Shown piece by piece: positions 1-64,000 of a stretch of DNA of 64,000 nt. Position 1 is the stretch's first letter. The number at the start of each line of letters is the position of its first letter. The DNA lies in NCBI GenBank assembly GCA_021806235.1, contig JAJZXU010000018.1, forward strand, positions 1 through 64,000, in the 5' to 3' direction. The notes below the pieces were generated by a model, which was given only the letters and a program-made list of their open reading frames with translations, made no database searches and was not told the DNA's origin. Position numbers and translations under genes: made by a program. This DNA is from Thermoplasmata archaeon. GTDB lineage: Archaea; Thermoplasmatota; Thermoplasmata; Thermoplasmatales; Thermoplasmataceae.

Positions 1-17
1 ATATTGTTATTCTCCAT
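1..17 (-). CDS. start of an unidentified gene running off the window
   Basis: Only the first five codons (MENNN) are inside the window, so nothing can be said of the product. The start is supported by a strong Shine-Dalgarno sequence, AAGGAGGT, eight bases before the ATG. An alternative ATG seven bases upstream meets a stop after five codons. The gene lies downstream of, and in the same direction as, the restriction-modification gene, so the two may be co-transcribed. Confidence 0.3.
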
Positions 18-24
18 ATTTCAT

Positions 25-33
25 TACCTCCTT
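25..33 (-). promoter_or_regulatory. strong ribosome binding site
   Basis: AAGGAGGT on the minus strand, correctly spaced from the ATG at 17. It is a fuller match to the anti-Shine-Dalgarno sequence than the GGTGA sites used elsewhere in the window, which fits a gene from outside the core genome. Confidence 0.4.
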
Positions 34-148
34 GTTGGTTCAGAGAGGTATTTCCTCCTGTTATTTAATAGATTATTCTATCTGTAACAGGGGGGTTTAT
101 ATTTACACAAAATTATACACACAACCCTTCTATTGTTTGATTTTCTCC

Positions 149-3100
149 TCATTCAATATACTTCAACGCATTTGTTCCTTTTAATTCTGATTTTAGTTTA
201 TTACAAATGAAAACTTTGAACTGTAATTTCTTAGAATCAACAACAATCCCTTCGCATTCTTTTGGGCTTTTTATAACTGGTTTCAGGAATTCTTTCTCAA
301 TCATCCATTTTTTTTGTGCTTCTTCGTTTAAGTAGAAGAATTCATTTGCTCCTGTAGTAAAGCCCCTCCTAATTTTCGCCATTTTTCCTAATTCGACTAA
401 CTTCCCTTGTCCCTTCTCCAAAATCGTATAGAAAATATCTGGTGCTCTTAGGTATTTCCCGCCCCATTTATTGCCTTCATACCCGCCTGCCTTGAATCTG
501 CCGTTCTTATAATCTTCAGGATATTCCCAACCATCCTCCAGCAGGTCTTCTTGCAACATAGGAAAAATCCTGTAATCATTTGCGCTAACAATATTCTTAA
601 CCAGACCGGTAATTTCTTTTCCCTTCTCTTTAACTTTGACGTTTTCAATACTAACAAGATTTTGAGATGATAGTATCTCTTCAAAAGGCTTCTTGAACAT
701 TACAAATTTCGCAACGCTCTTAATATTTGGCCAGACCTTTTCGTTACCACCAGTCACACCATTAAACCAATCTCCTAGGCTTCTTCGTTTCGCTTCAGGT
801 GCCCCAAATAGTGCAATTATAGTATTTACATCAGCATGCGTAAAGCTCCTTTTTGGATTGTCATAGATTGCTGCTATTGGAACATACTTACATAAGAACT
901 CCTGCAATACCTTCCCATATTCAACGTCTAACCAAGAATTGGATGTGATAAAGCAGAAAGTCCCATTATTATTCAGTAAACTTAAACCATGAAAATAAAA
1001 ATAGATGTAATAATCGCTTCTCTTCCCCACATCTTTTAGGACTGGAAATCTCTCTTTAACTGATTTAATCAATTTATCTTTATACTCCTTCTTTTCCTCA
1101 GTAGTAACCTCTGATTTTATTTTATTTGGAGGTGAAATCATTTCCTGCCTAACATAAGGTGGATTCCCAATCACTATGTCAAAACCATTCTTCTCAGAAA
1201 AAATCTCAGCGAAGTCTATGTCCCAAACAAAAGGTTTTTTTTCTGGATCCTTTAAATGCTGCTTTACACTATTTAATTTCTCAATTTCTTTATTATTGGT
1301 TTCAATTTTTTGCTCATTTTCCTTAACTTTCTTCTCATCTATTACCAATTCCCCAGCCAGATTGCTCTGGGAATTGGCTATTTTTATGTTGTTTCCATAA
1401 ACCTGAATATCTACTCCAAGACTTTCAATTCTCTCATCTATAATATCCTCAAAAAGTCTTATTTCCTCCTCTCTCGCCTCTTCAGGCGTTTTGAACTTTG
1501 CAGTTGAAGAGTTTTCGAAGTATTTTCTTTTTTCCTGCTTCATGTCCTCAAGTTTTCTCTTTAAGTGAGGTTTCAAATTATTCGTCCTTAGATTGAAACT
1601 AATACCACCAATTTCCTGGACTAAGGAATCTCCGACTCTGAGATTAAGGTTAAGGTTTGGGAGGAGAGGATGTTGCCTTAATTCTTCCTTTTTGAAATCT
1701 GTCTCTACAATAAGCTGCAACCACAATCTTAGCTCAGCGGCATGTATTGCCCAGGGCATTATATCCACTCCATAGAGAGAGTATTGGATAACTCTATTCT
1801 TCAGAGAGAAGTCAGTCAAACTGCCTCCTACATGTTTGTAAACCATTCTGTAAATATCAGAAACAGCATTCAGCATTCCCACAAGGAATGCACCTGAGCC
1901 GCAAGCTGGATCAACCACAGATAGGTTGTTTAGAGTATCCTCTAATCTCCTCCATAAATTCTCTTTTGTAAACCAATTCTCAATCTCATCTTTTTCCTCA
2001 AGAAGGTCGAAAACTAAACGGTAAAATTTTTCCTTTGGTATTTCGGATAAGTTCTTTGATAGGTATTCAACAAGACTTCTCTGGCACATGAAATTCACCT
2101 CAACTCTGGGAGTGTAAAAAATGCCAAGGTCATTCCTATCGTAGATTTCATCAGCGACGTTAGCAAGGGACTCATAGACATAACCGATCATCTGGGGGTC
2201 CACGGCAACTTCTGATTCTAATGGCATATCCTCTTTTATTGTGAAATTGTAGGACTCAAAGAATTCGAGGACTTTCTGGAACATCTTGTCTGTTATGAGG
2301 ATCTTAAGGTTATCTAGATCGTTCTCTCTGAAAAGACCTCCATTAAGGTAAGGCGCATTGGAAATTACTCTCACAACGTCTTCTGGCAATCCTTTGACCT
2401 CGTTTGCTCTGTTATTAAATGCCTTTAGAAATACCTGTTTAAGCCATTTTCCATAAAATTCGTTGGAATTGTACTTTCCAAGTACTCTGTATTTTGTCCA
2501 TAGCCAGTCAACAAATTTCGGTTCTTCTAGCCAGTCTTTCTTTGATATAAAATAGATAAACATGATCCTGTTCAGGAACTGCAGAGTAAATTCGTGGGAT
2601 TCTTTGCTTGAAATCGTCTGCCTCTGTAATTCGCTTTTCAATTTGAAGAATACTTCTTTATAATCGTCAAAAAAAGCCTCTGTTACTCTTTCCACGCTGA
2701 AGGCTTTTTTCCACTTTCTCCAGACATCTCTCCATGTGGTTTTGTTTTCATATCTGAGGTTTGCTAAGGTTTCTATGACACTGTAATAAGCCTTCTTAGT
2801 TTTAATATCCTCTTTATCTACATTGAGTTTAATCAGCTTAAGTTTATGTTTCCCCGTCTCAACTTTCTCTTTATCTGGGAAGACGAAAGTTATCTCATTG
2901 TAATCGATTGTGAAAATAAGAAGGTACTGAATGTACTGCTTATCGAATGTGTTTGTGACAGATCTGATAAAGGATGGAACTAATGTAGTTGTTTCCAAAA
3001 GGAAAACTGGTAGTTTGTTGTCCACGTTTAAGATAGAATATATCTCCTTGATTCGTTCATTATCCTCCTTCCTGAATTCAAATGTAGATTTCTTTCTCTT

Positions 3101-3229
3101 GGAAGAAGGGTCAAGTATCGCATCTTCAGGAAACCCAAGGACTTTAAAAAGTTCGTAAACATCTTTTGATTCATCGATTTTAAGGGTTTGATTATATACA
3201 CTTTCCCGAAAAATAGCATCTTTTTCCAT
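149..3229 (-). CDS. type IIG (Eco57I-like) restriction-modification protein, C-terminally truncated
   Basis: 1026 residues. Type IIG proteins join a nuclease, an adenine-N6 methyltransferase and a target-recognition domain in one chain. Residues 1-400 hold the N-terminal and helical linker regions with the conserved 'MIGYVYESLANV' segment near 346. The methyltransferase core follows: AdoMet motif I DPACGSGAF near 438 and catalytic motif IV NPPY near 686. A lysine/glutamate-rich stretch sits between them. No clear N-terminal nuclease motif was identified. The chain ends with 'NALKYIE' then TGA; in relatives this point is followed by 'WGE' and a large target-recognition domain, which is absent here (reading on past the TGA gives about nine codons to the next stop). 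It probably no longer recognises its site properly. Its start lies one base from the stop of the small ORF before it. Confidence 0.85.
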   Translation of the reverse strand: MEKDAIFRESVYNQTLKIDESKDVYELFKVLGFPEDAILDPSSKRKKSTFEFRKEDNERIKEIYSILNVDNKLPVFLLETTTLVPSFIRSVTNTFDKQYIQYLLIFTIDYNEITFVFPDKEKVETGKHKLKLIKLNVDKEDIKTKKAYYSVIETLANLRYENKTTWRDVWRKWKKAFSVERVTEAFFDDYKEVFFKLKSELQRQTISSKESHEFTLQFLNRIMFIYFISKKDWLEEPKFVDWLWTKYRVLGKYNSNEFYGKWLKQVFLKAFNNRANEVKGLPEDVVRVISNAPYLNGGLFRENDLDNLKILITDKMFQKVLEFFESYNFTIKEDMPLESEVAVDPQMIGYVYESLANVADEIYDRNDLGIFYTPRVEVNFMCQRSLVEYLSKNLSEIPKEKFYRLVFDLLEEKDEIENWFTKENLWRRLEDTLNNLSVVDPACGSGAFLVGMLNAVSDIYRMVYKHVGGSLTDFSLKNRVIQYSLYGVDIMPWAIHAAELRLWLQLIVETDFKKEELRQHPLLPNLNLNLRVGDSLVQEIGGISFNLRTNNLKPHLKRKLEDMKQEKRKYFENSSTAKFKTPEEAREEEIRLFEDIIDERIESLGVDIQVYGNNIKIANSQSNLAGELVIDEKKVKENEQKIETNNKEIEKLNSVKQHLKDPEKKPFVWDIDFAEIFSEKNGFDIVIGNPPYVRQEMISPPNKIKSEVTTEEKKEYKDKLIKSVKERFPVLKDVGKRSDYYIYFYFHGLSLLNNNGTFCFITSNSWLDVEYGKVLQEFLCKYVPIAAIYDNPKRSFTHADVNTIIALFGAPEAKRRSLGDWFNGVTGGNEKVWPNIKSVAKFVMFKKPFEEILSSQNLVSIENVKVKEKGKEITGLVKNIVSANDYRIFPMLQEDLLEDGWEYPEDYKNGRFKAGGYEGNKWGGKYLRAPDIFYTILEKGQGKLVELGKMAKIRRGFTTGANEFFYLNEEAQKKWMIEKEFLKPVIKSPKECEGIVVDSKKLQFKVFICNKLKSELKGTNALKYIE

Positions 3230-3230
3230 T

Positions 3231-3470
3231 TTACAGCCTCTTTCTTAGTTCTGCAGATACGATCGACTCGTTGGATAATAATTTTTGCAACTCCATTGTG
3301 TAATATCTGTTTATCTTCTTCTTTATTGGCATGGCAAGTCCAAGATTCTGCAAGTAATTAATACTCTGGAATAACGTTGACTTGCCGACTCCCCTGAGTA
3401 ACAGATTGTTGGGTGCCGAGACTTCAACATATGCCCTGCTGGTATCATGATATTCCGGCTGTGTGGTCAT
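3231..3470 (-). CDS. small hypothetical protein, probably a gene fragment
   Basis: 79 residues, directly upstream of the restriction-modification gene and in the same direction. It contains 'LLRGVGKSTLF' (about 24-34), which resembles a P-loop of an AAA ATPase but lacks the first Gly, and then 'YLQNLGLAMPIKK', which looks like the end of a winged helix. The mixture suggests a shortened ATPase (compare the broken one at 26190-26440) rather than a complete domain. There is no well-placed promoter. It could be a real small partner of the methyltransferase; I cannot tell. Confidence 0.35.
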   Translation of the reverse strand: MTTQPEYHDTSRAYVEVSAPNNLLLRGVGKSTLFQSINYLQNLGLAMPIKKKINRYYTMELQKLLSNESIVSAELRKRL

Positions 3471-3519
3471 AAGAACATATATAATGCCTCAATAAAAAGT
3501 ATTCGATTAATAGATTAAA

Positions 3520-3591
3520 TGGACCGGCCGGGATTTGGACCCGGGCCCTCTTGCTTGCGAAGCAAGCGATCTACCGCTGATCTACCGGCCC
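3520..3591 (-). tRNA. tRNA-Ala (anticodon CGC)
   Basis: Full cloverleaf: acceptor GGGCCGG/CCGGTCC (one G-U), D-stem GATC/GATC with a GG-containing loop, anticodon stem CTTGC/GCAAG with loop TTCGCAA, five-base variable loop, T-stem CCGGG/CCCGG, discriminator A, no encoded CCA. The T-loop is TCCAAAT, so position 55 is C where nearly all tRNAs have U. The first base coincides with the last base of the rfcS stop codon, so the tRNA is probably cut from, or transcribed together with, the rfcS message. Confidence 0.92.
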
Positions 3592-4547
3592 TAATTGATT
3601 TCACTGCCGATATAAGTCAGTTTTGCAAGAAGTGCATCCATCTGAATATTATCAGTTCCACCCTCAACTATCCTGAATTCAGCTTCTGCAAGTGCCATGA
3701 TTATCCCCAGTTTCTGTTTTGGCGCTATCTGCTCATTTCTTATGGATGAATGCATACCCTTTATTATATCTATTCCTGATAAACCAAATTCTATTAACAT
3801 CTTATCCAGATAATTCCTGGCATCGTTGAAATTCCCTTCCAGTGCCATAGTTATAAGGCCTTTATACTGGTCCTTATTCACTTCACCGGATATCTCATAT
3901 ATTGATGTTGGTGTTATCTTACCTGATGATTTAACAGCCTGCAAAATATTTATTGCTTTTCTCATATCCCCATCAGAAATTTCATATATGGCATCCAGTG
4001 ATTCCTTATCTATATCAAATTTTTCATTTTCTGCTATGTATAGCAATCTTGATTCCATGCCATCCCTATCAACGGGTTTAAATCTAAAAATGACGCACCT
4101 TGATTGTATCGGTGGTATTATCTTTGATGAGTAATTACATGAAAAAATAAATCTTGTTGTATTATAAAACATTTCCATGGTTCTCCTCAAAGCTGCCTGT
4201 GCATCCCCTGTTAAATGGTCAGCCTCATCAAGAAATATAATTTTAAATCCTAAATCGTTTGATGGCCTGATCTTCGCAAAATTTTTGATATTATCCCTTA
4301 TAACATCTATACCCCTATCATTGGATGCATTTAATTCCAGGAAATTATCCTTCCATGCATCACCGAATAATGACATTGCAAGTACAATTGCAGTTGAAGT
4401 TTTTCCTGTACCCTGCGGACCGGCAAAAATTAAATGTGGTATATTTTTTTCGTTTATATATCCAGTTAACCTGTTTATGTTTTCATTTTCACCTATTACA
4501 TCAGATAATTTTGCTGGTCTGTATTTTTCTGTCCATATATTTAACAT
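3591..4547 (-). CDS. rfcS: replication factor C small subunit (clamp loader)
   Basis: 318 residues, the usual length for the archaeal small subunit. It is the AAA+ ATPase that, with the large subunit, loads the PCNA ring on primed DNA. Walker A GPQGTGKT is at 43-50, Walker B DEAD at 107-110, and the SRC sensor/arginine-finger motif near 150 ('IQSRC'); the C-terminal collar domain is helical. The start ATG is preceded by an AT-rich stretch with TATA-like elements. The tRNA-Ala gene follows immediately and shares one base with the stop codon. Confidence 0.96.
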   Translation of the reverse strand: MLNIWTEKYRPAKLSDVIGENENINRLTGYINEKNIPHLIFAGPQGTGKTSTAIVLAMSLFGDAWKDNFLELNASNDRGIDVIRDNIKNFAKIRPSNDLGFKIIFLDEADHLTGDAQAALRRTMEMFYNTTRFIFSCNYSSKIIPPIQSRCVIFRFKPVDRDGMESRLLYIAENEKFDIDKESLDAIYEISDGDMRKAINILQAVKSSGKITPTSIYEISGEVNKDQYKGLITMALEGNFNDARNYLDKMLIEFGLSGIDIIKGMHSSIRNEQIAPKQKLGIIMALAEAEFRIVEGGTDNIQMDALLAKLTYIGSEIN

Positions 4548-4677
4548 ATCATCCTAATAATTACAATCTTTATTTAAAATTATTGGATTTTTATTTATTA
4601 TTCACAATAATTTATATTATTCAAATAAAAATCTAGTTTAAATACAAAGTTTAATAAAAACATTGCAATAACTATTT

Positions 4678-5289
4678 ATGAAAAAAATTATAGTTCTTGC
4701 ATCCGGCAACGGAACGAACTTTCAGGCAATAGTTGATGCAATTGATAGCGGGGTGATAGAGGATGCAGAAATAAGCAAATTAATATGCAATAATAAAAGG
4801 GCAAATGTAATGCAGAGGGCGAGGGATAGTGGTATATTGCCTGTATTAGTTGATGCAAAAAGCAATGATTATAATAATGTGTTATCCGAAATAATATCGG
4901 GTGATAACCCGGATTTAATAGTTTTAGATGGTTATATGAAAATACTGCCAGAATTTATTATAAACAAATTTATGTATAAAATAATAAATATACATCCATC
5001 ATTATTGCCTGCATTCGGTGGAAAGGGCTATTATGGTAGAAGGGTTCATGAGGCAGTTATAAATTCAGGCACAAGGTTTTCAGGGTGTACCGTACATTTT
5101 GCAACGAATGACATAGATAACGGTCCAATAATAGACCAGAGGGCTGTAACCGTTGATGATTATGAAACACCAGAAACTTTAGAAGAAAAAATACATAAAG
5201 AAGAGCATAAATCACTGGTATTCTCAATAAATTTAATACTGAAAAATAATTATGAAATAAAAGGAAAAAGGGTCATGCATAAAGTATAA
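4678..5289 (+). CDS. purN: phosphoribosylglycinamide formyltransferase
   Basis: 203 residues. It transfers a formyl group from 10-formyl-tetrahydrofolate to GAR, the third step of purine synthesis. The family features are visible: 'ASGNGTN' at 8-14 for the phosphate, 'NIHPSLLPAF' at 104-113 with the catalytic Asn and His, and 'DIDNGPI' near 145-151 with the conserved Asp loop. The gene is alone; its last 17 bases overlap the end of the convergent LysE-type gene. Confidence 0.96.
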   Translation: MKKIIVLASGNGTNFQAIVDAIDSGVIEDAEISKLICNNKRANVMQRARDSGILPVLVDAKSNDYNNVLSEIISGDNPDLIVLDGYMKILPEFIINKFMYKIINIHPSLLPAFGGKGYYGRRVHEAVINSGTRFSGCTVHFATNDIDNGPIIDQRAVTVDDYETPETLEEKIHKEEHKSLVFSINLILKNNYEIKGKRVMHKV

Positions 5290-5833
5290 TTCCGGAATAT
5301 AAAATATATACAGCAAAGGTGAATATTATGGTAGCTGAAACAATTTTAATATATCTTTCATATTTATAGCCAAATCTATTTACTGCATATGGAAATGAAA
5401 AAATCCATATTATGATTCCTGAGAATAATCCTGCAATTGAGAATATTGATAATTCCCTCAGTAAAAAGAATCCTGCTGTGAGCCACCATAATATCTGGAA
5501 GGGATTGGTCAGTCCCATTGATAATCCTATGAAATAATTGCCCTTTTTTGATTTTGCCGGCATTCTTGATCTTAATACGGCATATCCGAGATATAGCATA
5601 AATAATCCGCCTATGATGTATATAAATTTTAATATACTTATATTTATATAATTTTTTAAGAAGTAAACTATTAAAAAGAAGGTAAAATCCGCACTCATTG
5701 CTCCGGCACCGACACTTGTACCGTGTAATTTGGATTTGAGGGATTCGTTTGCTATCACAGAATTTACAGCACCCGGTGGCCCTGCAAGTGATAAGCCCAG
5801 AACTATGCCTAATAAATATGAATAAAAGATCAC
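5273..5833 (-). CDS. LysE/RhtB-type amino-acid exporter
   Basis: 186 residues, nearly all hydrophobic, with about six membrane segments. The N-terminus 'LSLAGPPGAVNSVIANESL' carries the Gly-Pro-Pro-Gly signature of LysE translocators, which export amino acids or similar metabolites. Downstream of the ornithine-cyclodeaminase-like gene with 29 bases between, so the two may form an operon for disposing of or exchanging an amino acid. The substrate is unknown. Confidence 0.8.
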   Translation of the reverse strand: MIFYSYLLGIVLGLSLAGPPGAVNSVIANESLKSKLHGTSVGAGAMSADFTFFLIVYFLKNYINISILKFIYIIGGLFMLYLGYAVLRSRMPAKSKKGNYFIGLSMGLTNPFQILWWLTAGFFLLRELSIFSIAGLFSGIIIWIFSFPYAVNRFGYKYERYIKIVSATIIFTFAVYILYSGIILYA

Positions 5834-5862
5834 ACTGGTTTATATGATAAATATATTTTAAA

Positions 5863-6756
5863 TTATTTTATTAATTTCATATTCTTTAAAACGATATAAC
5901 CTGCTGCTATATCCTCAAGGCCTATGCCCATGGACTTAAAAACTGTTCTGCCTGTTTTATATTTATCTGTATTTATTATGAAATCCTTTAATTCTATTAT
6001 TTTATTTTTATTATTCATTTCAGTTATTTCAGCCGATTCCTTCAATGATTGTTCTAAATGTTCTGCTATAACAGTATCTGAATTATCCATAACATCACCG
6101 GCAGCCTCCCTTCTTTCTGGCAGATTTGATCCTATTAAATTTATATGGTAATGGTCAGGCAGCATTGAATAATCAAATATGGGCTTAACCGAATCTGTTA
6201 CCGATGTTATAATATCCGATTCTTTCAGTATTGATAGATTACTTACAGGTTTTATATTTAAATTAAATTTCTTTGAAAATTCCAGTGCGTGATCATAATT
6301 TCTGGAATAAACATATGCATTGCTGAAATTATATACTGTTGACATTGCTTTTAACTGTGTCTCCGCCTGAAAACCTGAACCTATTAATGTAAAATTTATA
6401 TTCTTCTTCTTTATTAGAAGTGATGTAACCATTGCGGATAATGCCCCTGTTCTTATCTGGCCTAAGGTGTTTGCATCAAATATATATACCTTTTCAGGAT
6501 CCGAAACGTCAAAGATTATTACCATAAATCTTACACCGTTTTTTGATGCCACATATGTTTTTAATCCTGCAAGATTATATTTTCCATAGTATGCAGGCAT
6601 TGTATTGAACAGCATTCCATTATTAAATATTCTATCCCTTGCATCTGCACTGGATTTTTTATTTCCATATGAAATAAATGCGCCCCTTAATTCATCTATG
6701 CACTGCTTCATATCAAGATTTTTCCTTACATCCTCATCGGTTATATAATAAATCAT
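5863..6756 (-). CDS. ornithine cyclodeaminase / mu-crystallin family dehydrogenase
   Basis: 297 residues, slightly short for the family. The N-terminal half holds the substrate residues ('TMPAYYG', 'LAGLKTY') and the C-terminal half a Rossmann fold with 'LIGSGFQAETQLKA' near 132-145 for NAD(P). Archaeal members act as alanine dehydrogenase or as imine reductases, and the sequence alone does not separate these from ornithine cyclodeaminase. The neighbouring LysE-type exporter suggests amino-acid metabolism. Confidence 0.85.
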   Translation of the reverse strand: MIYYITDEDVRKNLDMKQCIDELRGAFISYGNKKSSADARDRIFNNGMLFNTMPAYYGKYNLAGLKTYVASKNGVRFMVIIFDVSDPEKVYIFDANTLGQIRTGALSAMVTSLLIKKKNINFTLIGSGFQAETQLKAMSTVYNFSNAYVYSRNYDHALEFSKKFNLNIKPVSNLSILKESDIITSVTDSVKPIFDYSMLPDHYHINLIGSNLPERREAAGDVMDNSDTVIAEHLEQSLKESAEITEMNNKNKIIELKDFIINTDKYKTGRTVFKSMGIGLEDIAAGYIVLKNMKLIK

Positions 6757-7024
6757 TATTGATTATTACCTATTATTATTAAATATTTGTAGATTAAAAT
6801 GATATTCACCGGATAATATCAGTTTTCACTCAACAAGGATGAAATCATCAGAGGGCTGTGAGCCAGAAAATCAGAAAGGTTTAGAAGGGAATTAAAGGTT
6901 CTCGATAGAATAAAAATGAGATATAATATGCCGGTTATATCAGAAAATTCTGCAGTATTATATAAAATATCAAAAATATTGAATTATAATTTTTTTATAC
7001 CGGGAATCCAGTAAAAGCAATATT

Positions 7025-7426
7025 TTAATCTAATTTAAATTTATAGCCATATTCTATTACGCCATTTGTGCCATCTTCCCTGATTTTCCTGAATGCCATA
7101 TGTACTTTTCTGCCTATATTAACGTCATCGGGATCACAGTCAACAATCTGGGCTGTTATTACCGGTCCTTCATCAAGCTTTACCAGGGCAAGAAGGTACG
7201 GCACCTGCCTTTTAAATGCAGGAGGTGCGTCATGAACTGTTGTATACGATAAAATTTCTCCATTGCCGGAAAATTTTACCTTCTCCATTTTGCCTATTGA
7301 TTCCCTGTGGCAGTGCGGGCATATGTCCCTTGGAGGAAAATATGATTCCCCACAGTTATTGCATTTAAATCCTATCAGATTATACCTGTATTCTGTTTCT
7401 CTCCATATTCTTGATAATTCTGTCAT
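7025..7426 (-). CDS. Zn-ribbon/OB-fold protein (DUF35), acyl-CoA-handling partner
   Basis: 133 residues. A rubredoxin-like zinc ribbon is at 22-39 (Cys22, Cys25, Cys36, Cys39), followed by an OB fold ('GNGEILSYTTVHDAPP'). In archaea this protein bridges acetoacetyl-CoA thiolase and HMG-CoA synthase in one complex so that the intermediate is passed directly. The gene order here matches: its ATG is two bases after the thiolase stop, and the ribosome binding site AGGTGA lies inside the end of the thiolase gene. Confidence 0.92.
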   Translation of the reverse strand: MTELSRIWRETEYRYNLIGFKCNNCGESYFPPRDICPHCHRESIGKMEKVKFSGNGEILSYTTVHDAPPAFKRQVPYLLALVKLDEGPVITAQIVDCDPDDVNIGRKVHMAFRKIREDGTNGVIEYGYKFKLD

Positions 7427-7428
7427 AT

Positions 7429-8589
7429 TTATTCACCTAATATGTGTACTACTGATGATGCCCCGGTACCGGCCATATTATGCAACAGTGCATACCTTGC
7501 ATCCTTTATCTGCCTTTCTCCGGCCTTTTCCATTAACTGCTTATATGCGTCGACAACCTGGCCTATGCCTACTGCACCGTAGGGATCGCCCTTTGCCTTT
7601 AAGCCGCCTGATGGGTTCACCGGCAATCTCCCATTTAATTTTATATCATCATATACTAAATTTTTTGCCTTTCCCTTTTCTGCAAATCCAAGGTCTTCAA
7701 GTTCCAGTAAACCATAAATTGAGAATGAGTCGTGTACCTCCATAAATGAGATGTCATCCCTCTTTATTCCTGCCTTTTTGAATGCTTTCTCTGCTGCAAG
7801 CCTCGTTGATTTCAATGTGTATATTGATTCCCTTGAACCCACTGATAGATAATCTTCGGCAACAGCCGAACTTAAAATTTTTACACCCTCCTTTTTATTC
7901 TTTTTAACAAAATTTTCCGATGCAAGAACTATAGCAGCTGCACCATCACTTACCGGTGAACAGTCCATCATGTTCAACGGGTCTGCTACCGGTATTGAAT
8001 CCATAGCCTGCTCGACCGTTAGTTTATTTCTGTACTGTGCATCAGGATTTTTCGATGCATTTAAATGATCATTGACTGAAAACATTGATAATGCTTCCTT
8101 CTCAACATTGAAATCATTCATGTATTTTCTTGCTATTAATGCAGCCATTGCAGCCGGTGTTGCACCGAAAAATGCCTCCCATTCACGGTCGAGTATCGAG
8201 GACATCTTTTCAAGTATGCCTGACCCGTGGATATCCGTCATCTTCTCAACACCACCAACAACTACTAAATCATATTCTCCTGATTTTATGGAGAGATAAG
8301 CTTCCCTAACAGCAGCCGCACCTGAAGCCGTTGATGCCTCAACCCTTAGAGCCGGTATTCCTTCCATTGATAATCCGGAAAAATCCGCTATCAGTGCACC
8401 TATGTTTTCCTGTTCGTTAATTGTCCCTGCCAGACCGTTCGCACCGTATATAGCATCTATGTCCCTTGAATATATGCCTGCATTTTCTATTGCCTTTAAA
8501 CCGGCTTCCACCGCTAAATTCCTTAATGATTTATCCCATAATTCTCCAAACTTTGTTTCTCCTGCACCAATAATATAAACATTATTCAA
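7429..8589 (-). CDS. acetyl-CoA acetyltransferase-like (thiolase fold), catalytic residues replaced
   Basis: 386 residues from the TTG at 8589, which follows AGGTGA by five bases and gives the usual thiolase N-terminus '[15 protein letters not shown]'; a GTG at 8598 is the alternative. The SCP2-type thiolase fold is clear, including '[14 protein letters not shown]' and '[19 protein letters not shown]'. However, the place of the nucleophilic Cys (usually 'ACASG') reads 'ASTASG' near residues 85-91, and the conserved 'GHP' near the C-terminus reads 'KGDPYGAVG'. The protein may be a structural member of the HMG-CoA synthase complex rather than the condensing enzyme, or may use another mechanism. 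It overlaps the HMG-CoA synthase gene. Confidence 0.88.
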
Positions 8590-9637
8590 CACTATCACCT
8601 GTAATTATTATCTTTCTGAATTTCGTGTACATACCATAATCTATAAATTTAACCTTTTCAATCAGCTTCTTTACCGTCGGGGCATTATCCCTTTTATAAT
8701 CCTTCATTTCATCTGTCACTGTAATATCAAAGGCATCTGATCCGGCCCCTGAACCAAATGATACTGCCAAAATTCTATCTCCTGGCTTTGATTCATCCAG
8801 AATCGCTGATAAACCTGTCATCGTTGATCCGGAATATGTATTTCCAATATATGGTGTTAATAACCCGGTTTTATACTGGTCCCCGGTAAAACCAAGAATT
8901 TTTGCGGCCCTTGATGGAAATTTGCCATTTGGCTGGTGGAATACAACATAATCATAATCACTACTTTTTGTATCTCTTCTTTCCATCATTGCCTTTGATG
9001 CGGCCACCACATGCTTGAAATATCCCGGCTCACCTGTAAATCTTTCTCCATGTTTTGGATATGGTTCACCCTCCCTTCTCCAGAAGTCCGGTGTATCCGT
9101 TGAAACGGATAATGTATCATTTATTTCTGCTATTACATTATTTTTCCCTATCAGCATGGCAGTGCCTCCAGCAGATGCGGTGTATTCCAGGGCATCACCC
9201 GGTGCTCCCTGGGATGTATCCGAACCTATAGCAAATCCATATTTTATAAAATTTGAATCCACCATTGCCTTTACATTCTGCATGCCTGCCGTCCCTGCCT
9301 TACATGCAAATTCATAATCGGCGGCAAAGTATTCAAGTGGCATGCCTATTGCTGCTGCAACAATAGTTGCTGTTGGCTTTACAGCATATGGGTGTGATTC
9401 TGAACCGACGTATATTGCCCCAATTTCCTCAGGGTTTACATCCCTTCTTTTCAGTGCGTTTCTTGCGGCCTCAACCGATATTGATGCAACATCTTCATCC
9501 GGAGATGGCACACTCTTACTTAAAATAAATAAATTTTTCTTCATCCTTTCAGGTTCGTCCCCCCATATTCTTGCGATCTCTTCTGGTTTAATCCTGTAAT
9601 ATGGGATATATGAACCATAGCTGACTATTCCTGACAT
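8582..9637 (-). CDS. hydroxymethylglutaryl-CoA synthase
   Basis: 351 residues, the archaeal length. It condenses acetoacetyl-CoA and acetyl-CoA to HMG-CoA, the precursor of mevalonate and so of the isoprenoid membrane lipids. The catalytic triad is intact: Glu in 'VGSESHPYA' (near 78), Cys in 'FACKAGTAG' (near 111) and His in '[10 protein letters not shown]' (near 233). It is the first gene of a three-gene operon with the thiolase-like protein (overlapping by eight bases from the TTG start) and the DUF35 protein. Confidence 0.96.
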
Positions 9638-9933
9638 AAATAGTTAAACAATTATCAATATATAAAAATTAACGTTTATCATAACGTCAATTGACTACAA
9701 TTTATTAATAATAAAAATAGTTAAAGTTAAAATTTCAGTAGGATAGCTTTAACACTTAAATTTACAGTATTCCTGAAATAAAATTATGTATTGTGTAAGA
9801 TTCGTAATGCAATTATTCTGGATCGGAGGAAAATACTGCACCTATATATATTTTGCTGGCGAAAAATAGCCGAAGAAAATAAGCACAGTATCTCAACCGG
9901 AATTTAAATATAACTTTTTTACCCTCCGGAATT
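9638..9933. other. intergenic region without a gene
   Basis: This divergent region of 296 bases between HMG-CoA synthase and the SPFH gene is AT-rich. It contains the TATA box of the SPFH gene near its right end. 'AACGTTTATCATAACGTCAATTGAC' like palindromic patches near 9671-9695 might be regulatory, but I see no gene or RNA. Confidence 0.4.
9902..9912 (+). promoter_or_regulatory. TATA box of the SPFH gene
   Basis: ATTTAAATATA lies about 25 bases before the ATG at 9934. The spacing implies a leaderless message and supports that ATG over the internal one at 9973. Confidence 0.5.
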
Positions 9934-10818
9934 ATGCTTCCAGATAAATGGTACCCTAACAAAGATTTAAATATGGCTTTTCATTATTTGATTATGGCAA
10001 TAAGTTTAGGTTTGATAGGTTTGATAATAATTGTTTTAATAGTTGTTGCAATATTATTATCAGGAATTCATATACTGAAGGAATGGCAGAGAGCGCCTGT
10101 TCTGACACTTGGCAGGTATACAGGATTAAAGGGTCCGGGTCTTGTTTATGTGACGCCCATTATAAGTAAAATAACCGTTGTTTTATCAACAAGAATTCAG
10201 GCTGTGGCATTTAAGACAGAATCAACATTCACACAGGATAACGTTCCGGTAAATGTTGATGCAGTAATGTATTTCCAGGTTATAGATGCCGATAAGGCCG
10301 TTTTAAATGTAGAAAACTATTCAGGTGCAACACAGTTAGCCGCACAGACAACATTAAGGGAAGTTCTCGGTAAATCATCATTTGATGAAATATTATCAGA
10401 AAGGGAGAAAATAGGAGAATCAGCAAGGCAGATTATAGATGAAAAAACTGAGCACTGGGGAGTAAAGGTTTCATCGGTTGAAATCCGTGATGTACTGGTA
10501 CCACAGACACTACAGGATGCCATGTCAAGACAGGCGGCTGCAGAAAGGGAGAGAAGGTCAAGGGTTACGCTGGCACTGGCAGAGGTTGAGGCTGCAGGTA
10601 AAATGGTTGATGCTGCAAAACAGTATGCAAATAATCCTACGGCTTTCCAGTTAAGATGGATGGACATAGTTTACCAGATAGGTCTTGAGGGGAGAGGGTC
10701 ATTAATAATGATACCACAGAATGTACCCGTAGTAGGTGATACTTCACAGTTCTTTACAGCATCAGCATTGAATAACGTATTAAGTAAAAATACTAGCTCA
10801 GGGACTCAAAAACAGTAA
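9934..10818 (+). CDS. SPFH/band 7 (stomatin-like) membrane protein
   Basis: 294 residues. A short head is followed by one membrane segment (about 17-42), then the band 7 domain ('RAPVLTLGRYTGLKGPGLVYVTPII', 'STRIQAVAF', 'VDAVMYFQV', 'IGVKVSSVEIRDV'-type pattern) and an Ala/Glu-rich coiled coil ('AMSRQAAAERERRSR'). Such proteins form large oligomers on membranes and are thought to organise or protect membrane proteases. The usual archaeal partner NfeD is not next to it: the following gene is convergent ksgA, which overlaps it by 26 bases. Start chosen from the TATA box. Confidence 0.93.
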   Translation: MLPDKWYPNKDLNMAFHYLIMAISLGLIGLIIIVLIVVAILLSGIHILKEWQRAPVLTLGRYTGLKGPGLVYVTPIISKITVVLSTRIQAVAFKTESTFTQDNVPVNVDAVMYFQVIDADKAVLNVENYSGATQLAAQTTLREVLGKSSFDEILSEREKIGESARQIIDEKTEHWGVKVSSVEIRDVLVPQTLQDAMSRQAAAERERRSRVTLALAEVEAAGKMVDAAKQYANNPTAFQLRWMDIVYQIGLEGRGSLIMIPQNVPVVGDTSQFFTASALNNVLSKNTSSGTQKQ

Positions 10819-11515
10819 TTAATTCATCTATATTTAATTCATAGGGTCTTCTATCCCTATGGATACCATTATATTTTAATATTGTTGATAACTTTTTTCT
10901 TCTCATTGAAAATATTTTTATTAAAAACTTATCAAAATTAATTATATCAATATCACATTTTTTCTTTTTAATTGAAATAACGGATGAATCAACGTTTGGA
11001 ACAGGTGAAAAAACAGTTCTGCTTACATTGAATAATATGTTTATCTCTGACCTGATCCCTGCATTAACAGTTAACCGTGAAAAATCCTTTGTCCCCGGTC
11101 TGGCAATTAGCCTTAACGCAAATTCTTTCTGAACCATCAGAATGGAATAATCAAAATCAAAATCGAATAATTTGAATATAATTTTTGATGATAGATTATA
11201 TGGTATATTCCCTATAATTTTATTATAATATTCAGGTTCAGTTTCAAGAAAGTTTTCCTTTATTAAATTAAATTTTTTTGATTCAATATAATTATTATAT
11301 TTTTCCGATAAATATGTATAAAATTTATGATCCGGCTCTATGGATGTTAATTTTATGTTATATTTCAGTAATATATCCGTTAATATCCCATAACCGGGAC
11401 CTATTTCAAGAACAGAATCATTGCCATTCAGGTTCAGGGATTTTACTTCCTTAACTGCAATATTTTTATCGTTAAGAAATACCTGGCCATATTTTTTTGA
11501 AAAATTATTATTCAT
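10793..11515 (-). CDS. ksgA: 16S rRNA dimethyladenosine transferase
   Basis: 240 residues. It dimethylates two adjacent adenines near the 3' end of 16S rRNA. AdoMet motif 'LEIGPGYGIL' is at about 36-45 and the catalytic 'NIPYNLSSKI' near 118 (the NxPY motif). 'VQKEFALRL' and 'FSRLTVNAG' are family-typical. It is the last gene of the RNA operon; its start overlaps the stop of the DUF655 gene by four bases. Confidence 0.95.
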   Translation of the reverse strand: MNNNFSKKYGQVFLNDKNIAVKEVKSLNLNGNDSVLEIGPGYGILTDILLKYNIKLTSIEPDHKFYTYLSEKYNNYIESKKFNLIKENFLETEPEYYNKIIGNIPYNLSSKIIFKLFDFDFDYSILMVQKEFALRLIARPGTKDFSRLTVNAGIRSEINILFNVSRTVFSPVPNVDSSVISIKKKKCDIDIINFDKFLIKIFSMRRKKLSTILKYNGIHRDRRPYELNIDELITVFESLS

Positions 11516-12060
11516 CTGGCTACAAACAGTTTATATTTTTCATAACGGTTCTGGAGCTCATCCATTATCCGGTTAACAATCATTTTCTTTGGGTTATGGA
11601 CACTTTTTACCCTCTCTATTATGTCATCAAAGGATTTAAATGGACCTTTTTTCCTTTCATCAAGTATAGCCCACATACTCTTATTGCCGAGACCCGGCAG
11701 CAGTTCAAGTGTATGCATTCTTGAATTTATTGCCTCAGAACTGTTAAAAAAAGCGATAAATTTCTCCGGGTTTTTATCTATTATTGCCTCTACTGTATAT
11801 GGCAATTCACTTACAGCTGCACTTGTTAATTCCTTATATGTAATCCTCCTCTTTATCGATATTACTTTATCCCTTAAATCAGGGGATTTACCTATATATA
11901 TCCTGTCACCCACAGCTATTATGGCATCCGGTTTTGGCAGTATTTCCAGTAGCTTGAACTCACTTTCACCTATTGCAAGCACAAGAGGCGATTTTCTAAA
12001 ACTTTTATCTTCTGCCCTACCCTGCGGAAGATAATCAATAATGTAAGCGTATTCTTCCAT
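11512..12060 (-). CDS. DUF655 family RNA/DNA-binding protein
   Basis: 182 residues, a small archaeal family almost always found between rpoF and ksgA, as here. The N-terminal half is an OB-like domain ('IIDYLPQGR', 'PDAIIAVGDRIYIG') and the C-terminal half has helix-hairpin-helix elements ('LLPGLGNKSMWAILDERKKGPFKSFDDI'-type pattern). A role in RNA processing or ribosome assembly is likely from the context, but no activity is established. It directly abuts rpoF. Confidence 0.88.
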   Translation of the reverse strand: MEEYAYIIDYLPQGRAEDKSFRKSPLVLAIGESEFKLLEILPKPDAIIAVGDRIYIGKSPDLRDKVISIKRRITYKELTSAAVSELPYTVEAIIDKNPEKFIAFFNSSEAINSRMHTLELLPGLGNKSMWAILDERKKGPFKSFDDIIERVKSVHNPKKMIVNRIMDELQNRYEKYKLFVAR

Positions 12061-12369
12061 TTATATAACCTGCATAAGGTCAGTTATACCATCAAGGGAC
12101 TTATCATCAAGATTTATACTATATGAATTTAATATTGCGATTAGCTCTTCCCTTGAAGTCGGTTTTATATCAATTATCTTTATTATTGCCTCTTCTGGAA
12201 GTTTGTGAACCTTATTTATGCTGTCAGCCAGTTCCTTTATGTTTATATTCCTATCATATTTTAAAAAATTTTCAACATATGATAATGTATCTGCCTCGTT
12301 TTTAGATTTGTTCTCTATGTCTATTAACGTATTATAAATTTCAATGTTTGTCCTGTAGGTTATTTTCAT
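12061..12369 (-). CDS. rpoF: RNA polymerase subunit F (Rpb4)
   Basis: 102 residues. It forms the polymerase stalk with subunit E (Rpb7). The HRDC-like fold is recognisable ('EADTLSYVENFLKYDRN', 'LPEEAIIKIIDIKPTSREELIAIL'-type helices). Its ATG overlaps the stop of rpl21e (ATGA), a sign of coupled translation. The order rpl21e, rpoF, DUF655, ksgA is conserved in many Euryarchaeota. Confidence 0.92.
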   Translation of the reverse strand: MKITYRTNIEIYNTLIDIENKSKNEADTLSYVENFLKYDRNINIKELADSINKVHKLPEEAIIKIIDIKPTSREELIAILNSYSINLDDKSLDGITDLMQVI

Positions 12370-12662
12370 TGGTTTAACCTCTTGAGATGAACGGGTGCTG
12401 ATATAACCTTCCTTTCTGTACTCCCTATTTTAAGTTTGAGCACATAGCAATTGCCCTGCATTCCTATTATTTTACCTGTCCTGCCCTGGAAATTATGAAA
12501 TGGCATACCCTTATGTATCGCAGGATTTATAACAACTGCTACAGTATCACCAACATCAAAGGTTTTTAACAAATCATTCACCTTTGGCATACCCTTTTCC
12601 TTTATCCTTTTCGTTAACTTGCTCCTTGAACCTGATCTGGTTCCATTTGACATTCTTGTCAT
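12366..12662 (-). CDS. rpl21e: 50S ribosomal protein L21e
   Basis: 98 residues, the usual size. It has the basic N-terminus ('SGSRSKLTKRIKEKGMPK') and the KOW-like SH3 barrel ('GDTVAVVINPAIHKGMPF', 'GRTGKIIG', 'GNCYVLKLKIG'). AGGTGA eight bases before the ATG supports this start. It lies eight bases after pus10. Confidence 0.96.
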   Translation of the reverse strand: MTRMSNGTRSGSRSKLTKRIKEKGMPKVNDLLKTFDVGDTVAVVINPAIHKGMPFHNFQGRTGKIIGMQGNCYVLKLKIGSTERKVISAPVHLKRLNQ

Positions 12663-12669
12663 TTTTAAT

Positions 12670-13812
12670 TCACCTGCCTATATTCACTACATCCAGACTT
12701 GTTACCTGCAAATTTGAATTACATACGGAAGATAAACTTGGCACTGTTCTGCCACTGTCTCCATTTATTAATTCTTTTATGTATGTACCTGACTCTGCAC
12801 ATATTTTTATTCTGGCTATGTTATTACGTATATCTTCTATATTTATATATTTTATTTCTTTTTTTCTGATTATATCAGATCTATTTCCAAGAACCCTTAA
12901 TGGAGTCCTCTGCTCTATTATTTTATTTTTGAATGTGCGGACTGAGTCTTTAAATTTGCCTATATCGATGTTATCAGGTAATTCTATCACGGCTATATAA
13001 GTTTTATCATATTTTGCTTCTTTTATTTCCTTTATTTTTTCCTTGGAGGTAAACTGTAAATCATTGATAAATACATTTTTATTTGAAGTATTTACCATTT
13101 CCATGAATTCCATTAACTGTATATTCCTTTTTTCAGGTTCAACTACCTCTATAACAAACTCACGGCCATTGCCAAGCATCATTACATCAACATCCTCCCT
13201 GCCGGAACCGTGCAATTTATAATTTTTACCCATAGTTAATTCCATTAATGGTTCACCTATTATTGATTCAATGGATTCACCATCGCCATGGATCCACCTA
13301 GTCTGCGGTATACCCCTTATTTTTTTAATGTATGTCCCATAGATATACAGGGATCTTACTGTTATTTTAACATCATCATATAATGTATTTATCTCAAATA
13401 CAATATCAGCATTTTTTGAAAACTCCTTTTCTGCTTTAGAACTGAAATATTTACCGAATTCACGGTTAAATTCCTTTCTAATGCTCTCTCCCTTATTGCC
13501 AAAGTCATTCTGTATTTTTTCCTCTTTCAGTAATAATTCATCATCGAATTTTGATCCGATTAAAAATGTACTGTATTCATAATCTTTTATTCTGTCATTT
13601 ATAATATTATAATACTTATCAAATTCATTGAATATGCCATTACATAACCAGCAGGAATCATTTATATCTAAATTGCCGTAAAACGAATTGTATGCAAATA
13701 ATAAATGTTTACCCCTTTCCAGATCTGTTAATCCCGTATCTACATCTGCAAAAATTCTACCTGAACATCTTAAACATAAATTATAACTGAATAAGTCTTT
13801 AATGTCTTTCAT
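12670..13812 (-). CDS. pus10: tRNA pseudouridine synthase (positions 54/55)
   Basis: 380 residues. Pus10 makes pseudouridine 55 (and 54) in archaeal tRNA. The N-terminal THUMP-like part holds a zinc site ('LCLRCSGRIF' and 'CWLCNG'); the C-terminal catalytic domain has 'GSGREDVDVMMLGNGREFVIEVVEP', seen here in parts, with the catalytic Asp in 'EDVDV' near 205. The C-terminal 'AESGTYIKELINGDSGRTVPSL' region is typical. In the RNA operon between rpoP and rpl21e. One tRNA in this window (tRNA-Ala at 3520) lacks the U55 this enzyme modifies. Confidence 0.94.
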   Translation of the reverse strand: MKDIKDLFSYNLCLRCSGRIFADVDTGLTDLERGKHLLFAYNSFYGNLDINDSCWLCNGIFNEFDKYYNIINDRIKDYEYSTFLIGSKFDDELLLKEEKIQNDFGNKGESIRKEFNREFGKYFSSKAEKEFSKNADIVFEINTLYDDVKITVRSLYIYGTYIKKIRGIPQTRWIHGDGESIESIIGEPLMELTMGKNYKLHGSGREDVDVMMLGNGREFVIEVVEPEKRNIQLMEFMEMVNTSNKNVFINDLQFTSKEKIKEIKEAKYDKTYIAVIELPDNIDIGKFKDSVRTFKNKIIEQRTPLRVLGNRSDIIRKKEIKYINIEDIRNNIARIKICAESGTYIKELINGDSGRTVPSLSSVCNSNLQVTSLDVVNIGR

Positions 13813-13827
13813 AAAAAATAAAAAAAT

Positions 13828-13959
13828 TTATCTGGACTTTACAACCTTTTCTATACTTGGCCTTTCCTTTATAAATACCCTGGATCCGCATTCGCATTCT
13901 ATATCAGCGGTTCCGAATGATTTTTCCAGTGGCCTGCCACACCTTATACATTTATACAT
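13828..13959 (-). CDS. rpoP: RNA polymerase subunit P (Rpb12/Rpc10)
   Basis: 43 residues, starting 'MYKCIRCGRPLEKSFG' and ending 'ERPSIEKVVKSR'. It is the small zinc-binding polymerase subunit that stabilises the Rpb3/Rpb10/Rpb11 platform. The Cys pairs are Cys4/Cys7 and Cys22/Cys24; the second is C-x-C ('ECECGSRVF') where most members have C-x2-C. It lies two bases after rpl37ae and 15 before pus10, as in other archaea. Confidence 0.93.
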   Translation of the reverse strand: MYKCIRCGRPLEKSFGTADIECECGSRVFIKERPSIEKVVKSR

Positions 13960-13961
13960 AT

Positions 13962-14228
13962 CTATTTGCCCCACTGGCTATTGTTTATATCCTTTACCAC
14001 TTCATTACTGTATTCCGGTGTATATGATCCACCTGCAAATTTATATCTGCAGTGTCTGCACTCCCATATACCATTTGCAACCCTTTTAACCTTTTTCTGT
14101 TTGCATGAGGGGCATGTGTAAAATCCTGTTTTTTGTTTATATATTTTATTCCATTCCTTTCTTACAGTTACACCATATCTTGGGCCGAAACGACCTGAAG
14201 CACCTACCTTTACTGTATGTTTTGTCAT
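13962..14228 (-). CDS. rpl37ae: 50S ribosomal protein L37Ae
   Basis: 88 residues. Start '[19 protein letters not shown]' and zinc ribbon Cys pairs at 'TCPSC' (39-42) and 'ECRHC' (57-60). AGGTGA precedes the ATG. It follows rrp42 by five bases and is followed by rpoP after two bases, all in one operon. Confidence 0.96.
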
Positions 14229-14233
14229 TTAAT

Positions 14234-15016
14234 TCACCTGAAATATTTTTCCCTTAATTTATTACCTATATTACTTGATGTTTTTATAGCTTTCTGTATT
14301 TCTTCTAAAGAGAATTCTCCAATTTCACCCTTTTGCATTGCGTGTATGTTATTATCCTCAGACATTGTCACGGTTATTCTTCCAGTGGAAACCTGCTCTT
14401 CCTCAAGGCTTGCATCACATATTAATTCGTCACCGAGTTTCCACATGGTTACAGCCACTGGTGTGGCATTTACAGGTAATTTGAAATCCTTTTCCCCAAG
14501 TTTTGATCCAGGTATAACGGCATTTTTCAGTGCTGTTACAGCCGCCAGTGTGCATGCATCTATTATGTTTCCATCGTAGTTTAATACATCAATATCAACA
14601 AAGATCATCCATACATTTTTGCCGGATTCTATTACTAACTTTGATGTGTCAATCATTTTACTTTCCCTTATGCCACGGTCAACCACTCTTGAGTATTCTA
14701 TTGCCTGTTCACTTGGTGGACCTGATTCAAAGGTAGGAAATGCCATGGGCAGTAATTCTATATTTAATAATATTACACCCTTATCCGGAGTATCCGCAAA
14801 TGGCTCTCCCTGTTCTATTTTTAATCCGGCCACAACCTTTGTATTTCCGAGTTCTACCATGGCGGAACCTGCGGATTTCGGTATAAAATTCTCCGTTATC
14901 TTTATCTCCCTGTATTCATCCAGGGGTCTCCCATCAAGCCTTTTACCATTTTTTATGCTTTCAAGCATGAAATTTTTTCTTATTTCTGAAATAACTGCAT
15001 TTGAATCCATCGGCAT
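14234..15016 (-). CDS. rrp42: exosome subunit Rrp42 (non-catalytic RNase PH fold)
   Basis: 260 residues from the ATG at 15016, which has GGAGG nine bases upstream; a GTG at 15025 overlaps the rrp41 end and is the alternative. Rrp42 pairs with Rrp41 in the hexameric ring of the archaeal exosome and helps bind RNA but lacks the catalytic Asp. Recognised by 'GKRLDGRPLDEYREIKI', 'SAMVELGNTKVVAGLK', 'FESGPPSEQAIEYSRVVDRGIRES' in parts and 'LNYDGNIIDA'. Confidence 0.95.
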   Translation of the reverse strand: MPMDSNAVISEIRKNFMLESIKNGKRLDGRPLDEYREIKITENFIPKSAGSAMVELGNTKVVAGLKIEQGEPFADTPDKGVILLNIELLPMAFPTFESGPPSEQAIEYSRVVDRGIRESKMIDTSKLVIESGKNVWMIFVDIDVLNYDGNIIDACTLAAVTALKNAVIPGSKLGEKDFKLPVNATPVAVTMWKLGDELICDASLEEEQVSTGRITVTMSEDNNIHAMQKGEIGEFSLEEIQKAIKTSSNIGNKLREKYFR

Positions 15017-15017
15017 T

Positions 15018-15740
15018 TTATTCACCCTCCTCTACATTGTATTTAGACATCAAGGCATTTCTCTGAATTTCCGATATCCTTGGAATAGCATTCATCATCA
15101 TTGAGGTTGCCTCATCAAATTCTTCCTGTGATACCTTGCCATCAAGCTGCAATAAAACAATTTTTTTGGTTCTCGGCAGTATTGCCATGGGTATATCAGC
15201 CTCACCGAAATTATCCTCATCCTTTGATAAATCCAGAACCATTTTACCATCTGCCTTGCCTGCCGTACATCCAACCACCAGATCCCTCATTGGAACACCT
15301 GCATCTGCAACTGCCACTGAAGCTGTGGTTAAACTTGCTATCCTTGTTCCTGCATCTGCCTCAAGGACCTGTATAAAAACATCAACCTCTGCCCTGGGCA
15401 ATTTTTCAAGAACTATTGTAGATTCAAGTGCTTCGGTTATAACCTTTGATATTTCCATTGTCCTTCTATCTGGACCCGGACGTTTTCTTTCTTCTACGGA
15501 ATAGCCGGACATATTATATCTTGCCTTTACTATTGCCCTGTCTATATTCTGGGCATGCTTTGGATATGCTTCACGCACATAAACTGCTGCGATAATTTTA
15601 TTTGCCCCCCATTCTATATATGCGGATCCGTCCGCCTTTTCAACTACACCTGTTTGAATTTTAATTGGCCTCATTTCATTAAGGGCCCTGCCATCAAGCC
15701 TCAAACCATCATCTGTTATAAGCTTTATATTACTTTCCAT
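15018..15740 (-). CDS. rrp41: exosome subunit Rrp41 (catalytic RNase PH fold)
   Basis: 240 residues. This subunit carries the phosphorolytic 3'-5' RNase site of the archaeal exosome. 'GLRLDGRALNEMRPIKI', 'GSAYIEWGANKIIAAVY', 'RRTMEISKVITEALES' and 'EADAGTRIASLTTASVA' hold the RNA- and phosphate-binding Arg/Ser residues; the catalytic Asp lies in 'VVGCTAGKADGKMVLDLSKDE', given in parts. Its ATG overlaps the rrp4 stop (TAATG), and GGTGA precedes it. Confidence 0.96.
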   Translation of the reverse strand: MESNIKLITDDGLRLDGRALNEMRPIKIQTGVVEKADGSAYIEWGANKIIAAVYVREAYPKHAQNIDRAIVKARYNMSGYSVEERKRPGPDRRTMEISKVITEALESTIVLEKLPRAEVDVFIQVLEADAGTRIASLTTASVAVADAGVPMRDLVVGCTAGKADGKMVLDLSKDEDNFGEADIPMAILPRTKKIVLLQLDGKVSQEEFDEATSMMMNAIPRISEIQRNALMSKYNVEEGE

Positions 15741-16408
15741 TAATTTTCACCTTTCAGTTTCTTTAAATATTCTGACATTCTATCTGTCAAACCAATTATG
15801 TGTGCTTCTTTTTCAACTATTTTTATTGCTGTTATTGCATTGCTTACATTATCTACATCGCCATCAATCCATATAAAACCATTCTGCCCTACAATTACCC
15901 TGGTATCTGTTTCATTTTTTATCAGATTTATCATATTTCCACCCTTACCTATTACCCTGGGTACTTTAGGCGGTTTTACGGATATTATTCTTCCGATCTC
16001 GAGTTTTTTTAAGCCATTATCTCTTAATGTCAGCCAGCTCTCCTTTATTTCGTTTGATACAGAAATTTTTGCATATATATAATCCCCTATATTTAAATAT
16101 CTGCCTAAATCACCTGAAGAAACGTGCCATGGTGTATCGTTCATATGTAGTAGGGAATAGTATGGGGAATTTATATCCACCGTCCACATCGTTGCACCTA
16201 TATCCATTATCTTTCCTATAATTTTATCATTTGCCCTTGGTAAATATGGACTGTTAAAAGGAGCAATATCAATAAACTTCTCGCTTTTCTGAACAACACC
16301 AAAATATTCAGAAAAATATTCTGAATTGTTTTCGTACATACCATTTCTTGGCTTAAGATCATCTACATCGACCTTATCACCAGGATAAACTATCTGTTTT
16401 GTTTCCAA
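15740..16408 (-). CDS. rrp4: exosome RNA-binding cap subunit Rrp4
   Basis: 222 residues. It forms the cap with S1 ('GKIMDIGATMWTVDINSPY') and KH ('VPRVIGKGGNMINLIKNET') domains that guide RNA into the Rrp41/Rrp42 ring. The start is a TTG at 16408 with GGGTGA seven bases upstream; no ATG is suitably placed. Normally sdo1 lies directly upstream, but here about 730 bases with an IS605 relic intervene, so rrp4 may depend on readthrough or on a new promoter in that stretch. Confidence 0.95.
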   Translation of the reverse strand: METKQIVYPGDKVDVDDLKPRNGMYENNSEYFSEYFGVVQKSEKFIDIAPFNSPYLPRANDKIIGKIMDIGATMWTVDINSPYYSLLHMNDTPWHVSSGDLGRYLNIGDYIYAKISVSNEIKESWLTLRDNGLKKLEIGRIISVKPPKVPRVIGKGGNMINLIKNETDTRVIVGQNGFIWIDGDVDNVSNAITAIKIVEKEAHIIGLTDRMSEYLKKLKGEN

Positions 16409-16430
16409 TTATTTTCACCCTTAATTATTT

Positions 16431-16725
16431 TTATGAATGTATTCTACTTATATATTTATATTTGCCGTTACATGCCAAATAAAGTAAACCCGCTTCCTGC
16501 TTCATCCGGTGTGTTTGTTCTGCAGCGGTAACACCATGTCCACAGGCTTAAAATCGGGAATGTCTTTCCCTACTTTGTGTAAACCTATATTTTTAATGTT
16601 TATATTAAAGCCTTACCGGTACCTGGATCACAATCATTACATTTATAAATTCCATTATTAAATGTTAAATCTAAATTAATTATCTGTGAATTATCAGGGC
16701 AAATTCTAAATTTATAGGCTGACAT
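16431..16725 (-). pseudogene. tnpB: IS605-family TnpB relic with large internal deletion
   Basis: The first about 27 codons match the TnpB N-terminus ('MSAYKFRICPDNSQIINLD'). They run directly into a TnpB-like C-terminus: 'YKCNDC' (zinc knuckle), then in another frame 'INIKNIGLHKVGKDIPDF' and 'FKPVDMVLPLQNKHT', and in a third frame 'MKQEAGLLYLACNGK', which ends the protein at 16431. The catalytic core (about 300 residues) is missing and there are two frame changes. It cannot encode an active nuclease. Upstream (16755-16779) lies a hairpin of the type found at IS200/IS605 ends. Confidence 0.7.
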
Positions 16726-16754
16726 AATTACCTTTTCATCAGGATATCTCCAAG

Positions 16755-16779
16755 CTCCCCACCTATTCAGGGGTGGGAG
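16755..16779 (-). repeat. hairpin, probable IS200/IS605 end
   Basis: CTCCCCACC, a seven-base loop, then GGGTGGGAG: eight pairs with one bulge. Imperfect hairpins at the ends are what the single-strand transposase TnpA recognises. It sits 30 bases before the TnpB start, as expected for a left end. Confidence 0.5.
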
Positions 16780-17135
16780 GAATTGAAGGTTAAAGTTCAG
16801 CCCCTTGCCATACTTCCTTAGCTGTACCTTTTTTACGTTTACATCCATCTTTTTTCCTCCTTTTTTAATAATCACTTGTTTGCCAACACTATGGATTCCC
16901 ACTACGTCTCATTCCTCTTTCTGGAAAATAACAGGAGCTCCTGGTTGCAATGAATACATTCTCTTCCGTATAGAAGGTTTAAAGCCTTTTCTGTTCGGTT
17001 GCAGGCTTATGTGCTTCTTTTATGTATTTCTTTAATATATATGTTTGCATTAATCCCATAACCATGGTTGCTGGCTTTCCGCTTATATTTTACAGGCCTA
17101 TGGATAAAATATTTTTATTATAGCTCTATTATAAA
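16780..17135. other. degenerate sequence between the TnpB relic and sdo1
   Basis: About 350 bases with scattered, stop-interrupted minus-strand reading frames ('IRKRMYSLQPGAPVIFQKEE', 'KVQLRKYGKGLNFNLQ'). AAGGAGGAAAAAAG followed by ATG near 16850 looks like a start with a ribosome binding site, but only about 40 codons follow before the hairpin. This may be the remains of a second transposon-borne gene. No intact gene is visible. Confidence 0.4.
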
Positions 17136-17828
17136 TTATTTCAATAATTTTATGTCAACATCACCGTTAGTTTTTTTGTTTAGCATATCCATTAAATCTC
17201 CCTGCATTCCTGCAGGTATTTCTATTATGCACATATATTCACCTCCATTTGACCATTCCTCCTTTAATATGGTTCCGAACCTTACCAGATCGCCGTATAC
17301 CTTACCGTATGCATCCCCAGATAATTTTATGCCAAGCCTGGCCTTTTCCATTCTTATGGGTATCAGCGGCCTTATTGCCTTCAAAACCATCTGAACCTGG
17401 TCTTCAACACTTTTAAACGGGTCTATTCTGATTTTGGCTTCTTCCATTGCCTCCTCTATTCTTATAGCCGGTATAGGCGTATTTGTCTGTGGATTTGTGG
17501 ACTCCCTTACAATTTCACTGATTACCTGTTTCCTCTTGGATTCGACCATTTCCTTTCTCTGCTCCGTTGTTAACTGTATCTGGCCCTTCCTTAATATCTG
17601 TATGGCTATATCCCCTATATCGGATGTTTTAAATACCTTTTTTAATATTTCTTCGTTTGTTCTATCTCCTTTCTTTGCATCCTTGAAAACTTCCGGTATT
17701 GCTAAATCCTTTTCTATATCAATTTTCCCAGCTCTTATCCGTGATTCAGCATCTGGATCTACAAGTATTTCGAATTTATAACCATTATATTCATATTTTG
17801 CTATAACCGCATCATCAATATTTACCAT
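17136..17828 (-). CDS. sdo1: ribosome maturation protein SDO1/SBDS
   Basis: 230 residues with the three SBDS domains: N-terminal FYSH ('DDAVIAKYEYNGYKFEILVDPD'-type start, 'LAIPEVFKDAKKGDR'), a middle helical domain ('EQRKEMVESKRKQVISEIVRES') and a C-terminal ferredoxin-like domain ('IEIPAGMQGDLMDMLNKKT'). It releases the anti-association factor aIF6 from the large subunit, together with EF-2-like GTPases. It heads the exosome operon, separated from rrp4 by transposon debris. A 28-base palindrome lies just upstream. Confidence 0.96.
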   Translation of the reverse strand: MVNIDDAVIAKYEYNGYKFEILVDPDAESRIRAGKIDIEKDLAIPEVFKDAKKGDRTNEEILKKVFKTSDIGDIAIQILRKGQIQLTTEQRKEMVESKRKQVISEIVRESTNPQTNTPIPAIRIEEAMEEAKIRIDPFKSVEDQVQMVLKAIRPLIPIRMEKARLGIKLSGDAYGKVYGDLVRFGTILKEEWSNGGEYMCIIEIPAGMQGDLMDMLNKKTNGDVDIKLLK

Positions 17829-17833
17829 AAACC

Positions 17834-17861
17834 ATAATTATTTATTTAAATAAATAATTAT
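17834..17861. promoter_or_regulatory. 28-base perfect palindrome before sdo1
   Basis: Arm ATAATTATTTATTT followed at once by its reverse complement. The centre is TTTAAA, so it contains a TATA-like element on both strands, five bases before the sdo1 ATG and overlapping the stop of the MFS gene upstream. It could be a terminator for the MFS message, an operator, or both; the distance is too short for a standard TATA box serving the ATG at 17828. Confidence 0.6.
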
Positions 17862-18979
17862 ACATTGGGAACCCTGAAAACTTTTTTTGCCATTGACAGT
17901 AATAAAAATAGTACTGCAACTATAGCAGATACCAGAACGAAGATAAATGATGTTTCATGGCTTATTATAAACAGTGCGGCAAATACTGTACTTCCAAGAA
18001 AACCGGATATTGCTTTTCCTGTATAGAATACTCCGTTATTTGCTGTTGAGAATCTTGGCCCGAATATATCCCCTATTAATGAAAAATACATTGAAATTAA
18101 TGACCCATCGAAAAAGCCTATTAATATTATTGCGATAACATATGACCTTAATAATAGAAAAATAGCACCGAGTATTGTAAATATATAAATTATCAATACC
18201 ATTCTTGGCCTTCCCAGTGAATCCGATACATAACCTAAAATAGGCCTGCTTACACCGCTAAGTAACGGGAATAATGATACCAGAACTGTGAATTCAAATA
18301 CTGGTAACGCCGACCCGAGATAGCCGAAGGATGCTGATATTACAATTAACGGCATTGCCCCCAGTATGAATGATATGTATAATACCCAGAATGTTTTATT
18401 TTTAAGATTTTTTACAGTTTTTTCTCCTGCCATCTGGTCTGATTCTGGATATTTCACCCTTATTAACAGTAATGGCAATACTATTATTTCAACAATGCCT
18501 ATAATAAGCATGGGCGTTCTGAAACTTACTGCTCTTGCAATAAATATATTTGCAATTGCTGCACCCAGGCCAAATCCCAGTGAAACAAAACCAACTGCAA
18601 AACCTCTTTTGCCCTTAAACCATTTTACGGCCAGATTTGCTGCCAGCCCATATAATATGCCCTCACCTATACTGCCCAGAGACCAGAAAAAATAGAATAA
18701 ATACAGACTGTGTATAAACGATGTACCTATAAAACCTGATGAGGCAAAAATTGCGGATAGTATTCCTATATTCCTCGGGCCATTTTTATCTGCAAAATAA
18801 CCACCTATTCCCTGAAAACCTGTAGAGAATATGGCAAATAATGTAAATGCAATCTGAACTTCAACTAAAGTAACATTTAACCCCGATTTTAATAAGGGTT
18901 CAAAGGCATTCCAGGAATACTGATATAATGAATTAAAAGACATTATTATAATGCCCGTTATGAGATATCCTCTCTTCAT
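17858..18979 (-). CDS. MFS transporter
   Basis: 373 residues with about 11-12 membrane segments. Motif A of the family is recognisable after segment 2 ('GGYFADKNGPRNIG') and again in the second half ('LGYVSDSLGRPRMV'). It resembles the oxalate/formate antiporter branch (OFA) by overall layout, but the substrate cannot be assigned. Alone on its strand, with convergent or unrelated neighbours; its stop lies in the palindrome upstream of sdo1. Confidence 0.85.
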   Translation of the reverse strand: MKRGYLITGIIIMSFNSLYQYSWNAFEPLLKSGLNVTLVEVQIAFTLFAIFSTGFQGIGGYFADKNGPRNIGILSAIFASSGFIGTSFIHSLYLFYFFWSLGSIGEGILYGLAANLAVKWFKGKRGFAVGFVSLGFGLGAAIANIFIARAVSFRTPMLIIGIVEIIVLPLLLIRVKYPESDQMAGEKTVKNLKNKTFWVLYISFILGAMPLIVISASFGYLGSALPVFEFTVLVSLFPLLSGVSRPILGYVSDSLGRPRMVLIIYIFTILGAIFLLLRSYVIAIILIGFFDGSLISMYFSLIGDIFGPRFSTANNGVFYTGKAISGFLGSTVFAALFIISHETSFIFVLVSAIVAVLFLLLSMAKKVFRVPNV

Positions 18980-19141
18980 CTTTTTAAATTGTGGGATATT
19001 ATAAAAATTTTATTTATATTCATTATATATCCTGCATTATTGATTTATGTCAACAATTTAAATATTCATTCTAAGATTAATAGTTATTCCCATGTAAATA
19101 ATTGTTATATGAAAATTACCGTATTTTACATGTTAATTTTA

Positions 19142-19585
19142 TTAAATAAGTTCAGTTTTTATATCCAGAGAATCAGCAATAAATTTTTGTTCCCTGTCTG
19201 CAGTAATAAATAATGAAGAATTATCAATGGATGAAACTATATGTATCATATCCGCAAGCGGTTTATGTAATTCCATGCAAATTTTGCTTGATTTTACCAT
19301 AATATTTACATTTATATTTATTAAGTCTATTGAATTAATTTTTGTTAAATTTTTAATTTCATTATAAAATTCCTGAAAATAATTTATGGCATTGTTTATG
19401 ATTTTTCTACGTTCTAATTTATCAAAAACTATTGAAATTTCACCTATTGTTAAAATTGAGGTAATTATTTTTATTTTGTTATTATAGGCATCATTAAATA
19501 ATCTGTCCAGATAATCCGAATTTTCTTCATTTATGTACCTTTTAACATATACACTTGTATCAAGGTAAACGTTCATCCATTTCAT
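19142..19585 (-). CDS. vapC: VapC-type PIN-domain toxin
   Basis: 147 residues. PIN ribonucleases cut tRNA or mRNA when free of their antitoxin. The acidic active site is visible: Asp in 'YLDTSVYVKRYI' (near 8), Glu in 'LTIGEIS' (near 48), and the Asp pair in 'KPLADMIHI' and 'FITADREQ' near the C-terminus. It overlaps the end of the antitoxin gene by 26 bases, the usual arrangement. Confidence 0.85.
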   Translation of the reverse strand: MKWMNVYLDTSVYVKRYINEENSDYLDRLFNDAYNNKIKIITSILTIGEISIVFDKLERRKIINNAINYFQEFYNEIKNLTKINSIDLININVNIMVKSSKICMELHKPLADMIHIVSSIDNSSLFITADREQKFIADSLDIKTELI

Positions 19586-19838
19586 CCCTTATTTTATCAA
19601 TTATATTTTTAGTATCTATAACTTTCATTTTTTTTCGTTCCTTTACTATTTTATCTGGTGATATATAATTATATTTAATACCAATACTTTCAAATGCATT
19701 ATCAAGTTCCTCCTCAAAATATAAGGTTTTTAAATTATTTTCAACAAAGGTGCTCAACGTCGTATTCTTTAATGCCAGTATTGACTTAGCCTTTTTTATT
19801 ACATCATCATCTATAGATAATGTTAATTTCCTTTTCAT
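19560..19838 (-). CDS. vapB: VapB-like antitoxin (DUF6364 type)
   Basis: 92 residues from the ATG at 19838, giving 'MKRKLTLSIDDDVIKKAKS', a ribbon-helix-helix start typical of antitoxins that bind their own promoter. The C-terminal half is charged and would wrap the PIN toxin. Upstream reading-frame extension is AT-rich promoter sequence (TATATAATTATATAC at 19841-19855), so the longer start is unlikely. Confidence 0.8.
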   Translation of the reverse strand: MKRKLTLSIDDDVIKKAKSILALKNTTLSTFVENNLKTLYFEEELDNAFESIGIKYNYISPDKIVKERKKMKVIDTKNIIDKIRDEMDERLP

Positions 19839-20028
19839 CAGTATATAATTATATACATATATAATATCATTTTGGTTTGATTGTGTAGTTTCGCTCTCCG
19901 TGGAATTCACCTTTTCAATATATTTAATTTAACAGAAAATATAACCATATAATTTTTTATAGGTAACAGCCAGAGATTAAGAGGTACATTATAAAAATTG
20001 TTAAATATATATTTTGAATGCTTTATTA

Positions 20029-20646
20029 ATGGAGAATATGGAAAAAATTGAAGTAAAAAATCCAGGGCAGCATTTCATAAACAACTGGATTATTTACAGT
20101 GCATTTGGAAATCCAGAAATAGATACAAATAAATGGTCCTTAAAGGTTTCCGGACTGGTGAAAAAACCCATGGAATATACCTATAAGGAACTCGGTGAAA
20201 TGAATGAGCTTGAATATGTATCAGATTTCAACTGCGTTACAAAATGGTCAATAAAAAATGTTAAATGGACAGGTCCTTCATTAAGGGATTTAATATTAAA
20301 ATCGGAGCCGGCGGAAAATGCCAGCTGGGTCATGTTTGAATGTGCCGATGGATATGATACGCCTGTACCGTATGATGACGCCATCAACGAAAAAAGTATA
20401 ATAGCATTGAAAATGAACGGTAAACCCCTGGAGGTGACCCATGGATTTCCGGCAAGGCCATTTATGCCAGCATTATACGGATGGAAGAGTGCAAAATGGT
20501 TAATGGGCATAAGATTAATGGAAAAATATGAGGACGGTTACTGGGAGGCTTACGGTTACCATGAACGCGGTAAAATAGAAGATGAAGAAAGATTTAAGGA
20601 ATTTAAATGGAAATCTATTAAAAGAAATTCAGGGATTGAAAAATGA
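20029..20646 (+). CDS. molybdopterin oxidoreductase of the sulfite oxidase/YedY family
   Basis: 205 residues from the ATG at 20029, about 20 bases after TAAATATATA; a TTG at 20014 is the other candidate. The single Mo-cofactor domain is complete, with the Mo-ligating Cys in 'SDFNCVTKWSIKNVKW' (near 69) and 'GFPARPFMPALYGWKSAKWL' type motifs near 140-160 shown in parts. There is no twin-arginine signal, so it is cytoplasmic. Archaeal relatives are uncharacterised; substrates could be sulfite, a sulfoxide or a related compound. No partner heme or membrane subunit adjoins it. Confidence 0.88.
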   Translation: MENMEKIEVKNPGQHFINNWIIYSAFGNPEIDTNKWSLKVSGLVKKPMEYTYKELGEMNELEYVSDFNCVTKWSIKNVKWTGPSLRDLILKSEPAENASWVMFECADGYDTPVPYDDAINEKSIIALKMNGKPLEVTHGFPARPFMPALYGWKSAKWLMGIRLMEKYEDGYWEAYGYHERGKIEDEERFKEFKWKSIKRNSGIEK

Positions 20647-20705
20647 TATATAATAAAATCTATGTGAATTCCATGCAATAAACCTTTTAAAAATATCTAA
20701 TGTTA

Positions 20706-20855
20706 TTATATTTTCTCCGGCCTCCTGCTGATGTTAAGTATGAATATACCATTGAAATCACCATACCTTTTTGTATTGCTGTTTACCAGGCATATTACAC
20801 CGTTCTCAAAACCCCGTGAAAGACTATGTTAGGAGCATACGCCACAGGTATACAT
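20706..20855 (-). pseudogene. small broken ORF with zinc-finger-like start
   Basis: From ATG at 20855: 'MYTCGVCS', an in-frame TAA, then 'HSLSRGFENGVICLVNSNTK' and 'RYGDFNGIFILNISRRPEKI' to a stop at 20706. The reading is open apart from the one TAA, and its composition looks coding. I do not recognise the family. It could equally be chance. Confidence 0.25.
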
Positions 20856-20932
20856 TACCTTAGACCTGAAATGTTCTGAAAGTAATATATAAATAATATA
20901 GAATATTATTATCTATATTAAGGTATGAAATT

Positions 20933-21244
20933 ATGAAAAATCATAAAGGCAGTGAGGGGAAGTTTAATATTATAATGGAATCAATTAATACAGATATAAC
21001 AGTGGCAGAGCTATGCAGGAAATATGGAATAACATCGTCCGTATACCGTGAATGTAGGAGCAAATTCTTTGAGAGTGCTAAGAATGAATTGGCAGGGAAT
21101 AATACTGGTAAGGCACTGGAAATGGAACAGCTAAAGCAGATGGCCGATGACCAGGCAATGGTTATAGATGTATTCAAAAAAAACCTTAGAAGGGAGGAAA
21201 AAGTAATGGCTATAATGGAACTTAACAGAAGAGAGGTAATATAA
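20933..21244 (+). CDS. IS3-type transposase OrfA (helix-turn-helix), orphan
   Basis: 103 residues. Helix-turn-helix 'TVAELCRKYGITSSVYRECRSKFF' (about 22-46, in parts) followed by a coiled-coil 'EMEQLKQMADDQAMVIDVFKKNL', the usual form of IS3/IS911 OrfA. The DDE integrase OrfB that should follow is missing; 55 bases later the proton ATPase begins. A relic of an insertion sequence. Confidence 0.75.
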   Translation: MKNHKGSEGKFNIIMESINTDITVAELCRKYGITSSVYRECRSKFFESAKNELAGNNTGKALEMEQLKQMADDQAMVIDVFKKNLRREEKVMAIMELNRREVI

Positions 21245-21298
21245 GGTGCCCATTAAAATGTATCAAAAACTGTCCGGGTTTCTATGGGGTAGACCATA

Positions 21299-23677
21299 AT
21301 GCCTGATTATGAAAAGTCCAGCGTGGATGAGGTCCTAAAGGATCTGTCCTGTACCAGTAACGGCTTATCCTCGGATGAAGCAAAGCAGAGATTGCAGACC
21401 TATGGCTATAATGAAATCAAGGAGAAGAAAGAAAGCCCCGTAATAAAATTTTTAAAAAAATTCTGGGCACCGGTGCCATGGATGCTCGAAGTTGCCGTGG
21501 TATTAACATATATTCTAGATAAATATCTGGATATGTATATTATTGCCTTTCTACTGGTTTTTAATGCAGTTATTAGCTTTGCACAGGAAAGCCGTGCGGA
21601 AAATGCCGTTGAATTGTTGAAGCAGAAACTGAATGTCCAGGCAAGGGTTCTCCGTGATAGAAAATGGGAGATAACATCTGCCAGATATATAGTTCCCGGT
21701 GATGTTATCCATATAAGATTGGGAGATATCATACCTGCAGATACTAAAATCCTTGATGGTGAAGTTTCGGTTGACCAATCAGCACTCACCGGGGAATCAA
21801 TGCCTGTTAATAAATCCACCAGTAATATGGCATATTCCAGCTCTATTGTAAAAAGGGGGGAATCCACCGGTGTCGTTGTTTCTACCGGATCAAAAACGTA
21901 TTTCGGCAAGACCACTGAACTGGTTGAATCAGCCAGGGTAGAATCACATCTGGAGAAATTGATACTGAATATTGTGAAATATTTAATAGCAATAGATGTT
22001 GTGCTTGTTGCGGCATTAACAGCATTCTCATTAATTTCCGGCATCAGCATTTCCAATGTACTTCCATTTGCATTGATCGTATTAATTGCATCAATACCTG
22101 TGGCACTTCCGGCAACATTCACCATAGCAATGGCACTCGGTGCCGAAGAGCTCTCCAGGAAGGGTATACTTGTAACGAGGCTCAACGCTGCAGAGGATGT
22201 TGCATCAATGAATATACTGAACCTTGATAAGACCGGGACAATTACCGAGAACCGCATGAAGGTTGGAGATCCAGTACCCATCGGCGGATTTACAAAAGAA
22301 GATGTTGTGAAATATGCATATATGGCATCTGATGAGGCAAGCGAAGACCCAATAGATATGGCGGTGATTTCATGTTTAGAGGAAAATAAATTTGACCCGG
22401 GCAGTTACCATAGAATTAGTTTCCAGCCATTTGATCCGTCAATTAAAAGAACCGAGGCGGTTGTTCAGTACAATAATAAAACTATTAAGACCATGAAGGG
22501 TGCCCCACAGGTGCTTGCAACCATGTGCACCATCGATAAGGATGCATATAATAAAATTCTTGAAGAAATGTCATCAAAGGGTTTCAGAACAATTTCCGTT
22601 GCAATTGAGGAGGATGGTAAAACCAGTATGGTCGGGATAATTCCACTTTATGACCGTCCAAGAGCGGATAGCCGGGATTTTATTGATGAAATCAGATCAC
22701 TTGGAGTAAGCCCGAAGATGGTTACCGGCGATACCAATTTAATAGCAAAGGAAATAGCAGGAGAGGTTGACATCGGAAACACCATATGCAATATCAACGA
22801 TATTAAGAGTATAAAAGATGAAAATAATGAGATGAAAAAAATAGAGGAATGCAATGTCTTCTCCGAGGTATATCCGGAGGACAAATATTATATTATAAAA
22901 ACCCTGCAGAAGGGAAAACATTATGTGGGTATGACCGGTGATGGGGTCAACGATGCACCGGCATTGAAACAGGCAGAGGTTGGCATAGCTGTCGCCAGTG
23001 CAACAGATGTAGCGAAAGCATCGGCGAGCATGGTACTGACCCATGAGGGATTAACTGATATAGTCGAGTCGATTAAAACAGGAAGGAAGATATACCAGCG
23101 GATGCTGACATATACAATAAACAAAATCATAAAAACACTGCAGGTTGTGCTCTTCCTGACATTATCCTTCTTCATTGTAAGGTTCTTTGTGACAACACCA
23201 TTCGATATCATATTATTACTGTTCGCCAATGACTTTGTAACCATGTCTATAGCTACCGACAATGTGAGGTATTCAAAAGCGCCAGAGATATGGAGTGCAA
23301 AAAAACTGGTTACAGCCTCTCTAATTCTGGCTTCATTTGTATTGGTTGAATCGTTCTTTGTACTGTGGGTATCGTTATACCAGAGGCTTTCAGTAGATGA
23401 GATAAATACATTTATCTTTGATATGCTCGTATTTAGCGGGCAATTTACGGTATATATGGTTAGAGAGAGGCGTAGCATGTGGTCTTCAATGCCCAGTAAA
23501 TTTTTACTGGCATCCAGCATACTCGATATAATTGTAATTTCTCTTATATCCTGGCTTGGCATACTTGTAACCCCGCTCCCTGCAATATACATAGTGGAAA
23601 TTCTGGCAGTTACATTTCTATTCACTACCGGCATAGACTTCATCAAAAATGCCTCATTTAAAACCGTTGAAATATAA
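21299..23677 (+). CDS. plasma-membrane-type proton-translocating P-type ATPase (type IIIA)
   Basis: 792 residues. It resembles yeast and plant plasma-membrane H+-ATPases and the Methanocaldococcus/Thermoplasma homologues. In order: N-terminal cation-ATPase domain, membrane segments near 60-105, '[15 protein letters not shown]' (actuator, TGES near 167), '[24 protein letters not shown]' in parts, phosphorylated Asp in '[12 protein letters not shown]' (near 311), nucleotide domain 'MKGAPQV', hinge '[16 protein letters not shown]' (near 546), then the C-terminal membrane bundle. In an acidophile it would assist pH homeostasis. It stands alone beside an IS3 relic, which raises the possibility of transfer. 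Confidence 0.93.
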
Positions 23678-23832
23678 ATTTAATTTTTATATAAATATTA
23701 TTTAAATTTTCACCATTTTATGATAACATGTAATGGCAATAGAAAGTTACGGTATGAAACATTGATAATAACCCATGATAAATTATATTTTTAATTTAAT
23801 AACATTTTTATAAATATTTATTGAATAACCTG

Positions 23833-24201
23833 TTACGTTATTATATTATAATCATTTTTTATGATTATTGCATTTTTTAATGCAAATTTCCATGAATTTT
23901 TAGATGGCATTTTTTCAGCTTCTTCCAGATCCCAGCATATTATATCTGCATAGGAGATGTTTTTATATAACTCTGGTAATTTAAAAGGCCGATCTATAAA
24001 TCTTATGTTTTTAAAATAATCCGATATTATTATAATATCCACATCACTCCATAAATTAAAATCCCCTCTGGCATATGATCCGAATAAAATTAATGTTGTC
24101 TTTCCTAATTTTTCTTCAAGTATATTTGAGTATTGCTTTAATGATAATATTACATTATCTCTATCCTTTGACCTCTTTGTGATTTCTTCATTCAAAGACA
24201 C
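23833..24201 (-). CDS. MNT-type nucleotidyltransferase (antitoxin of a HEPN-MNT pair)
   Basis: 122 residues. Minimal nucleotidyltransferase domain with 'LFGSYARGDFNLWSDVDIIII' seen as GSYARG (near 41) and SDVD (near 52), and the third acidic residue in 'YADIICWD' (near 87). MNT proteins modify or mask their HEPN partner. The gene overlaps the end of the HEPN gene by ten bases. Confidence 0.85.
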   Translation of the reverse strand: MSLNEEITKRSKDRDNVILSLKQYSNILEEKLGKTTLILFGSYARGDFNLWSDVDIIIISDYFKNIRFIDRPFKLPELYKNISYADIICWDLEEAEKMPSKNSWKFALKNAIIIKNDYNIIT

Positions 24202-24599
24202 CTTACCATCTCCCTTTTAACATGGAATATTATTATTTCAGCAGATTTTTTAGCTGTGATTGCATCATTTGCCGTAAAATGTTCCCATGGAGAGCCCTCG
24301 GCAAAGGCATCGGGATACCGTGGTGAAATATATAATTTGTCCAGGTATGAAACAGAATTGTGTACATCATCATTACCACTAAAAATGGCTGAAACCTCAT
24401 CATATAATTTTAACAGACCGTAACCAAAAGCGTTTTTGCCCAGTGCTTTTAGAATACTTTTTATTGCCATTTCAGCACATTGCTGGGACTTAAAGCATGC
24501 CCAGCTGTATCCACCATTATTAATATCTACATCTACTAAATTAAATGTATATAGTGCCTGATTGAACCATCTGTTAAATTCCTCACAATCTAAATCCAT
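24192..24599 (-). CDS. HEPN-domain protein (partner of the MNT gene)
   Basis: 135 residues, all-helical HEPN domain: 'WFNQALYTFNLVDVDI', 'YSWACFKSQQCAEMAIKSIL' and 'SPRYPDAFAEGSPWEHF' patterns. Many HEPN toxins are RNases with an R-x4-6-H motif; I do not see that motif here, so this may belong to the non-nuclease group. Forms an operon with MNT. Repeats at the start codon (24597-24618) may be an autoregulatory site. Confidence 0.82.
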   Translation of the reverse strand: MDLDCEEFNRWFNQALYTFNLVDVDINNGGYSWACFKSQQCAEMAIKSILKALGKNAFGYGLLKLYDEVSAIFSGNDDVHNSVSYLDKLYISPRYPDAFAEGSPWEHFTANDAITAKKSAEIIIFHVKREMVRCL

Positions 24600-24618
24600 T
24601 ATGACATTATGTATAATG
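24597..24618 (-). promoter_or_regulatory. CATTATG repeats at the HEPN-MNT start
   Basis: Two direct copies of CATTATG, the second forming an inverted repeat with TATAATG (CATTAT-GT-ATAATG). The block includes the start codon, a usual place for toxin-antitoxin autoregulation in leaderless genes. Confidence 0.35.
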
Positions 24619-24771
24619 AAATTTAAAACTTTACCTTTTATTTTTTATATGCGATATCCTGAAATGAGTTTTCATATATACTTGACGTTTCCTGATAACT
24701 CCATTTATGCATCGGTTTCCTACACATGTAGGGAGTCTGCTTTTATAAAAAATTTTAAAATGAAAATATAA

Positions 24772-26178
24772 TTATCTTTTAAAAACAGAAATACCATTAA
24801 TAAACGTTTCAACCGGCTTATATATTGATATATCATTTAAATTTTTAAAGAAATCATCATCCAGTATTATAAAATCTGCTTTATAATTATTTTTGATTTT
24901 TCCCATACAGTTTTCTTTCCCGAGTAAATATGCGGAACCATATGTATACGCTTTAATAGCCTCAAAAATATTTATTCTCTGATTGCTGTATTTGCTGTTG
25001 ATTGCAAAATTTATTCCATAAAACGGATTAAATGGCATACAGTCAGATCCAAAGGCTAAATGCTTTCCAGAATCAATAATATATCTAAAGGAGTTATTTT
25101 TTGATAACCATTCCTTACCAAGGGCATTTTCATACAGTCCATTATCATTATTCCATTGAAGATAATTCGGTTGTGATGAAATTACTGTATTATCATCCAC
25201 ATTATTTATTATATCATCATCCATCAGTTCAAAATGCTCTATTGAATTCCTAATTTTTCCGGGACTCTTTGAAAATGCCTTCAACGTAGTATCAATAGCT
25301 ATTTCTCCTATTGCATGTACTGCTAGTGGCAAATTTTTGCTCCAGTAATTATTTGCCATATTTATTAATGAATTTACATCCATTTTTAAATTTTTACTGT
25401 TTATATGCGCTGCTGTACCGGCACCGATGGATCCGTCCATGAATATTTTTATTCCCAGATCATTTGTATTATTTCCAAAGCCATCGAAATAAAAGTTACT
25501 GTATATTGATTTGTAGATTGTAACATAGCTCCTTATATTTTTATATGCACTGTATGTTTTTAAATCAACCATATCCCTGAAGGCTGTTACACCGTAGGAC
25601 TTTGAAATTTCAATTGATCTTTTTAATGCGTTGATTATCTCATTTTCATCGGGTTCTGTGATATATTCAATTTTCCGCATGAGTTCTTCGTTGATAATGC
25701 CATTATTTGAATCAATATTTAGAATTTCCAATGCCTTCGAATTCAATGTTGCCATATGCAGATCACGGCGATAGAGTATGACGGGTTTTTTCACGATGTC
25801 CAAATCCTTTTTTGTGATGTATTCACCGTGCCAGAGTGATTCATCCCAGTTATATCCTGTTATAACCTTTTCATCGCTTAATGACCTCTGATATACCATA
25901 TTTATTATAGTGTTTATATCACTGACATTTTCAAAATTTAATTTATTCTGCTGCAACCCGAGAGTTAACATATGTGTATGTGCGTCGATAAATCCCGGTA
26001 TTACATATTTACCGTTTAAATCTATGGTTTTTGCAGATGAACCTTCCGGGTGCATGGATGAAAATAAACCGTTTTTGATACCGGCGGAATCAATAAATCC
26101 ACCATCGGTTAATATATTGCCATTGACAAGTTTCAAATCATAATCCGTGTTTACCACCAGTATAATATATACATCCAT
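24772..26178 (-). CDS. amidohydrolase of the YtcJ-like (PF07969) family
   Basis: 468 residues. Metal-dependent hydrolase with 'GFIDAHTHML' (about 64-73), lysine/Asp-type bridge region 'ITGYNWDESLWHGE', His motifs 'AVHAIGEIAIDTTLKAF' and 'RNSIEHFEL', and the last metal Asp in 'LAFGSDCMPFNPFYG' near 390. Family members hydrolyse cyclic amides or N-formyl compounds; the substrate is unknown. Downstream of a broken ATPase and alone in its operon. Confidence 0.88.
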   Translation of the reverse strand: MDVYIILVVNTDYDLKLVNGNILTDGGFIDSAGIKNGLFSSMHPEGSSAKTIDLNGKYVIPGFIDAHTHMLTLGLQQNKLNFENVSDINTIINMVYQRSLSDEKVITGYNWDESLWHGEYITKKDLDIVKKPVILYRRDLHMATLNSKALEILNIDSNNGIINEELMRKIEYITEPDENEIINALKRSIEISKSYGVTAFRDMVDLKTYSAYKNIRSYVTIYKSIYSNFYFDGFGNNTNDLGIKIFMDGSIGAGTAAHINSKNLKMDVNSLINMANNYWSKNLPLAVHAIGEIAIDTTLKAFSKSPGKIRNSIEHFELMDDDIINNVDDNTVISSQPNYLQWNNDNGLYENALGKEWLSKNNSFRYIIDSGKHLAFGSDCMPFNPFYGINFAINSKYSNQRINIFEAIKAYTYGSAYLLGKENCMGKIKNNYKADFIILDDDFFKNLNDISIYKPVETFINGISVFKR

Positions 26179-26189
26179 AATAATATTTT

Positions 26190-26440
26190 AACCTGTAACC
26201 TCTCATCGTCAAAATTTACATAGCCAAAATTTTTATTCTGAAATAATAAATATGCTAATGTTGATTTACCGCTTCTACGTATGCCTTTTATCACAATAAT
26301 GTCGGGATATCTTAAATAATTATTATAATTATCTATCTGCTTTCAATTATGTCGTAACTGTACATATTTTTTAAATGCGATTTCTGTTCAATAAGCACCT
26401 TTTTTATCAATTCATAATTTATTGTGATTATAATCACATG
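26190..26440 (-). pseudogene. broken AAA (AAA_14/DUF4143-like) ATPase, N-terminal fragment
   Basis: Read on the minus strand: 'ELIKKVLIEQKSHLKNMYSY' and 'DIIES', then a shift of reading frame near 26335, then 'KQIDNYNNYLRYPDIIVIKG', 'IRRSGKSTLAYLLFQNKN' and 'FGYVNFDDERLQV'. The Walker A GIRRSGKST and the 'YVNFDDERL' motif are those of the large archaeal ATPase family with a DUF4143 C-terminus. Only about 80 codons remain and the frame is broken, so it is a relic; the rest is missing before the amidohydrolase. Confidence 0.7.
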
Positions 26441-26580
26441 TATATAGTTAAAGTTTGTGAATATAACTGCAAGGAATTGCATAATCATATACAATCCATA
26501 ATACTGTAATTTCAAATCCGTATAGAAAACTATGTGTCTGAAATCGCTTTGGGTATTATTATATCCCGGTAAACTACTAT

Positions 26581-27171
26581 TTATACCACAATAAAAATAG
26601 CTGTCAATAATAAAATTAGGGATACTAAATAATCCACATTTTTTGGTGTGATTTTATTTATTTTGCTTTTTATGATGTTGCTTAACCCTATTGTGACGAT
26701 AAATAAAGATAATGTAGATATAACAATAAATAATACAACTGCGGTATATACGAAGGAAATGCCATAGATTATTGCCAGTAAAATAAATGGTACTATTGCC
26801 GGGTCAGGTATCACACTTACCAGTAACATTGATCTACTTATACCCTTATCATTTTCATTTTCAAAATGTGCATTGATGATTATGTAAATTGCGATAAATA
26901 CCAGTAAAAGGATGGAAAAAATCCGCACATAATATGCCGGGAAAAAATAAATACCAACAAAAACTATTAATAATGATAGCAATGCTGAGAATAAACCGTG
27001 GAGGAATCCCAAATAAAGTGATATTGCACCTGTTTTTTTACGGTTTACCTTGTTTTTAATGGAATATGATAATATGGGTGTCCAGTGGTCCGGGGCCAGC
27101 ATATGCATGAATGCTAAAATTGCTATCGTTAATAGTATTGTTCTGGGTAGCAGGATATAAATACTGTACAT
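26581..27171 (-). CDS. small membrane protein with NiCoT/UreH-like His motifs
   Basis: 196 residues with six membrane segments. 'HMLAPDHWTP' (about 23-32) resembles the HX4DH metal motif of nickel/cobalt transporters, and a second His lies in 'LGFLHGLFSA' (near 57) followed by 'VIPDPAIVPF'. The UreH/TauE-like fold fits a heavy-metal or oxyanion exporter. It lies downstream of arsR-arsB in the same direction, with a possible small ORF between, so a role in metal or metalloid resistance is a reasonable inference. The substrate is not known. Confidence 0.6.
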   Translation of the reverse strand: MYSIYILLPRTILLTIAILAFMHMLAPDHWTPILSYSIKNKVNRKKTGAISLYLGFLHGLFSALLSLLIVFVGIYFFPAYYVRIFSILLLVFIAIYIIINAHFENENDKGISRSMLLVSVIPDPAIVPFILLAIIYGISFVYTAVVLFIVISTLSLFIVTIGLSNIIKSKINKITPKNVDYLVSLILLLTAIFIVV

Positions 27172-27206
27172 TTGTAAAGTAATTGCTGTATGTTATTTAT
27201 ATTTTA

Positions 27207-27323
27207 TTTACCTACGTGGCTCCACTTCGTTCGGGCAGTTACTATGCCTTCATCTTCTTTTATTTTTACAATACCTTCTTTTCTGAAATCCTTATTCCCC
27301 ATTATTTTTAATTCAAAATTCAT
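27207..27323 (-). CDS. possible 38-residue protein in the arsB operon
   Basis: Short ORF 'MNFELKIMGNKDFRKEGIVK' then 'IKEDEGIVNCPNEVEPRR'. Charged and plausible in composition, and placed in the gap between arsB and the small permease. No family recognised; it could be the end of a degraded gene. Confidence 0.35.
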
Positions 27324-27380
27324 AGGATATATTACGGATGTACAGGATTTTTGGAATTACAGCAATTTACTTACACTGTC

Positions 27381-28664
27381 CTAAATTAACGAAACCACAT
27401 ATAATGATAATAATGTAAAGAATAAAACCGGCAAAGCCAGAATTAATCCCACCTTCATATAATACCCATATGAGATTTTTATTGCGTTTTTTCTTTCCAG
27501 TGTATATAACCACAGCATTGTTGCCAGTGAACCTATTGGTGTGAATTTTGGCCCGACATCATTGCCAATAACGTTTGCGTACATAAGCAGCCCCTGATTT
27601 TTTAATCCGGATATTGCCAGATCACCAACCATTACAGATGGCATATTGTTCATTACAGCCGCATTAAATGCAAAGAAGAACCCGGAAAATATAAATGATA
27701 GGGGACCTTTAAATGAAGTTATATATTTTAAAATGCCGATGTATATTATATTTAAACCCTCATTGCTCATTCCGAATACTATGATATACATCCCCAGAGA
27801 AAATAATACAATCTGCCAGGGTGCTATTTTTATTACGTAATTTGCATCTATTTTTCCATCAACCCTTGCAAGTATGTAAAAGAATAATGCAAAGGGCATT
27901 GCTATAAATGCTATATCTATTTTTATTATACCGGATAAAAAGTAAAAAACCATTAATAATACTATCATTGGAAATGCAATTTTAAATACCTTTTTATCCT
28001 TTATTAGGGCATTAATATCCATATTTTCATCTATTTTATAATCGGTTATCTCCTTTCTATAAAATATATACAGAACAGTTATGCTTGCTATTATAGAAAC
28101 AGCATCTGGGAGCAGCATTATTTCAGTATATTTTATAAATGTAATGCTGAAATAACCGGCAGTAACCAGATTTACTAGATTGCTCACAATAAATGGTATG
28201 CTTGCCGTATCTGCTATAAACCCCGTTGCCATTATAAATGGAAGTATCTTGTTTTTCGGTGTATTGGACCTTACAAGGATAGCATAAACAATTGGTGTTA
28301 AAATAAGGGCGGTGCCATCATTTGCAAATATTGCGGATATGGCCGAACCCAGCAGTATAATAAAAACAAATAGTTTTTTCCCGTTGCCCTTTGCATACAG
28401 TGCAATTTTGTATGCTATATACTCAAAAAATCCAGCTTCATCCAGAATTAATGAGATAATTATTATGGATATAAACGTGAATGTGGCATTCCATACAATA
28501 TCGAATACCGTTATTATGTCCTTTAATGTTGATATTCCAAGTATTACCGTTATAAGTGCACCTATTAAGGCTGAATAGCCTATTCCTATATTTTTTGGTC
28601 TTTTTAATACAAGGACTAACGTTGCTATGAATACAATTAAAGATATATAAAATAATAATTTCAT
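27381..28664 (-). CDS. arsB: ArsB/NhaD-type (ion transporter superfamily) permease
   Basis: 427 residues with about 11-12 membrane segments and the two half-repeats of the superfamily ('ANDGTALILTPIVYAIL' near 120 and 'NNMPSVMVGDLAI' near 345). The Asn-Asp and Asn-Asn-Met-Pro patterns are those of ArsB arsenite antiporters. An ArsR-type repressor overlaps it directly upstream by four bases, which supports arsenite/antimonite export driven by the proton gradient. Other anions remain possible. Confidence 0.88.
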   Translation of the reverse strand: MKLLFYISLIVFIATLVLVLKRPKNIGIGYSALIGALITVILGISTLKDIITVFDIVWNATFTFISIIIISLILDEAGFFEYIAYKIALYAKGNGKKLFVFIILLGSAISAIFANDGTALILTPIVYAILVRSNTPKNKILPFIMATGFIADTASIPFIVSNLVNLVTAGYFSITFIKYTEIMLLPDAVSIIASITVLYIFYRKEITDYKIDENMDINALIKDKKVFKIAFPMIVLLMVFYFLSGIIKIDIAFIAMPFALFFYILARVDGKIDANYVIKIAPWQIVLFSLGMYIIVFGMSNEGLNIIYIGILKYITSFKGPLSFIFSGFFFAFNAAVMNNMPSVMVGDLAISGLKNQGLLMYANVIGNDVGPKFTPIGSLATMLWLYTLERKNAIKISYGYYMKVGLILALPVLFFTLLSLYVVSLI

Positions 28665-28981
28665 TTAATACACTCTGCACAATTACATGTTTTATCAAGT
28701 TTGTTTCCGGTATTTTCCGTAATTTTTATAATGTTTATCAGTGACTCACTGGAGATTTTGTATATGATATTTCTACCTGACCTGTAACTGACCACAAGTC
28801 CATTCTCGCGTAATTCCTTTAATTTGTGTGATATCAGTGGCTGGTCTATACTGAAGGCGTTGATTATATCTGAAACGTTTCTTTCCCTTTCCATAAGTAA
28901 TTTCATTATCCTAAGCCTTATGTTATCTGATAACATTTTATATATGCTTAAATCTGTAATTTTTTCAATGGTTTTTTGCAT
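28661..28981 (-). CDS. arsR: ArsR-family repressor with C-terminal Cys cluster
   Basis: 106 residues from the ATG at 28981. Winged helix: 'MLSDNIRLRIMKLLMERERN', 'DQPLISHKLKELRENGLV' (recognition helix) and 'RSGRNIIYKIS' (wing). The usual Cys pair in helix 3 is absent. Instead the tail has 'DKTCNCAECIK', three Cys suited to As(III) binding, as in the Acidithiobacillus-type ArsR where the sensor Cys residues are C-terminal. It overlaps arsB by four bases. TATA box TTTATATATATTAA at 28996-29009. Confidence 0.9.
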   Translation of the reverse strand: MQKTIEKITDLSIYKMLSDNIRLRIMKLLMERERNVSDIINAFSIDQPLISHKLKELRENGLVVSYRSGRNIIYKISSESLINIIKITENTGNKLDKTCNCAECIK

Positions 28982-28995
28982 TGGTGGATGATTGT

Positions 28996-29009
28996 TAATA
29001 TATATAAAA
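28996..29009 (-). promoter_or_regulatory. TATA box of arsR-arsB
   Basis: TTTATATATATTAA on the minus strand, about 20-25 bases before the arsR ATG. The divergent phosphodiesterase has its own TATA box (TTATATAATT, 29041-29050), so the two promoters lie close together and the ArsR operator might affect both. Confidence 0.5.
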
Positions 29010-29067
29010 TATTTTTCATATGAATAAATATACATATTATTTATATAATTATGTGCAATCTACACCC

Positions 29068-29757
29068 ATGAAACTGTTTATTATTTCGGATATACACGGA
29101 AATTACGACGCATTAAAAACCGCATACGATAATGAAAAATTTGATAAATTAATTTTTCTGGGCGATGCCGTTGATTATGGCCCAGAACCCGATAAGGTTA
29201 TTGATTTTTTAAGGGGTAATTCAGATATAAACATAATGGGAAACCATGATAATGCTGTTGTAAATAATACATCGTGCAACTGCTCATTTGAAATGCTTGA
29301 ATTAAGCGAGTACACGAGAAAGAATATATCCATGAAAATATTATCAAAAAACGATATTGAATTTATAAAAAACTTCAGTATAAATAAGGAAATTAATATA
29401 GAAAATAAAAAGTTTTACCTAACACATGGGTCACCGTATAATAATATTGATGGATATCTATTTGCAAGTGAGGCTGAAAAGGTTTTCAGGGACAAGGATT
29501 TTTTTAATAAATACGATTATATTCTCATAGGGCACACACATTTTATGATGGTATACAGAAATAAAATAATAAATCCCGGTAGCATCGGCCAACCCAGGGA
29601 TTATATCCCCATGCCATCATATGTTATAATGGATACAGACAGTGATAATATTACGTTTAAAAGGTTCAAATATGATAATCAGAAAATGCTTTTAAAATTA
29701 AAGGATGTAATGAATAACGACGGTATGTATAAAAAACTTGAAAAGTACTATATATAA
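29068..29757 (+). CDS. metallophosphoesterase (YfcE/MJ0936-like)
   Basis: 229 residues from the ATG at 29068, which gives the usual 'MKLFIISDIHGNYDA' start. All metal motifs of the calcineurin-like family are present: 'SDIHG' (8-12), 'LGDAVDYGP' (about 32), 'GNHD' (about 60), 'THGSP' (near 120) and 'GHTHF' (near 150). 'NPGSIGQPR' is typical of the YfcE-type phosphodiesterase subgroup. Alone, divergent from arsR. Confidence 0.92.
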   Translation: MKLFIISDIHGNYDALKTAYDNEKFDKLIFLGDAVDYGPEPDKVIDFLRGNSDINIMGNHDNAVVNNTSCNCSFEMLELSEYTRKNISMKILSKNDIEFIKNFSINKEINIENKKFYLTHGSPYNNIDGYLFASEAEKVFRDKDFFNKYDYILIGHTHFMMVYRNKIINPGSIGQPRDYIPMPSYVIMDTDSDNITFKRFKYDNQKMLLKLKDVMNNDGMYKKLEKYYI

Positions 29758-29817
29758 TTAATTTCCTGGAATGTTATTCTCAGATAAAGCTATAAACATT
29801 GTATTAATTAACCCGGT

Positions 29818-30987
29818 ATGGATTATCGTGTCAGAGCTGGAATGGTTCATGCTGCAAGGGCTGTTTACGCCCTGAACTGGATGGATATGGCTCCGGCGCT
29901 TAAATACATAAAAATTTATATGGGCCTGACAGTAGTTGAACTTGGGGCACTTGTAACAGCATTTTATATGGGCCTGGCTATTTTCCAGATACTTGGTGGA
30001 TACCTGTCGTCTGTAATTGGTGATAAAACAACATCGCTTATAGGGCTCCTATTTGTTTCGGTGTTTGCAATAACATCGGGCATTTCTGTCAATTTCCCTG
30101 AACTTTTAATATCAAGGTTTCTTGCCGGTATGTCCGCAGCCCTATTCTTCTCGCCTGCTCTTAGCCTTCTTGCATCCATTGTACCCGAAAACAGGTATAT
30201 ATTCCATATTGGCATTTACAATGGTGCATTTAATGTGGGTGGCGGCATCGGTGTAATAGGTTGGGCAATACTTGACCAGTATATCGGGTATAGAATACCA
30301 TTCATTATAGCCGGTATTGCAACAATGATGCTTTTTCTCATACTTGTAGCATTATTTACAAATATAAAGGACGTTAAAACAGAAAGGTCTGATATATTCA
30401 GGAGCTTTAAGAAGATTTTTTCATCACGGCTCATTATACTTATAGCCATTACGGGTATAGGAACCATGGTTGTTGAAACAATTATTTCCCAGTTCCTTGT
30501 ATACTATTTAGAGTCTATACATTACAGTGATTCCATGGCAGGATCGATATCTGCAATTTTCCTTGTTATAGGATTTCCCGGTGGTATCATTGGAGGATAT
30601 CACTTTTCACGGACAAAACATAAAATTGGAACATTTGTTGCCGTTAACCTGATAATTTCCTCGACTGTCATGTTAATTCCATTTATCCACAGTATTGCAT
30701 TTATTATTATCCTTGCATCAGTTGCTGGCATGCTCGCAGTTTATGGTTTTTCAATTCCATATACATTTATCCGTTATCTGGCAAGGAGGGACCTTGTATC
30801 ACTGACACTTTCATTCGTCAATACAATTCAGCTGTCTGTTGCCGTTACTGTTCCTGTAATATTTACCGTGCTTGTATCACAGTTTAATTACACCATTTCC
30901 TGGCTTGCAATGGGCATTATTGGCCTGGTTTTTCTGCCACTTATATTTGTGATTAAGGATGGGCTTAAAAAAGCCATACCATCATAA
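29818..30987 (+). CDS. MFS transporter
   Basis: 389 residues with about 12 membrane segments. 'GGYLSSVIGDKTTSLIG' after segment 2 is the family motif A, and 'GGYHFSRTKHKIGTF' the matching loop in the second half. No specific substrate can be inferred. The TATA-like GCTATAAAC about 25 bases before the ATG supports the start. Its last six bases overlap the convergent leuD-type gene. Confidence 0.85.
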   Translation: MDYRVRAGMVHAARAVYALNWMDMAPALKYIKIYMGLTVVELGALVTAFYMGLAIFQILGGYLSSVIGDKTTSLIGLLFVSVFAITSGISVNFPELLISRFLAGMSAALFFSPALSLLASIVPENRYIFHIGIYNGAFNVGGGIGVIGWAILDQYIGYRIPFIIAGIATMMLFLILVALFTNIKDVKTERSDIFRSFKKIFSSRLIILIAITGIGTMVVETIISQFLVYYLESIHYSDSMAGSISAIFLVIGFPGGIIGGYHFSRTKHKIGTFVAVNLIISSTVMLIPFIHSIAFIIILASVAGMLAVYGFSIPYTFIRYLARRDLVSLTLSFVNTIQLSVAVTVPVIFTVLVSQFNYTISWLAMGIIGLVFLPLIFVIKDGLKKAIPS

Positions 30988-31485
30988 TGGCCATCCAAGT
31001 AACCCTTTATTCCTGAGTATATTTATAATCCCGCCATTATCTATGATATCCATTAGAAATTGTGGTAATGGCTTAAAATTTATTTTTCTGTTATTGCTCT
31101 TATTAATTACTGTATTGTTTTTTAAATCAATATATAATATATCTCCCTCATCAACAGCATCAACTATGCCGGGTACGGTTAATGCCAGAAATCCAGAATT
31201 AACGGAATTCCTTAAAAACAATCCATTGATTGATTCAGCTATGACGCATGATATGCCTAAATTCTTTATATTATCTGCTGCAGGCCTGCTTGAACCGGTG
31301 CCGAAGTTCCTGCCAGCCACTATTATATCACCACGATTTACCATTTTAGACCATCCGGGCCTATTTGCTGACATTGCATAAAATGGTTTTTCCTCCTCCT
31401 TTAGTGTATAACATACCTGTGGGTACATTAAATCCGTATTGATATCGTCACCGAACAGCCATATTTTTCCCTCAATATTATTCAC
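30982..31485 (-). CDS. leuD: 3-isopropylmalate/homoaconitate-type dehydratase small subunit
   Basis: 167 residues, the usual small swivelling domain: 'WLFGDDINTDLMYP' (near 10-23), 'GDIIVAGRNFGTGSSRPAA' (near 52-70) and 'INGLFLRNSVNSGFLAL'. It completes the active site of the large subunit. In archaea the same pair may act in leucine, lysine or citramalate pathways, and no other leu gene is nearby to decide. It overlaps leuC by eight bases. Confidence 0.92.
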   Translation of the reverse strand: MNNIEGKIWLFGDDINTDLMYPQVCYTLKEEEKPFYAMSANRPGWSKMVNRGDIIVAGRNFGTGSSRPAADNIKNLGISCVIAESINGLFLRNSVNSGFLALTVPGIVDAVDEGDILYIDLKNNTVINKSNNRKINFKPLPQFLMDIIDNGGIINILRNKGLLGWPL

Positions 31486-32728
31486 TTAAATCACCCGATA
31501 TATAACCCTTTACTGCAGATGCTGCAACCGTTTTTGCTGATGCAAGATATATATTTGCCTTGCTGGATCCCATTCTACCCTTAAAGTTCCTTGTGGTGGA
31601 GCTTATTACAGTATCACCGTCACCAACAACACCCATATGCCCGCCCAGACATGCGCCGCATGTTGGATTCGTTACAAGTGCATCCGATTTTATTATAGTA
31701 TCTATATAACCCAGCCTTAATGCCTCATTATATATTTCCTGTGATGCGGGAGTTACTATAAACCTTACATTCCTGTTTACCCTGTGATTTTTCAATACAC
31801 TGGAAACATCCCTTAAATCACTTAACCTTCCATTTGCACAGGAACCAACTACTGCAACACTTATTTCCGTTTTATTTATTTCAGACACAGGCTTTATATT
31901 GTTTATTATCCGGTCTGGCAGTGCTATCATGGGCTCAATTTTATTTAAATCAATATCATATGTTTTATAATAATATGTATTATTATCCGGTTCTATAGCC
32001 TTATAATCATATATATTGATATTATCCATATAATTTTTTAAAACACTGTCATATGGAAATACTGAGAATTCAGCACTTATTTCGGCACACATTGTTGATA
32101 TCGATGACCGGCCATCCATTGTTATCCGCTTTATGCCATCACCGTGGAATTCAATATTATTATTCGGTATATCCCCAGTGGTTCCTGCTATATTGAAGAA
32201 TACATCCCTGTATGATGCGTTGCTGTTCATATTTCCATTTAAATTTACCCTTATGGTATCCCCTATTACAAACCATGTTTTGCCTGTTGCTATTATATTC
32301 ATTATCTCTGGTGTCCCAAGCCCACGACCTACTGTATTGAATGCACCCACTGCAATTGTATGTGAATCTGTATTTGCTATTAAACTGCCTGGCCTCAAAA
32401 AACCCTTTTCGGCTGCTATTACATGGGAAATGCCACCACGGCCAACATCATAAAAATCCCTTATATTCCATAGATCTACCAGTTTTCTTAATCTGTTTAT
32501 CCTGCTTGATATTTCAATATTCGGTGGCGGGACAAAGTGATCAAATATTACTGCAATTTTATTATTATCAAATGGTTTTACTGGTGGTTCATTAATAAAT
32601 TCAGGATGCAATGCTGCCATATCCGTTATAATTGCCCTATCAACATTTACGGTTACAATATCCCCGGGAGAAACCTCTGGTATATCTTCCACAGAATGGT
32701 TTCTTAATATTTTCTCTATAATATTCAT
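31478..32728 (-). CDS. leuC: 3-isopropylmalate/homoaconitate-type dehydratase large subunit
   Basis: 416 residues from the ATG at 32728; an ATG 15 bases upstream is less well placed. Aconitase-family 4Fe-4S enzyme: 'RPGSLIANTDSHTIAVGAFN' region near 110-130, the Fe-S Cys in 'VVGSCANGRLSDL' (near 290) and the pair in 'TNPTCGACLGGHMG' (near 355). It isomerises a hydroxy-acid by dehydration and rehydration. Operon with leuD. TTTATAATTC at 32744-32753 is a likely TATA box. Confidence 0.93.
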   Translation of the reverse strand: MNIIEKILRNHSVEDIPEVSPGDIVTVNVDRAIITDMAALHPEFINEPPVKPFDNNKIAVIFDHFVPPPNIEISSRINRLRKLVDLWNIRDFYDVGRGGISHVIAAEKGFLRPGSLIANTDSHTIAVGAFNTVGRGLGTPEIMNIIATGKTWFVIGDTIRVNLNGNMNSNASYRDVFFNIAGTTGDIPNNNIEFHGDGIKRITMDGRSSISTMCAEISAEFSVFPYDSVLKNYMDNINIYDYKAIEPDNNTYYYKTYDIDLNKIEPMIALPDRIINNIKPVSEINKTEISVAVVGSCANGRLSDLRDVSSVLKNHRVNRNVRFIVTPASQEIYNEALRLGYIDTIIKSDALVTNPTCGACLGGHMGVVGDGDTVISSTTRNFKGRMGSSKANIYLASAKTVAASAVKGYISGDLSE

Positions 32729-32743
32729 AGAATGTGATGTCAA

Positions 32744-33144
32744 TGAATTATAAAGTTATTACTATTTTAGTATTTTATATACGATAAACGTATTCAATAA
32801 AATCTATACAGAATATATAGTATTTAACCTTATCCTAATATTTTTCGTAATCCCTTTATTAACCCCTATGATGTGAGTTGAAATTTATATATTTAAGATT
32901 TTTTTATTTTTGATTGTGAATTTGTGTTTTAAAAATGTATAATTCAAAAAAGCCTTTATCTATACGTTTTATATAAATACACATATAATATGCATCATAA
33001 ATACCGGTTAGTATTGTTACACTGCTCTTTAAATAAGGTTAATATACTAAAATACTGTTAAGTTACATGAATTACTAAATTACATAATAAAATCTAATAA
33101 TAAATATTAATTTAACTGATATATAAATAATAATATAAAGAACA
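32744..33144. other. long AT-rich divergent region
   Basis: About 400 bases between leuC and the next MFS gene, without a credible gene. It holds promoters for both: TTTATAATTC before leuC and GATATATAAATAATA (33118-33132) before the MFS gene. The sequence ACTATTTTAGT (32761-32771) recurs with one change, inverted, at 33046-33056, one copy near each end; they may be regulator sites. Confidence 0.45.
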
Positions 33145-34281
33145 ATGTATAAATATACAGGGTTAATTTCGTTAAATATGTTATATGTAAATAAGAAAAT
33201 ATTTACTATTAATAAATTAAACTTCAATAAAACATTACCGGTATTCTCATACTCAATTGCAACATTCTTTTTAATGGATTTTGCGTTTTTCATAAATGAT
33301 ATTGTTTCAACGTTGCATTTTACATATTTAGAATCATATATACTGTTAGGCATACCGTTTATAGGGAGAATGGTAACGCCCTTTGTTTACTCATACCTTG
33401 GCAGGATCGGAGTTCCCAGATTAGCACTGGCGTCCATAACCTCAATGGCCATAATTTCATTCCTGATGGGATATGAAACATACTTCTTTGAATTATTCAT
33501 AAGTAGATTTGTAATAGGAATACTATTCGGTCTGGCCACATCGGCATCAATAGAGGTAGCATCAATAACAAAGAGCAGGGTTACCATTGGATTAACAATG
33601 GGTGGCTGGGCAATAGGATGGTTACTGGGTGCAGTATTCTTTATATTTTTAAAATCATGGGAGCTTGTTTCCATTGCCGGCATTATATTTATACCTGCAG
33701 TACTGTTTTCAAAAAAACACAATGTTATTTCACCAGCTTTGAGGGAATTTCACTTTGATTTTTCATTTAGGGTGTTTATAATATTTTTACTGGGATTCAC
33801 ACCGGCATATATTCTTGAAATAGTCCCATCATATCTTGGCAGTGCAGCCTTAGAGGAATCGATAATAGCATATTCCATAGCCATATCTGCATATTTATTA
33901 CTGCCGTATATGATAAACAGATTTTCATTGAAGAAAATATTATACCCCTCGTTAATTATAGTTGCAATTAGTGGCGGGTTATTCTTTCTGACGAAGAATA
34001 TATTCATGGCTGTTATATTTACCATGATTGGTCTCGGGATAAATTCATTGTTGCCGATAATAAGCAGAAATTTAAACGTTGAACCTGATAAAATAGGGCC
34101 AAGCATGAATTTCTCTGCTATCAGTGGTTTTATTTTGCCTGTTATACTTACAGTAGGTTATGAATCGATAAATTCATCTATCACAATATTAATAACAACA
34201 GTGTGTTTTTTTGTTTTCATGGGAATAGAATTCGGCAGAAAAAGTTATGCAAAAAAGATATATAAAATAAAAAGAAATTAA
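33145..34281 (+). CDS. MFS transporter
   Basis: 378 residues. Start taken at 33145 because a TATA box (ATATATAAATAAT) ends about 15-25 bases upstream; this leaves about 30 residues before the first membrane segment. Family traits: 'YLGRIGVPRLALASI' (motif A-like) and about 12 segments ('GGWAIGWLLGAVFFIFL'). Sugar-phosphate or drug transport cannot be distinguished. Convergent with the secreted/membrane protein that follows (overlap of four bases). Confidence 0.82.
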   Translation: MYKYTGLISLNMLYVNKKIFTINKLNFNKTLPVFSYSIATFFLMDFAFFINDIVSTLHFTYLESYILLGIPFIGRMVTPFVYSYLGRIGVPRLALASITSMAIISFLMGYETYFFELFISRFVIGILFGLATSASIEVASITKSRVTIGLTMGGWAIGWLLGAVFFIFLKSWELVSIAGIIFIPAVLFSKKHNVISPALREFHFDFSFRVFIIFLLGFTPAYILEIVPSYLGSAALEESIIAYSIAISAYLLLPYMINRFSLKKILYPSLIIVAISGGLFFLTKNIFMAVIFTMIGLGINSLLPIISRNLNVEPDKIGPSMNFSAISGFILPVILTVGYESINSSITILITTVCFFVFMGIEFGRKSYAKKIYKIKRN

Positions 34282-34805
34282 ATTTCAATATTATCTATAT
34301 CGTATGGATCGGGGTTTTTTGGCTTTGTTTTCTTTATTACACCGACTATCATTACTATAAGCCCTGCCATCCCTGAAATAACTCCAATAACAACAAGTGC
34401 ACCACTCAGTTCAATTGACGATGCCGGGGCATTTATATATTTTACTGATGAGGTATTACCAAACACAACATATGTATAACCACCTGATGATAATCCAATG
34501 TATATATTTTCACCACTTACGCTCTCTGATGGTTTTATTGCCATGGATGAAAAATCGGTGGCATTAACCTTATTTAACTGGGATGTTTTAACAAGTCCTG
34601 ATGTACCTGCTGCACCTTCTATTATAATATAATAACCCGGTGTAACGGACATATTCTCTGATATATGCTCATTATTAGTTTGTAGTGTAAATTCATTATG
34701 TGAATAACTTGATAATGTGGCATCCGATGAATAGATACCGCCAAAGAATAGGGCTGCACCCAGTACAAGAAGAATTAAGCCTATAAGAAATATCCTTTTG
34801 TTCAT
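34278..34805 (-). CDS. two-segment membrane protein with an external domain (paralogue of the 41986 pseudogene)
   Basis: 175 residues from the ATG at 34805. N-terminal membrane anchor ('MNKRIFLIGLILLVLGAALF'), a Ser/Thr/Asn-rich domain of about 100 residues outside the cell with several N-x-S/T sites, and a second membrane segment ('SGALVVIGVISGMAGLIVMI') followed by a short charged tail. The same layout and similar residues occur in the broken gene at 41986-42521. No known family recognised; function unknown. Confidence 0.7.
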   Translation of the reverse strand: MNKRIFLIGLILLVLGAALFFGGIYSSDATLSSYSHNEFTLQTNNEHISENMSVTPGYYIIIEGAAGTSGLVKTSQLNKVNATDFSSMAIKPSESVSGENIYIGLSSGGYTYVVFGNTSSVKYINAPASSIELSGALVVIGVISGMAGLIVMIVGVIKKTKPKNPDPYDIDNIEI

Positions 34806-34889
34806 ACTGGCATAATTAATATATATTATATAATATTTAATATTTTTTTGTTTTATCAAAGTTTATTTACCATTTCAAATTAACTATAT

Positions 34890-35231
34890 ATGAAAAATGA
34901 TATTGACAATTATATTAAAAATATAATAGGGTCAGCACCTTCAGAGGAAATGTATTTCGAAGCTATACATGACGTTTTCAAGGATTTAATAAAGGAATAT
35001 ATACGGAAAAAAATAAATGAGGACGATGAATTGAAAAAACAGATAAGCGAGGTTTTAGAGGAATTTATGGAGGCAAAGATAAAGGAATACGATTCCATGG
35101 CTAAAATGGCAAAGGTAACGGCAAAAATAGGCATTACAAGTGCCCCCAATAGTATAAGGGAAGAGGCAATTAATGACTTCATGAACACATTTAGAAAGGA
35201 AATAGATGAAATAATAAGAAGGACATTATAA
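34890..35231 (+). CDS. helical protein of unknown function
   Basis: 113 residues, highly charged and predicted all-helical ('DVFKDLIKEYIRKKINEDDE', 'EEFMEAKIKEYDSMAKM'), with a possible coiled coil in the middle. No family recognised. The ATG follows an AACTATATATG promoter-like stretch at once, so the message would be leaderless. Its stop abuts that of the convergent DNA polymerase D small subunit gene. Confidence 0.6.
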   Translation: MKNDIDNYIKNIIGSAPSEEMYFEAIHDVFKDLIKEYIRKKINEDDELKKQISEVLEEFMEAKIKEYDSMAKMAKVTAKIGITSAPNSIREEAINDFMNTFRKEIDEIIRRTL

Positions 35232-36653
35232 CTATTTAAAATCCTTTAATATAGTCGTTTTTGAGTGCAGATCAAACAGTGTCATTATTGATGGATTGGG
35301 TGAAAAATTCATCATTTTTTGATAATCAGTCTGTGATTGCCATGTTGATGCATTTATATACCTTATACCCTTATAATTCCCCTGGGAAAATGAATGTATA
35401 TGTCCTGTAATAAATATATCAGGCACATCCTCTATTACATGATAATCCCTTTTATACGGTATAATTGGAGTTTTCCCACCATAAACCGGTGCCAGATGCC
35501 TTCTCTTTAATAGTTCCTCTATTGCGGATCCAACACTTGCATAACTCGCTCCTGGAACCAGTTCAATCATATCATTCAGTGACATGCCGTGGTAAATTAA
35601 AACATTTTTATCCTCCAGCCTTAAATTATATGGGTTCGGCAGCAGTGTTACATTACTATTAAAAAAATCCTTAATTTTGCTTGAGAATAACGGTTGTGGC
35701 TCTGCAAGCCTTACTATATCATGGTTTCCGGGCATTATAAAAATGTTTATATCTTCAGGTATTTGGTTTACATAATCTGCCAGTGTTTCGTATTGCTTAT
35801 AGGGATTTAACACTGCAAGATCATTTTCCTGCCCTGGATATACGCCTATGCCATCCACTACATCACCGCTCAGTATCAGGTACTTTAATGATTCTGCTTC
35901 TTCATTTGAACTTTTAATCCATGAGATCATTTTATTAAAATCATCCTTTCTGAAGGTTTTACTGCCAACATGTATATCAGACAGGGATGCAACATAAACC
36001 GGTGGTTTTTTCTCCTCATCAATCATTTTATACGGTATATCGGGCCTTATAATTTCATCCGCAAAAATTACTGGATCTTTACCGGAATTGCTTATTGAAC
36101 CAATTACACCGATAACCTCGTCCTCCAGAATTAATTCGTTATTAAGCCCCTTATTTTTCAGTAAAAATACATTTATATTATCATCCAGGTCCTCCAGTAA
36201 CACTCTTTTATGCCCGTTTTTTGTGTTGCTTATTTCTGATACCATGCCAACTATTTTTACCTTGCCAGATGCTTTCTTTGCAGTTTTTATTGCGTATGTT
36301 CCCCTCATTTCAGATGACTGTATAACCATTTTACTTAATCTTTCATATCTGTCAACAAACATTTCCCTGAAATCTTCAACAGAACTGTGTGCCTTAATAT
36401 CCGGTATATAAACCTCAAAATTCATTTTTTTTCTTTCCGGTTTTTTTATAAGTTTTTTCACGTCATTTTCCGTTAAATAGCCGGAACTCAGAACATCCGG
36501 TGAGGCTATTTCATTTAAAAATTGACCCATGCTATTGTTTAAAATTATATCCAGTGCACCTGGAGAAACAAGAATACCATGGCCCTGAAAGTATTCAAGT
36601 ATTTTTCTTCTATCTTCAAAGAGTTCCATTAAAACGTTAATACAAACTTGCAT
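35232..36653 (-). CDS. polB: DNA polymerase D small subunit (DP1), exonuclease
   Basis: 473 residues from the ATG at 36653, which lies about 30 bases after AAATATTTATA; the ATG at 36629 ('MELFEDRRK') is an alternative. It is the 3'-5' proofreading subunit of the Euryarchaeota-specific replicative polymerase. An N-terminal helical part is followed by an OB fold ('GKVKIVGMVSEISNT') and the phosphoesterase domain with intact metal motifs: 'SDIHVGSKTF', 'LSGDVVDGIG', 'MPGNHDIVR', 'YHGMSL' and 'ITGHIHSF'. The large subunit DP2 is not in this window. Confidence 0.95.
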   Translation of the reverse strand: MQVCINVLMELFEDRRKILEYFQGHGILVSPGALDIILNNSMGQFLNEIASPDVLSSGYLTENDVKKLIKKPERKKMNFEVYIPDIKAHSSVEDFREMFVDRYERLSKMVIQSSEMRGTYAIKTAKKASGKVKIVGMVSEISNTKNGHKRVLLEDLDDNINVFLLKNKGLNNELILEDEVIGVIGSISNSGKDPVIFADEIIRPDIPYKMIDEEKKPPVYVASLSDIHVGSKTFRKDDFNKMISWIKSSNEEAESLKYLILSGDVVDGIGVYPGQENDLAVLNPYKQYETLADYVNQIPEDINIFIMPGNHDIVRLAEPQPLFSSKIKDFFNSNVTLLPNPYNLRLEDKNVLIYHGMSLNDMIELVPGASYASVGSAIEELLKRRHLAPVYGGKTPIIPYKRDYHVIEDVPDIFITGHIHSFSQGNYKGIRYINASTWQSQTDYQKMMNFSPNPSIMTLFDLHSKTTILKDFK

Positions 36654-36708
36654 TAATTTTTATTGTTAATGATTATGGAATATAAATATTTAACTTGCCA
36701 TAAAAAAT

Positions 36709-36717
36709 CTTATATAC
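36709..36717 (+). promoter_or_regulatory. TATA box of guaB
   Basis: CTTATATAC, about 25 bases before the ATG at 36737; it favours that ATG over the one at 36722. Confidence 0.45.
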
Positions 36718-36736
36718 ATTTATGTACTCTTTCACA

Positions 36737-38194
36737 ATGTTTAAAGAGAAGTTTAAAGCTGTAAATGATGGCTATACATTTGATGATGTTTTATTAAAAC
36801 CATTAAAATCCTCTATAGAGCCAAAAAATGCTGATGTCTCAAGTTATTTTTCAAAACACATTAAGATAAATATTCCAGTTATAAGTTCTCCAATGGATAC
36901 CGTTACCGAGGATAAAATGGCAATAGCAATGGCAAGATATGGTGCACTTGGTGTATTGCATAGAAATATGTCTGCAAATGAGCAGGCAGAAATGGTGAAA
37001 AAGGTAAAAAAAGAGGAGAGCATAATAATAAGAGATGTTTTTTCAATAGACCCGGAAACACCGATAAATGTCGCAAGAACCATAATGCTAACAAAAAATA
37101 TTGCAGGGTTGCCAGTAGTTGAATCTGGCAGGTTAATAGGAATTTTAACAAAAAGGGATCTGGAATTTTCAGAGTCTAATGGTAAGATAAAGGATATAAT
37201 GACGAAGGACGTTATAACAGCAGATGTAAATGTGTCAATTGAAGATGCCAAATACATTTTATACAAAAACAGGGTTGAGAAACTGCCATTGGTAGATAAA
37301 AATGGCAAATTGATGGGATTAATAACAGCAAAGGATATAAAAACCAGAGAAAAATTCCCAAATGCAACCAGAGATAAAGAGGGACAGTTGATGGTAGGTG
37401 CCGCTATCGGTGCATATGACCTCGATAGGGCAATAAATCTTGAAAAAGCAGGTTCAGATTTTGTTGTTGTAGATACTGCACATGCCCATAATGAAAATGT
37501 ATTATCATCATTGAAGAAAATAAGGAAGAATATTGATATAGATATTATAGCCGGAAATATTGCAACTGCAGAAGCGGCTGAGGATTTAATATCAATGGGT
37601 GTTGATGGATTAAGGGTTGGCATAGGTCCGGGGTCCATATGCACCACCAGAATAGTAGCCGGTGTCGGTGTGCCACAGTTAACGGCAATTTCTGATGTTG
37701 CTGATGTAGCCAGAGGTAATAATATACCGGTTATAGCCGATGGTGGCATCAGGTACTCCGGTGATATGGTGAAAGCATTTGCAGCCGGTGCTTCAACGGT
37801 TATGTTGGGATCATTACTGGCCGGTACAGAGGAAAGCCCCGGAACAGAAATAATAATAAATGGCAGGAAATATAAATCATACAGGGGCATGGGTTCACTG
37901 GGTGCCATAATTGCAGGAAAATCAGATAGATATGGCAAACTCGGTACAGATGAATTCATAGCAGAGGGTGTTGAGGGTTCAGTTCCATACCGTGGAAGAG
38001 TTTCAGAGAATCTGTTCCAGTTTGTTGGAGGCATAAAAACAGGTATGGGGTATCTTGGAGCCACAAAAATAGATGATTTAAAAGAGAAGGCCATATTTAT
38101 AAAAATATCGAACAATGGGTTAAAGGAAAGCCATCCACATGACATAAGAATAGTTTCTGAACCACCAAATTACCAAAATTCAAATATATATTAA
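36737..38194 (+). CDS. guaB: inosine-5'-monophosphate dehydrogenase
   Basis: 485 residues. It oxidises IMP to XMP, the committed step to GTP, feeding the GMP synthase found at 47003. TIM barrel with an inserted pair of CBS domains (about 95-205; 'DVFSIDPETPINVARTIM', 'IMTKDVITADVNVSIEDAK'). Catalytic loop 'GPGSICTTRIVAGVG' holds the active Cys (near 300), and 'MGSLGAI...RYG' plus 'EGVEGSVPYRG' complete the site. Confidence 0.97.
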   Translation: MFKEKFKAVNDGYTFDDVLLKPLKSSIEPKNADVSSYFSKHIKINIPVISSPMDTVTEDKMAIAMARYGALGVLHRNMSANEQAEMVKKVKKEESIIIRDVFSIDPETPINVARTIMLTKNIAGLPVVESGRLIGILTKRDLEFSESNGKIKDIMTKDVITADVNVSIEDAKYILYKNRVEKLPLVDKNGKLMGLITAKDIKTREKFPNATRDKEGQLMVGAAIGAYDLDRAINLEKAGSDFVVVDTAHAHNENVLSSLKKIRKNIDIDIIAGNIATAEAAEDLISMGVDGLRVGIGPGSICTTRIVAGVGVPQLTAISDVADVARGNNIPVIADGGIRYSGDMVKAFAAGASTVMLGSLLAGTEESPGTEIIINGRKYKSYRGMGSLGAIIAGKSDRYGKLGTDEFIAEGVEGSVPYRGRVSENLFQFVGGIKTGMGYLGATKIDDLKEKAIFIKISNNGLKESHPHDIRIVSEPPNYQNSNIY

Positions 38195-38229
38195 AAAAAT
38201 ATAAATAAAATAAAAAATTTTCATATTAT

Positions 38230-38475
38230 ATGGATAAAAATGATATAATAAAAATTTTAAAAGATAACGAGTTAACGGAGGAGGAGATAATAAACAGGAT
38301 AATCGGTGCCACGGATATATATGATAAAAGCAGGGAGGGTTATTTAAAACTCGGGGCACAGATCCTGATGGAAAATAAGATAGAATTTATATTGAACAGC
38401 CTTTTAAAAAGTAACATTGTAGGAATAAAACAGAAGGGCGATTTAATGGAAAAGGAATATTATTATTTGAAATAA
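38230..38475 (+). CDS. small protein, probable winged-helix
   Basis: 81 residues. 'IIKILKDNELTEEEIINRII' could be the first helices and 'IVGIKQKGDLMEKEYYYL' the wing of a winged-helix domain, which would suit a small regulator. This is inference from pattern only. It follows guaB by 35 bases on the same strand and ATATTATATG lies just before its ATG. Confidence 0.6.
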   Translation: MDKNDIIKILKDNELTEEEIINRIIGATDIYDKSREGYLKLGAQILMENKIEFILNSLLKSNIVGIKQKGDLMEKEYYYLK

Positions 38476-38544
38476 CCTTTAGAACCAATATTAAATATGT
38501 TCTATGAGCATAAAGTTTAAATAGAAAAATTTGTTTTATCACTC

Positions 38545-39414
38545 ATGAATAAAAAGATAATAGGCGGCATAGTTTTAATAATATTAATTGGACTTGCAGT
38601 AGCACCTGTTTCATCAGCTTCTACCGTTACGGTACACCTTGATAAAAAAACAAATTCCGGGAACGTTACTTATGCAACAGATTCATACATAGTTTTTGAG
38701 AAGAATGCAAGCAGTAGCAATAAGAATATGACAAATAGTACATTTAACTATCTAAGGTCCATGTTTCAGAACGTAAGCTTTAGGCAATCACTGATGCTGA
38801 ACTCTTCACATGATGCAAATAGATATAAGGAAATGAGAGATATTATAGCACAGAATTCATCAGCTAATATAACAAATATTAATGTATCCATTGAAATGAA
38901 ATATGTTAATGTCAGTTCAAATAAATTTATCCTGTACTATAATTCAACCCTGCATTTTAATATAACAAACATATTCCATGGAAATCAGGCAAATATGAGC
39001 TGGAGAGGATTTAACATGAATAAAAATATGTCTGAAACCGGTAGTTCCAGCTATCATAACTTATACACATCACATTTCAACAATATGAACTACTCTGTAT
39101 TTGAAAAATCATTGAGTACATGGCACAGGTCATATAATTCATCAGCAAACAATACAATGTTTTCATATGATGCTGGAGATACTATGAACACATATATGAA
39201 TAACACCGTACCCGGGGTAAACGTGCATTACGTCTCAGATCCATCATACACAATAATCGTACCGGGACATGCATACGCAAACAGTAATTCTATAATTCTT
39301 GGTAACCAGCCAGGTGTGGTAAATAACAGCTTATACATTGTTGCAGGTGTAGCAGCAGTAGTAATAGTATCACTTGCAGGAATAGCAATAACAAGAAGGA
39401 AAAATAGGAACTAA
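38545..39414 (+). CDS. secreted, C-terminally anchored Asn/Ser-rich protein
   Basis: 289 residues. A signal peptide ('KIIGGIVLIILIGLAVAPVS', 4-23) is followed by about 230 residues rich in Asn and Ser with more than ten N-x-S/T sites, so a heavily glycosylated surface protein is likely. A C-terminal membrane segment ('GVAAVVIVSLAGIAI') precedes RRKNRN. Thermoplasmatales have no rigid wall and rely on such glycoproteins. No known family recognised. Confidence 0.75.
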   Translation: MNKKIIGGIVLIILIGLAVAPVSSASTVTVHLDKKTNSGNVTYATDSYIVFEKNASSSNKNMTNSTFNYLRSMFQNVSFRQSLMLNSSHDANRYKEMRDIIAQNSSANITNINVSIEMKYVNVSSNKFILYYNSTLHFNITNIFHGNQANMSWRGFNMNKNMSETGSSSYHNLYTSHFNNMNYSVFEKSLSTWHRSYNSSANNTMFSYDAGDTMNTYMNNTVPGVNVHYVSDPSYTIIVPGHAYANSNSIILGNQPGVVNNSLYIVAGVAAVVIVSLAGIAITRRKNRN

Positions 39415-39466
39415 ATATTTTTTATATTTTTAATTTATTTATTATATCAGTTTATAATCTACTTTT

Positions 39467-40711
39467 ATGAATGAAAGTTTAATAGGTATCACCGGTTATT
39501 CATCTAAATCCTCTGGTTTTAATGGAAAAATAAAGTATGACCCGGAAAGTTTTATAGTAAATGAAATACCGCTGGATATAAAAAGAAATGAGAATGGTAA
39601 ATATCATATTCTGCAAGTTAAATTATATAACTGGGATACAAATAAATTTTTAATGTACCTGGCAGATGAATTAAAAATAAGCAAAAAAAGAATTACTTAC
39701 GCAGGTACAAAGGATAAAACCGGTATAACAACACAGTATTTCTGTGTAAATTTACCATATAATTCCAGTATAAGTTCATTAAATATTAAGGATGCAGAGT
39801 TAATTGAATCATTTAAATCAAATAATATAATAAAACTCGGAGATTTAAGGGGAAACGAATTTATAATAAAAATTCTCTCAAATGAAGATAACAGCGATAA
39901 AATACTGGATATATATGATGAAGTTGTAAATAATGGGGGTTTCCCAAATTTCTATGGTTACCAGAGATTTGGAAATATTAGGATAAATACCCATAAAATA
40001 GGGAAATTAATACTAAAAAGCAGGTATGAAGATGCTGTTAAACTGTATTTATATGACCCTGAATATGACCATGAAGATTATAGAATTAATTTCAATGAAA
40101 CGGGGGACGCAAAAAGGGCTTTGAATGAATTCCCCCGGCATTTATCATTCGAAAGGTCTTTACTGGGCTATATATCTGAAAATAATACCTATGAGAAGGC
40201 ATTTAACGTTTTCCCCAAAAATTTATCAATGCTATTTATACATGCTTACCAGTCGTATTTATTCAATAAAATTTTATCTGAAAGAATGAAAATTACGGGC
40301 AATTTATATGAGGTACTGGAGGGGGATTTATTGTACAGTATCGATAATTACTTTAATCCTGATAAAAGGGAAATCATACATGCAAATAAATACAATTTAG
40401 AAAAATTGAATAAATTATCAGTGGAAAACAAAATAAGGACTATTATTCCTTTAATTGGCTATAATACGGAATTATCTTCAGGGATAGATGGAGAAATAGA
40501 AAACAAAATACTAAATGAAGAAAATGTAAATATAAATGATTTCAATATTAAAAATAATAGGGATTTAAGCTCATCCGGTGATTATAGAATTATATCTATA
40601 ATACCGTATGATTTTAAAATGATAGATAAAAATAAAATAAGTTTTATTCTCGGTAAGGGCGTTTATGCAACGTCCTTTATACGAGAATTTTTAAAAAATG
40701 ACCTTATATAA
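39467..40711 (+). CDS. truD: tRNA pseudouridine(13) synthase
   Basis: 414 residues. It makes pseudouridine 13 in tRNA. The catalytic 'YAGTKDKTGITTQ' motif with its Asp is near 84, and 'NFYGYQRFGNIR' near 165, both diagnostic of TruD; 'HAYQSYLFNKIL' lies near 262. The insert domain is shorter in similarity, as usual in archaea. Its last eight bases overlap the convergent tbp gene. Confidence 0.95.
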   Translation: MNESLIGITGYSSKSSGFNGKIKYDPESFIVNEIPLDIKRNENGKYHILQVKLYNWDTNKFLMYLADELKISKKRITYAGTKDKTGITTQYFCVNLPYNSSISSLNIKDAELIESFKSNNIIKLGDLRGNEFIIKILSNEDNSDKILDIYDEVVNNGGFPNFYGYQRFGNIRINTHKIGKLILKSRYEDAVKLYLYDPEYDHEDYRINFNETGDAKRALNEFPRHLSFERSLLGYISENNTYEKAFNVFPKNLSMLFIHAYQSYLFNKILSERMKITGNLYEVLEGDLLYSIDNYFNPDKREIIHANKYNLEKLNKLSVENKIRTIIPLIGYNTELSSGIDGEIENKILNEENVNINDFNIKNNRDLSSSGDYRIISIIPYDFKMIDKNKISFILGKGVYATSFIREFLKNDLI

Positions 40712-41258
40712 GGCCGACTTTCTGCAATTCCTTTTTAACCTTGATTACTGCCTGTTCTATTTCACTTTCTTCCTTGGCACCGGTACATACAACTTTGCCC
40801 GAACCAAATAATAGCAATACAACTTTCGGCTCTTCCACCCTGTAAACCAGTCCCGGAAATTGTTCGGGTTCATATTCAACGTTTTCAAGACCCAGCGACA
40901 TTGCAATATCGGTTAAATTTAGGTCTGATTCAAGGTCATATACAGCAACTATATTCTGAACTATTATATCCGGGTTATCCGTTACTTCAATATTTGCCTT
41001 TTTCATCTTATCTATTATAATATCTATTGTTTTTTTAACATTTTCAAGATTTTTTGCCCCTGTGCAGTTGACTTTACCGCTTCTGAAAATTAAAACTGCT
41101 GTTTTTGGGTCCTTTAATCTATAAATCAAACCAGGGAATTGTTCGGGTTCATATTCCGATCCTTCGAGTGCCAGAGCAATTTTGCTTAAATCCAGATGTT
41201 CAGCTAATGAAGTTGATGCCACTATATTTTCTATTGTTATTTTTTCCATTTCACTCAT
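40704..41258 (-). CDS. tbp: TATA-binding protein
   Basis: 184 residues from the ATG at 41258. The two direct repeats of the saddle are obvious: 'EYEPEQFPGLIYRLKDP' and 'EYEPEQFPGLVYRVEEP', each followed by '(F/G)SGKV.CTGAK'. It recognises the TATA boxes noted before many genes in this window. The upstream 42 codons of open frame are promoter sequence, including the palindromic TATA box at 41271. Acidic tail absent. Confidence 0.97.
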   Translation of the reverse strand: MSEMEKITIENIVASTSLAEHLDLSKIALALEGSEYEPEQFPGLIYRLKDPKTAVLIFRSGKVNCTGAKNLENVKKTIDIIIDKMKKANIEVTDNPDIIVQNIVAVYDLESDLNLTDIAMSLGLENVEYEPEQFPGLVYRVEEPKVVLLLFGSGKVVCTGAKEESEIEQAVIKVKKELQKVGLI

Positions 41259-41270
41259 ATATATCACTCT

Positions 41271-41284
41271 CTTTATATATAAAG
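41271..41284 (-). promoter_or_regulatory. palindromic TATA box of tbp
   Basis: CTTTATATATAAAG, a perfect 14-base palindrome 13 bases before the tbp ATG. It is close to an ideal TBP site and symmetric, so TBP could bind in either direction. Confidence 0.6.
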
Positions 41285-41399
41285 GGTATATAAAGGTTTT
41301 AATTTTTTTAAAAATTAATGTAAAGGTAATTGAAAATAATATAAAAATAATTTGACCAATTTGCGGATACAAAAATAATGTCACTTAGGGGTAAACAGC

Positions 41400-41632
41400 A
41401 TGGAAAAATATGTATTAAATAAGAAACAGATTATACTTTTTCTGGTTTCACTTGTAGCATCCACCATAGCATTTCTAATTATTGATGTATATACTGTTTT
41501 ACATTATTATAATGATTCTGTTTCCTGACCGGACTTCAGTATTATCTGTTTTACGCAATTCCCTACTTACTTATTTTAGTTATTCTCCTTATTATTACAA
41601 TTCTTAAAATAAATTATAATATAATAAATTAA
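41400..41632 (+). pseudogene. small two-segment membrane protein, frameshifted
   Basis: The ATG at 41400 opens 'MEKYVLNKKQIILFLVSLVA' and continues to a stop at 41528 (42 residues). One base earlier in frame, the sequence continues as 'FLTGLQYYLFYAIPYLLILV' and 'ILLIITILKINYNIIN', ending at 41632. Adding one T to the run near 41522 would join them into a protein of about 77 residues with two membrane segments. It ends overlapping the convergent DUF59 gene. Either a fresh frameshift or a sequencing error. Confidence 0.5.
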
Positions 41633-41928
41633 TACATGTTTAACTGTTCCCTGGCATAATCCGTCATCATATCCGGATTCCATTGTGGATCCCATACCAG
41701 TTCAATATCTGCTGCCTCAACATCTGCCAGATTCTCAACCTCTTTCTGTGCTTCGGATAAAATCCATGGTGTCACCGGGCATGTTGGTGCCGTCATGGTC
41801 ATTTTTATGTATACCCTGTTATCGGTTATTTGAACATCATAAACCAAGCCTAAATTAACAACATCCATGCCTATTTCTGGATCGGATACGTTTTTTAATA
41901 CCTCTAAAACTTCTTCTTTTGTTACCAT
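41629..41928 (-). CDS. DUF59/MIP18 family protein (Fe-S cluster assembly, SufT/PaaD-like)
   Basis: 99 residues. 'VSDPEIGMDVVNLGLVYDV' and 'MTMTAPTCPVTPWILSEAQ' with the conserved Cys near 50 are the family hallmarks. Archaeal members assist in maturation of iron-sulfur proteins, often with ApbC/Mrp. The C-terminal 'VWDPQWNPDMMTDYAREQL' is typical. The gene stands alone here. Confidence 0.93.
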   Translation of the reverse strand: MVTKEEVLEVLKNVSDPEIGMDVVNLGLVYDVQITDNRVYIKMTMTAPTCPVTPWILSEAQKEVENLADVEAADIELVWDPQWNPDMMTDYAREQLNMY

Positions 41929-41985
41929 GATTAAATTAATAATAATTGGTTATTTAAACATTATTAATATATTCTATAATTTATT

Positions 41986-42521
41986 TTATTGTGTATTAAA
42001 TGTACCTTCTGCTGGGTTTTTAGGCTCTTTTTTCTTCAGTACAAGACCTACAATAAGCATTATAAAGCCTATAAAAGCTGCCATAGCCCCTATTATGATT
42101 AGTGATCCACCGAGTTGCAGTGTTGTTAATGGTGCATATTCATATCCAATTGCCGGTGTAGAGTTATTAAATGCAACAAATACATATTTACCTGCAGCCA
42201 GGCCTGTATATACTTCGGCACCGGATGCCGATGATGTCGGTTTTATTGGGTAATGTTCCAGACTGGCATTGCTATTTACCTTTGATAGACCAGATGCCTT
42301 TATTAACCCTTCATGTGTAGAATTTGATGTCACTATTAATTCATATCATGAGGACATGGTCATATTGTTGGTTATATATTCCGTTTTGCTCGATGGATCT
42401 GATTTTACCGCTGTGTGTAAATTATGGCTTAATATACTGGTAGCCTCATAATATCCACCTACAGCCATTGCAATGCCTATTATAAGCACAACCAGGCCTA
42501 CAAGAGCTATTTTTTTCTCAT
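41986..42521 (-). pseudogene. broken paralogue of the 34278 membrane protein
   Basis: Same layout as 34278-34805: anchor 'KKIALVGLVVLIIGIAMAVG', external Ser/Asn-rich domain, second segment 'GGSLIIIGAMAAFIGFIMLI' and a charged tail. It has two lesions. The ATG at 42521 is out of frame by one base in a run of seven A (eight A would give 'MRKKIALVG'). An in-frame TGA at 42346-42348 falls where the paralogue has the Gly of 'TPGYYIIIEG'. A copy of the MITE inverted-repeat end lies just upstream (42587). Confidence 0.75.
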
Positions 42522-42586
42522 TATTAAAACCTATTAATACTATGTAAATTCTATACTTAAATATTTTTGCATTTATATTATTACTT

Positions 42587-42600
42587 ATCATTAACCGTTA
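42587..42600. repeat. single copy of the MITE end sequence
   Basis: ATCATTAACCGTTA, identical to both ends of the element at 50239-50408, followed by a short further match (GGATTT versus GATTTTTT). No partner end is visible nearby, so this may be a solo remnant. Confidence 0.45.
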
Positions 42601-42678
42601 GGATTTCACAGTTCGTGTGTATTTAATACCATAATAAGTACAATGATTGAAATAATAAAGATGATATAAAATTAGAAC

Positions 42679-43647
42679 TTAATATTCATTATATATATCT
42701 GGCCTTAGCCTTATTACAAATGCATTTCTGATTGACTCATATATTAGATCATACCTTTTAATTCTATTATCTGAAATTAAACCTGTTATGCCCTCTCTTT
42801 TCCCTATGTTTTTAATGCCATATAATTTTTCAATATATTCACTTACATAACCACCGGATTTAATAAAATCAATAATATTATCAGGAATTTCAAATCCAGA
42901 GCTAACGCCTGTTGTTACCTTACTGTATTTATCTATTACAGTACAGTAGTGAAAATCATAATAGACATTATTTATTTTATTATAAATTAATCCTGATTCG
43001 ACTCCAATGGAATAATCATTATCCTTTAATCCGTATAGAGCCCTCTGTGTGGCAAATTTTGCTGTATCGCTGCCGAATGGCTGTTCCGAATCCGTTTTAT
43101 AATCAGAATTCCTTATTACTGTATAGTTTTTCATGTAACTTTTAAGAATATTATTCAGTGCACCTATTTTCAAATTATTATTCGTTGATATACTTATTTT
43201 TATTTTTGTTTTTCTTTTTCCGGATTTTGTTATTTCCTTATTTATCACCCTTGTTGAACTTATTGGGAATAGATCTTCCGCAAGAACAAACGGGATTTCT
43301 ATTATTTTTAAAGGTTTTTTATTCAATTTTAATCTTTCACTGTTTATTTTTAATGCATTTTTATATGTTTCCGGGGAAACAACAAGATTTGCATCCCCAA
43401 CATCAAGTGTATTGCCATATGAGGAGTCCAGTGGGTGTATTTCAAAATCATCGGTAAATTTTCTCATAAAATTTTCTACTGTATTTTTTCTTTTTTCATA
43501 ATTTCTTTTTATATCTTTGTTTGAACTAACATATTTATCCGATGTTATGCCGATTATTACATGGTCATTCGTTTCATATGCTGCTTTTAATAGTTTTTCA
43601 TGACCCTTATGTAAACAGTTAAATGTACCGCCAACAAGTGTTACCAT
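42679..43647 (-). CDS. fusion of phosphopantetheine adenylyltransferase and inosine/xanthosine triphosphatase
   Basis: 322 residues in two domains. Residues 1-150 are archaeal CoaD: 'LVGGTFNCLHKGHEKLL' with the nucleotidyl-transfer HxGH motif at 13-16 and 'PISSTRVINKEI' (near 129). Residues about 155-322 are a DUF84/YjjX-type NTPase ('GSDTAKFATQRA', 'SIGVESGLIYN') that hydrolyses ITP/XTP. CoaD makes dephospho-CoA; the second part cleans the nucleotide pool. The fusion is seen in Thermoplasmatales. Confidence 0.93.
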   Translation of the reverse strand: MVTLVGGTFNCLHKGHEKLLKAAYETNDHVIIGITSDKYVSSNKDIKRNYEKRKNTVENFMRKFTDDFEIHPLDSSYGNTLDVGDANLVVSPETYKNALKINSERLKLNKKPLKIIEIPFVLAEDLFPISSTRVINKEITKSGKRKTKIKISISTNNNLKIGALNNILKSYMKNYTVIRNSDYKTDSEQPFGSDTAKFATQRALYGLKDNDYSIGVESGLIYNKINNVYYDFHYCTVIDKYSKVTTGVSSGFEIPDNIIDFIKSGGYVSEYIEKLYGIKNIGKREGITGLISDNRIKRYDLIYESIRNAFVIRLRPDIYNEY

Positions 43648-43681
43648 TGAAAGTAAATTATTAATTATTATAAAATATTAT

Positions 43682-44884
43682 TTAATAACTTTTAATTTCG
43701 TCTTTAATGGTTTTTGCCAGTCTTTTTATTCCGTCCTTTATATCATCATCCTGGGAATATGTAAAATTTAATCTCATTGTGTTTATTTCAGGGTTATTAT
43801 GGTAAAAGGCTGATCCTGATACATATGCAACCTTATTCTCTATAGCCCTTTTTAGCATTTTTGATGAATCTATATTTCCATTCAATTTAAGCCACAGAAA
43901 CATGCCACCATCCGGCCTTGACCACTCTGCATTTTCCATATTATCATCTAAGGATTCAAGCATTATATCTCTCTTTCTTCTGTATAGATTTATTGTTTTC
44001 GGTATCTGATCATATATTACTCCCCTCTTTAAGTATTCATATGCTATATACTGTGATAATGAATCACCTGCCAGATCTAAAGACTGCTTTAACATATTAA
44101 ATCTATGTATAACTTCAGGCTGTGATACTGTAAATCCTGTTCTTAAACCGGGGGCCATAACCTTTGAAAATGTTCCGAGATATGTTACAATATCATTTGT
44201 GTCAAGGCTTTTTAATGCGGGTAATTTACTGCCTGAATACCTCAAATCGCCATATGGATTATCCTCTATCACCGGTATATCATACTGATATGCAAGTTCC
44301 AGTAGATGTTTCCTTCTATCAAGTGTCATTGTATATCCTGCAGGATTCTGGAACGTCGGTATTGTGTAAATAAATTTTGGTTTTATTCCCATTGATTTTA
44401 ACATTTTTAATTTGTTTTCTAAATCTTCTATTATCATGCCATCGCTATCCATATTTACTGAAACGGATCTTACAGAATTTGCATTTAATGATGACAACAT
44501 GCCTACATATGTTGGTGCTTCGGTTATAACGTAATCATTGGGATTTGCAAAAATTTTAGATAACGCATATAGTGCCTGCTGTGAACCAGTTGTTATAATC
44601 ATATTATCAGGATTTACATGCATATTTTCATCCTTTAATAGATAGTTTTTTAGCTCATCCCTTAAATATATTAATCCATCGGTCTCACCATACTGCAATG
44701 CTGATGAGGAATGGTTATCTATTATATCATCCAGTATATTTTTTATTTCCTTTGACGGAAACGATTCAGGATTTGGCATGCCTCCACCAAATGATATCAT
44801 TCCTGGTAAACGTATATACTTCAACAAATCCCTTATTTCAGACGATTTTACATTCTTTAAATTATCAGAAAATTCAAAATCCAT
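43682..44884 (-). CDS. PLP-dependent aminotransferase (2-aminoadipate/aromatic type, class I)
   Basis: 400 residues from the ATG at 44884, which lies about 24 bases after TTTAAATA; the upstream ATGs fall in or before that box. Fold-type I enzyme: 'ISFGGGMPNPESFP' start, 'TTGSQQALYALSK' (near 96), 'TIPTFQNPAGYTM' and the PLP Lys in 'YLGTFSKVMAPGLRTGF' (near 232). Related to LysN and to the C-terminal part of MocR regulators. The amino donor and acceptor are uncertain. Confidence 0.92.
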   Translation of the reverse strand: MDFEFSDNLKNVKSSEIRDLLKYIRLPGMISFGGGMPNPESFPSKEIKNILDDIIDNHSSSALQYGETDGLIYLRDELKNYLLKDENMHVNPDNMIITTGSQQALYALSKIFANPNDYVITEAPTYVGMLSSLNANSVRSVSVNMDSDGMIIEDLENKLKMLKSMGIKPKFIYTIPTFQNPAGYTMTLDRRKHLLELAYQYDIPVIEDNPYGDLRYSGSKLPALKSLDTNDIVTYLGTFSKVMAPGLRTGFTVSQPEVIHRFNMLKQSLDLAGDSLSQYIAYEYLKRGVIYDQIPKTINLYRRKRDIMLESLDDNMENAEWSRPDGGMFLWLKLNGNIDSSKMLKRAIENKVAYVSGSAFYHNNPEINTMRLNFTYSQDDDIKDGIKRLAKTIKDEIKSY

Positions 44885-44974
44885 AAATATTGATGTCATA
44901 TAAATATTTAAATTTTCATTCGTGATTTTCATTCAAAATGAAAAAACGTTTTATAATCGATATTAATTAAAAGA

Positions 44975-45478
44975 ATGATGTTTCACAAAATTATATGGAA
45001 AGTCACGGTAACGGGTAAAAAGGGTTCTGGAAAAAGTTCGTTAATATCGTCTGCGGCTTATAACTGCAGTTCCCCTATTGATTTGAAAGGATTTACCAGG
45101 AAGAGAATAAACATGAATTTTAACTCCGAGGAATATGATATAGATTTATTATTTCTTGAGATGCCAATAGAATTGTTAAATGATAAGGTTTTATCAAAAT
45201 CCACATTTGTTTTATTAACTGCGGATATAACAGATATGGACAGTTTAAAAATTGCAGAAGAATTCATAAAAAAGTACAATGGTGATATGGAAATATTTTT
45301 AATAGGAATGAAATCCGATTTAAGATACATTTCACAGTTCTGGGAAAATGATATGGATGAGATAGGGAATAAATATAATATAAAATATTATATATACAAT
45401 AATAAACTGGTCTTCACGAATATTATGGATGAAATTCTAAAAAGTGTTCTGACAAAGATTTATAACCAGAGTAAATAA
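44975..45478 (+). CDS. Ras-like P-loop GTPase, atypical
   Basis: 167 residues. P-loop 'TGKKGSGKSSLIS' at 13-25, a degenerate G3 region ('LLFLEMP' in place of DxxG) and a G4-like 'GMKSDLR' near 109. The overall fold matches small GTPases of the Ras/Rab type. Loss of the DxxG glycine suggests altered hydrolysis. It is followed nine bases later by the splicing endonuclease, so the two are likely co-transcribed. Function unknown. Confidence 0.7.
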   Translation: MMFHKIIWKVTVTGKKGSGKSSLISSAAYNCSSPIDLKGFTRKRINMNFNSEEYDIDLLFLEMPIELLNDKVLSKSTFVLLTADITDMDSLKIAEEFIKKYNGDMEIFLIGMKSDLRYISQFWENDMDEIGNKYNIKYYIYNNKLVFTNIMDEILKSVLTKIYNQSK

Positions 45479-45487
45479 TACACCTTA

Positions 45488-46357
45488 ATGGATATAATCT
45501 GCAAAAATGCCAGATTCGTTGCGTGTAATATAAGTACATCGCAGATAATAAATAAATACCATATCGGTAAAATTGTTGATAATAATTTTTACATAACACC
45601 ATGTGATGCAATATATCTTTACGTAAAGGGAAAAATAAAGCCACTGGATTTGAATGGACTAAAAGATATAATGGAAAAATTATTCGATGATGACATTTAC
45701 CTGTATTATGTCTATGAGATATTAAAAAATAAGGGTTATTATGTAAAAAATGAGGGGAATAAATTTTATTTTAAAAGAAAAATTAAGGAAAAATATAGTA
45801 TACCTGTAATTTTAGTCAGGGAAAAGGAAGTTATAAATTTTTCACAGGTGTATAATGAATTGCCTGCTATATTCATAACTGTGGATGAGGAAAAAAGTGT
45901 CACATATTTTCATGCCGATTATATAGACCCCTATGGCTATGTAAATGATGAAATAAATGTAAAAAATGTTGAAAAAATTGATAATGTATATTATACACCC
46001 GATGAAGCTCCAGAATGGTTTGGTGAGAGTTTCCACAGCATAAAAATTTTGAATGATTTTGAGGCAAACTATGTTACAAATACCATGAAATCAAATGAGG
46101 ATTTATTATATAATGACCTTATAAAGAGAAAATTTATAGTGAAAAGCGGTTTTAAGTATGGGCAGCATTTCAGGATTTATGCAAGATCAATGAATGACCA
46201 TGCAGAATACCTCGTAAGTTTTATAGATTCTGAAGAATGGTATAAAATAAGCAGGGCAATACGGTTATCAATAAGTGTAAGAAAGGATACAATTTTTGCC
46301 GGTTTTATAAATGGCGCGGTAAAATATATAAAAATAGAAAGATTAAAAGATATTTAA
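45488..46357 (+). CDS. endA: tRNA-splicing endonuclease (homodimeric alpha-2 type)
   Basis: 289 residues, the length of the internally duplicated form in which an N-terminal degenerate unit precedes the catalytic unit. It cuts introns from tRNA at bulge-helix-bulge sites. The catalytic triad lies in the C-terminal part: Tyr in 'SGFKYGQHFRIYAR' (near 222), His in 'MNDHAEYLVSF' (near 236) and Lys in 'ISVRKDTIFAGF' (near 265). Adjacent to the P-loop protein upstream; convergent with rps2 (overlap of four bases). Confidence 0.93.
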   Translation: MDIICKNARFVACNISTSQIINKYHIGKIVDNNFYITPCDAIYLYVKGKIKPLDLNGLKDIMEKLFDDDIYLYYVYEILKNKGYYVKNEGNKFYFKRKIKEKYSIPVILVREKEVINFSQVYNELPAIFITVDEEKSVTYFHADYIDPYGYVNDEINVKNVEKIDNVYYTPDEAPEWFGESFHSIKILNDFEANYVTNTMKSNEDLLYNDLIKRKFIVKSGFKYGQHFRIYARSMNDHAEYLVSFIDSEEWYKISRAIRLSISVRKDTIFAGFINGAVKYIKIERLKDI

Positions 46358-46956
46358 ATCTGTACCTCAAAGTCATCTATTTTTGAGGACATATCATCAT
46401 ATGATTTTATATCTCCACGGTTTTTTAATACCTCTCTCGCCAGTAACCAGTATATAACTGCAAGCGACATTCTTCCCTTGTTGTTTGTGGGTATTATTAA
46501 ATCAACAAAATCTGTTTTGTTATTTGCATCACATAATGATATTATTGGTATACCTATTCTTATAGCTTCTTTCATTGCCTGTGTATCCGCTAATGGATCT
46601 GTTATAAGTATTACCTTTGCATTTGAGTATGATCCCAGGACCGGGTTTGTAAGTGTTCCTGGTATAAATCTACCTATAATTGAATTGGCACCTATAATAT
46701 CTGAAAATTTTGCAACAGGCCTGAATGCATACTGTCTCTGTGCAACAACAAGTATATCCTGTGGTGCATACCTTGCAAGCATTTTGCCCGCTTCAATTAA
46801 TGCATGGTTTGTCTTTTTAATGTCCAGTATGTACAATCCATCGTTTCTTATCTTAAATATGTATTTATCCATATCCTTTGATTTAACCTGTGTTCCTATA
46901 TGAACTCCAGATTTTTGATATTCCTCTTCTGGTATCAATAACTGCTCTTCCATCAT
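46354..46956 (-). CDS. rps2: 30S ribosomal protein S2
   Basis: 200 residues. 'GVHIGTQVKSKDMDKYIFKI' start, 'ADTQAMKEAIRIGIPIISLCDA' in parts and 'NNKGRMSLAVIYWLLAREVL' near the C-terminus are typical of archaeal S2. In many Euryarchaeota it lies with rpoK, rpoN, rps9 and rpl13, but here rpoK is 12.5 kb away and rps2 stands alone. Confidence 0.96.
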   Translation of the reverse strand: MMEEQLLIPEEEYQKSGVHIGTQVKSKDMDKYIFKIRNDGLYILDIKKTNHALIEAGKMLARYAPQDILVVAQRQYAFRPVAKFSDIIGANSIIGRFIPGTLTNPVLGSYSNAKVILITDPLADTQAMKEAIRIGIPIISLCDANNKTDFVDLIIPTNNKGRMSLAVIYWLLAREVLKNRGDIKSYDDMSSKIDDFEVQI

Positions 46957-47002
46957 AATAATTACCTTTTTATTTTATATATAATTATAAATTATTATAT
47001 AA

Positions 47003-47923
47003 TTATTCCCATTCGATTGTTGCAGGTGGTTTATCTGTTATATCATAAACAATTCTATTTATTTCTGGTATTTCATCGGTTATTTCACTGGATATCTGTG
47101 ATAATAATTCCCAGTCAGGCCTTGAAAATGTACCTGTCATACCATCAAATGTATCTATAAATCTTATTGCAATAGTGTTTCCATATACCCTGTTATCACC
47201 GTGGACACCGGTTGTTTTAACCGGCAATAAAACACAGAAATACTGCCATGGCTTATTATTGCATTTTTCGTTTACGTATCTTTCCGTTATATCTGTGGCT
47301 TTTCTCAAAATGTCTAATTTATCCTCTGTTACCTCACCAATTATTCTTATTGATAATCCCGGGCCTGGAAATGGCATCACCTCTGGCAAACCTAAATAAT
47401 CTGATATTTCACGTACCTCATCCTTATATAAATCCCTTAATGGCTCTATTAATTTTAATTTCATATCCTCCGGCAAACCCCCAACGTTATGATGACTTTT
47501 TATTGTATCCCTTGAGGACCCGCCGCTTTCTATCCAGTCCGGTGCAATTGTTCCCTGCAATAAATATCTGGCATCGAATTTTTTTGCCTCCTTATCAAAT
47601 ACATCGATGAATGTTTTTCCTATTACCTTTCTCTTTTCTTCCGGGTCTATTACTCCCCTTAAATTACTTAAAAATAATTTTTTAGCATCTATTAATTGAT
47701 ATTTTATATTAAATTTTTTAAATAATGTATCTACCCTGTTAACCTCATTTAACCTCAACAAACCTGTATCAACGAAGATAATTTTTATATTGTTAAAGGG
47801 TGCGGCAATAGTAGCAAGCAATGTACTGTCCTGACCTCCAGAACATGCCATTATGGCCTTATTATCCCTCAGTTCTTCCCTTATTTTTTCTCTGCTTTCT
47901 TTTATGAATTGACCCGGATTCAT
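47003..47923 (-). CDS. guaAb: GMP synthase subunit B (ATP pyrophosphatase)
   Basis: 306 residues. Archaea split GMP synthase into a glutaminase and this ATP-pyrophosphatase/dimerisation subunit, which aminates XMP made by GuaB. The PP-loop '[12 protein letters not shown]' is at 27-38, and '[17 protein letters not shown]' and '[16 protein letters not shown]' mark the C-terminal domain; the chain ends 'KPPATIEWE' as usual. The glutaminase subunit is not in this window. Confidence 0.95.
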
Positions 47924-48337
47924 GTATATGTATGGATAATGGATTAATTAATATTATGAAATCGGTATGCCTGGATTATAATGATACACCCGGGATTTAT
48001 TGAAATACCGGGAGCTACAAAATTTCTGCCCGGTGAACATCTAACATGTACGGTAAATCAAACACTGGCAAAATGGAATAATTCCCCCCTCGAATTTATG
48101 TAATTATTAAAGACATGGATTTACAATTGCCATATTTAATGATTAAAATTAATCAGGTTAGAATAATATATACTCTGTTAATAAATAGCACAGATAAAAA
48201 AAAGATGGTAAGTGAAAATAATTGAGGCATCTTAAATAATTTACAGGTTCTTGTTATGTTCATTTAGATTAATATTTTTTACTTTTAATTCCGGTAGTTT
48301 AAAAAAACTTTATAAAGCATGATGCATTAATACAAGT
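47924..48337. other. intergenic region with one doubtful short ORF
   Basis: About 410 bases. The one open stretch worth noting is 47981-48103, plus strand, ATG to TAA ('MIHPGFIEIPGATKFLPGEH' then 'LTCTVNQTLAKWNNSPLEFM'), 40 residues without a promoter of its own. It could be part of a lost gene. The rest is AT-rich, with a TATA box (ACTTTATAAAG) for the RHH gene at 48308-48318. Confidence 0.4.
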
Positions 48338-48502
48338 ATGATAGCCTCTAATAAATATAATAAAATAAGTGTTTATATTAGAAAGGATGAGAAAGCCCTC
48401 ATAGAAGAAAAAGCATTAAAAGAAGGTGTGTCGTTATCAAGGTATCTTGTACTGGCAGCCCTTCACGGTAGTATAACGTTTGAAAACGAGAACATAGAAT
48501 AA
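48338..48502 (+). CDS. ribbon-helix-helix DNA-binding protein
   Basis: 54 residues. 'NKISVYIRKDEKALIEEKAL' (beta strand and helix) and 'KEGVSLSRYLVLAALHG' (second helix) match RHH/CopG-type domains found in antitoxins, plasmid mobilisation proteins and small repressors. No partner toxin follows; the APC permease begins 164 bases later and could be its target. ACTTTATAAAG about 20-30 bases before the ATG supports the start. Confidence 0.7.
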   Translation: MIASNKYNKISVYIRKDEKALIEEKALKEGVSLSRYLVLAALHGSITFENENIE

Positions 48503-48666
48503 TATTTTTAAGCATTAATTTTTGTAAATTTTTAATATATTTTTTTGGTTTCCATACCCTCAGTGTACATTAATTTTATAAGCTTATTTATATAATATAT
48601 TTAAGAAATATATGGTATAATAGCATATATATTTAAATATTCGGAAAATATATAGTCAGGATAGAA

Positions 48667-50031
48667 ATGGAGACTATTAAAAAAATAGAAAATAGTAGAA
48701 CCGTACTGGAGAGACATATTGGATTCGCTGACATATTTTTCATGTCATTTGGAGGTCAGGCACCGTTTTTAAGTATGCTAACCTATGCAACTGCTGCATT
48801 ACTGCTGGCACTGCTTTTTTCCCCAATAGTATTAATTATAGGAACCGTGGTTGTTTTTATCAATGGCCTTGGGGTTTATTACCTGTCGAAAAAACACGAC
48901 GAAGAGGGTGGCTACTTTAATTATGCCTATAAATCCATATCACATAGATTTGGATTTGAAACTGGATGGATATACCTGTTTTATTCACTGTTATATGCAG
49001 GAGGTTATATGGCAGGTTCAGTTTTTGTTTTTACATACGTACTTTCATCGTTTATAACTATTCCACCCCTGATTTCCTTTGCTATAATTGTTATACCTAC
49101 GTCCACATTTTTAATTATGGGAATAAGGCCATCAAGTAAATATGCTGTATTTTCGGCCTCAATAGAATTGATTGTGCTGGTAGCTGTCATAATAGCAGGT
49201 CTGTTTGGTTCACATTTTGCTTTTTATAACCCATTTATAAAAATACCCTCACCATCAGTAGTTTTCCTTGGCATTTTATTTGCCATTGGAATACCAACCG
49301 GTTACGGTGCAGTGACGCCGGTATCAGGTGAGGTCAGAGATGCAAAAAAGAATATAGGGAAAGCGGCATTGATGGTAATAATCATAGGTGGCCTTCTTGA
49401 ATCCCTTGTATTATATTCACTTGTGGATTATGGATTAACCACACATTCATTTTCATCCCTGATAACAACAAGTGTACCGGTTATAACCATAATGGAGCAC
49501 ATTACCGGCCCGATATCCCTTCCACTTTTACTTTTTGCAGCTGTAAATGATGGTATACTGGGGTCTCTTGCGTTTTTAACGGCATTTTCAAGAAACCTGT
49601 ATTCTATGTCCGATAGGAACTTGATTAGCAAAAAGATAAGCAAATTACATGCTAAAACTGGCACACCAACAGTATCGGTATTAATTACTATCGTGGCATC
49701 TATAATAATACTGGTGCCGGCATTACTGTTAGTCAATTCATTTACAGTATTTTTTGCACTTGGAACAATTGCAGGCCTGGCAAACCTCATAGTCCATCTT
49801 ACCGCCAATTTCTCACTGTTTAAGGTGAACCTTGAAAAGGCAACAAGAAAAATAAGTGAATTTGGTGTTGGAATTGCCGGTATAATAGTATCTGGATTCA
49901 TTTTCATATACTCTTTATTAACATCTGAAACATATATAATAGAACTGGTACTCGGATTTATCATCATAGGTTTCGTTATAATGGAATTAGCTGACACAAA
50001 GAATTATATGAATAATAATGCCACGAACTAA
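48667..50031 (+). CDS. APC-family amino-acid permease
   Basis: 454 residues with about 12 membrane segments. 'LERHIGFADIFFMSFGGQAP' start and 'GIPTGYGAVTPVSGEVRDAKKNIG' (segment 6 region, in parts) are family traits; 'FGRNLYSMS'-like 'FSRNLYSMSDRNLI' sits near 310. Likely imports an amino acid or polyamine with protons. TATA-like ATATTTAAATA about 25 bases before the ATG supports the start. Confidence 0.88.
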   Translation: METIKKIENSRTVLERHIGFADIFFMSFGGQAPFLSMLTYATAALLLALLFSPIVLIIGTVVVFINGLGVYYLSKKHDEEGGYFNYAYKSISHRFGFETGWIYLFYSLLYAGGYMAGSVFVFTYVLSSFITIPPLISFAIIVIPTSTFLIMGIRPSSKYAVFSASIELIVLVAVIIAGLFGSHFAFYNPFIKIPSPSVVFLGILFAIGIPTGYGAVTPVSGEVRDAKKNIGKAALMVIIIGGLLESLVLYSLVDYGLTTHSFSSLITTSVPVITIMEHITGPISLPLLLFAAVNDGILGSLAFLTAFSRNLYSMSDRNLISKKISKLHAKTGTPTVSVLITIVASIIILVPALLLVNSFTVFFALGTIAGLANLIVHLTANFSLFKVNLEKATRKISEFGVGIAGIIVSGFIFIYSLLTSETYIIELVLGFIIIGFVIMELADTKNYMNNNATN

Positions 50032-50238
50032 TGCTTTCTGATCTACCCACTTATATAACGTTTTCCACAAATTATATAAGAATGGGGTTGTTTTATTTTT
50101 TTAGTGTTCTTTTTTAACTATACCCCGCAGTGAACCTTCAGTAGTAATTACTGTCTTTTAGGAAACATTCATTTCATATCACAAGAAAGTGCCAAAAATT
50201 AAGGTACGTAGATCAATAGGCATTAAAATACTATATCA
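50032..50238. other. intergenic stretch before the MITE
   Basis: About 200 bases after the permease with T-rich runs (TTTTATTTTTTTAG near 50092) that could terminate its transcript. No gene seen. Confidence 0.35.
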
Positions 50239-50408
50239 ATCATTAACCGTTATTTTTTTATGGAAAAACTGATAGAGAACCTGAATTTTCCTGCCACACC
50301 AGGAGAATCCATATACTGAAACTTACACAACACACAACTTTGATTCAGATATGCCACAGGTTTAAGGTTCCGTAAGATAAGGATGTAAAAAATCTAACGG
50401 TTAATGAT
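50239..50408. mobile_element. 170-base MITE-like element with terminal inverted repeats
   Basis: Bounded by ATCATTAACCGTTA and its exact reverse complement, followed inward by T and A runs. The inside includes an ORF start 'MEKLIENLNFPATPGESIY' and stop, which resembles the first residues of a transposase, so it is probably an internally deleted insertion sequence. A solo copy of the end is at 42587-42600. I see no clear target duplication. Confidence 0.6.
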
Positions 50409-50640
50409 CGCCACAGTTAGAATAAAAATATATTTATACAAGTATTTAATAATATATCAATTGCGTTTCCTATACTTAACTATTACTACCGAAACTTAAC
50501 TTAATTTTTACCGTTTTTTAATACTAATGGAGTGCTAATTAATATCAATGCTGTTAATTTTCATTATTATCTATTAAAATACAGTAAAATATGCCATGGA
50601 AAAGCTTATCTAAATTATCCTGATTATAGCATGCTCTAGG

Positions 50641-50663
50641 ATGGGGGTAATGGTTTCCCCCAT
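50641..50663. terminator. hairpin after the transposase gene
   Basis: ATGGGGG, a nine-base loop, then CCCCCAT: a seven-pair GC-rich stem just beyond the transposase stop. It may end the transcript or protect the element from outside transcription. Confidence 0.45.
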
Positions 50664-50689
50664 GTGGAACCCGTTCTATTCAATTATAA

Positions 50690-51666
50690 TTATATCTTAC
50701 AGTTCTTTGCAGTGCTCTTACCTGTTTTAAATGGCAGTTTAATCCCATTTCTCAGCATTCTTAATATTTCTGCCAGGGATATGGAATAGGCCATCAATGA
50801 TTGCATCATTGATAGAATAATGTATGCTATGAGTGATGCAAAGATCTGCAGCATAATGCCATTGACATTCTTCTAAAAAATATCTCTATTGACCATCTCT
50901 GTGAATAGATATAATGGATATAGATATCCGGAACATCCATTATATTGGTAATATAATTCCTTTCATCTTTATCAATAAGAAGCGTTACAAGCCTTAATTC
51001 CAATCCATTGCTGAATCTTATTATTTTGGAATTCTTATGTTCCTTAATAATTTCATACACTGCATTGCCCTTTATTCTGAACATAATTCCCTTACTGTTC
51101 AGTTTCTTAAATCTCTTAAGGCTGTAATAGCCCAGATCGAATGCAAGTATTGCTCTCTCCAGTGTGTTGCCATCTATATTATTTACAATGCCATCAAACT
51201 TGATGCTGCCATTTGTATTTGCAGGTGTAACAATGGATTCTATCGGTACGGCAAGGGGAAATACTATTGATGCATTATGCATCTTTATTCCATACTGTGT
51301 ATTCTCCCCTGTATACCTGCCTGAACCCTTTGCCATTGTTTTTATGAATGTTGAATCTATTCCAATTATATTCAGCAATCCCTCATATATGGAATAGTTG
51401 TGTGCCATTATAAATGGATATAAAGGATCATAGAATACACCAGCAAGCATCTGGTACTTCCTGTATGCATTCAATTTTGATAACCGTGGTTTGCTTATAC
51501 CGCTGTTAATGGCTGGAGCTGCCAGATCCTCCCTGGAAATTGCTGAACCTACAAGTATTGACGCATGTTACAGAAAACCTATTCTTTTGGAATACTTATC
51601 TATCTCCGTAATCTCTGGTATATAATTGCAGGAATCTTTCAGTGTTTGTCTAACAAATTTAATCAT
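50690..51666 (-). pseudogene. IS4-type DDE transposase, inactivated
   Basis: Starts at ATG 51666 ('MIKFVRQTLKDSCNYIPEIT'). An in-frame TAA interrupts codon 33; the frame then stays open through Asp motif 1 'IIGIDSTFIKT', Asp motif 2 'AFDLGYYSLKRFK' and the Tyr-Arg-Glu motif 'YSQRWSIEIFFR'. Near 50870 the frame is lost, and 'KNVNGIMLQIFASLIAYIIL' continues in another frame to a stop at 50690. A short deletion after the Glu motif is likely. At least two lesions make it non-functional. Confidence 0.85.
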
Positions 51667-51744
51667 GGGTTATTAATTAAATCATAGGATAAATATAACA
51701 CAGGTAAGACGAAAAATTAAATATAGGAAACGCAATTGATAATT

Positions 51745-51876
51745 ATGAGTAAAAGAGTTGATAGAAGAATGGACACACAAAAAGACGGCGAAATATGGAA
51801 CCTGAAAGCACTGCAGCAGGTTTACGAGACCTTTGATGAAATAGGTTTTGTTACCGCGTGTATGAAGTGTTTATAA
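51745..51876 (+). CDS. 43-residue ORF beside the IS element
   Basis: 'MSKRVDRRMDTQKDGEIWNL' then 'KALQQVYETFDEIGFVTACM' and KCL. Open and charged but without a recognised family; starts six bases after the IS4-type element, so it may be the cut end of a gene the element landed in. Confidence 0.3.
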   Translation: MSKRVDRRMDTQKDGEIWNLKALQQVYETFDEIGFVTACMKCL

Positions 51877-51914
51877 CCTTAGTAAAAAAATTATGATAGA
51901 AATAGGTAGCAGAG

Positions 51915-53135
51915 ATGGATCGTGAAAACCGTGGTTTCTATGCATTGCTCTTCTCATCATCTGTTTCAACTGTAGGGGACGGTATAAGAACATTAGTTAT
52001 TCCCCTTATTATTCTATATGCTACAGGATCAACCTTACTTTTTGGACTGATTTATTCCGCAGAATTTCTTGTATGGATAGTATCTACTGGGTTTACTGGA
52101 TATTTTATAGATAGAACGAACAGAGTGAAGAACCTGTTATATTCCAATTTTATTATGTTTCTCCTGATGATGTGCGTTTCCATATCTTATTTCGTTGCCC
52201 GTTCTTATTTTATACTATTTATTGCATTAGCAGTTGTTGGAATAAGCATAGGCGAAACCTTTTATAATCCTGCAAGTTTTTCATTGCTTCCAGATATAGT
52301 CCATAAAGATCTTGATAAGCATAACGCACTCATATCTGTAGGTGTAAATGCATCCATGATAGTTGGATATATAGTAGCTGGCCTAGGATTCTCTATCATT
52401 TCCTGGGGTTTTTTGTTAGGTATTGATGCTCTTTCCTTCCTGCTTTCTGCCATAATTATCCGCACTGGTTTGGAAAAATACAGTAGGGACGAAAAAACAG
52501 AGAGGATACACCTATGGAAAGATATGAAAGATACATTTGCGTTCCTGAAACCCCAGAAAGTAATTCTTTACACAATTATTTTTGGATTTATCTTTAATTT
52601 TCTAACTTCGGGAATGGCTATAATTATACCAACAATAGCCGTAGAAAGCACATCTATTGGTTCAATCTCTCTGAGTTTGTTTTATATTTCTGAGCTTATT
52701 GGTATGATTCTTGGTGGTTCCATAATTATTGTTAAGAAAAATAGAAGATTGCTAAATTATTTGCTTGCTGGGTCAATCGGAGAGGGTTTTGTCATGTCCA
52801 TAGTAGGTCTGTCCCTCCTTGCTGACGGAATAATAATTGTTGTAATAACATCTATTTTGCTTGTCAATGGAATTTTTTCTGAAATTTTGAATATACCATT
52901 AAGAGTATGGTATCAGGAGCTTGTACCCAAAGATAAAAGAGCAAAGGTGATCAATATAAAAGATTTGATCTTAACAATACCGATGGTTATAGCCTTCCCT
53001 CTCATTGGATACCTGTTAGGTCATTATAGCGAGTGGTTTGTTATCTTTATTTTTGGTTTTTCTGCAGTGATAGTTTCTATTTTTGAATTTATTTTTCTAA
53101 GACCCATTTTACTCAATTCCAACGCAGCACTATAA
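51915..53135 (+). CDS. MFS transporter (macrolide-efflux-like)
   Basis: 406 residues with 12 membrane segments. 'GFYALLFSSSVSTVGDGIRT' start and 'TGYFIDRTNRVKNLLYSNFI' resemble the MefA/enterobactin-exporter-like branch (MFS_3), usually drug or siderophore efflux. 'EIGETFYNPASFSLLPDIV' type region near 115 fits. It lies in a patch with IS debris on both sides, which suggests mobility. Substrate unknown. Confidence 0.85.
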   Translation: MDRENRGFYALLFSSSVSTVGDGIRTLVIPLIILYATGSTLLFGLIYSAEFLVWIVSTGFTGYFIDRTNRVKNLLYSNFIMFLLMMCVSISYFVARSYFILFIALAVVGISIGETFYNPASFSLLPDIVHKDLDKHNALISVGVNASMIVGYIVAGLGFSIISWGFLLGIDALSFLLSAIIIRTGLEKYSRDEKTERIHLWKDMKDTFAFLKPQKVILYTIIFGFIFNFLTSGMAIIIPTIAVESTSIGSISLSLFYISELIGMILGGSIIIVKKNRRLLNYLLAGSIGEGFVMSIVGLSLLADGIIIVVITSILLVNGIFSEILNIPLRVWYQELVPKDKRAKVINIKDLILTIPMVIAFPLIGYLLGHYSEWFVIFIFGFSAVIVSIFEFIFLRPILLNSNAAL

Positions 53136-53492
53136 ACAAAAACCAACTCGTTTGCTGGGGGAAAAGAGATACTGATAGTAATAATGTTAAGAAGGAAGAG
53201 ATTAAATGAGAAGCATCGACAGGACAAATATTAATTATTAATAATGTAGAGTATACATCGTTGTTTCTATGAGTTTTCTTTACTATATATATTCTGTGAT
53301 GAAGAATAAGAAACCTTACAGGATCAGGTTGTCTAACATAAATGCCCTGTGGCACAACTATCAACAATTCGTTGGTAATCTGCGACAAACAGGCAATATA
53401 CCGCAAGAAGCATGCACGCTTTAGCTGTAGGAGGATGTTATAATAACAACGTTGTCTGAATTATAAAATATATATTTTATTATTGATAATAT
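53136..53492. other. intergenic region after the MFS gene
   Basis: About 360 bases with no convincing gene. A 51-codon ORF at 53269-53424 (plus; starts 'MSFLYYIYSVMKNKKPYRIR') has no recognised family. The sequence ACGCTTTAGCTGTAGGAGG (53416-53434) is reminiscent of IS605 right ends but too weak to call. Confidence 0.35.
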
Positions 53493-53801
53493 TCAGGTTT
53501 TCATTATAGCTCCAAGGAATATTAATAAGCCTATTAGAACACCGATAATTGCGGCAATAATATAGAATATTGCCGGTTCAAGTACCTGATATACAAAGCT
53601 TACATGTAATACGGCGGATGAACCAAATATTGTGAATACCCCAAATATTATTCCCACAATAAACAGGACAATACCTACCATACGACTCTTGTTGCTACCA
53701 AAATATGCTGTTAAAATACCGAATACTATCAGGGAAAGTGCCAGTAAAGATATCAACACCATTAAAAACACATCCCAGTTCCATGAAAATACAGTTGCCA
53801 T
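53493..53801 (-). CDS. small membrane protein
   Basis: 102 residues with three membrane segments ('VFLMVLISLLALSLIVFGIL', 'MVGIVLFIVGIIFGVFTIFG', 'IFYIIAAIIGVLIGLLIFLG'). No family recognised. It follows the RAM-domain gene by ten bases on the same strand, so it may be under its control. Confidence 0.65.
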   Translation of the reverse strand: MATVFSWNWDVFLMVLISLLALSLIVFGILTAYFGSNKSRMVGIVLFIVGIIFGVFTIFGSSAVLHVSFVYQVLEPAIFYIIAAIIGVLIGLLIFLGAIMKT

Positions 53802-53811
53802 ATTATTTCAC

Positions 53812-54045
53812 CTATAACCTTATCTCTGTTAGCGTTTTCGTGTCAAGTACGCCGCTTATGGGTCTTATATCGTTTATAACAAGTTTGCCAACCTCGTTTA
53901 TATCACCAATATCCAGTTTTGCTATCATATCATACTGACCTAGCAACGGGTGGACCTCAGTAATGTATTTAAGCTGTGAAATTTTGTTATAAACCTCATG
54001 CTCCTTACCAGGAATTATACTTATCAGTACAAACGCTATAGACAT
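53812..54045 (-). CDS. stand-alone RAM domain (Lrp/AsnC ligand-binding) protein
   Basis: 77 residues. 'MSIAFVLISIIPGKEHEVYN' start, 'VHPLLGQYDMIAKLDIGDI' and the C-terminal 'TLTEIRL' match the effector domain of Lrp/AsnC regulators without the DNA-binding half. Such proteins form rings that bind amino acids and may associate with full-length Lrp. TATA-like TTTATATTTAAAT precedes it. It heads a two-gene unit with the small membrane protein. Confidence 0.88.
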   Translation of the reverse strand: MSIAFVLISIIPGKEHEVYNKISQLKYITEVHPLLGQYDMIAKLDIGDINEVGKLVINDIRPISGVLDTKTLTEIRL

Positions 54046-54101
54046 TAAAACTCTAAATAGTAATTTAAATATAAACCTTTTGAAAATTTTTCGGTTTTTA
54101 A

Positions 54102-55373
54102 TTATAAACTATCCATAAATTGAACATATTTAATTGTTTTCTGTTCACTGTTGTTCATATTTTTTATTGTTATGCTATTACCTTTTATTTCATTATCGCC
54201 TATTATTATCGCATAGTTATATGATGATGCACTTTTTATCTGTGCCGATAATTTTCTATTTGTTATGTCTACCAGTGCAATTTTATTTTTATTCCTGATA
54301 TCATTTGCAATTTTTACCGGATAATCATAATTGTTTGTTGTACTGCATATATAATATGATGTTTTTAAACTGTTGTTTAACCACAAATTATTTCTTTTTA
54401 ATAACAGTTCTATTACTGCATCACCTATTGCAAATCCAACTGCAGGTATTTCCTCATCTGAGAATAACGTTGATAAATTGTTATATCTCCCACCACCGAG
54501 TATAGCCCTTAACTCTCCCTGAATGTCAAATGCCTCAAAAACTATTCCGGTATAATATGATAACCCCCTTACCACCGAAAAATCATAGTTTATATTACTA
54601 TCTGTATAATAATTTATGATTTCGAATGTTCTTTTTATCCGGTTTATGCGGTCTTCTATACCATCATAATTGTTTAACGTTTTCCTTAATTTTTTCTCAA
54701 GATTTTTTATATTTATTTTTTCAGATAGCAGATATGTAATTTTGTCTATGCTTTTTTCCCCGACACCTATTTCCTTAAATAGTTGGGAAAATGAATTCTT
54801 ATCTATTTTTCTATATTTATCTATTATTGAAAAAGCAGTATTTATATCACTTACATCTAAATCCTTTAAAATATATTCCATTACAGAGCGATCATTTATA
54901 TTTATCTCATAAACACCGGATAACCCCAGAGTATCTAGTATTTTAGATGCCAGACCTACAACCTCTGCATCTGCTTCCTGGGAATCTATTCCGAATAAAT
55001 CAGAATTAAATTGATAGTGCTCCCTGAATCTCCCTTCCTGTGGTTCCTCATATCTCCATACCTTTGGAAATGAATACCATCTTATTGGTCTCGGCAAATC
55101 TTTCCTTGATGTTAACAATCTAACGGTTGATGGCGTTGCCTCGGGAATTAATGTTACGTCCCTTCCACCCCTGTCGGTAAAAGAAAATGTCTGGTTTACA
55201 AGCTCGGATCCGGATTTTAGCTTGTACATGTCAAGTAATTCTAAACTTGGAAAATCTATTCTTTTATAGCCAAAATTTTCTGCAGTGTTGGTCATCCTGT
55301 TGAATATGGAGTTTCTAATTTCCATATCTTCGGGATAATGGTCTCTAAATCCCTTTATTTTTCCTATTTTCAT
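54102..55373 (-). CDS. hisS: histidyl-tRNA synthetase
   Basis: 423 residues. Class II synthetase: motif 1 region 'KIKGFRDHYPEDMEIRNSIF' start, motif 2 'SFPKVWRYEEPQEGRFREHYQ' in parts (Arg near 110), the HisA signature 'RGLSYYTGIVFEAF' (near 257) and motif 3 'AVGFAIGDAVIELL'. The C-terminal anticodon-binding domain follows (about 330-423). Its ATG overlaps the end of the DUF1059 gene (ATGA). Confidence 0.95.
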   Translation of the reverse strand: MKIGKIKGFRDHYPEDMEIRNSIFNRMTNTAENFGYKRIDFPSLELLDMYKLKSGSELVNQTFSFTDRGGRDVTLIPEATPSTVRLLTSRKDLPRPIRWYSFPKVWRYEEPQEGRFREHYQFNSDLFGIDSQEADAEVVGLASKILDTLGLSGVYEININDRSVMEYILKDLDVSDINTAFSIIDKYRKIDKNSFSQLFKEIGVGEKSIDKITYLLSEKINIKNLEKKLRKTLNNYDGIEDRINRIKRTFEIINYYTDSNINYDFSVVRGLSYYTGIVFEAFDIQGELRAILGGGRYNNLSTLFSDEEIPAVGFAIGDAVIELLLKRNNLWLNNSLKTSYYICSTTNNYDYPVKIANDIRNKNKIALVDITNRKLSAQIKSASSYNYAIIIGDNEIKGNSITIKNMNNSEQKTIKYVQFMDSL

Positions 55374-55567
55374 ATTTTCCCTTTGTATTGTTCACCCTCA
55401 AAAATAACCTTATCGATCTTTTTCAATGTTTCTTCGTCTATTTCATTTGTAGCATGTGCATAATGAAAATGTATCCTTATCCTCGGATATAGATCCTCTC
55501 TTTTTTCAGCATGGTTTTCGAAAGAACAATTCCATCCCAAATCCTTACATTTGAAATAATATGTCAT
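55370..55567 (-). CDS. DUF1059 family small protein
   Basis: 65 residues from the ATG at 55567. 'MTYYFKCKDLGWNCSFEN' with two Cys and 'HYAHATNEIDEETLKKIDKV' (the 'HA..H' pattern with helical end) match the DUF1059 family, found across archaea and bacteria without known function. Directly upstream of hisS with overlapping ATGA, so co-translated. Confidence 0.85.
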   Translation of the reverse strand: MTYYFKCKDLGWNCSFENHAEKREDLYPRIRIHFHYAHATNEIDEETLKKIDKVIFEGEQYKGKI

Positions 55568-55625
55568 GGAGGTATATTTATTTTTAATATAAAAACAATT
55601 ATTATTATAAAAACAATTAACCATT

Positions 55626-56576
55626 ATGGAAAATAAAAATATACTCATAACCGGTGGAGCAGGTTTTATCGGATCAAACATGGTTGAAAAATTAATAGAT
55701 AGTAATAATATAACAGTAATAGACAATTTAAATAACCATGTTGGTGATAGGTTTATAAAAAAATTTTATAATAACAAAAATTTTAACTTTATAAATTCAG
55801 ATCTATTATCATATGATTTTAATAAGCTTAATGATGTCGATATTATAATACATTTTTCTGCAAACTCCGATGTAAGGTATGGATCTGGCGATCCTGAGAA
55901 GGATTTCAAAAATAATGTAATGGTTACTCAGGATATTTTAGAATATATGAGAAAAAAGGATATTAAGGAAATATTATTTGCATCATCATCCACTGTATAT
56001 GGTGAAGCAGGCATTATGCCTACACCTGAAGATTATGGTCCATATATGCCGATATCATCTTACGGTGCATCAAAAATGGCAAATGAAGGCTTTATAACTG
56101 CATATTCACATTACTATGGCATTAAAGGATCAATATTCAGGTTTGCAAATATTGTGGGTAAAAACTCAACACATGGCGTTATATATGATTTTATAAATAA
56201 ATTAATGAAAAATAGTGAGGAACTGGAAATTCTGGGTGATGGTACACAGGAAAAATCATATATGCACGTTTCAGACTGTGTTAATTCAATGATATTTATA
56301 CATGAAAAATTTAAAAAAACCGATATAATAAATTTAGGAAACGACAATACAACTTCGGTTAGAAAAATAGCTGACTATGTTGTTAAGGGCATGAATTTAA
56401 AGGATATTAAATATAATTTTACCGGTGGAATAGATGGCAGGGGCTGGAAAGGTGATGTTAAAAAAACATATCTGGCAATAAATAAACTAAAAAAACTTGG
56501 ATGGAAGAGCAAATACACAAGTGACCAATCCGTAGAGGTTGCTGTAAAGGAAACCATAGAACAGCTAAAAAATTAA
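55626..56576 (+). CDS. galE: NAD-dependent sugar-nucleotide epimerase (UDP-glucose 4-epimerase-like)
   Basis: 316 residues. Extended SDR: 'ILITGGAGFIGSNMVEKLI' (NAD loop, GGAGFIG 11-17), 'LLSYDF...DIIIHFSANSDV', 'SSSTVYGEA' and catalytic 'YGASKMANE' (Tyr near 142). C-terminal 'GLKKLGWKSKYTSDQSVEVAV'-like helices are usual. It probably supplies sugars for N-glycans on surface proteins such as 38545. The exact epimer is unclear. Confidence 0.9.
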   Translation: MENKNILITGGAGFIGSNMVEKLIDSNNITVIDNLNNHVGDRFIKKFYNNKNFNFINSDLLSYDFNKLNDVDIIIHFSANSDVRYGSGDPEKDFKNNVMVTQDILEYMRKKDIKEILFASSSTVYGEAGIMPTPEDYGPYMPISSYGASKMANEGFITAYSHYYGIKGSIFRFANIVGKNSTHGVIYDFINKLMKNSEELEILGDGTQEKSYMHVSDCVNSMIFIHEKFKKTDIINLGNDNTTSVRKIADYVVKGMNLKDIKYNFTGGIDGRGWKGDVKKTYLAINKLKKLGWKSKYTSDQSVEVAVKETIEQLKN

Positions 56577-56599
56577 ATATATACCATTTATATTATATA

Positions 56600-57118
56600 A
56601 TGGATAAAAATAATTTTTATAAAATATTGTTCAGTGAAAAAATTGAGGAATTAAAAATTCATAACGATTTAATATTAAAGCTTTTGAATTCATTAAAAAA
56701 TGATGATTTGATAATGGCACCGTTTGAAAATGCTGGGACAATAGGCAAACAGTTCAGGCATATAATAACAACAAATGAAACATATTATTATGCGATGATT
56801 TCGGGTAATTTAGATTTTTATGTGGACAGTATAAACCATTCTATTGAAAATAATGCCAGTGATTTAATGGAAAACTTCAAAAAAACTAATGAAAACATTA
56901 TAAATTTAATAGAAAATATGAATATTTACAGGTTGAATGAAAAATACATTAACTGTAAAAAATCCGCAAAATACATAGATAAAAATTATGTATCACCAAA
57001 TGAAATAATTACGTATATCACAGAACATACTGTATTCCATGAGGGGGAATTAACACTGTATATACGGTCATTGCATAAAAATTTCCCGGAAAACTGGATG
57101 ATCTGGGGATTAAAATAA
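56600..57118 (+). CDS. DinB-superfamily protein
   Basis: 172 residues, four-helix bundle. His ligands of the DinB/YfiT metal site are visible: 'GKQFRHIITTNETYYYAM' (His near 53) and 'ITEHTVFHEGELTLYIRSL' (His near 139 and 143). Members include bacillithiol-type transferases and uncharacterised metal-dependent enzymes. 23 bases after the epimerase, on the same strand; a TATATTATATAATG start context is seen. Confidence 0.8.
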   Translation: MDKNNFYKILFSEKIEELKIHNDLILKLLNSLKNDDLIMAPFENAGTIGKQFRHIITTNETYYYAMISGNLDFYVDSINHSIENNASDLMENFKKTNENIINLIENMNIYRLNEKYINCKKSAKYIDKNYVSPNEIITYITEHTVFHEGELTLYIRSLHKNFPENWMIWGLK

Positions 57119-57150
57119 TAAATATTTATAATATAAACTTATAGCAAAAT

Positions 57151-57678
57151 ATGGGAAATGCCGCTAATAAAAACAGTACTGAAATTCTGATAAGGAATCA
57201 TATTATTCCGGCAATATTTATAGGCATTACAGTATCATTCACAATATTTGCATTATCATTATTCCATGTATACATTGTGCCTGTAGCCAAATTCATAGTT
57301 TTTTCATCATTTGCGTCATCCTCATTTCTTTTGTTTATGGAATCAAAACAATCGGCATCAAGGATATCGAAATTTGTAAAAAGCTATATTATAGCCGGGA
57401 TAATGGGAGTTGCTGGCTTTTTTATTTCAGTGCATATAGGGCTTTATTATACACTGGCAATTGTGGAGACAGTAATAGCATTATTACTGGTAATAACTGA
57501 ATCAGAACACCCACCGGCAATGGGCATCGGTGTTGTTTTTATATTTGAAAGGGCGAATATATTTGCACTTGCATTTTTATTAACAGGAATGGTTATAATA
57601 ATATTAATGGATAAATTTTTAAATAAATTTATTTACATCCTTAAGAATGATGTAAAGGTTGAAATAAAGAAACTATAA
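57151..57678 (+). CDS. HPP family integral membrane protein
   Basis: 175 residues with about five membrane segments. 'TESEHPPAMGIGVVFIFE' near 113-130 contains the HPPA motif that names the family. HPP proteins transport nitrite into plastids in plants; prokaryotic roles are unclear. Gap of 32 bases after the DinB-like gene, so both may be in one unit. Confidence 0.8.
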   Translation: MGNAANKNSTEILIRNHIIPAIFIGITVSFTIFALSLFHVYIVPVAKFIVFSSFASSSFLLFMESKQSASRISKFVKSYIIAGIMGVAGFFISVHIGLYYTLAIVETVIALLLVITESEHPPAMGIGVVFIFERANIFALAFLLTGMVIIILMDKFLNKFIYILKNDVKVEIKKL

Positions 57679-57713
57679 TAAAAAGTTAAATTTTTAATCG
57701 ATATACAGTATGA

Positions 57714-59348
57714 ATGAGAGAGAAAATTTTAGTAAACTGTGCATTACCATACGCAAATGGGCCATTGCATTTAGGCCATATTGCCGGTGCATATCTGGGT
57801 GCCGATATATTTGTAAGATTTAACCGGTTAAATAATAAGGAGGTGTTATTTATTTCTGGTAGTGATGAATACGGCACACCCATAACAATAAGTGCTGAAA
57901 AAAATCATGTAAAACCCCAGGAAATAGCAGATAAATATTACAGAGAACATACAGAAACGTTTAAAAATATAGATATATTATTTGATAAATTTACAAGAAC
58001 TACAGACCCAGAACATGAAAAGGATGTGAATGATTTCTTTTTAAATTTATATGATAAAAAGTATTTAGAAAAGAGATATATGGTATCACCGTTCTGTAAA
58101 AAATTAAATAAATTCATGCCTGACAGATACATTGAAGGAGAATGCCCCTACTGTGGTTACAGGGAAGCGAGGGGGGACCAGTGTGATAATTGTGGTAGGA
58201 CTCTGGATCCAATAGAGCTGATAAACCCTATATGCAAGCTAAGCAATGAAAAACCGGAGTTTAAGGTAACAGTTCACTTCTTTTTGAGACTGGATCTATT
58301 GCAGGATAAATTAATAGATTATTTAGATAAAAAGAATTTCTGGAAAAACAATGTTCTGGGATTTACAAAAAATTTTGTAAATGAGGGATTAAAACCCAGG
58401 GCAATAACCAGAGATTTAGATTGGGGTGTGAAAATACCATTAAATGACTATAAAGATAAGAGAATATATGTGTGGTTTGAGGCCTTGATAGGTTATATAA
58501 CAGGTGCAAGGACATATTCCATGGAAATTAATAAACCGGACTACTGGAAAGAATTCTATTTTAATAATGAAATAAAATCATATTATTTCATAGGCAAGGA
58601 TAACATACCATTTCATACCATTATATGGCCTGCAATGCTAATAGCCCATGAGGATTATAATTTACCATATAATGTACCTGCAAATGAATATCTGAGGTTT
58701 GAGGGAGAGCAGTTTTCAAAAAGTCGTGGAATAGGTTATACTGTAAATGAAATGTTAAAAATAGTAGATAAAAATTCTTTGAGATATTACATGACGTCAA
58801 TACTGCCTGAAACGGGGGATTCGGATTTTTCATTAAGGGAATTCCAGGAAAAAGTTAATTCTGAATTAATAGATAAATATGGAAATTATATATACAGACT
58901 GGAAAGCTTTATTGATAAAAATAAGTTAAATGTAGTAAAACCTGAAAAATTGGATGACGATGATGAAGATATTATTAATACGTTAAAAAATAAATTCAAT
59001 GATTATAGAAATGACCTAAACAATTTACATATTAAGAGAGGTTTATCAATATGGCTGGAACTTGCAATGGTCGCAAACAACTATTTTAATGAAAGTGCCC
59101 CATGGAAATTGATAAAAAATGATATGAATAAACTAAATGCTAAACTGTTTGTTTCGTTGAAAATTGCAGAATACCTCACAGTCATGCTATATCCATATGT
59201 CCCCTCGGCATCCGAATCCGTATGGTTAACACTTGCCGGTGATATACCCATAGAAAACAACAGTTTTGACTCACTGTTATCAATAGATAATTTCAATGTT
59301 AAAAAGGGCAATCCACCTTTCAGCAAGATTGATCTTGTATTGTTATAA
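57714..59348 (+). CDS. metG: methionyl-tRNA synthetase (no C-terminal dimerisation domain)
   Basis: 544 residues. Class I: 'ALPYANGPLHLGHIAGAYLG' with HLGH near 19, zinc knuckle 'CPYCGYREARGDQC' and 'CDNCG' (near 143-160), adenylate motif 'FIGKDNIPFHTIIWPAM' (near 285), and KMSKS-type 'FSKSRGIG' (near 331). The anticodon-binding helical domain ends the chain; the tRNA-binding C-terminal domain found in many bacteria is absent. Overlaps no neighbour. Confidence 0.96.
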   Translation: MREKILVNCALPYANGPLHLGHIAGAYLGADIFVRFNRLNNKEVLFISGSDEYGTPITISAEKNHVKPQEIADKYYREHTETFKNIDILFDKFTRTTDPEHEKDVNDFFLNLYDKKYLEKRYMVSPFCKKLNKFMPDRYIEGECPYCGYREARGDQCDNCGRTLDPIELINPICKLSNEKPEFKVTVHFFLRLDLLQDKLIDYLDKKNFWKNNVLGFTKNFVNEGLKPRAITRDLDWGVKIPLNDYKDKRIYVWFEALIGYITGARTYSMEINKPDYWKEFYFNNEIKSYYFIGKDNIPFHTIIWPAMLIAHEDYNLPYNVPANEYLRFEGEQFSKSRGIGYTVNEMLKIVDKNSLRYYMTSILPETGDSDFSLREFQEKVNSELIDKYGNYIYRLESFIDKNKLNVVKPEKLDDDDEDIINTLKNKFNDYRNDLNNLHIKRGLSIWLELAMVANNYFNESAPWKLIKNDMNKLNAKLFVSLKIAEYLTVMLYPYVPSASESVWLTLAGDIPIENNSFDSLLSIDNFNVKKGNPPFSKIDLVLL

Positions 59349-59503
59349 CATAAAATATGGTTTATTATTTAAATTTTTTTAACGTGTTAAGATAAAAATA
59401 TAAAATATAGCAATATGTTGTGTTTTTTAAATTCCATGGAATTTTCTCTCAGAAAAACACGGAAAACTTTATCTATGATAATTTAATGGAGTTTATGCTC
59501 TAA

Positions 59504-59683
59504 ATGATTTTTATGATGTTAACTAAATTTGAAAAAGCGAGAATTATAGGTGCTAGAGCACTGCAGATTGCAATGGGCGCCCCTGTCATTATAGATATAC
59601 CTTCTGATGTTATAGATCCTATTGACATAGCGATAACAGAATTCAATAATAATGTGATACCCATTACAATAAAAAGGAAGTAA
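59504..59683 (+). CDS. rpoK: RNA polymerase subunit K (Rpb6)
   Basis: 59 residues. '[20 protein letters not shown]', '[20 protein letters not shown]' and the basic end '[10 protein letters not shown]' are diagnostic of the Rpb6 clamp-anchoring subunit. The start is taken at 59504, with ACTTTATCTATGATAAT 25-35 bases before; ATGs at 59513 and 59516 would also serve. Detached from rps2 and other usual operon partners. Confidence 0.93.
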
Positions 59684-59832
59684 TAATATTATTTTTACAA
59701 TTATATTTTTTATTGCGGTGTAAGAGGATTTATTTTACCTGTAACTGTTGAATTTAATAGTAGTCCGGTTAGTATATCTGGAACCATATAAACCACCAAA
59801 AAGTTAAATTATATATTATATATACATTTACT

Positions 59833-60366
59833 ATGTTTACTAGAAGAGGTGATTATGGAGAAACCGATACTGGTTTGAGAGTTCGTATCGGCAAGGACTC
59901 TCCACTTGTGGACCTTCAGGGCTCTCTGGATGAATTAAATTCCTTTGTAGGCAATGCTTTAATAAACACAAAGTGGGATGATATAAAAAACGATTTAATT
60001 AAAATTCAAAATGATGTTTTTGTAATAGGTGAGGATATAACTGCCCAGAGTACACATAGAACAGTAAAAGAAGAAGATGTAAAATGGCTGGAGGACAGAG
60101 TAGCGGAATACAGAAAGGAGATAGGAAAAATAAACCTGTTTGTGGTGCCTGATGGCAGCATAGAATCCGTATCACTGCATATTGCAAGGTCGGTTGCAAG
60201 AAGGAATGAGAGGATGGCCGTTGGCCTTTCAAAGCAGATGCCTGTGAATAAGTATGTTTTAATTTATTTAAACAGATTGTCGTCTCTATTATTTATGCAT
60301 GCACTTGCGTCAAATAAGAGATTGGGCATAACTGAACGGATATGGGATATCAAAAAAAAATCTTAA
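59833..60366 (+). CDS. cob(I)alamin adenosyltransferase (PduO type)
   Basis: 177 residues. 'MFTRRGDYGETDTGLRVRIG' start (the TRxGD-G-T motif for ATP), 'DLQGSLDELNSFVGNALI', 'ARSVARRNERMAVGLS' (Arg cluster near 117-125) and 'YLNRLSSLLFMHALASN' are typical. It transfers the adenosyl group from ATP to Co(I), making coenzyme B12, for methylmalonyl-CoA mutase or B12 ribonucleotide reductase. Confidence 0.93.
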   Translation: MFTRRGDYGETDTGLRVRIGKDSPLVDLQGSLDELNSFVGNALINTKWDDIKNDLIKIQNDVFVIGEDITAQSTHRTVKEEDVKWLEDRVAEYRKEIGKINLFVVPDGSIESVSLHIARSVARRNERMAVGLSKQMPVNKYVLIYLNRLSSLLFMHALASNKRLGITERIWDIKKKS

Positions 60367-60547
60367 TTTTAGTTATATAACAGTGTATAGTTTACTGGGA
60401 TTTTTCTGGTTTTCATAAAACTGTTCCCTGCTACTCACCACGCGTTTCAGTCAGTGTGCAAGAGAAAATTATACAGTATTTCTAACCATCGTTTGCCATT
60501 GCAGTATATGGCAATAATATTAAATATAACCGTTAGTTGTATTTGAC

Positions 60548-60961
60548 ATGGTTTTTGATTGTGAATCTTTTGAAGGAAAATTTATGGATGGGTGGAACCG
60601 CCATAGGACCGCGGAACTTCTGGAATTATATTCCGATGGTATTATTTACAAACATCAGGGAGAAGAACCGAGAGTGGTTAGGGGAAAAAAACAGTTCGAA
60701 CTTTACCTTAAGGGGTTATGGAGTTCTATTCCTGATTTTGAGCTTAAGTTGCTGAGAACCGTATGGAATGGAAGTATAGGATTCGGGGAATGGCTTGGAA
60801 AAGGTACATTTTTTGGACAGAGATACGGGTACGGCAGGATTGCAGAACCTAAGAAAATTGAATACGAAGGTGTGGATGTTATAATACTGGACAGTAGCAG
60901 TCTTATAAAAGAGGAAAGGGCATATTACAACATGTTAGACGTTATCAGGCAACTTCAATGA
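60548..60961 (+). CDS. SnoaL-like/NTF2-fold protein
   Basis: 137 residues. 'FMDGWNRHRTAELLELYSDG' and 'GKKQFELYLKGLWSSIPDFE' match the cone-shaped SnoaL-like fold used by isomerases and dehydratases on small hydrophobic ligands; the ligand is unknown. TATA-like TTAAATATAACCG precedes the ATG by about 20 bases. The GTG-like reading frames around it are shadows. Confidence 0.75.
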   Translation: MVFDCESFEGKFMDGWNRHRTAELLELYSDGIIYKHQGEEPRVVRGKKQFELYLKGLWSSIPDFELKLLRTVWNGSIGFGEWLGKGTFFGQRYGYGRIAEPKKIEYEGVDVIILDSSSLIKEERAYYNMLDVIRQLQ

Positions 60962-61112
60962 GTTTTATTCACAAAGGTTATAGAATGAATGAAAAAATGG
61001 GGAGAAAACGTAGGGGTAATCTAGAAAATTACCAGGATTATTTCTATTATCTCTCAAAAATGTACGGCTTTAAAGCTATACATGCCATACCGGCTGCTGT
61101 AATAATATATAA

Positions 61113-61634
61113 TTATAATTTTTGTTTATCCAGTTTTAATATATTATCCTCAACAATTTTCTTTGCCTCATCATAATTTTTTATATCCTTCCATATATTT
61201 ATAAATATTATATTACCGATATTTTTTCTTATTGCTTCCATGTGTATATCACGGTCATCAACGTAAACTATCCTGTCCGGCGGTATGTCTATTCCTGACA
61301 GTTTTAATTTCTCTATTAATTTTAATAACCTCTGATCCTTATCCGGGGTATAATCAGTTGAATGATAATCAAACAATTCTGTTATGCCGAATTTTGATAA
61401 GGCCTCATTGACATAATCTGTTCTATTCCAGCTTAAACTTGTTATTATTGCACCATTAGACTTTGCCCATCTCATAAAATCAAGGGCTGATTTATATAAT
61501 GTTATTATAACATTATCATTATTTTTTATGCTGGCATCGTCAACTCTCATATACGGTGGACTAACCCCTGATATGTTTAAATGGTTCCATAGGGTACCAT
61601 CAAGATCCATGGCAAGAATCCAATTTTTAGTCAT
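61113..61634 (-). CDS. HAD-superfamily phosphatase (MDP-1 type)
   Basis: 173 residues from the ATG at 61634, chosen because ATATATTTATTTTA lies about 25-30 bases upstream; the ATG at 61655 is too near. 'ILAMDLDGTLWNH' (nucleophile DLD near 9-11), 'SLSWNRTDYVNEALS' (motif II Ser) and 'IVYVDDRDIHMEAIRK' (motif IV Asp pair) match magnesium-dependent phosphatase 1, which acts on phosphotyrosine or glycated-protein phosphates. Confidence 0.9.
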   Translation of the reverse strand: MTKNWILAMDLDGTLWNHLNISGVSPPYMRVDDASIKNNDNVIITLYKSALDFMRWAKSNGAIITSLSWNRTDYVNEALSKFGITELFDYHSTDYTPDKDQRLLKLIEKLKLSGIDIPPDRIVYVDDRDIHMEAIRKNIGNIIFINIWKDIKNYDEAKKIVEDNILKLDKQKL

Positions 61635-61766
61635 CAATACATGTATGCATTTCATAAAATAAATATATCTATACATTTTATAATTATTTGTACAGATAAT
61701 ATGGAAAATGATAACATAAAATGCAGTATAACAGAAATTTAATATATAAAAATCCAATTGAACTAT

Positions 61767-62393
61767 ATGAAAAGTGGCATAACGTTTGAAGAGATAAATG
61801 TAGAGGATTCACAATTTAACGAGGCAATTGAAATTTATAATAACTCATTTCCAGATAAGGAAAGAAGGCCCTTAAATGACCTTAAAGACAACATTAAAGA
61901 GAATGAAAAGTTATTCATTGGAAAATATAATGATTCGATAATAATGTTTAGCATGATATGGGAAATAGAGAATACAGATTATCTTTTCCTTGATTATATT
62001 GCAGTGAAAAAAGAATACAGGAATAAAAAAATAGGTACAGTATTTTTAAAAAATATATTTAATATATTCAAAAATTATAACAGTATTATTTTTGAAATAG
62101 AAAATCCTGAAGAGGGAGAAAATAAAAGCCAGAGAATCAGAAGAATAAATTTTTATAGAAAATTGGGTGCACAGGAATTAACCGGTTTTAAATATTTTCT
62201 GCCACCGAGAAATGGGAAATCTGAACGGATGCTTCTAATGATACTGTCAAGGAATATTGATATAACTGTTAATGGAAGGGAAATAGAGAATATATTATCA
62301 TTAATATATAAACATATATATCACAGGGATGAAGATGATATAACCTTAAAAAACATAGTGAACGATATACCTGAAAAGATATATTTAAAATAA
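61767..62393 (+). CDS. GNAT-family acetyltransferase
   Basis: 208 residues from the ATG at 61767 (a TTG nine bases earlier is the alternative); TTTAATATATAAAAA ends about 17 bases upstream. Core fold: 'YLFLDYIAVKKEYRNKKIGT' with the acetyl-CoA loop 'EYRNKKIGT' (near 88-96) and 'RRINFYRKLGAQELTG'. The 60 residues after that are extra and charged. Substrate unknown. Convergent with tgtA: the stops abut. Confidence 0.82.
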   Translation: MKSGITFEEINVEDSQFNEAIEIYNNSFPDKERRPLNDLKDNIKENEKLFIGKYNDSIIMFSMIWEIENTDYLFLDYIAVKKEYRNKKIGTVFLKNIFNIFKNYNSIIFEIENPEEGENKSQRIRRINFYRKLGAQELTGFKYFLPPRNGKSERMLLMILSRNIDITVNGREIENILSLIYKHIYHRDEDDITLKNIVNDIPEKIYLK

Positions 62394-64000
62394 TTATAAT
62401 TTGTTTATGCCCTCATGAACCTTCACTGCAACGCCTTCCCTGTAGGATTTCATCTCCGTTCCGGATACCGTAGAATGACCAACAGCATATAACTCATCAT
62501 TTTCACCCACCACCATAACCTCATTCCCGGCGATTATATTCTCATCAAAATCCTTTATAAATTTAAAAAATACATTAAAGTCCTTTGCATTGAATTCACC
62601 GCTATCAGGTGTTACCACTACCCTGGACATGGGATATTCTTTTATTTTCTGCAATGCTACTCCACCATTTATGGACAGGGTAAAAAATCCATCATTTCTC
62701 ATTGTTGCAAGTATTTTATTATTTCTTAATATATTTCTTATATGCCCTGTTGCCTTTGATCTTACTATAAAGTCACCGGAATTAAATAAACTTCTATCAC
62801 AATTGAACTGAAATTTAAATACCGCATCTATTTTGCCATGATCATAATCCCTTACCTTCCTGTTGTATGTAATACTATCATCATAGAAAATTATGTCATT
62901 ATTTATCTTTTTCAATTCGTTGATAAAATAGGTCTGGTAATCCCTGTCTATAATATTTGATGATACGCTCTGGCTTACCGGATATGTATCCTCCAGTTCC
63001 AGCGGTATAAATATATTATTCCACTGAACCAGTATGTTATAATCATTAGACCCGTAGAATTCTTTAACGTTATCAGCCGTAGGTACTCCTGCTCTCCAGT
63101 ATTTATAGTTTAATATGATGCATTTTTTACTGTTGTTTATATATTTAAATGTAAACTCTATTAAACGCTTTACAAATGGATTTTTTAACGAATGGTTATC
63201 ATAAAAATAAAACGGTGATTTCAGGGATATATTATAAAAATTATCAATATTGTTATTTAGCATTTCAATAAATGCCCTGTATAATGAGGGGTGTGCCCTT
63301 GATTTTTCTTCAACATACTGGTATAATGTATTTTCATATATTCTTTCCTTTATTTCTGTTATTTCATTAAAAATTGCCTTTAAATTATGTTTCGACAGCT
63401 CCTTTAACCTTATTTTTTCAGTCTCCCTTAAAAGCTCTTCGGGCTTATATCTACCGAATAATGGACTCCAGTCTGGAAAATCCCTTATCTCCTTTAAGTT
63501 CCTTGTTCCCTCCGTATACAGTACCCTGTTATCCTTTGCATATTTTATATATGATGCGGAATCGAACAGATCAACACCTAAAAGAACTGAAAATGCAAAG
63601 AACATTGGGTGGCCACCACCAAATAAATGTACTGGCTTTGAAAAATCTGCATTTACCTTTGAATTTATTATGATTTTTATTAAATCATCGTATCTATACG
63701 ATTCCAGCAATGGCACAACACCACCTATAGGTAAATATGGGGCTTTTGACATTAATTTTGCCGATATTTTTCTTAAATCGGGATATATAGACCCCTGAAT
63801 AGGCCCTGCTATAATTTTATTATCAATATCTATTTCATTTAATCTATTGTACGTTTCATAAACTGCATTTTTTGCCGTTTCATACCCATCATCCGGCCTT
63901 GAAAAAATATCAAGAATTGTAATTATATCGCTTCCTATATTTTTCTGGAAGTCAACTATTTCCTTATTATTATATTCAATATCACCATAAACATAGCTCT
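62394..64000 (-). CDS. tgtA: archaeosine tRNA-guanine transglycosylase, 5' end outside the window
   Basis: At least 534 residues; the frame is open to the window edge. It exchanges guanine 15 for preQ0 in tRNA, the first step to archaeosine. Catalytic-domain motifs: 'GSDIITILDIFSRPDD', 'IAGPIQGSIYPDLRK', 'LPIGGVVPLLESYRYDDLI', 'HLFGGGHPM' and the nucleophile region 'VDLFDSASY'. The zinc site normally reading 'CSCPVC' is 'DWSPLF' here ('FPDWSPLFGRYKPEEL'); only the His ('LSKHNL') remains. A PUA domain ends the chain ('RVVVTPDSGEF' to 'VKVHEGINKL'). Confidence 0.9.
   Translation of the reverse strand, partial: SYVYGDIEYNNKEIVDFQKNIGSDIITILDIFSRPDDGYETAKNAVYETYNRLNEIDIDNKIIAGPIQGSIYPDLRKISAKLMSKAPYLPIGGVVPLLESYRYDDLIKIIINSKVNADFSKPVHLFGGGHPMFFAFSVLLGVDLFDSASYIKYAKDNRVLYTEGTRNLKEIRDFPDWSPLFGRYKPEELLRETEKIRLKELSKHNLKAIFNEITEIKERIYENTLYQYVEEKSRAHPSLYRAFIEMLNNNIDNFYNISLKSPFYFYDNHSLKNPFVKRLIEFTFKYINNSKKCIILNYKYWRAGVPTADNVKEFYGSNDYNILVQWNNIFIPLELEDTYPVSQSVSSNIIDRDYQTYFINELKKINNDIIFYDDSITYNRKVRDYDHGKIDAVFKFQFNCDRSLFNSGDFIVRSKATGHIRNILRNNKILATMRNDGFFTLSINGGVALQKIKEYPMSRVVVTPDSGEFNAKDFNVFFKFIKDFDENIIAGNEVMVVGENDELYAVGHSTVSGTEMKSYREGVAVKVHEGINKL

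Follow-up and report, generated by a model that had tools for sequence, protein, structure and literature searches.

The ISC transposons were reportedly described by Kapitonov et al. in 2015 as elements that encode IscB and as nonautonomous relatives of the IS200/IS605 elements, and targets of the ATGA or GTGA type have been reported for them. Integration at ATGA or GTGA is likewise said to have been noted for HEARO elements by Weinberg et al. in 2009. The elements considered here resemble ISC transposons in possessing an IscB gene, hairpin ends and precise insertion beside a short target, and also in that a TnpA of their own was not seen. They differ from ISC transposons, as these are known to us, in their position at start codons, in an early stop within the left end and in a GGAGG motif within the right end, none of which has to our knowledge been described for that group; a title-level search of the literature, which covered few subscription journals, returned no publication on the start-codon position of IscB/HEARO insertions. 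IStrons and other intron-bearing mobile elements limit damage to host genes and splice out of the RNA. In contrast, nothing is removed from the message in the present case, and the flanking cistrons would instead be closed and restarted at the level of translation.

Passages of one report (PMC9755519) place HEARO and IscB in a single family. The elements described below conform to such HEARO/OMEGA (omega RNA) systems, as the RF02033 RNA is present in all eight elements that were searched, although our emphasis is on operon junctions and the re-made stop/start overlap in archaea. For IsrB, a relative of IscB, passages of another report give an NTGA/TTGA TAM for DtIsrB (PMC9581776). Both cases have a RuvC effector, an omega RNA and, on the 3' flank, a motif of the NTGA type, but IsrB, as presented there, has no HNH domain, which is present in the complete protein described below. 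What appears to be new is the translational fit of the IscB ends, the HEARO RNA and the ATGA-type targets being already known. We consider it likely that the locus reported here is a dead, nested relic, and that it belongs to a living IscB family that inserts 5' of ATGA or GTGA with ends that are tolerated within operons.

Nested transposon relics between sdo1 and rrp4

The locus lies in a stretch of 64,000 nucleotides from a Thermoplasmata archaeon, which is referred to as the window. Judged from its sequence, the interval between sdo1 and rrp4 is composed of two decayed RNA-guided transposons, one of the IscB type nested inside one of the TnpB type (Table 1).

Table 1. Features of the sdo1-rrp4 region, listed from sdo1 to rrp4 (positions in the window)
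Feature	Position	Strand	Basis
sdo1 (SBDS family), upstream host gene	17136..17828	-	Pfam SBDS_N, domain II, SBDS_C
Leftover ancestral sdo1-proximal spacer	~17104..17135, edge approximate	-	Resembles the start of uninterrupted spacers in relatives
TnpB-type element, left part up to the IscB entry point	17007..17103, edges approximate	-	Sister genome G002 (L165), which has it without IscB
IscB (ISC/HEARO) transposon relic, C-terminal coding part and right end	16740..17006	-	DNA matches and IscB alignment
Right-end hairpin of the IscB element	16756..16780	-	Found at this place in further IscB copies
Tetranucleotide ATGA targeted by the IscB element	16736..16739	-	Uninterrupted in G002
TnpB relic with a start codon at 16725 and several stops, its N-terminus fused to the C-terminal tail	16465..16735	-	
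Ancestral rrp4-proximal leader, GGTG ahead of the TTG start	16409..16464	-	Comparison with uninterrupted spacers of relatives
rrp4 (exosome subunit), conserved TTG start	15740..16408	-	Pfam KH_1, KH_6; RRP4_S1 just below cut-off

A preliminary description of this DNA proposed that a TnpB relic separates the two genes, that the TnpB N-terminus is joined directly to the C-terminus with the nuclease core deleted, and that an upstream hairpin represents an IS605-like TnpB end. The relic is indeed present, with its N-terminus joined to its C-terminus. Its N-terminus gives a match to HTH_OrfB_IS605 that is weak and below the curated Pfam cut-off (E 0.0046), and runs into a stop-bearing C-terminal tail that has no Pfam match but resembles, both as DNA and as peptide, the intact TnpB C-termini of relatives (NAAINIRNIGLIKVGKGIPE...); one of these intact TnpB proteins (L267) contains OrfB_IS605, Cas12f1-like TNB and HTH domains. 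An intact RuvC core is absent, having been deleted, with stops, and a similar core deletion is found in the sister genome G002. However, more than one third of the interval, including the hairpin, belongs to a different element. In a DNA search of the same genome, stretches of this segment recur at 14 further places with 75-94% identity, these copies being IscB C-termini, and the segment itself aligns with IscB residues 389-472, while the hairpin occupies the same place in other copies of IscB. Only a C-terminal IscB relic remains at the focal locus, the left end, the HEARO RNA and most of IscB having been lost. This relic is 1 nt shorter than the copy L002 near the right end, and its IscB frame consequently runs past the usual stop.

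Comparison of ten genomes of the same genus, including that of the window, provides a history for the locus. The sdo1 gene is located directly upstream of rrp4 in all ten, and in eight of these the two genes are separated by a spacer of around 110 nt without an insert. Ancestral spacer in common with the insert-free genomes is retained at both extremities of the interval (approximately 16431-16464 and 17104-17135). G002 contains the TnpB relic alone, with a similar deletion, and is uninterrupted (GAGAAAGT running directly into ATGAAAAGG) at the position occupied here by IscB; the IscB segment is found inside the TnpB relic only in the genome of the window among the ten. The TnpB element must therefore have arrived before IscB. 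Most simply, a TnpB-type IS605 element would have entered the sdo1-rrp4 spacer in the common ancestor with G002 and then lost its core, after which an IscB/HEARO (ISC) element would have inserted in the present lineage at the ATGA that closely precedes the start codon of TnpB, and would subsequently have been reduced by loss of the left end and of the larger part of IscB.

A single internally deleted TnpB element, possibly still mobile, would account for the N-terminus and C-terminal tail of TnpB and for a hairpin located upstream. We regard this as extremely improbable, since the hairpin and the adjoining segment match IscB and not TnpB, the relic contains many stops and a DNA search of the same genome (E <= 0.001) with the TnpB part returned one match, namely itself. 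The comparison with G002, which keeps the TnpB relic without the IscB segment, refutes it. A host gene was likewise rejected, because the relic is missing from eight of the ten genomes and carries stop codons, in keeping with the earlier assignment to a mobile element. The supposition that rrp4 would require readthrough or a new promoter fared less well: the part of the spacer next to rrp4, which includes an AT-rich stretch, is retained, and the TTG start with GGTG shortly upstream is kept in all ten genomes. As eight of these are insert-free, the insert did not create these features, and the conserved leader and TTG start argue that no new promoter would be needed. The nested relic is real, dead and ordinary, although assembled otherwise than first proposed; being decayed, with rrp4 still preceded by its own leader, it changes little.

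The IscB family in Thermoplasmata

When 61 genomes were searched for IscB, matches were obtained in 15, four of which (G017, G035, G051 and G054) matched in the HNH part only. The genome of the window contains 28 matches, followed by G001 (21), G013 (13) and G002 (11); the same search gave no IscB match in the single-contig genomes G004, G006 and G009 of the same genus. A complete IscB frame of 481 codons is present in L006, which shows Pfam matches to RRXRR (E 3e-66) and HNH_5 (E 9e-16) and in which RuvC motifs can be recognised by eye. The RF02033 hits exceed the gathering score in six of the eight elements searched. In L003, L005 and L009 the model starts at base 1 of the element, so that the upstream gene would contribute its final bases as the guide and ATGA would act as the recognition motif, as read from the positions of ATGA and the HEARO RNA only.

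No TnpA was seen within any IscB element. There are nine matches to Y1 transposase in the genome of the window; the IscB left-end motif was seen in none of these nine loci, and five carry a different right end, GATGTCAC. Separately, 17 IS605-type ends with the flank GTGACATC were noted in this genome among the matches listed; the loci concerned, with those of the Y1 matches included, are L021-L042 and L174-L182.

Empty sites and insertion boundaries

Five sites in the genome of the window were examined for uninterrupted counterparts in 27 site-by-genome alignments: S15/recJ, nuoA/nuoB, rpoH/rpoB, mre11/rad50 and pdaD/leuS (the names S15, recJ, nuoA, rpoH, mre11 and pdaD were assigned by reading). 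Once the element is taken out and its flanks are joined, the sequence matches contiguous DNA of the same genus at all five, and at four of them the junction falls exactly at ATGA. The clearest empty sites, in which the slash denotes the junction, are gttct/ATGATAAAAGA in G005 (also given as gttct/ATGATAAAA) and both ataaa/ATGATAATACA (also given as ataaa/ATGATAAT) and gtaaa/ATGAGTGAG in G002. These uninterrupted sites indicate that insertion of IscB elements is precise, adjoins a short target and proceeds without duplication. At the leuS site the other five aligned genomes have ATGG, so that conservation does not extend to the target at this place. At the mre11/rad50 site the other genomes have diverged at their upstream ends, which align with gaps, and the left boundary at the rpoB site (L006) is uncertain by a few bases.

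At two sites, sister species carry dissimilar elements at one and the same ATGA, although flank identity is 95% or higher. At the S15/recJ site an element of 1037 bp (L003) corresponds to one of 452 bp (L088), the two being 79% identical at the left part, with flanks that are 95-96% identical. At the nuoA/nuoB site, L005 and L090 are different elements when compared at the right end only. Such cases could result from a new insertion for which the same flank served as guide, or from exchange between copies.

Most right ends are located at start codons

Right ends were collected in 56 rows, 55 from the IscB search together with L086, and 49 of them were scored. Five rows (L081, L098, L107, L110 and L128) were left unscored for want of a recognisable right end, as were L115, where the contig stops just past ATGAAAAA, and L111, in which the right end is followed by ACG and which counts against a start-codon reading. 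In 45 of the 49 scored right ends the RTG immediately after the element opens a frame of at least 54 codons, and in 43 the frame extends to at least 150 codons; the two shorter frames are that of the RNA polymerase subunit Rpb6/RpoK (L124, 54 codons) and an unassigned one of 78 codons (L010). No gene is opened by the remaining four (L001, L080, L114 and L117), and the focal copy, itself one of the 49, counts among the misses. The right end of L086 was located by a pattern that contains ATGA, and the count without it is 44/48; it becomes 44/55 if all dropped rows are taken as misses. The tetranucleotide is ATGG in L108 and L112. Five pairs represent one site in two genomes, and after removal of duplicates 40 of 44 distinct sites conform. 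Pfam matches were obtained for 12 of 14 downstream frames examined, the exceptions being L010 and L103, and the genes concerned include rpoB, a NuoB-type oxidoreductase, a Rad50-type ATPase, a class I tRNA synthetase and NAD kinase, as well as polyprenyl synthetase, NOG1, TrmB and thiolase.

As a background, 70 of the 837 ATGA sites in the window open at least 150 codons. Simple gene calls (68 genes) place 41 of the 1142 RTGA sites of the window at starts (28 at called starts and 13 within the first 25 codons), 124 between genes and 977 inside genes. When the 40 of 44 distinct sites are compared with the start and intergenic RTGA sites only (41/165), p is approximately 3e-20. The agreement of the IscB insertions with gene starts and with junctions within operons is striking. 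It is possible that the start-codon position reflects survivorship, because insertions inside genes get lost: ATGA is a short sequence, and most RTGA sites lie in genes, where insertion would be harmful. Yet intergenic RTGA sites outnumber those at starts, even though the latter were counted generously, and few elements are intergenic.

Stops, overlaps and a putative ribosome-binding motif at the element ends

In the genome of the window, the empty sites of L003, L005 and L009 are true overlaps, in which the TGA of the upstream gene lies within the ATGA of the next, and on entering the left ends of these elements the upstream frame reads five codons before a stop (STTHD or SATHD, then the stop). 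Left ends were located for 18 of the 49 elements; the coupled frame meets a stop after 5-12 codons in 16 of these, and after 17 and 22 codons in the others. In four of the 18 elements with both ends, the site is a true overlap and the gene upstream is long, L003 and L088 among them occupying the same site; others are situated 0-2 nt past the stop of the preceding gene or lack a near neighbour on the upstream side.

At the opposite end, 48 of the 49 copies have a stop in the IscB frame that falls between -1 and +4 nt relative to the start codon, the exception being the focal copy; L088 has an additional stop 20 nt earlier, and IscB-frame stops farther upstream were left uncounted. This placement means that an overlap of the ATGA or TGATG type is formed anew at the right end, or that the IscB frame closes immediately ahead of the start, and it holds even in copies from which IscB has mostly been deleted. 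Of the 49 right ends, 38 have a GGRGG motif between -16 and -5, and the motif is present at 33 of the 44 distinct sites. It precedes none of the 68 called gene starts in the window, and only two of the 68 genes when any in-frame start within the first 25 codons is allowed, which is the fairer control given that control starts were the first start codon of each long open reading frame in the window and that the true start can be missed. The 16S rRNA of the same organism ends GGATCACCTCC. Archaeal ATGA and TGATG overlaps with SD motifs support reinitiation, according to passages of a report on such overlaps (PMC6728339). The ends of the IscB elements thus look ready for translation, which points to a translational role. 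The right ends are related by descent, and for this reason the GGRGG motif and the stop placement do not constitute 49 independent observations. The motif may also be conserved for recognition by the transposase or for IscB coding.

IscB loci of the wider family

From 289 IscB loci in a wider family, 80 of named genomes were kept and 75 were analysed for right ends; 69 loci entered the RTGA count after removal of six in which the sequence past the IscB stop was shorter than 400 nt. In 34 of the 69, the interval from -8 to +130 nt relative to that stop contains an RTGA that opens 100 codons or more, compared with 11/66, 12/63 and 12/63 in shifted control windows. The fourth base is not specific, the fractions of RTG followed by each base that open 100 codons being 0.39 for A, 0.41 for C, 0.35 for G and 0.13 for T. 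The start-codon signal is weaker in the wider family and is not restricted to A at the fourth position. The arrangement nevertheless recurs in several groups, for example in the Methanosarcinales/Methanoperedens (L230-L234), which have CCACGGAG ahead of the ATGA and an IscB stop on its TGA, as in the Thermoplasmata copies. It is found without GGAGG in others, among them L201, L219, L238, L256, L258 and L260, and the bacterial right ends examined mostly lack GGAGG.

A model for insertion at operon junctions

We propose that a Y1 transposase (TnpA) supplied in trans would place the element directly 5' of ATGA or GTGA, and that IscB with its HEARO (omega) RNA, guided as outlined above, would cut copies of the empty site and so favour retention. 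As ATGA is common as a stop/start overlap in operons, the element would come to sit between two cistrons, where it would be tolerated. The left end would provide the upstream frame with an early stop, the IscB frame would end on the TGA of the target so that the ATGA (or TGATG) overlap is re-made, and the right end would bring a strong ribosome-binding site (GGAGG) before the displaced start codon. That the ends are translationally seamless, making the element a near-neutral additional cistron even ahead of rpoB, with the same ATGA sites re-used by different elements in sister species, is a proposal to which we give about even chances. If correct, it would explain how RNA-guided transposons, which are related to the ancestors of Cas9, can be maintained in archaeal genomes with densely packed genes: the motif chosen would be that of gene junctions, and the signals carried would close one gene and restart the next. 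Where introns act at the RNA and inteins at the protein, insertion of this kind would be a strategy that acts through translation. The filled and empty sites form a natural set that is available for studying translational coupling in archaea.

The principal alternative is that elements insert at any ATGA and that copies inside genes are purged, in which case the GGAGG motif and the stops would merely follow from the coding sequence of IscB and from recognition of the right end, and would be devoid of a translational role. This is a possibility to be taken seriously, albeit one that we consider somewhat doubtful. The shared descent of the right ends is in its favour, as is the frequent lack of GGAGG in start-codon right ends of distant relatives. 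It does not readily accommodate the excess of GGRGG over the window genes, or the stop of the IscB frame that falls on the overlap in nearly every scored copy.

Deleted copies of IscB

Internally deleted copies of IscB elements appear to move. L004 and L005, on separate contigs, possess one identical deletion junction, and another is common to L012 and L088. The earlier proposal that internally deleted elements can still be mobilised is hence better suited to the IscB family than to TnpB, for which it was made. In L004 (1055-1768) and L005 (1508-2218) the nuclease core is deleted and the frame remains open over 211-213 codons. The two copies differ mainly at third codon positions, with dN/dS of 0.22-0.27, and shortened in-frame open reading frames are also present in L002 and L009. 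It is conceivable that the proteins encoded by such deleted IscB copies (209-302 codons, nuclease core missing) have been co-opted to serve the genes that follow them, either as small regulators or as leader cistrons. We find this unlikely: trees reach supports of 16-45 at the nodes that bear on a single deleted ancestor of L004 and L005, so that the constraint may predate the deletion, and the short copies L003, L010 and L012 have broken frames.

Other genes in the window

Two further pairs of genes were observed in the window. A PIN-domain protein (Pfam) that overlaps a small upstream frame at 19142-19910 resembles a toxin-antitoxin pair, and an MNT-like nucleotidyltransferase is paired with a HEPN protein (Pfam) at 23833-24599.
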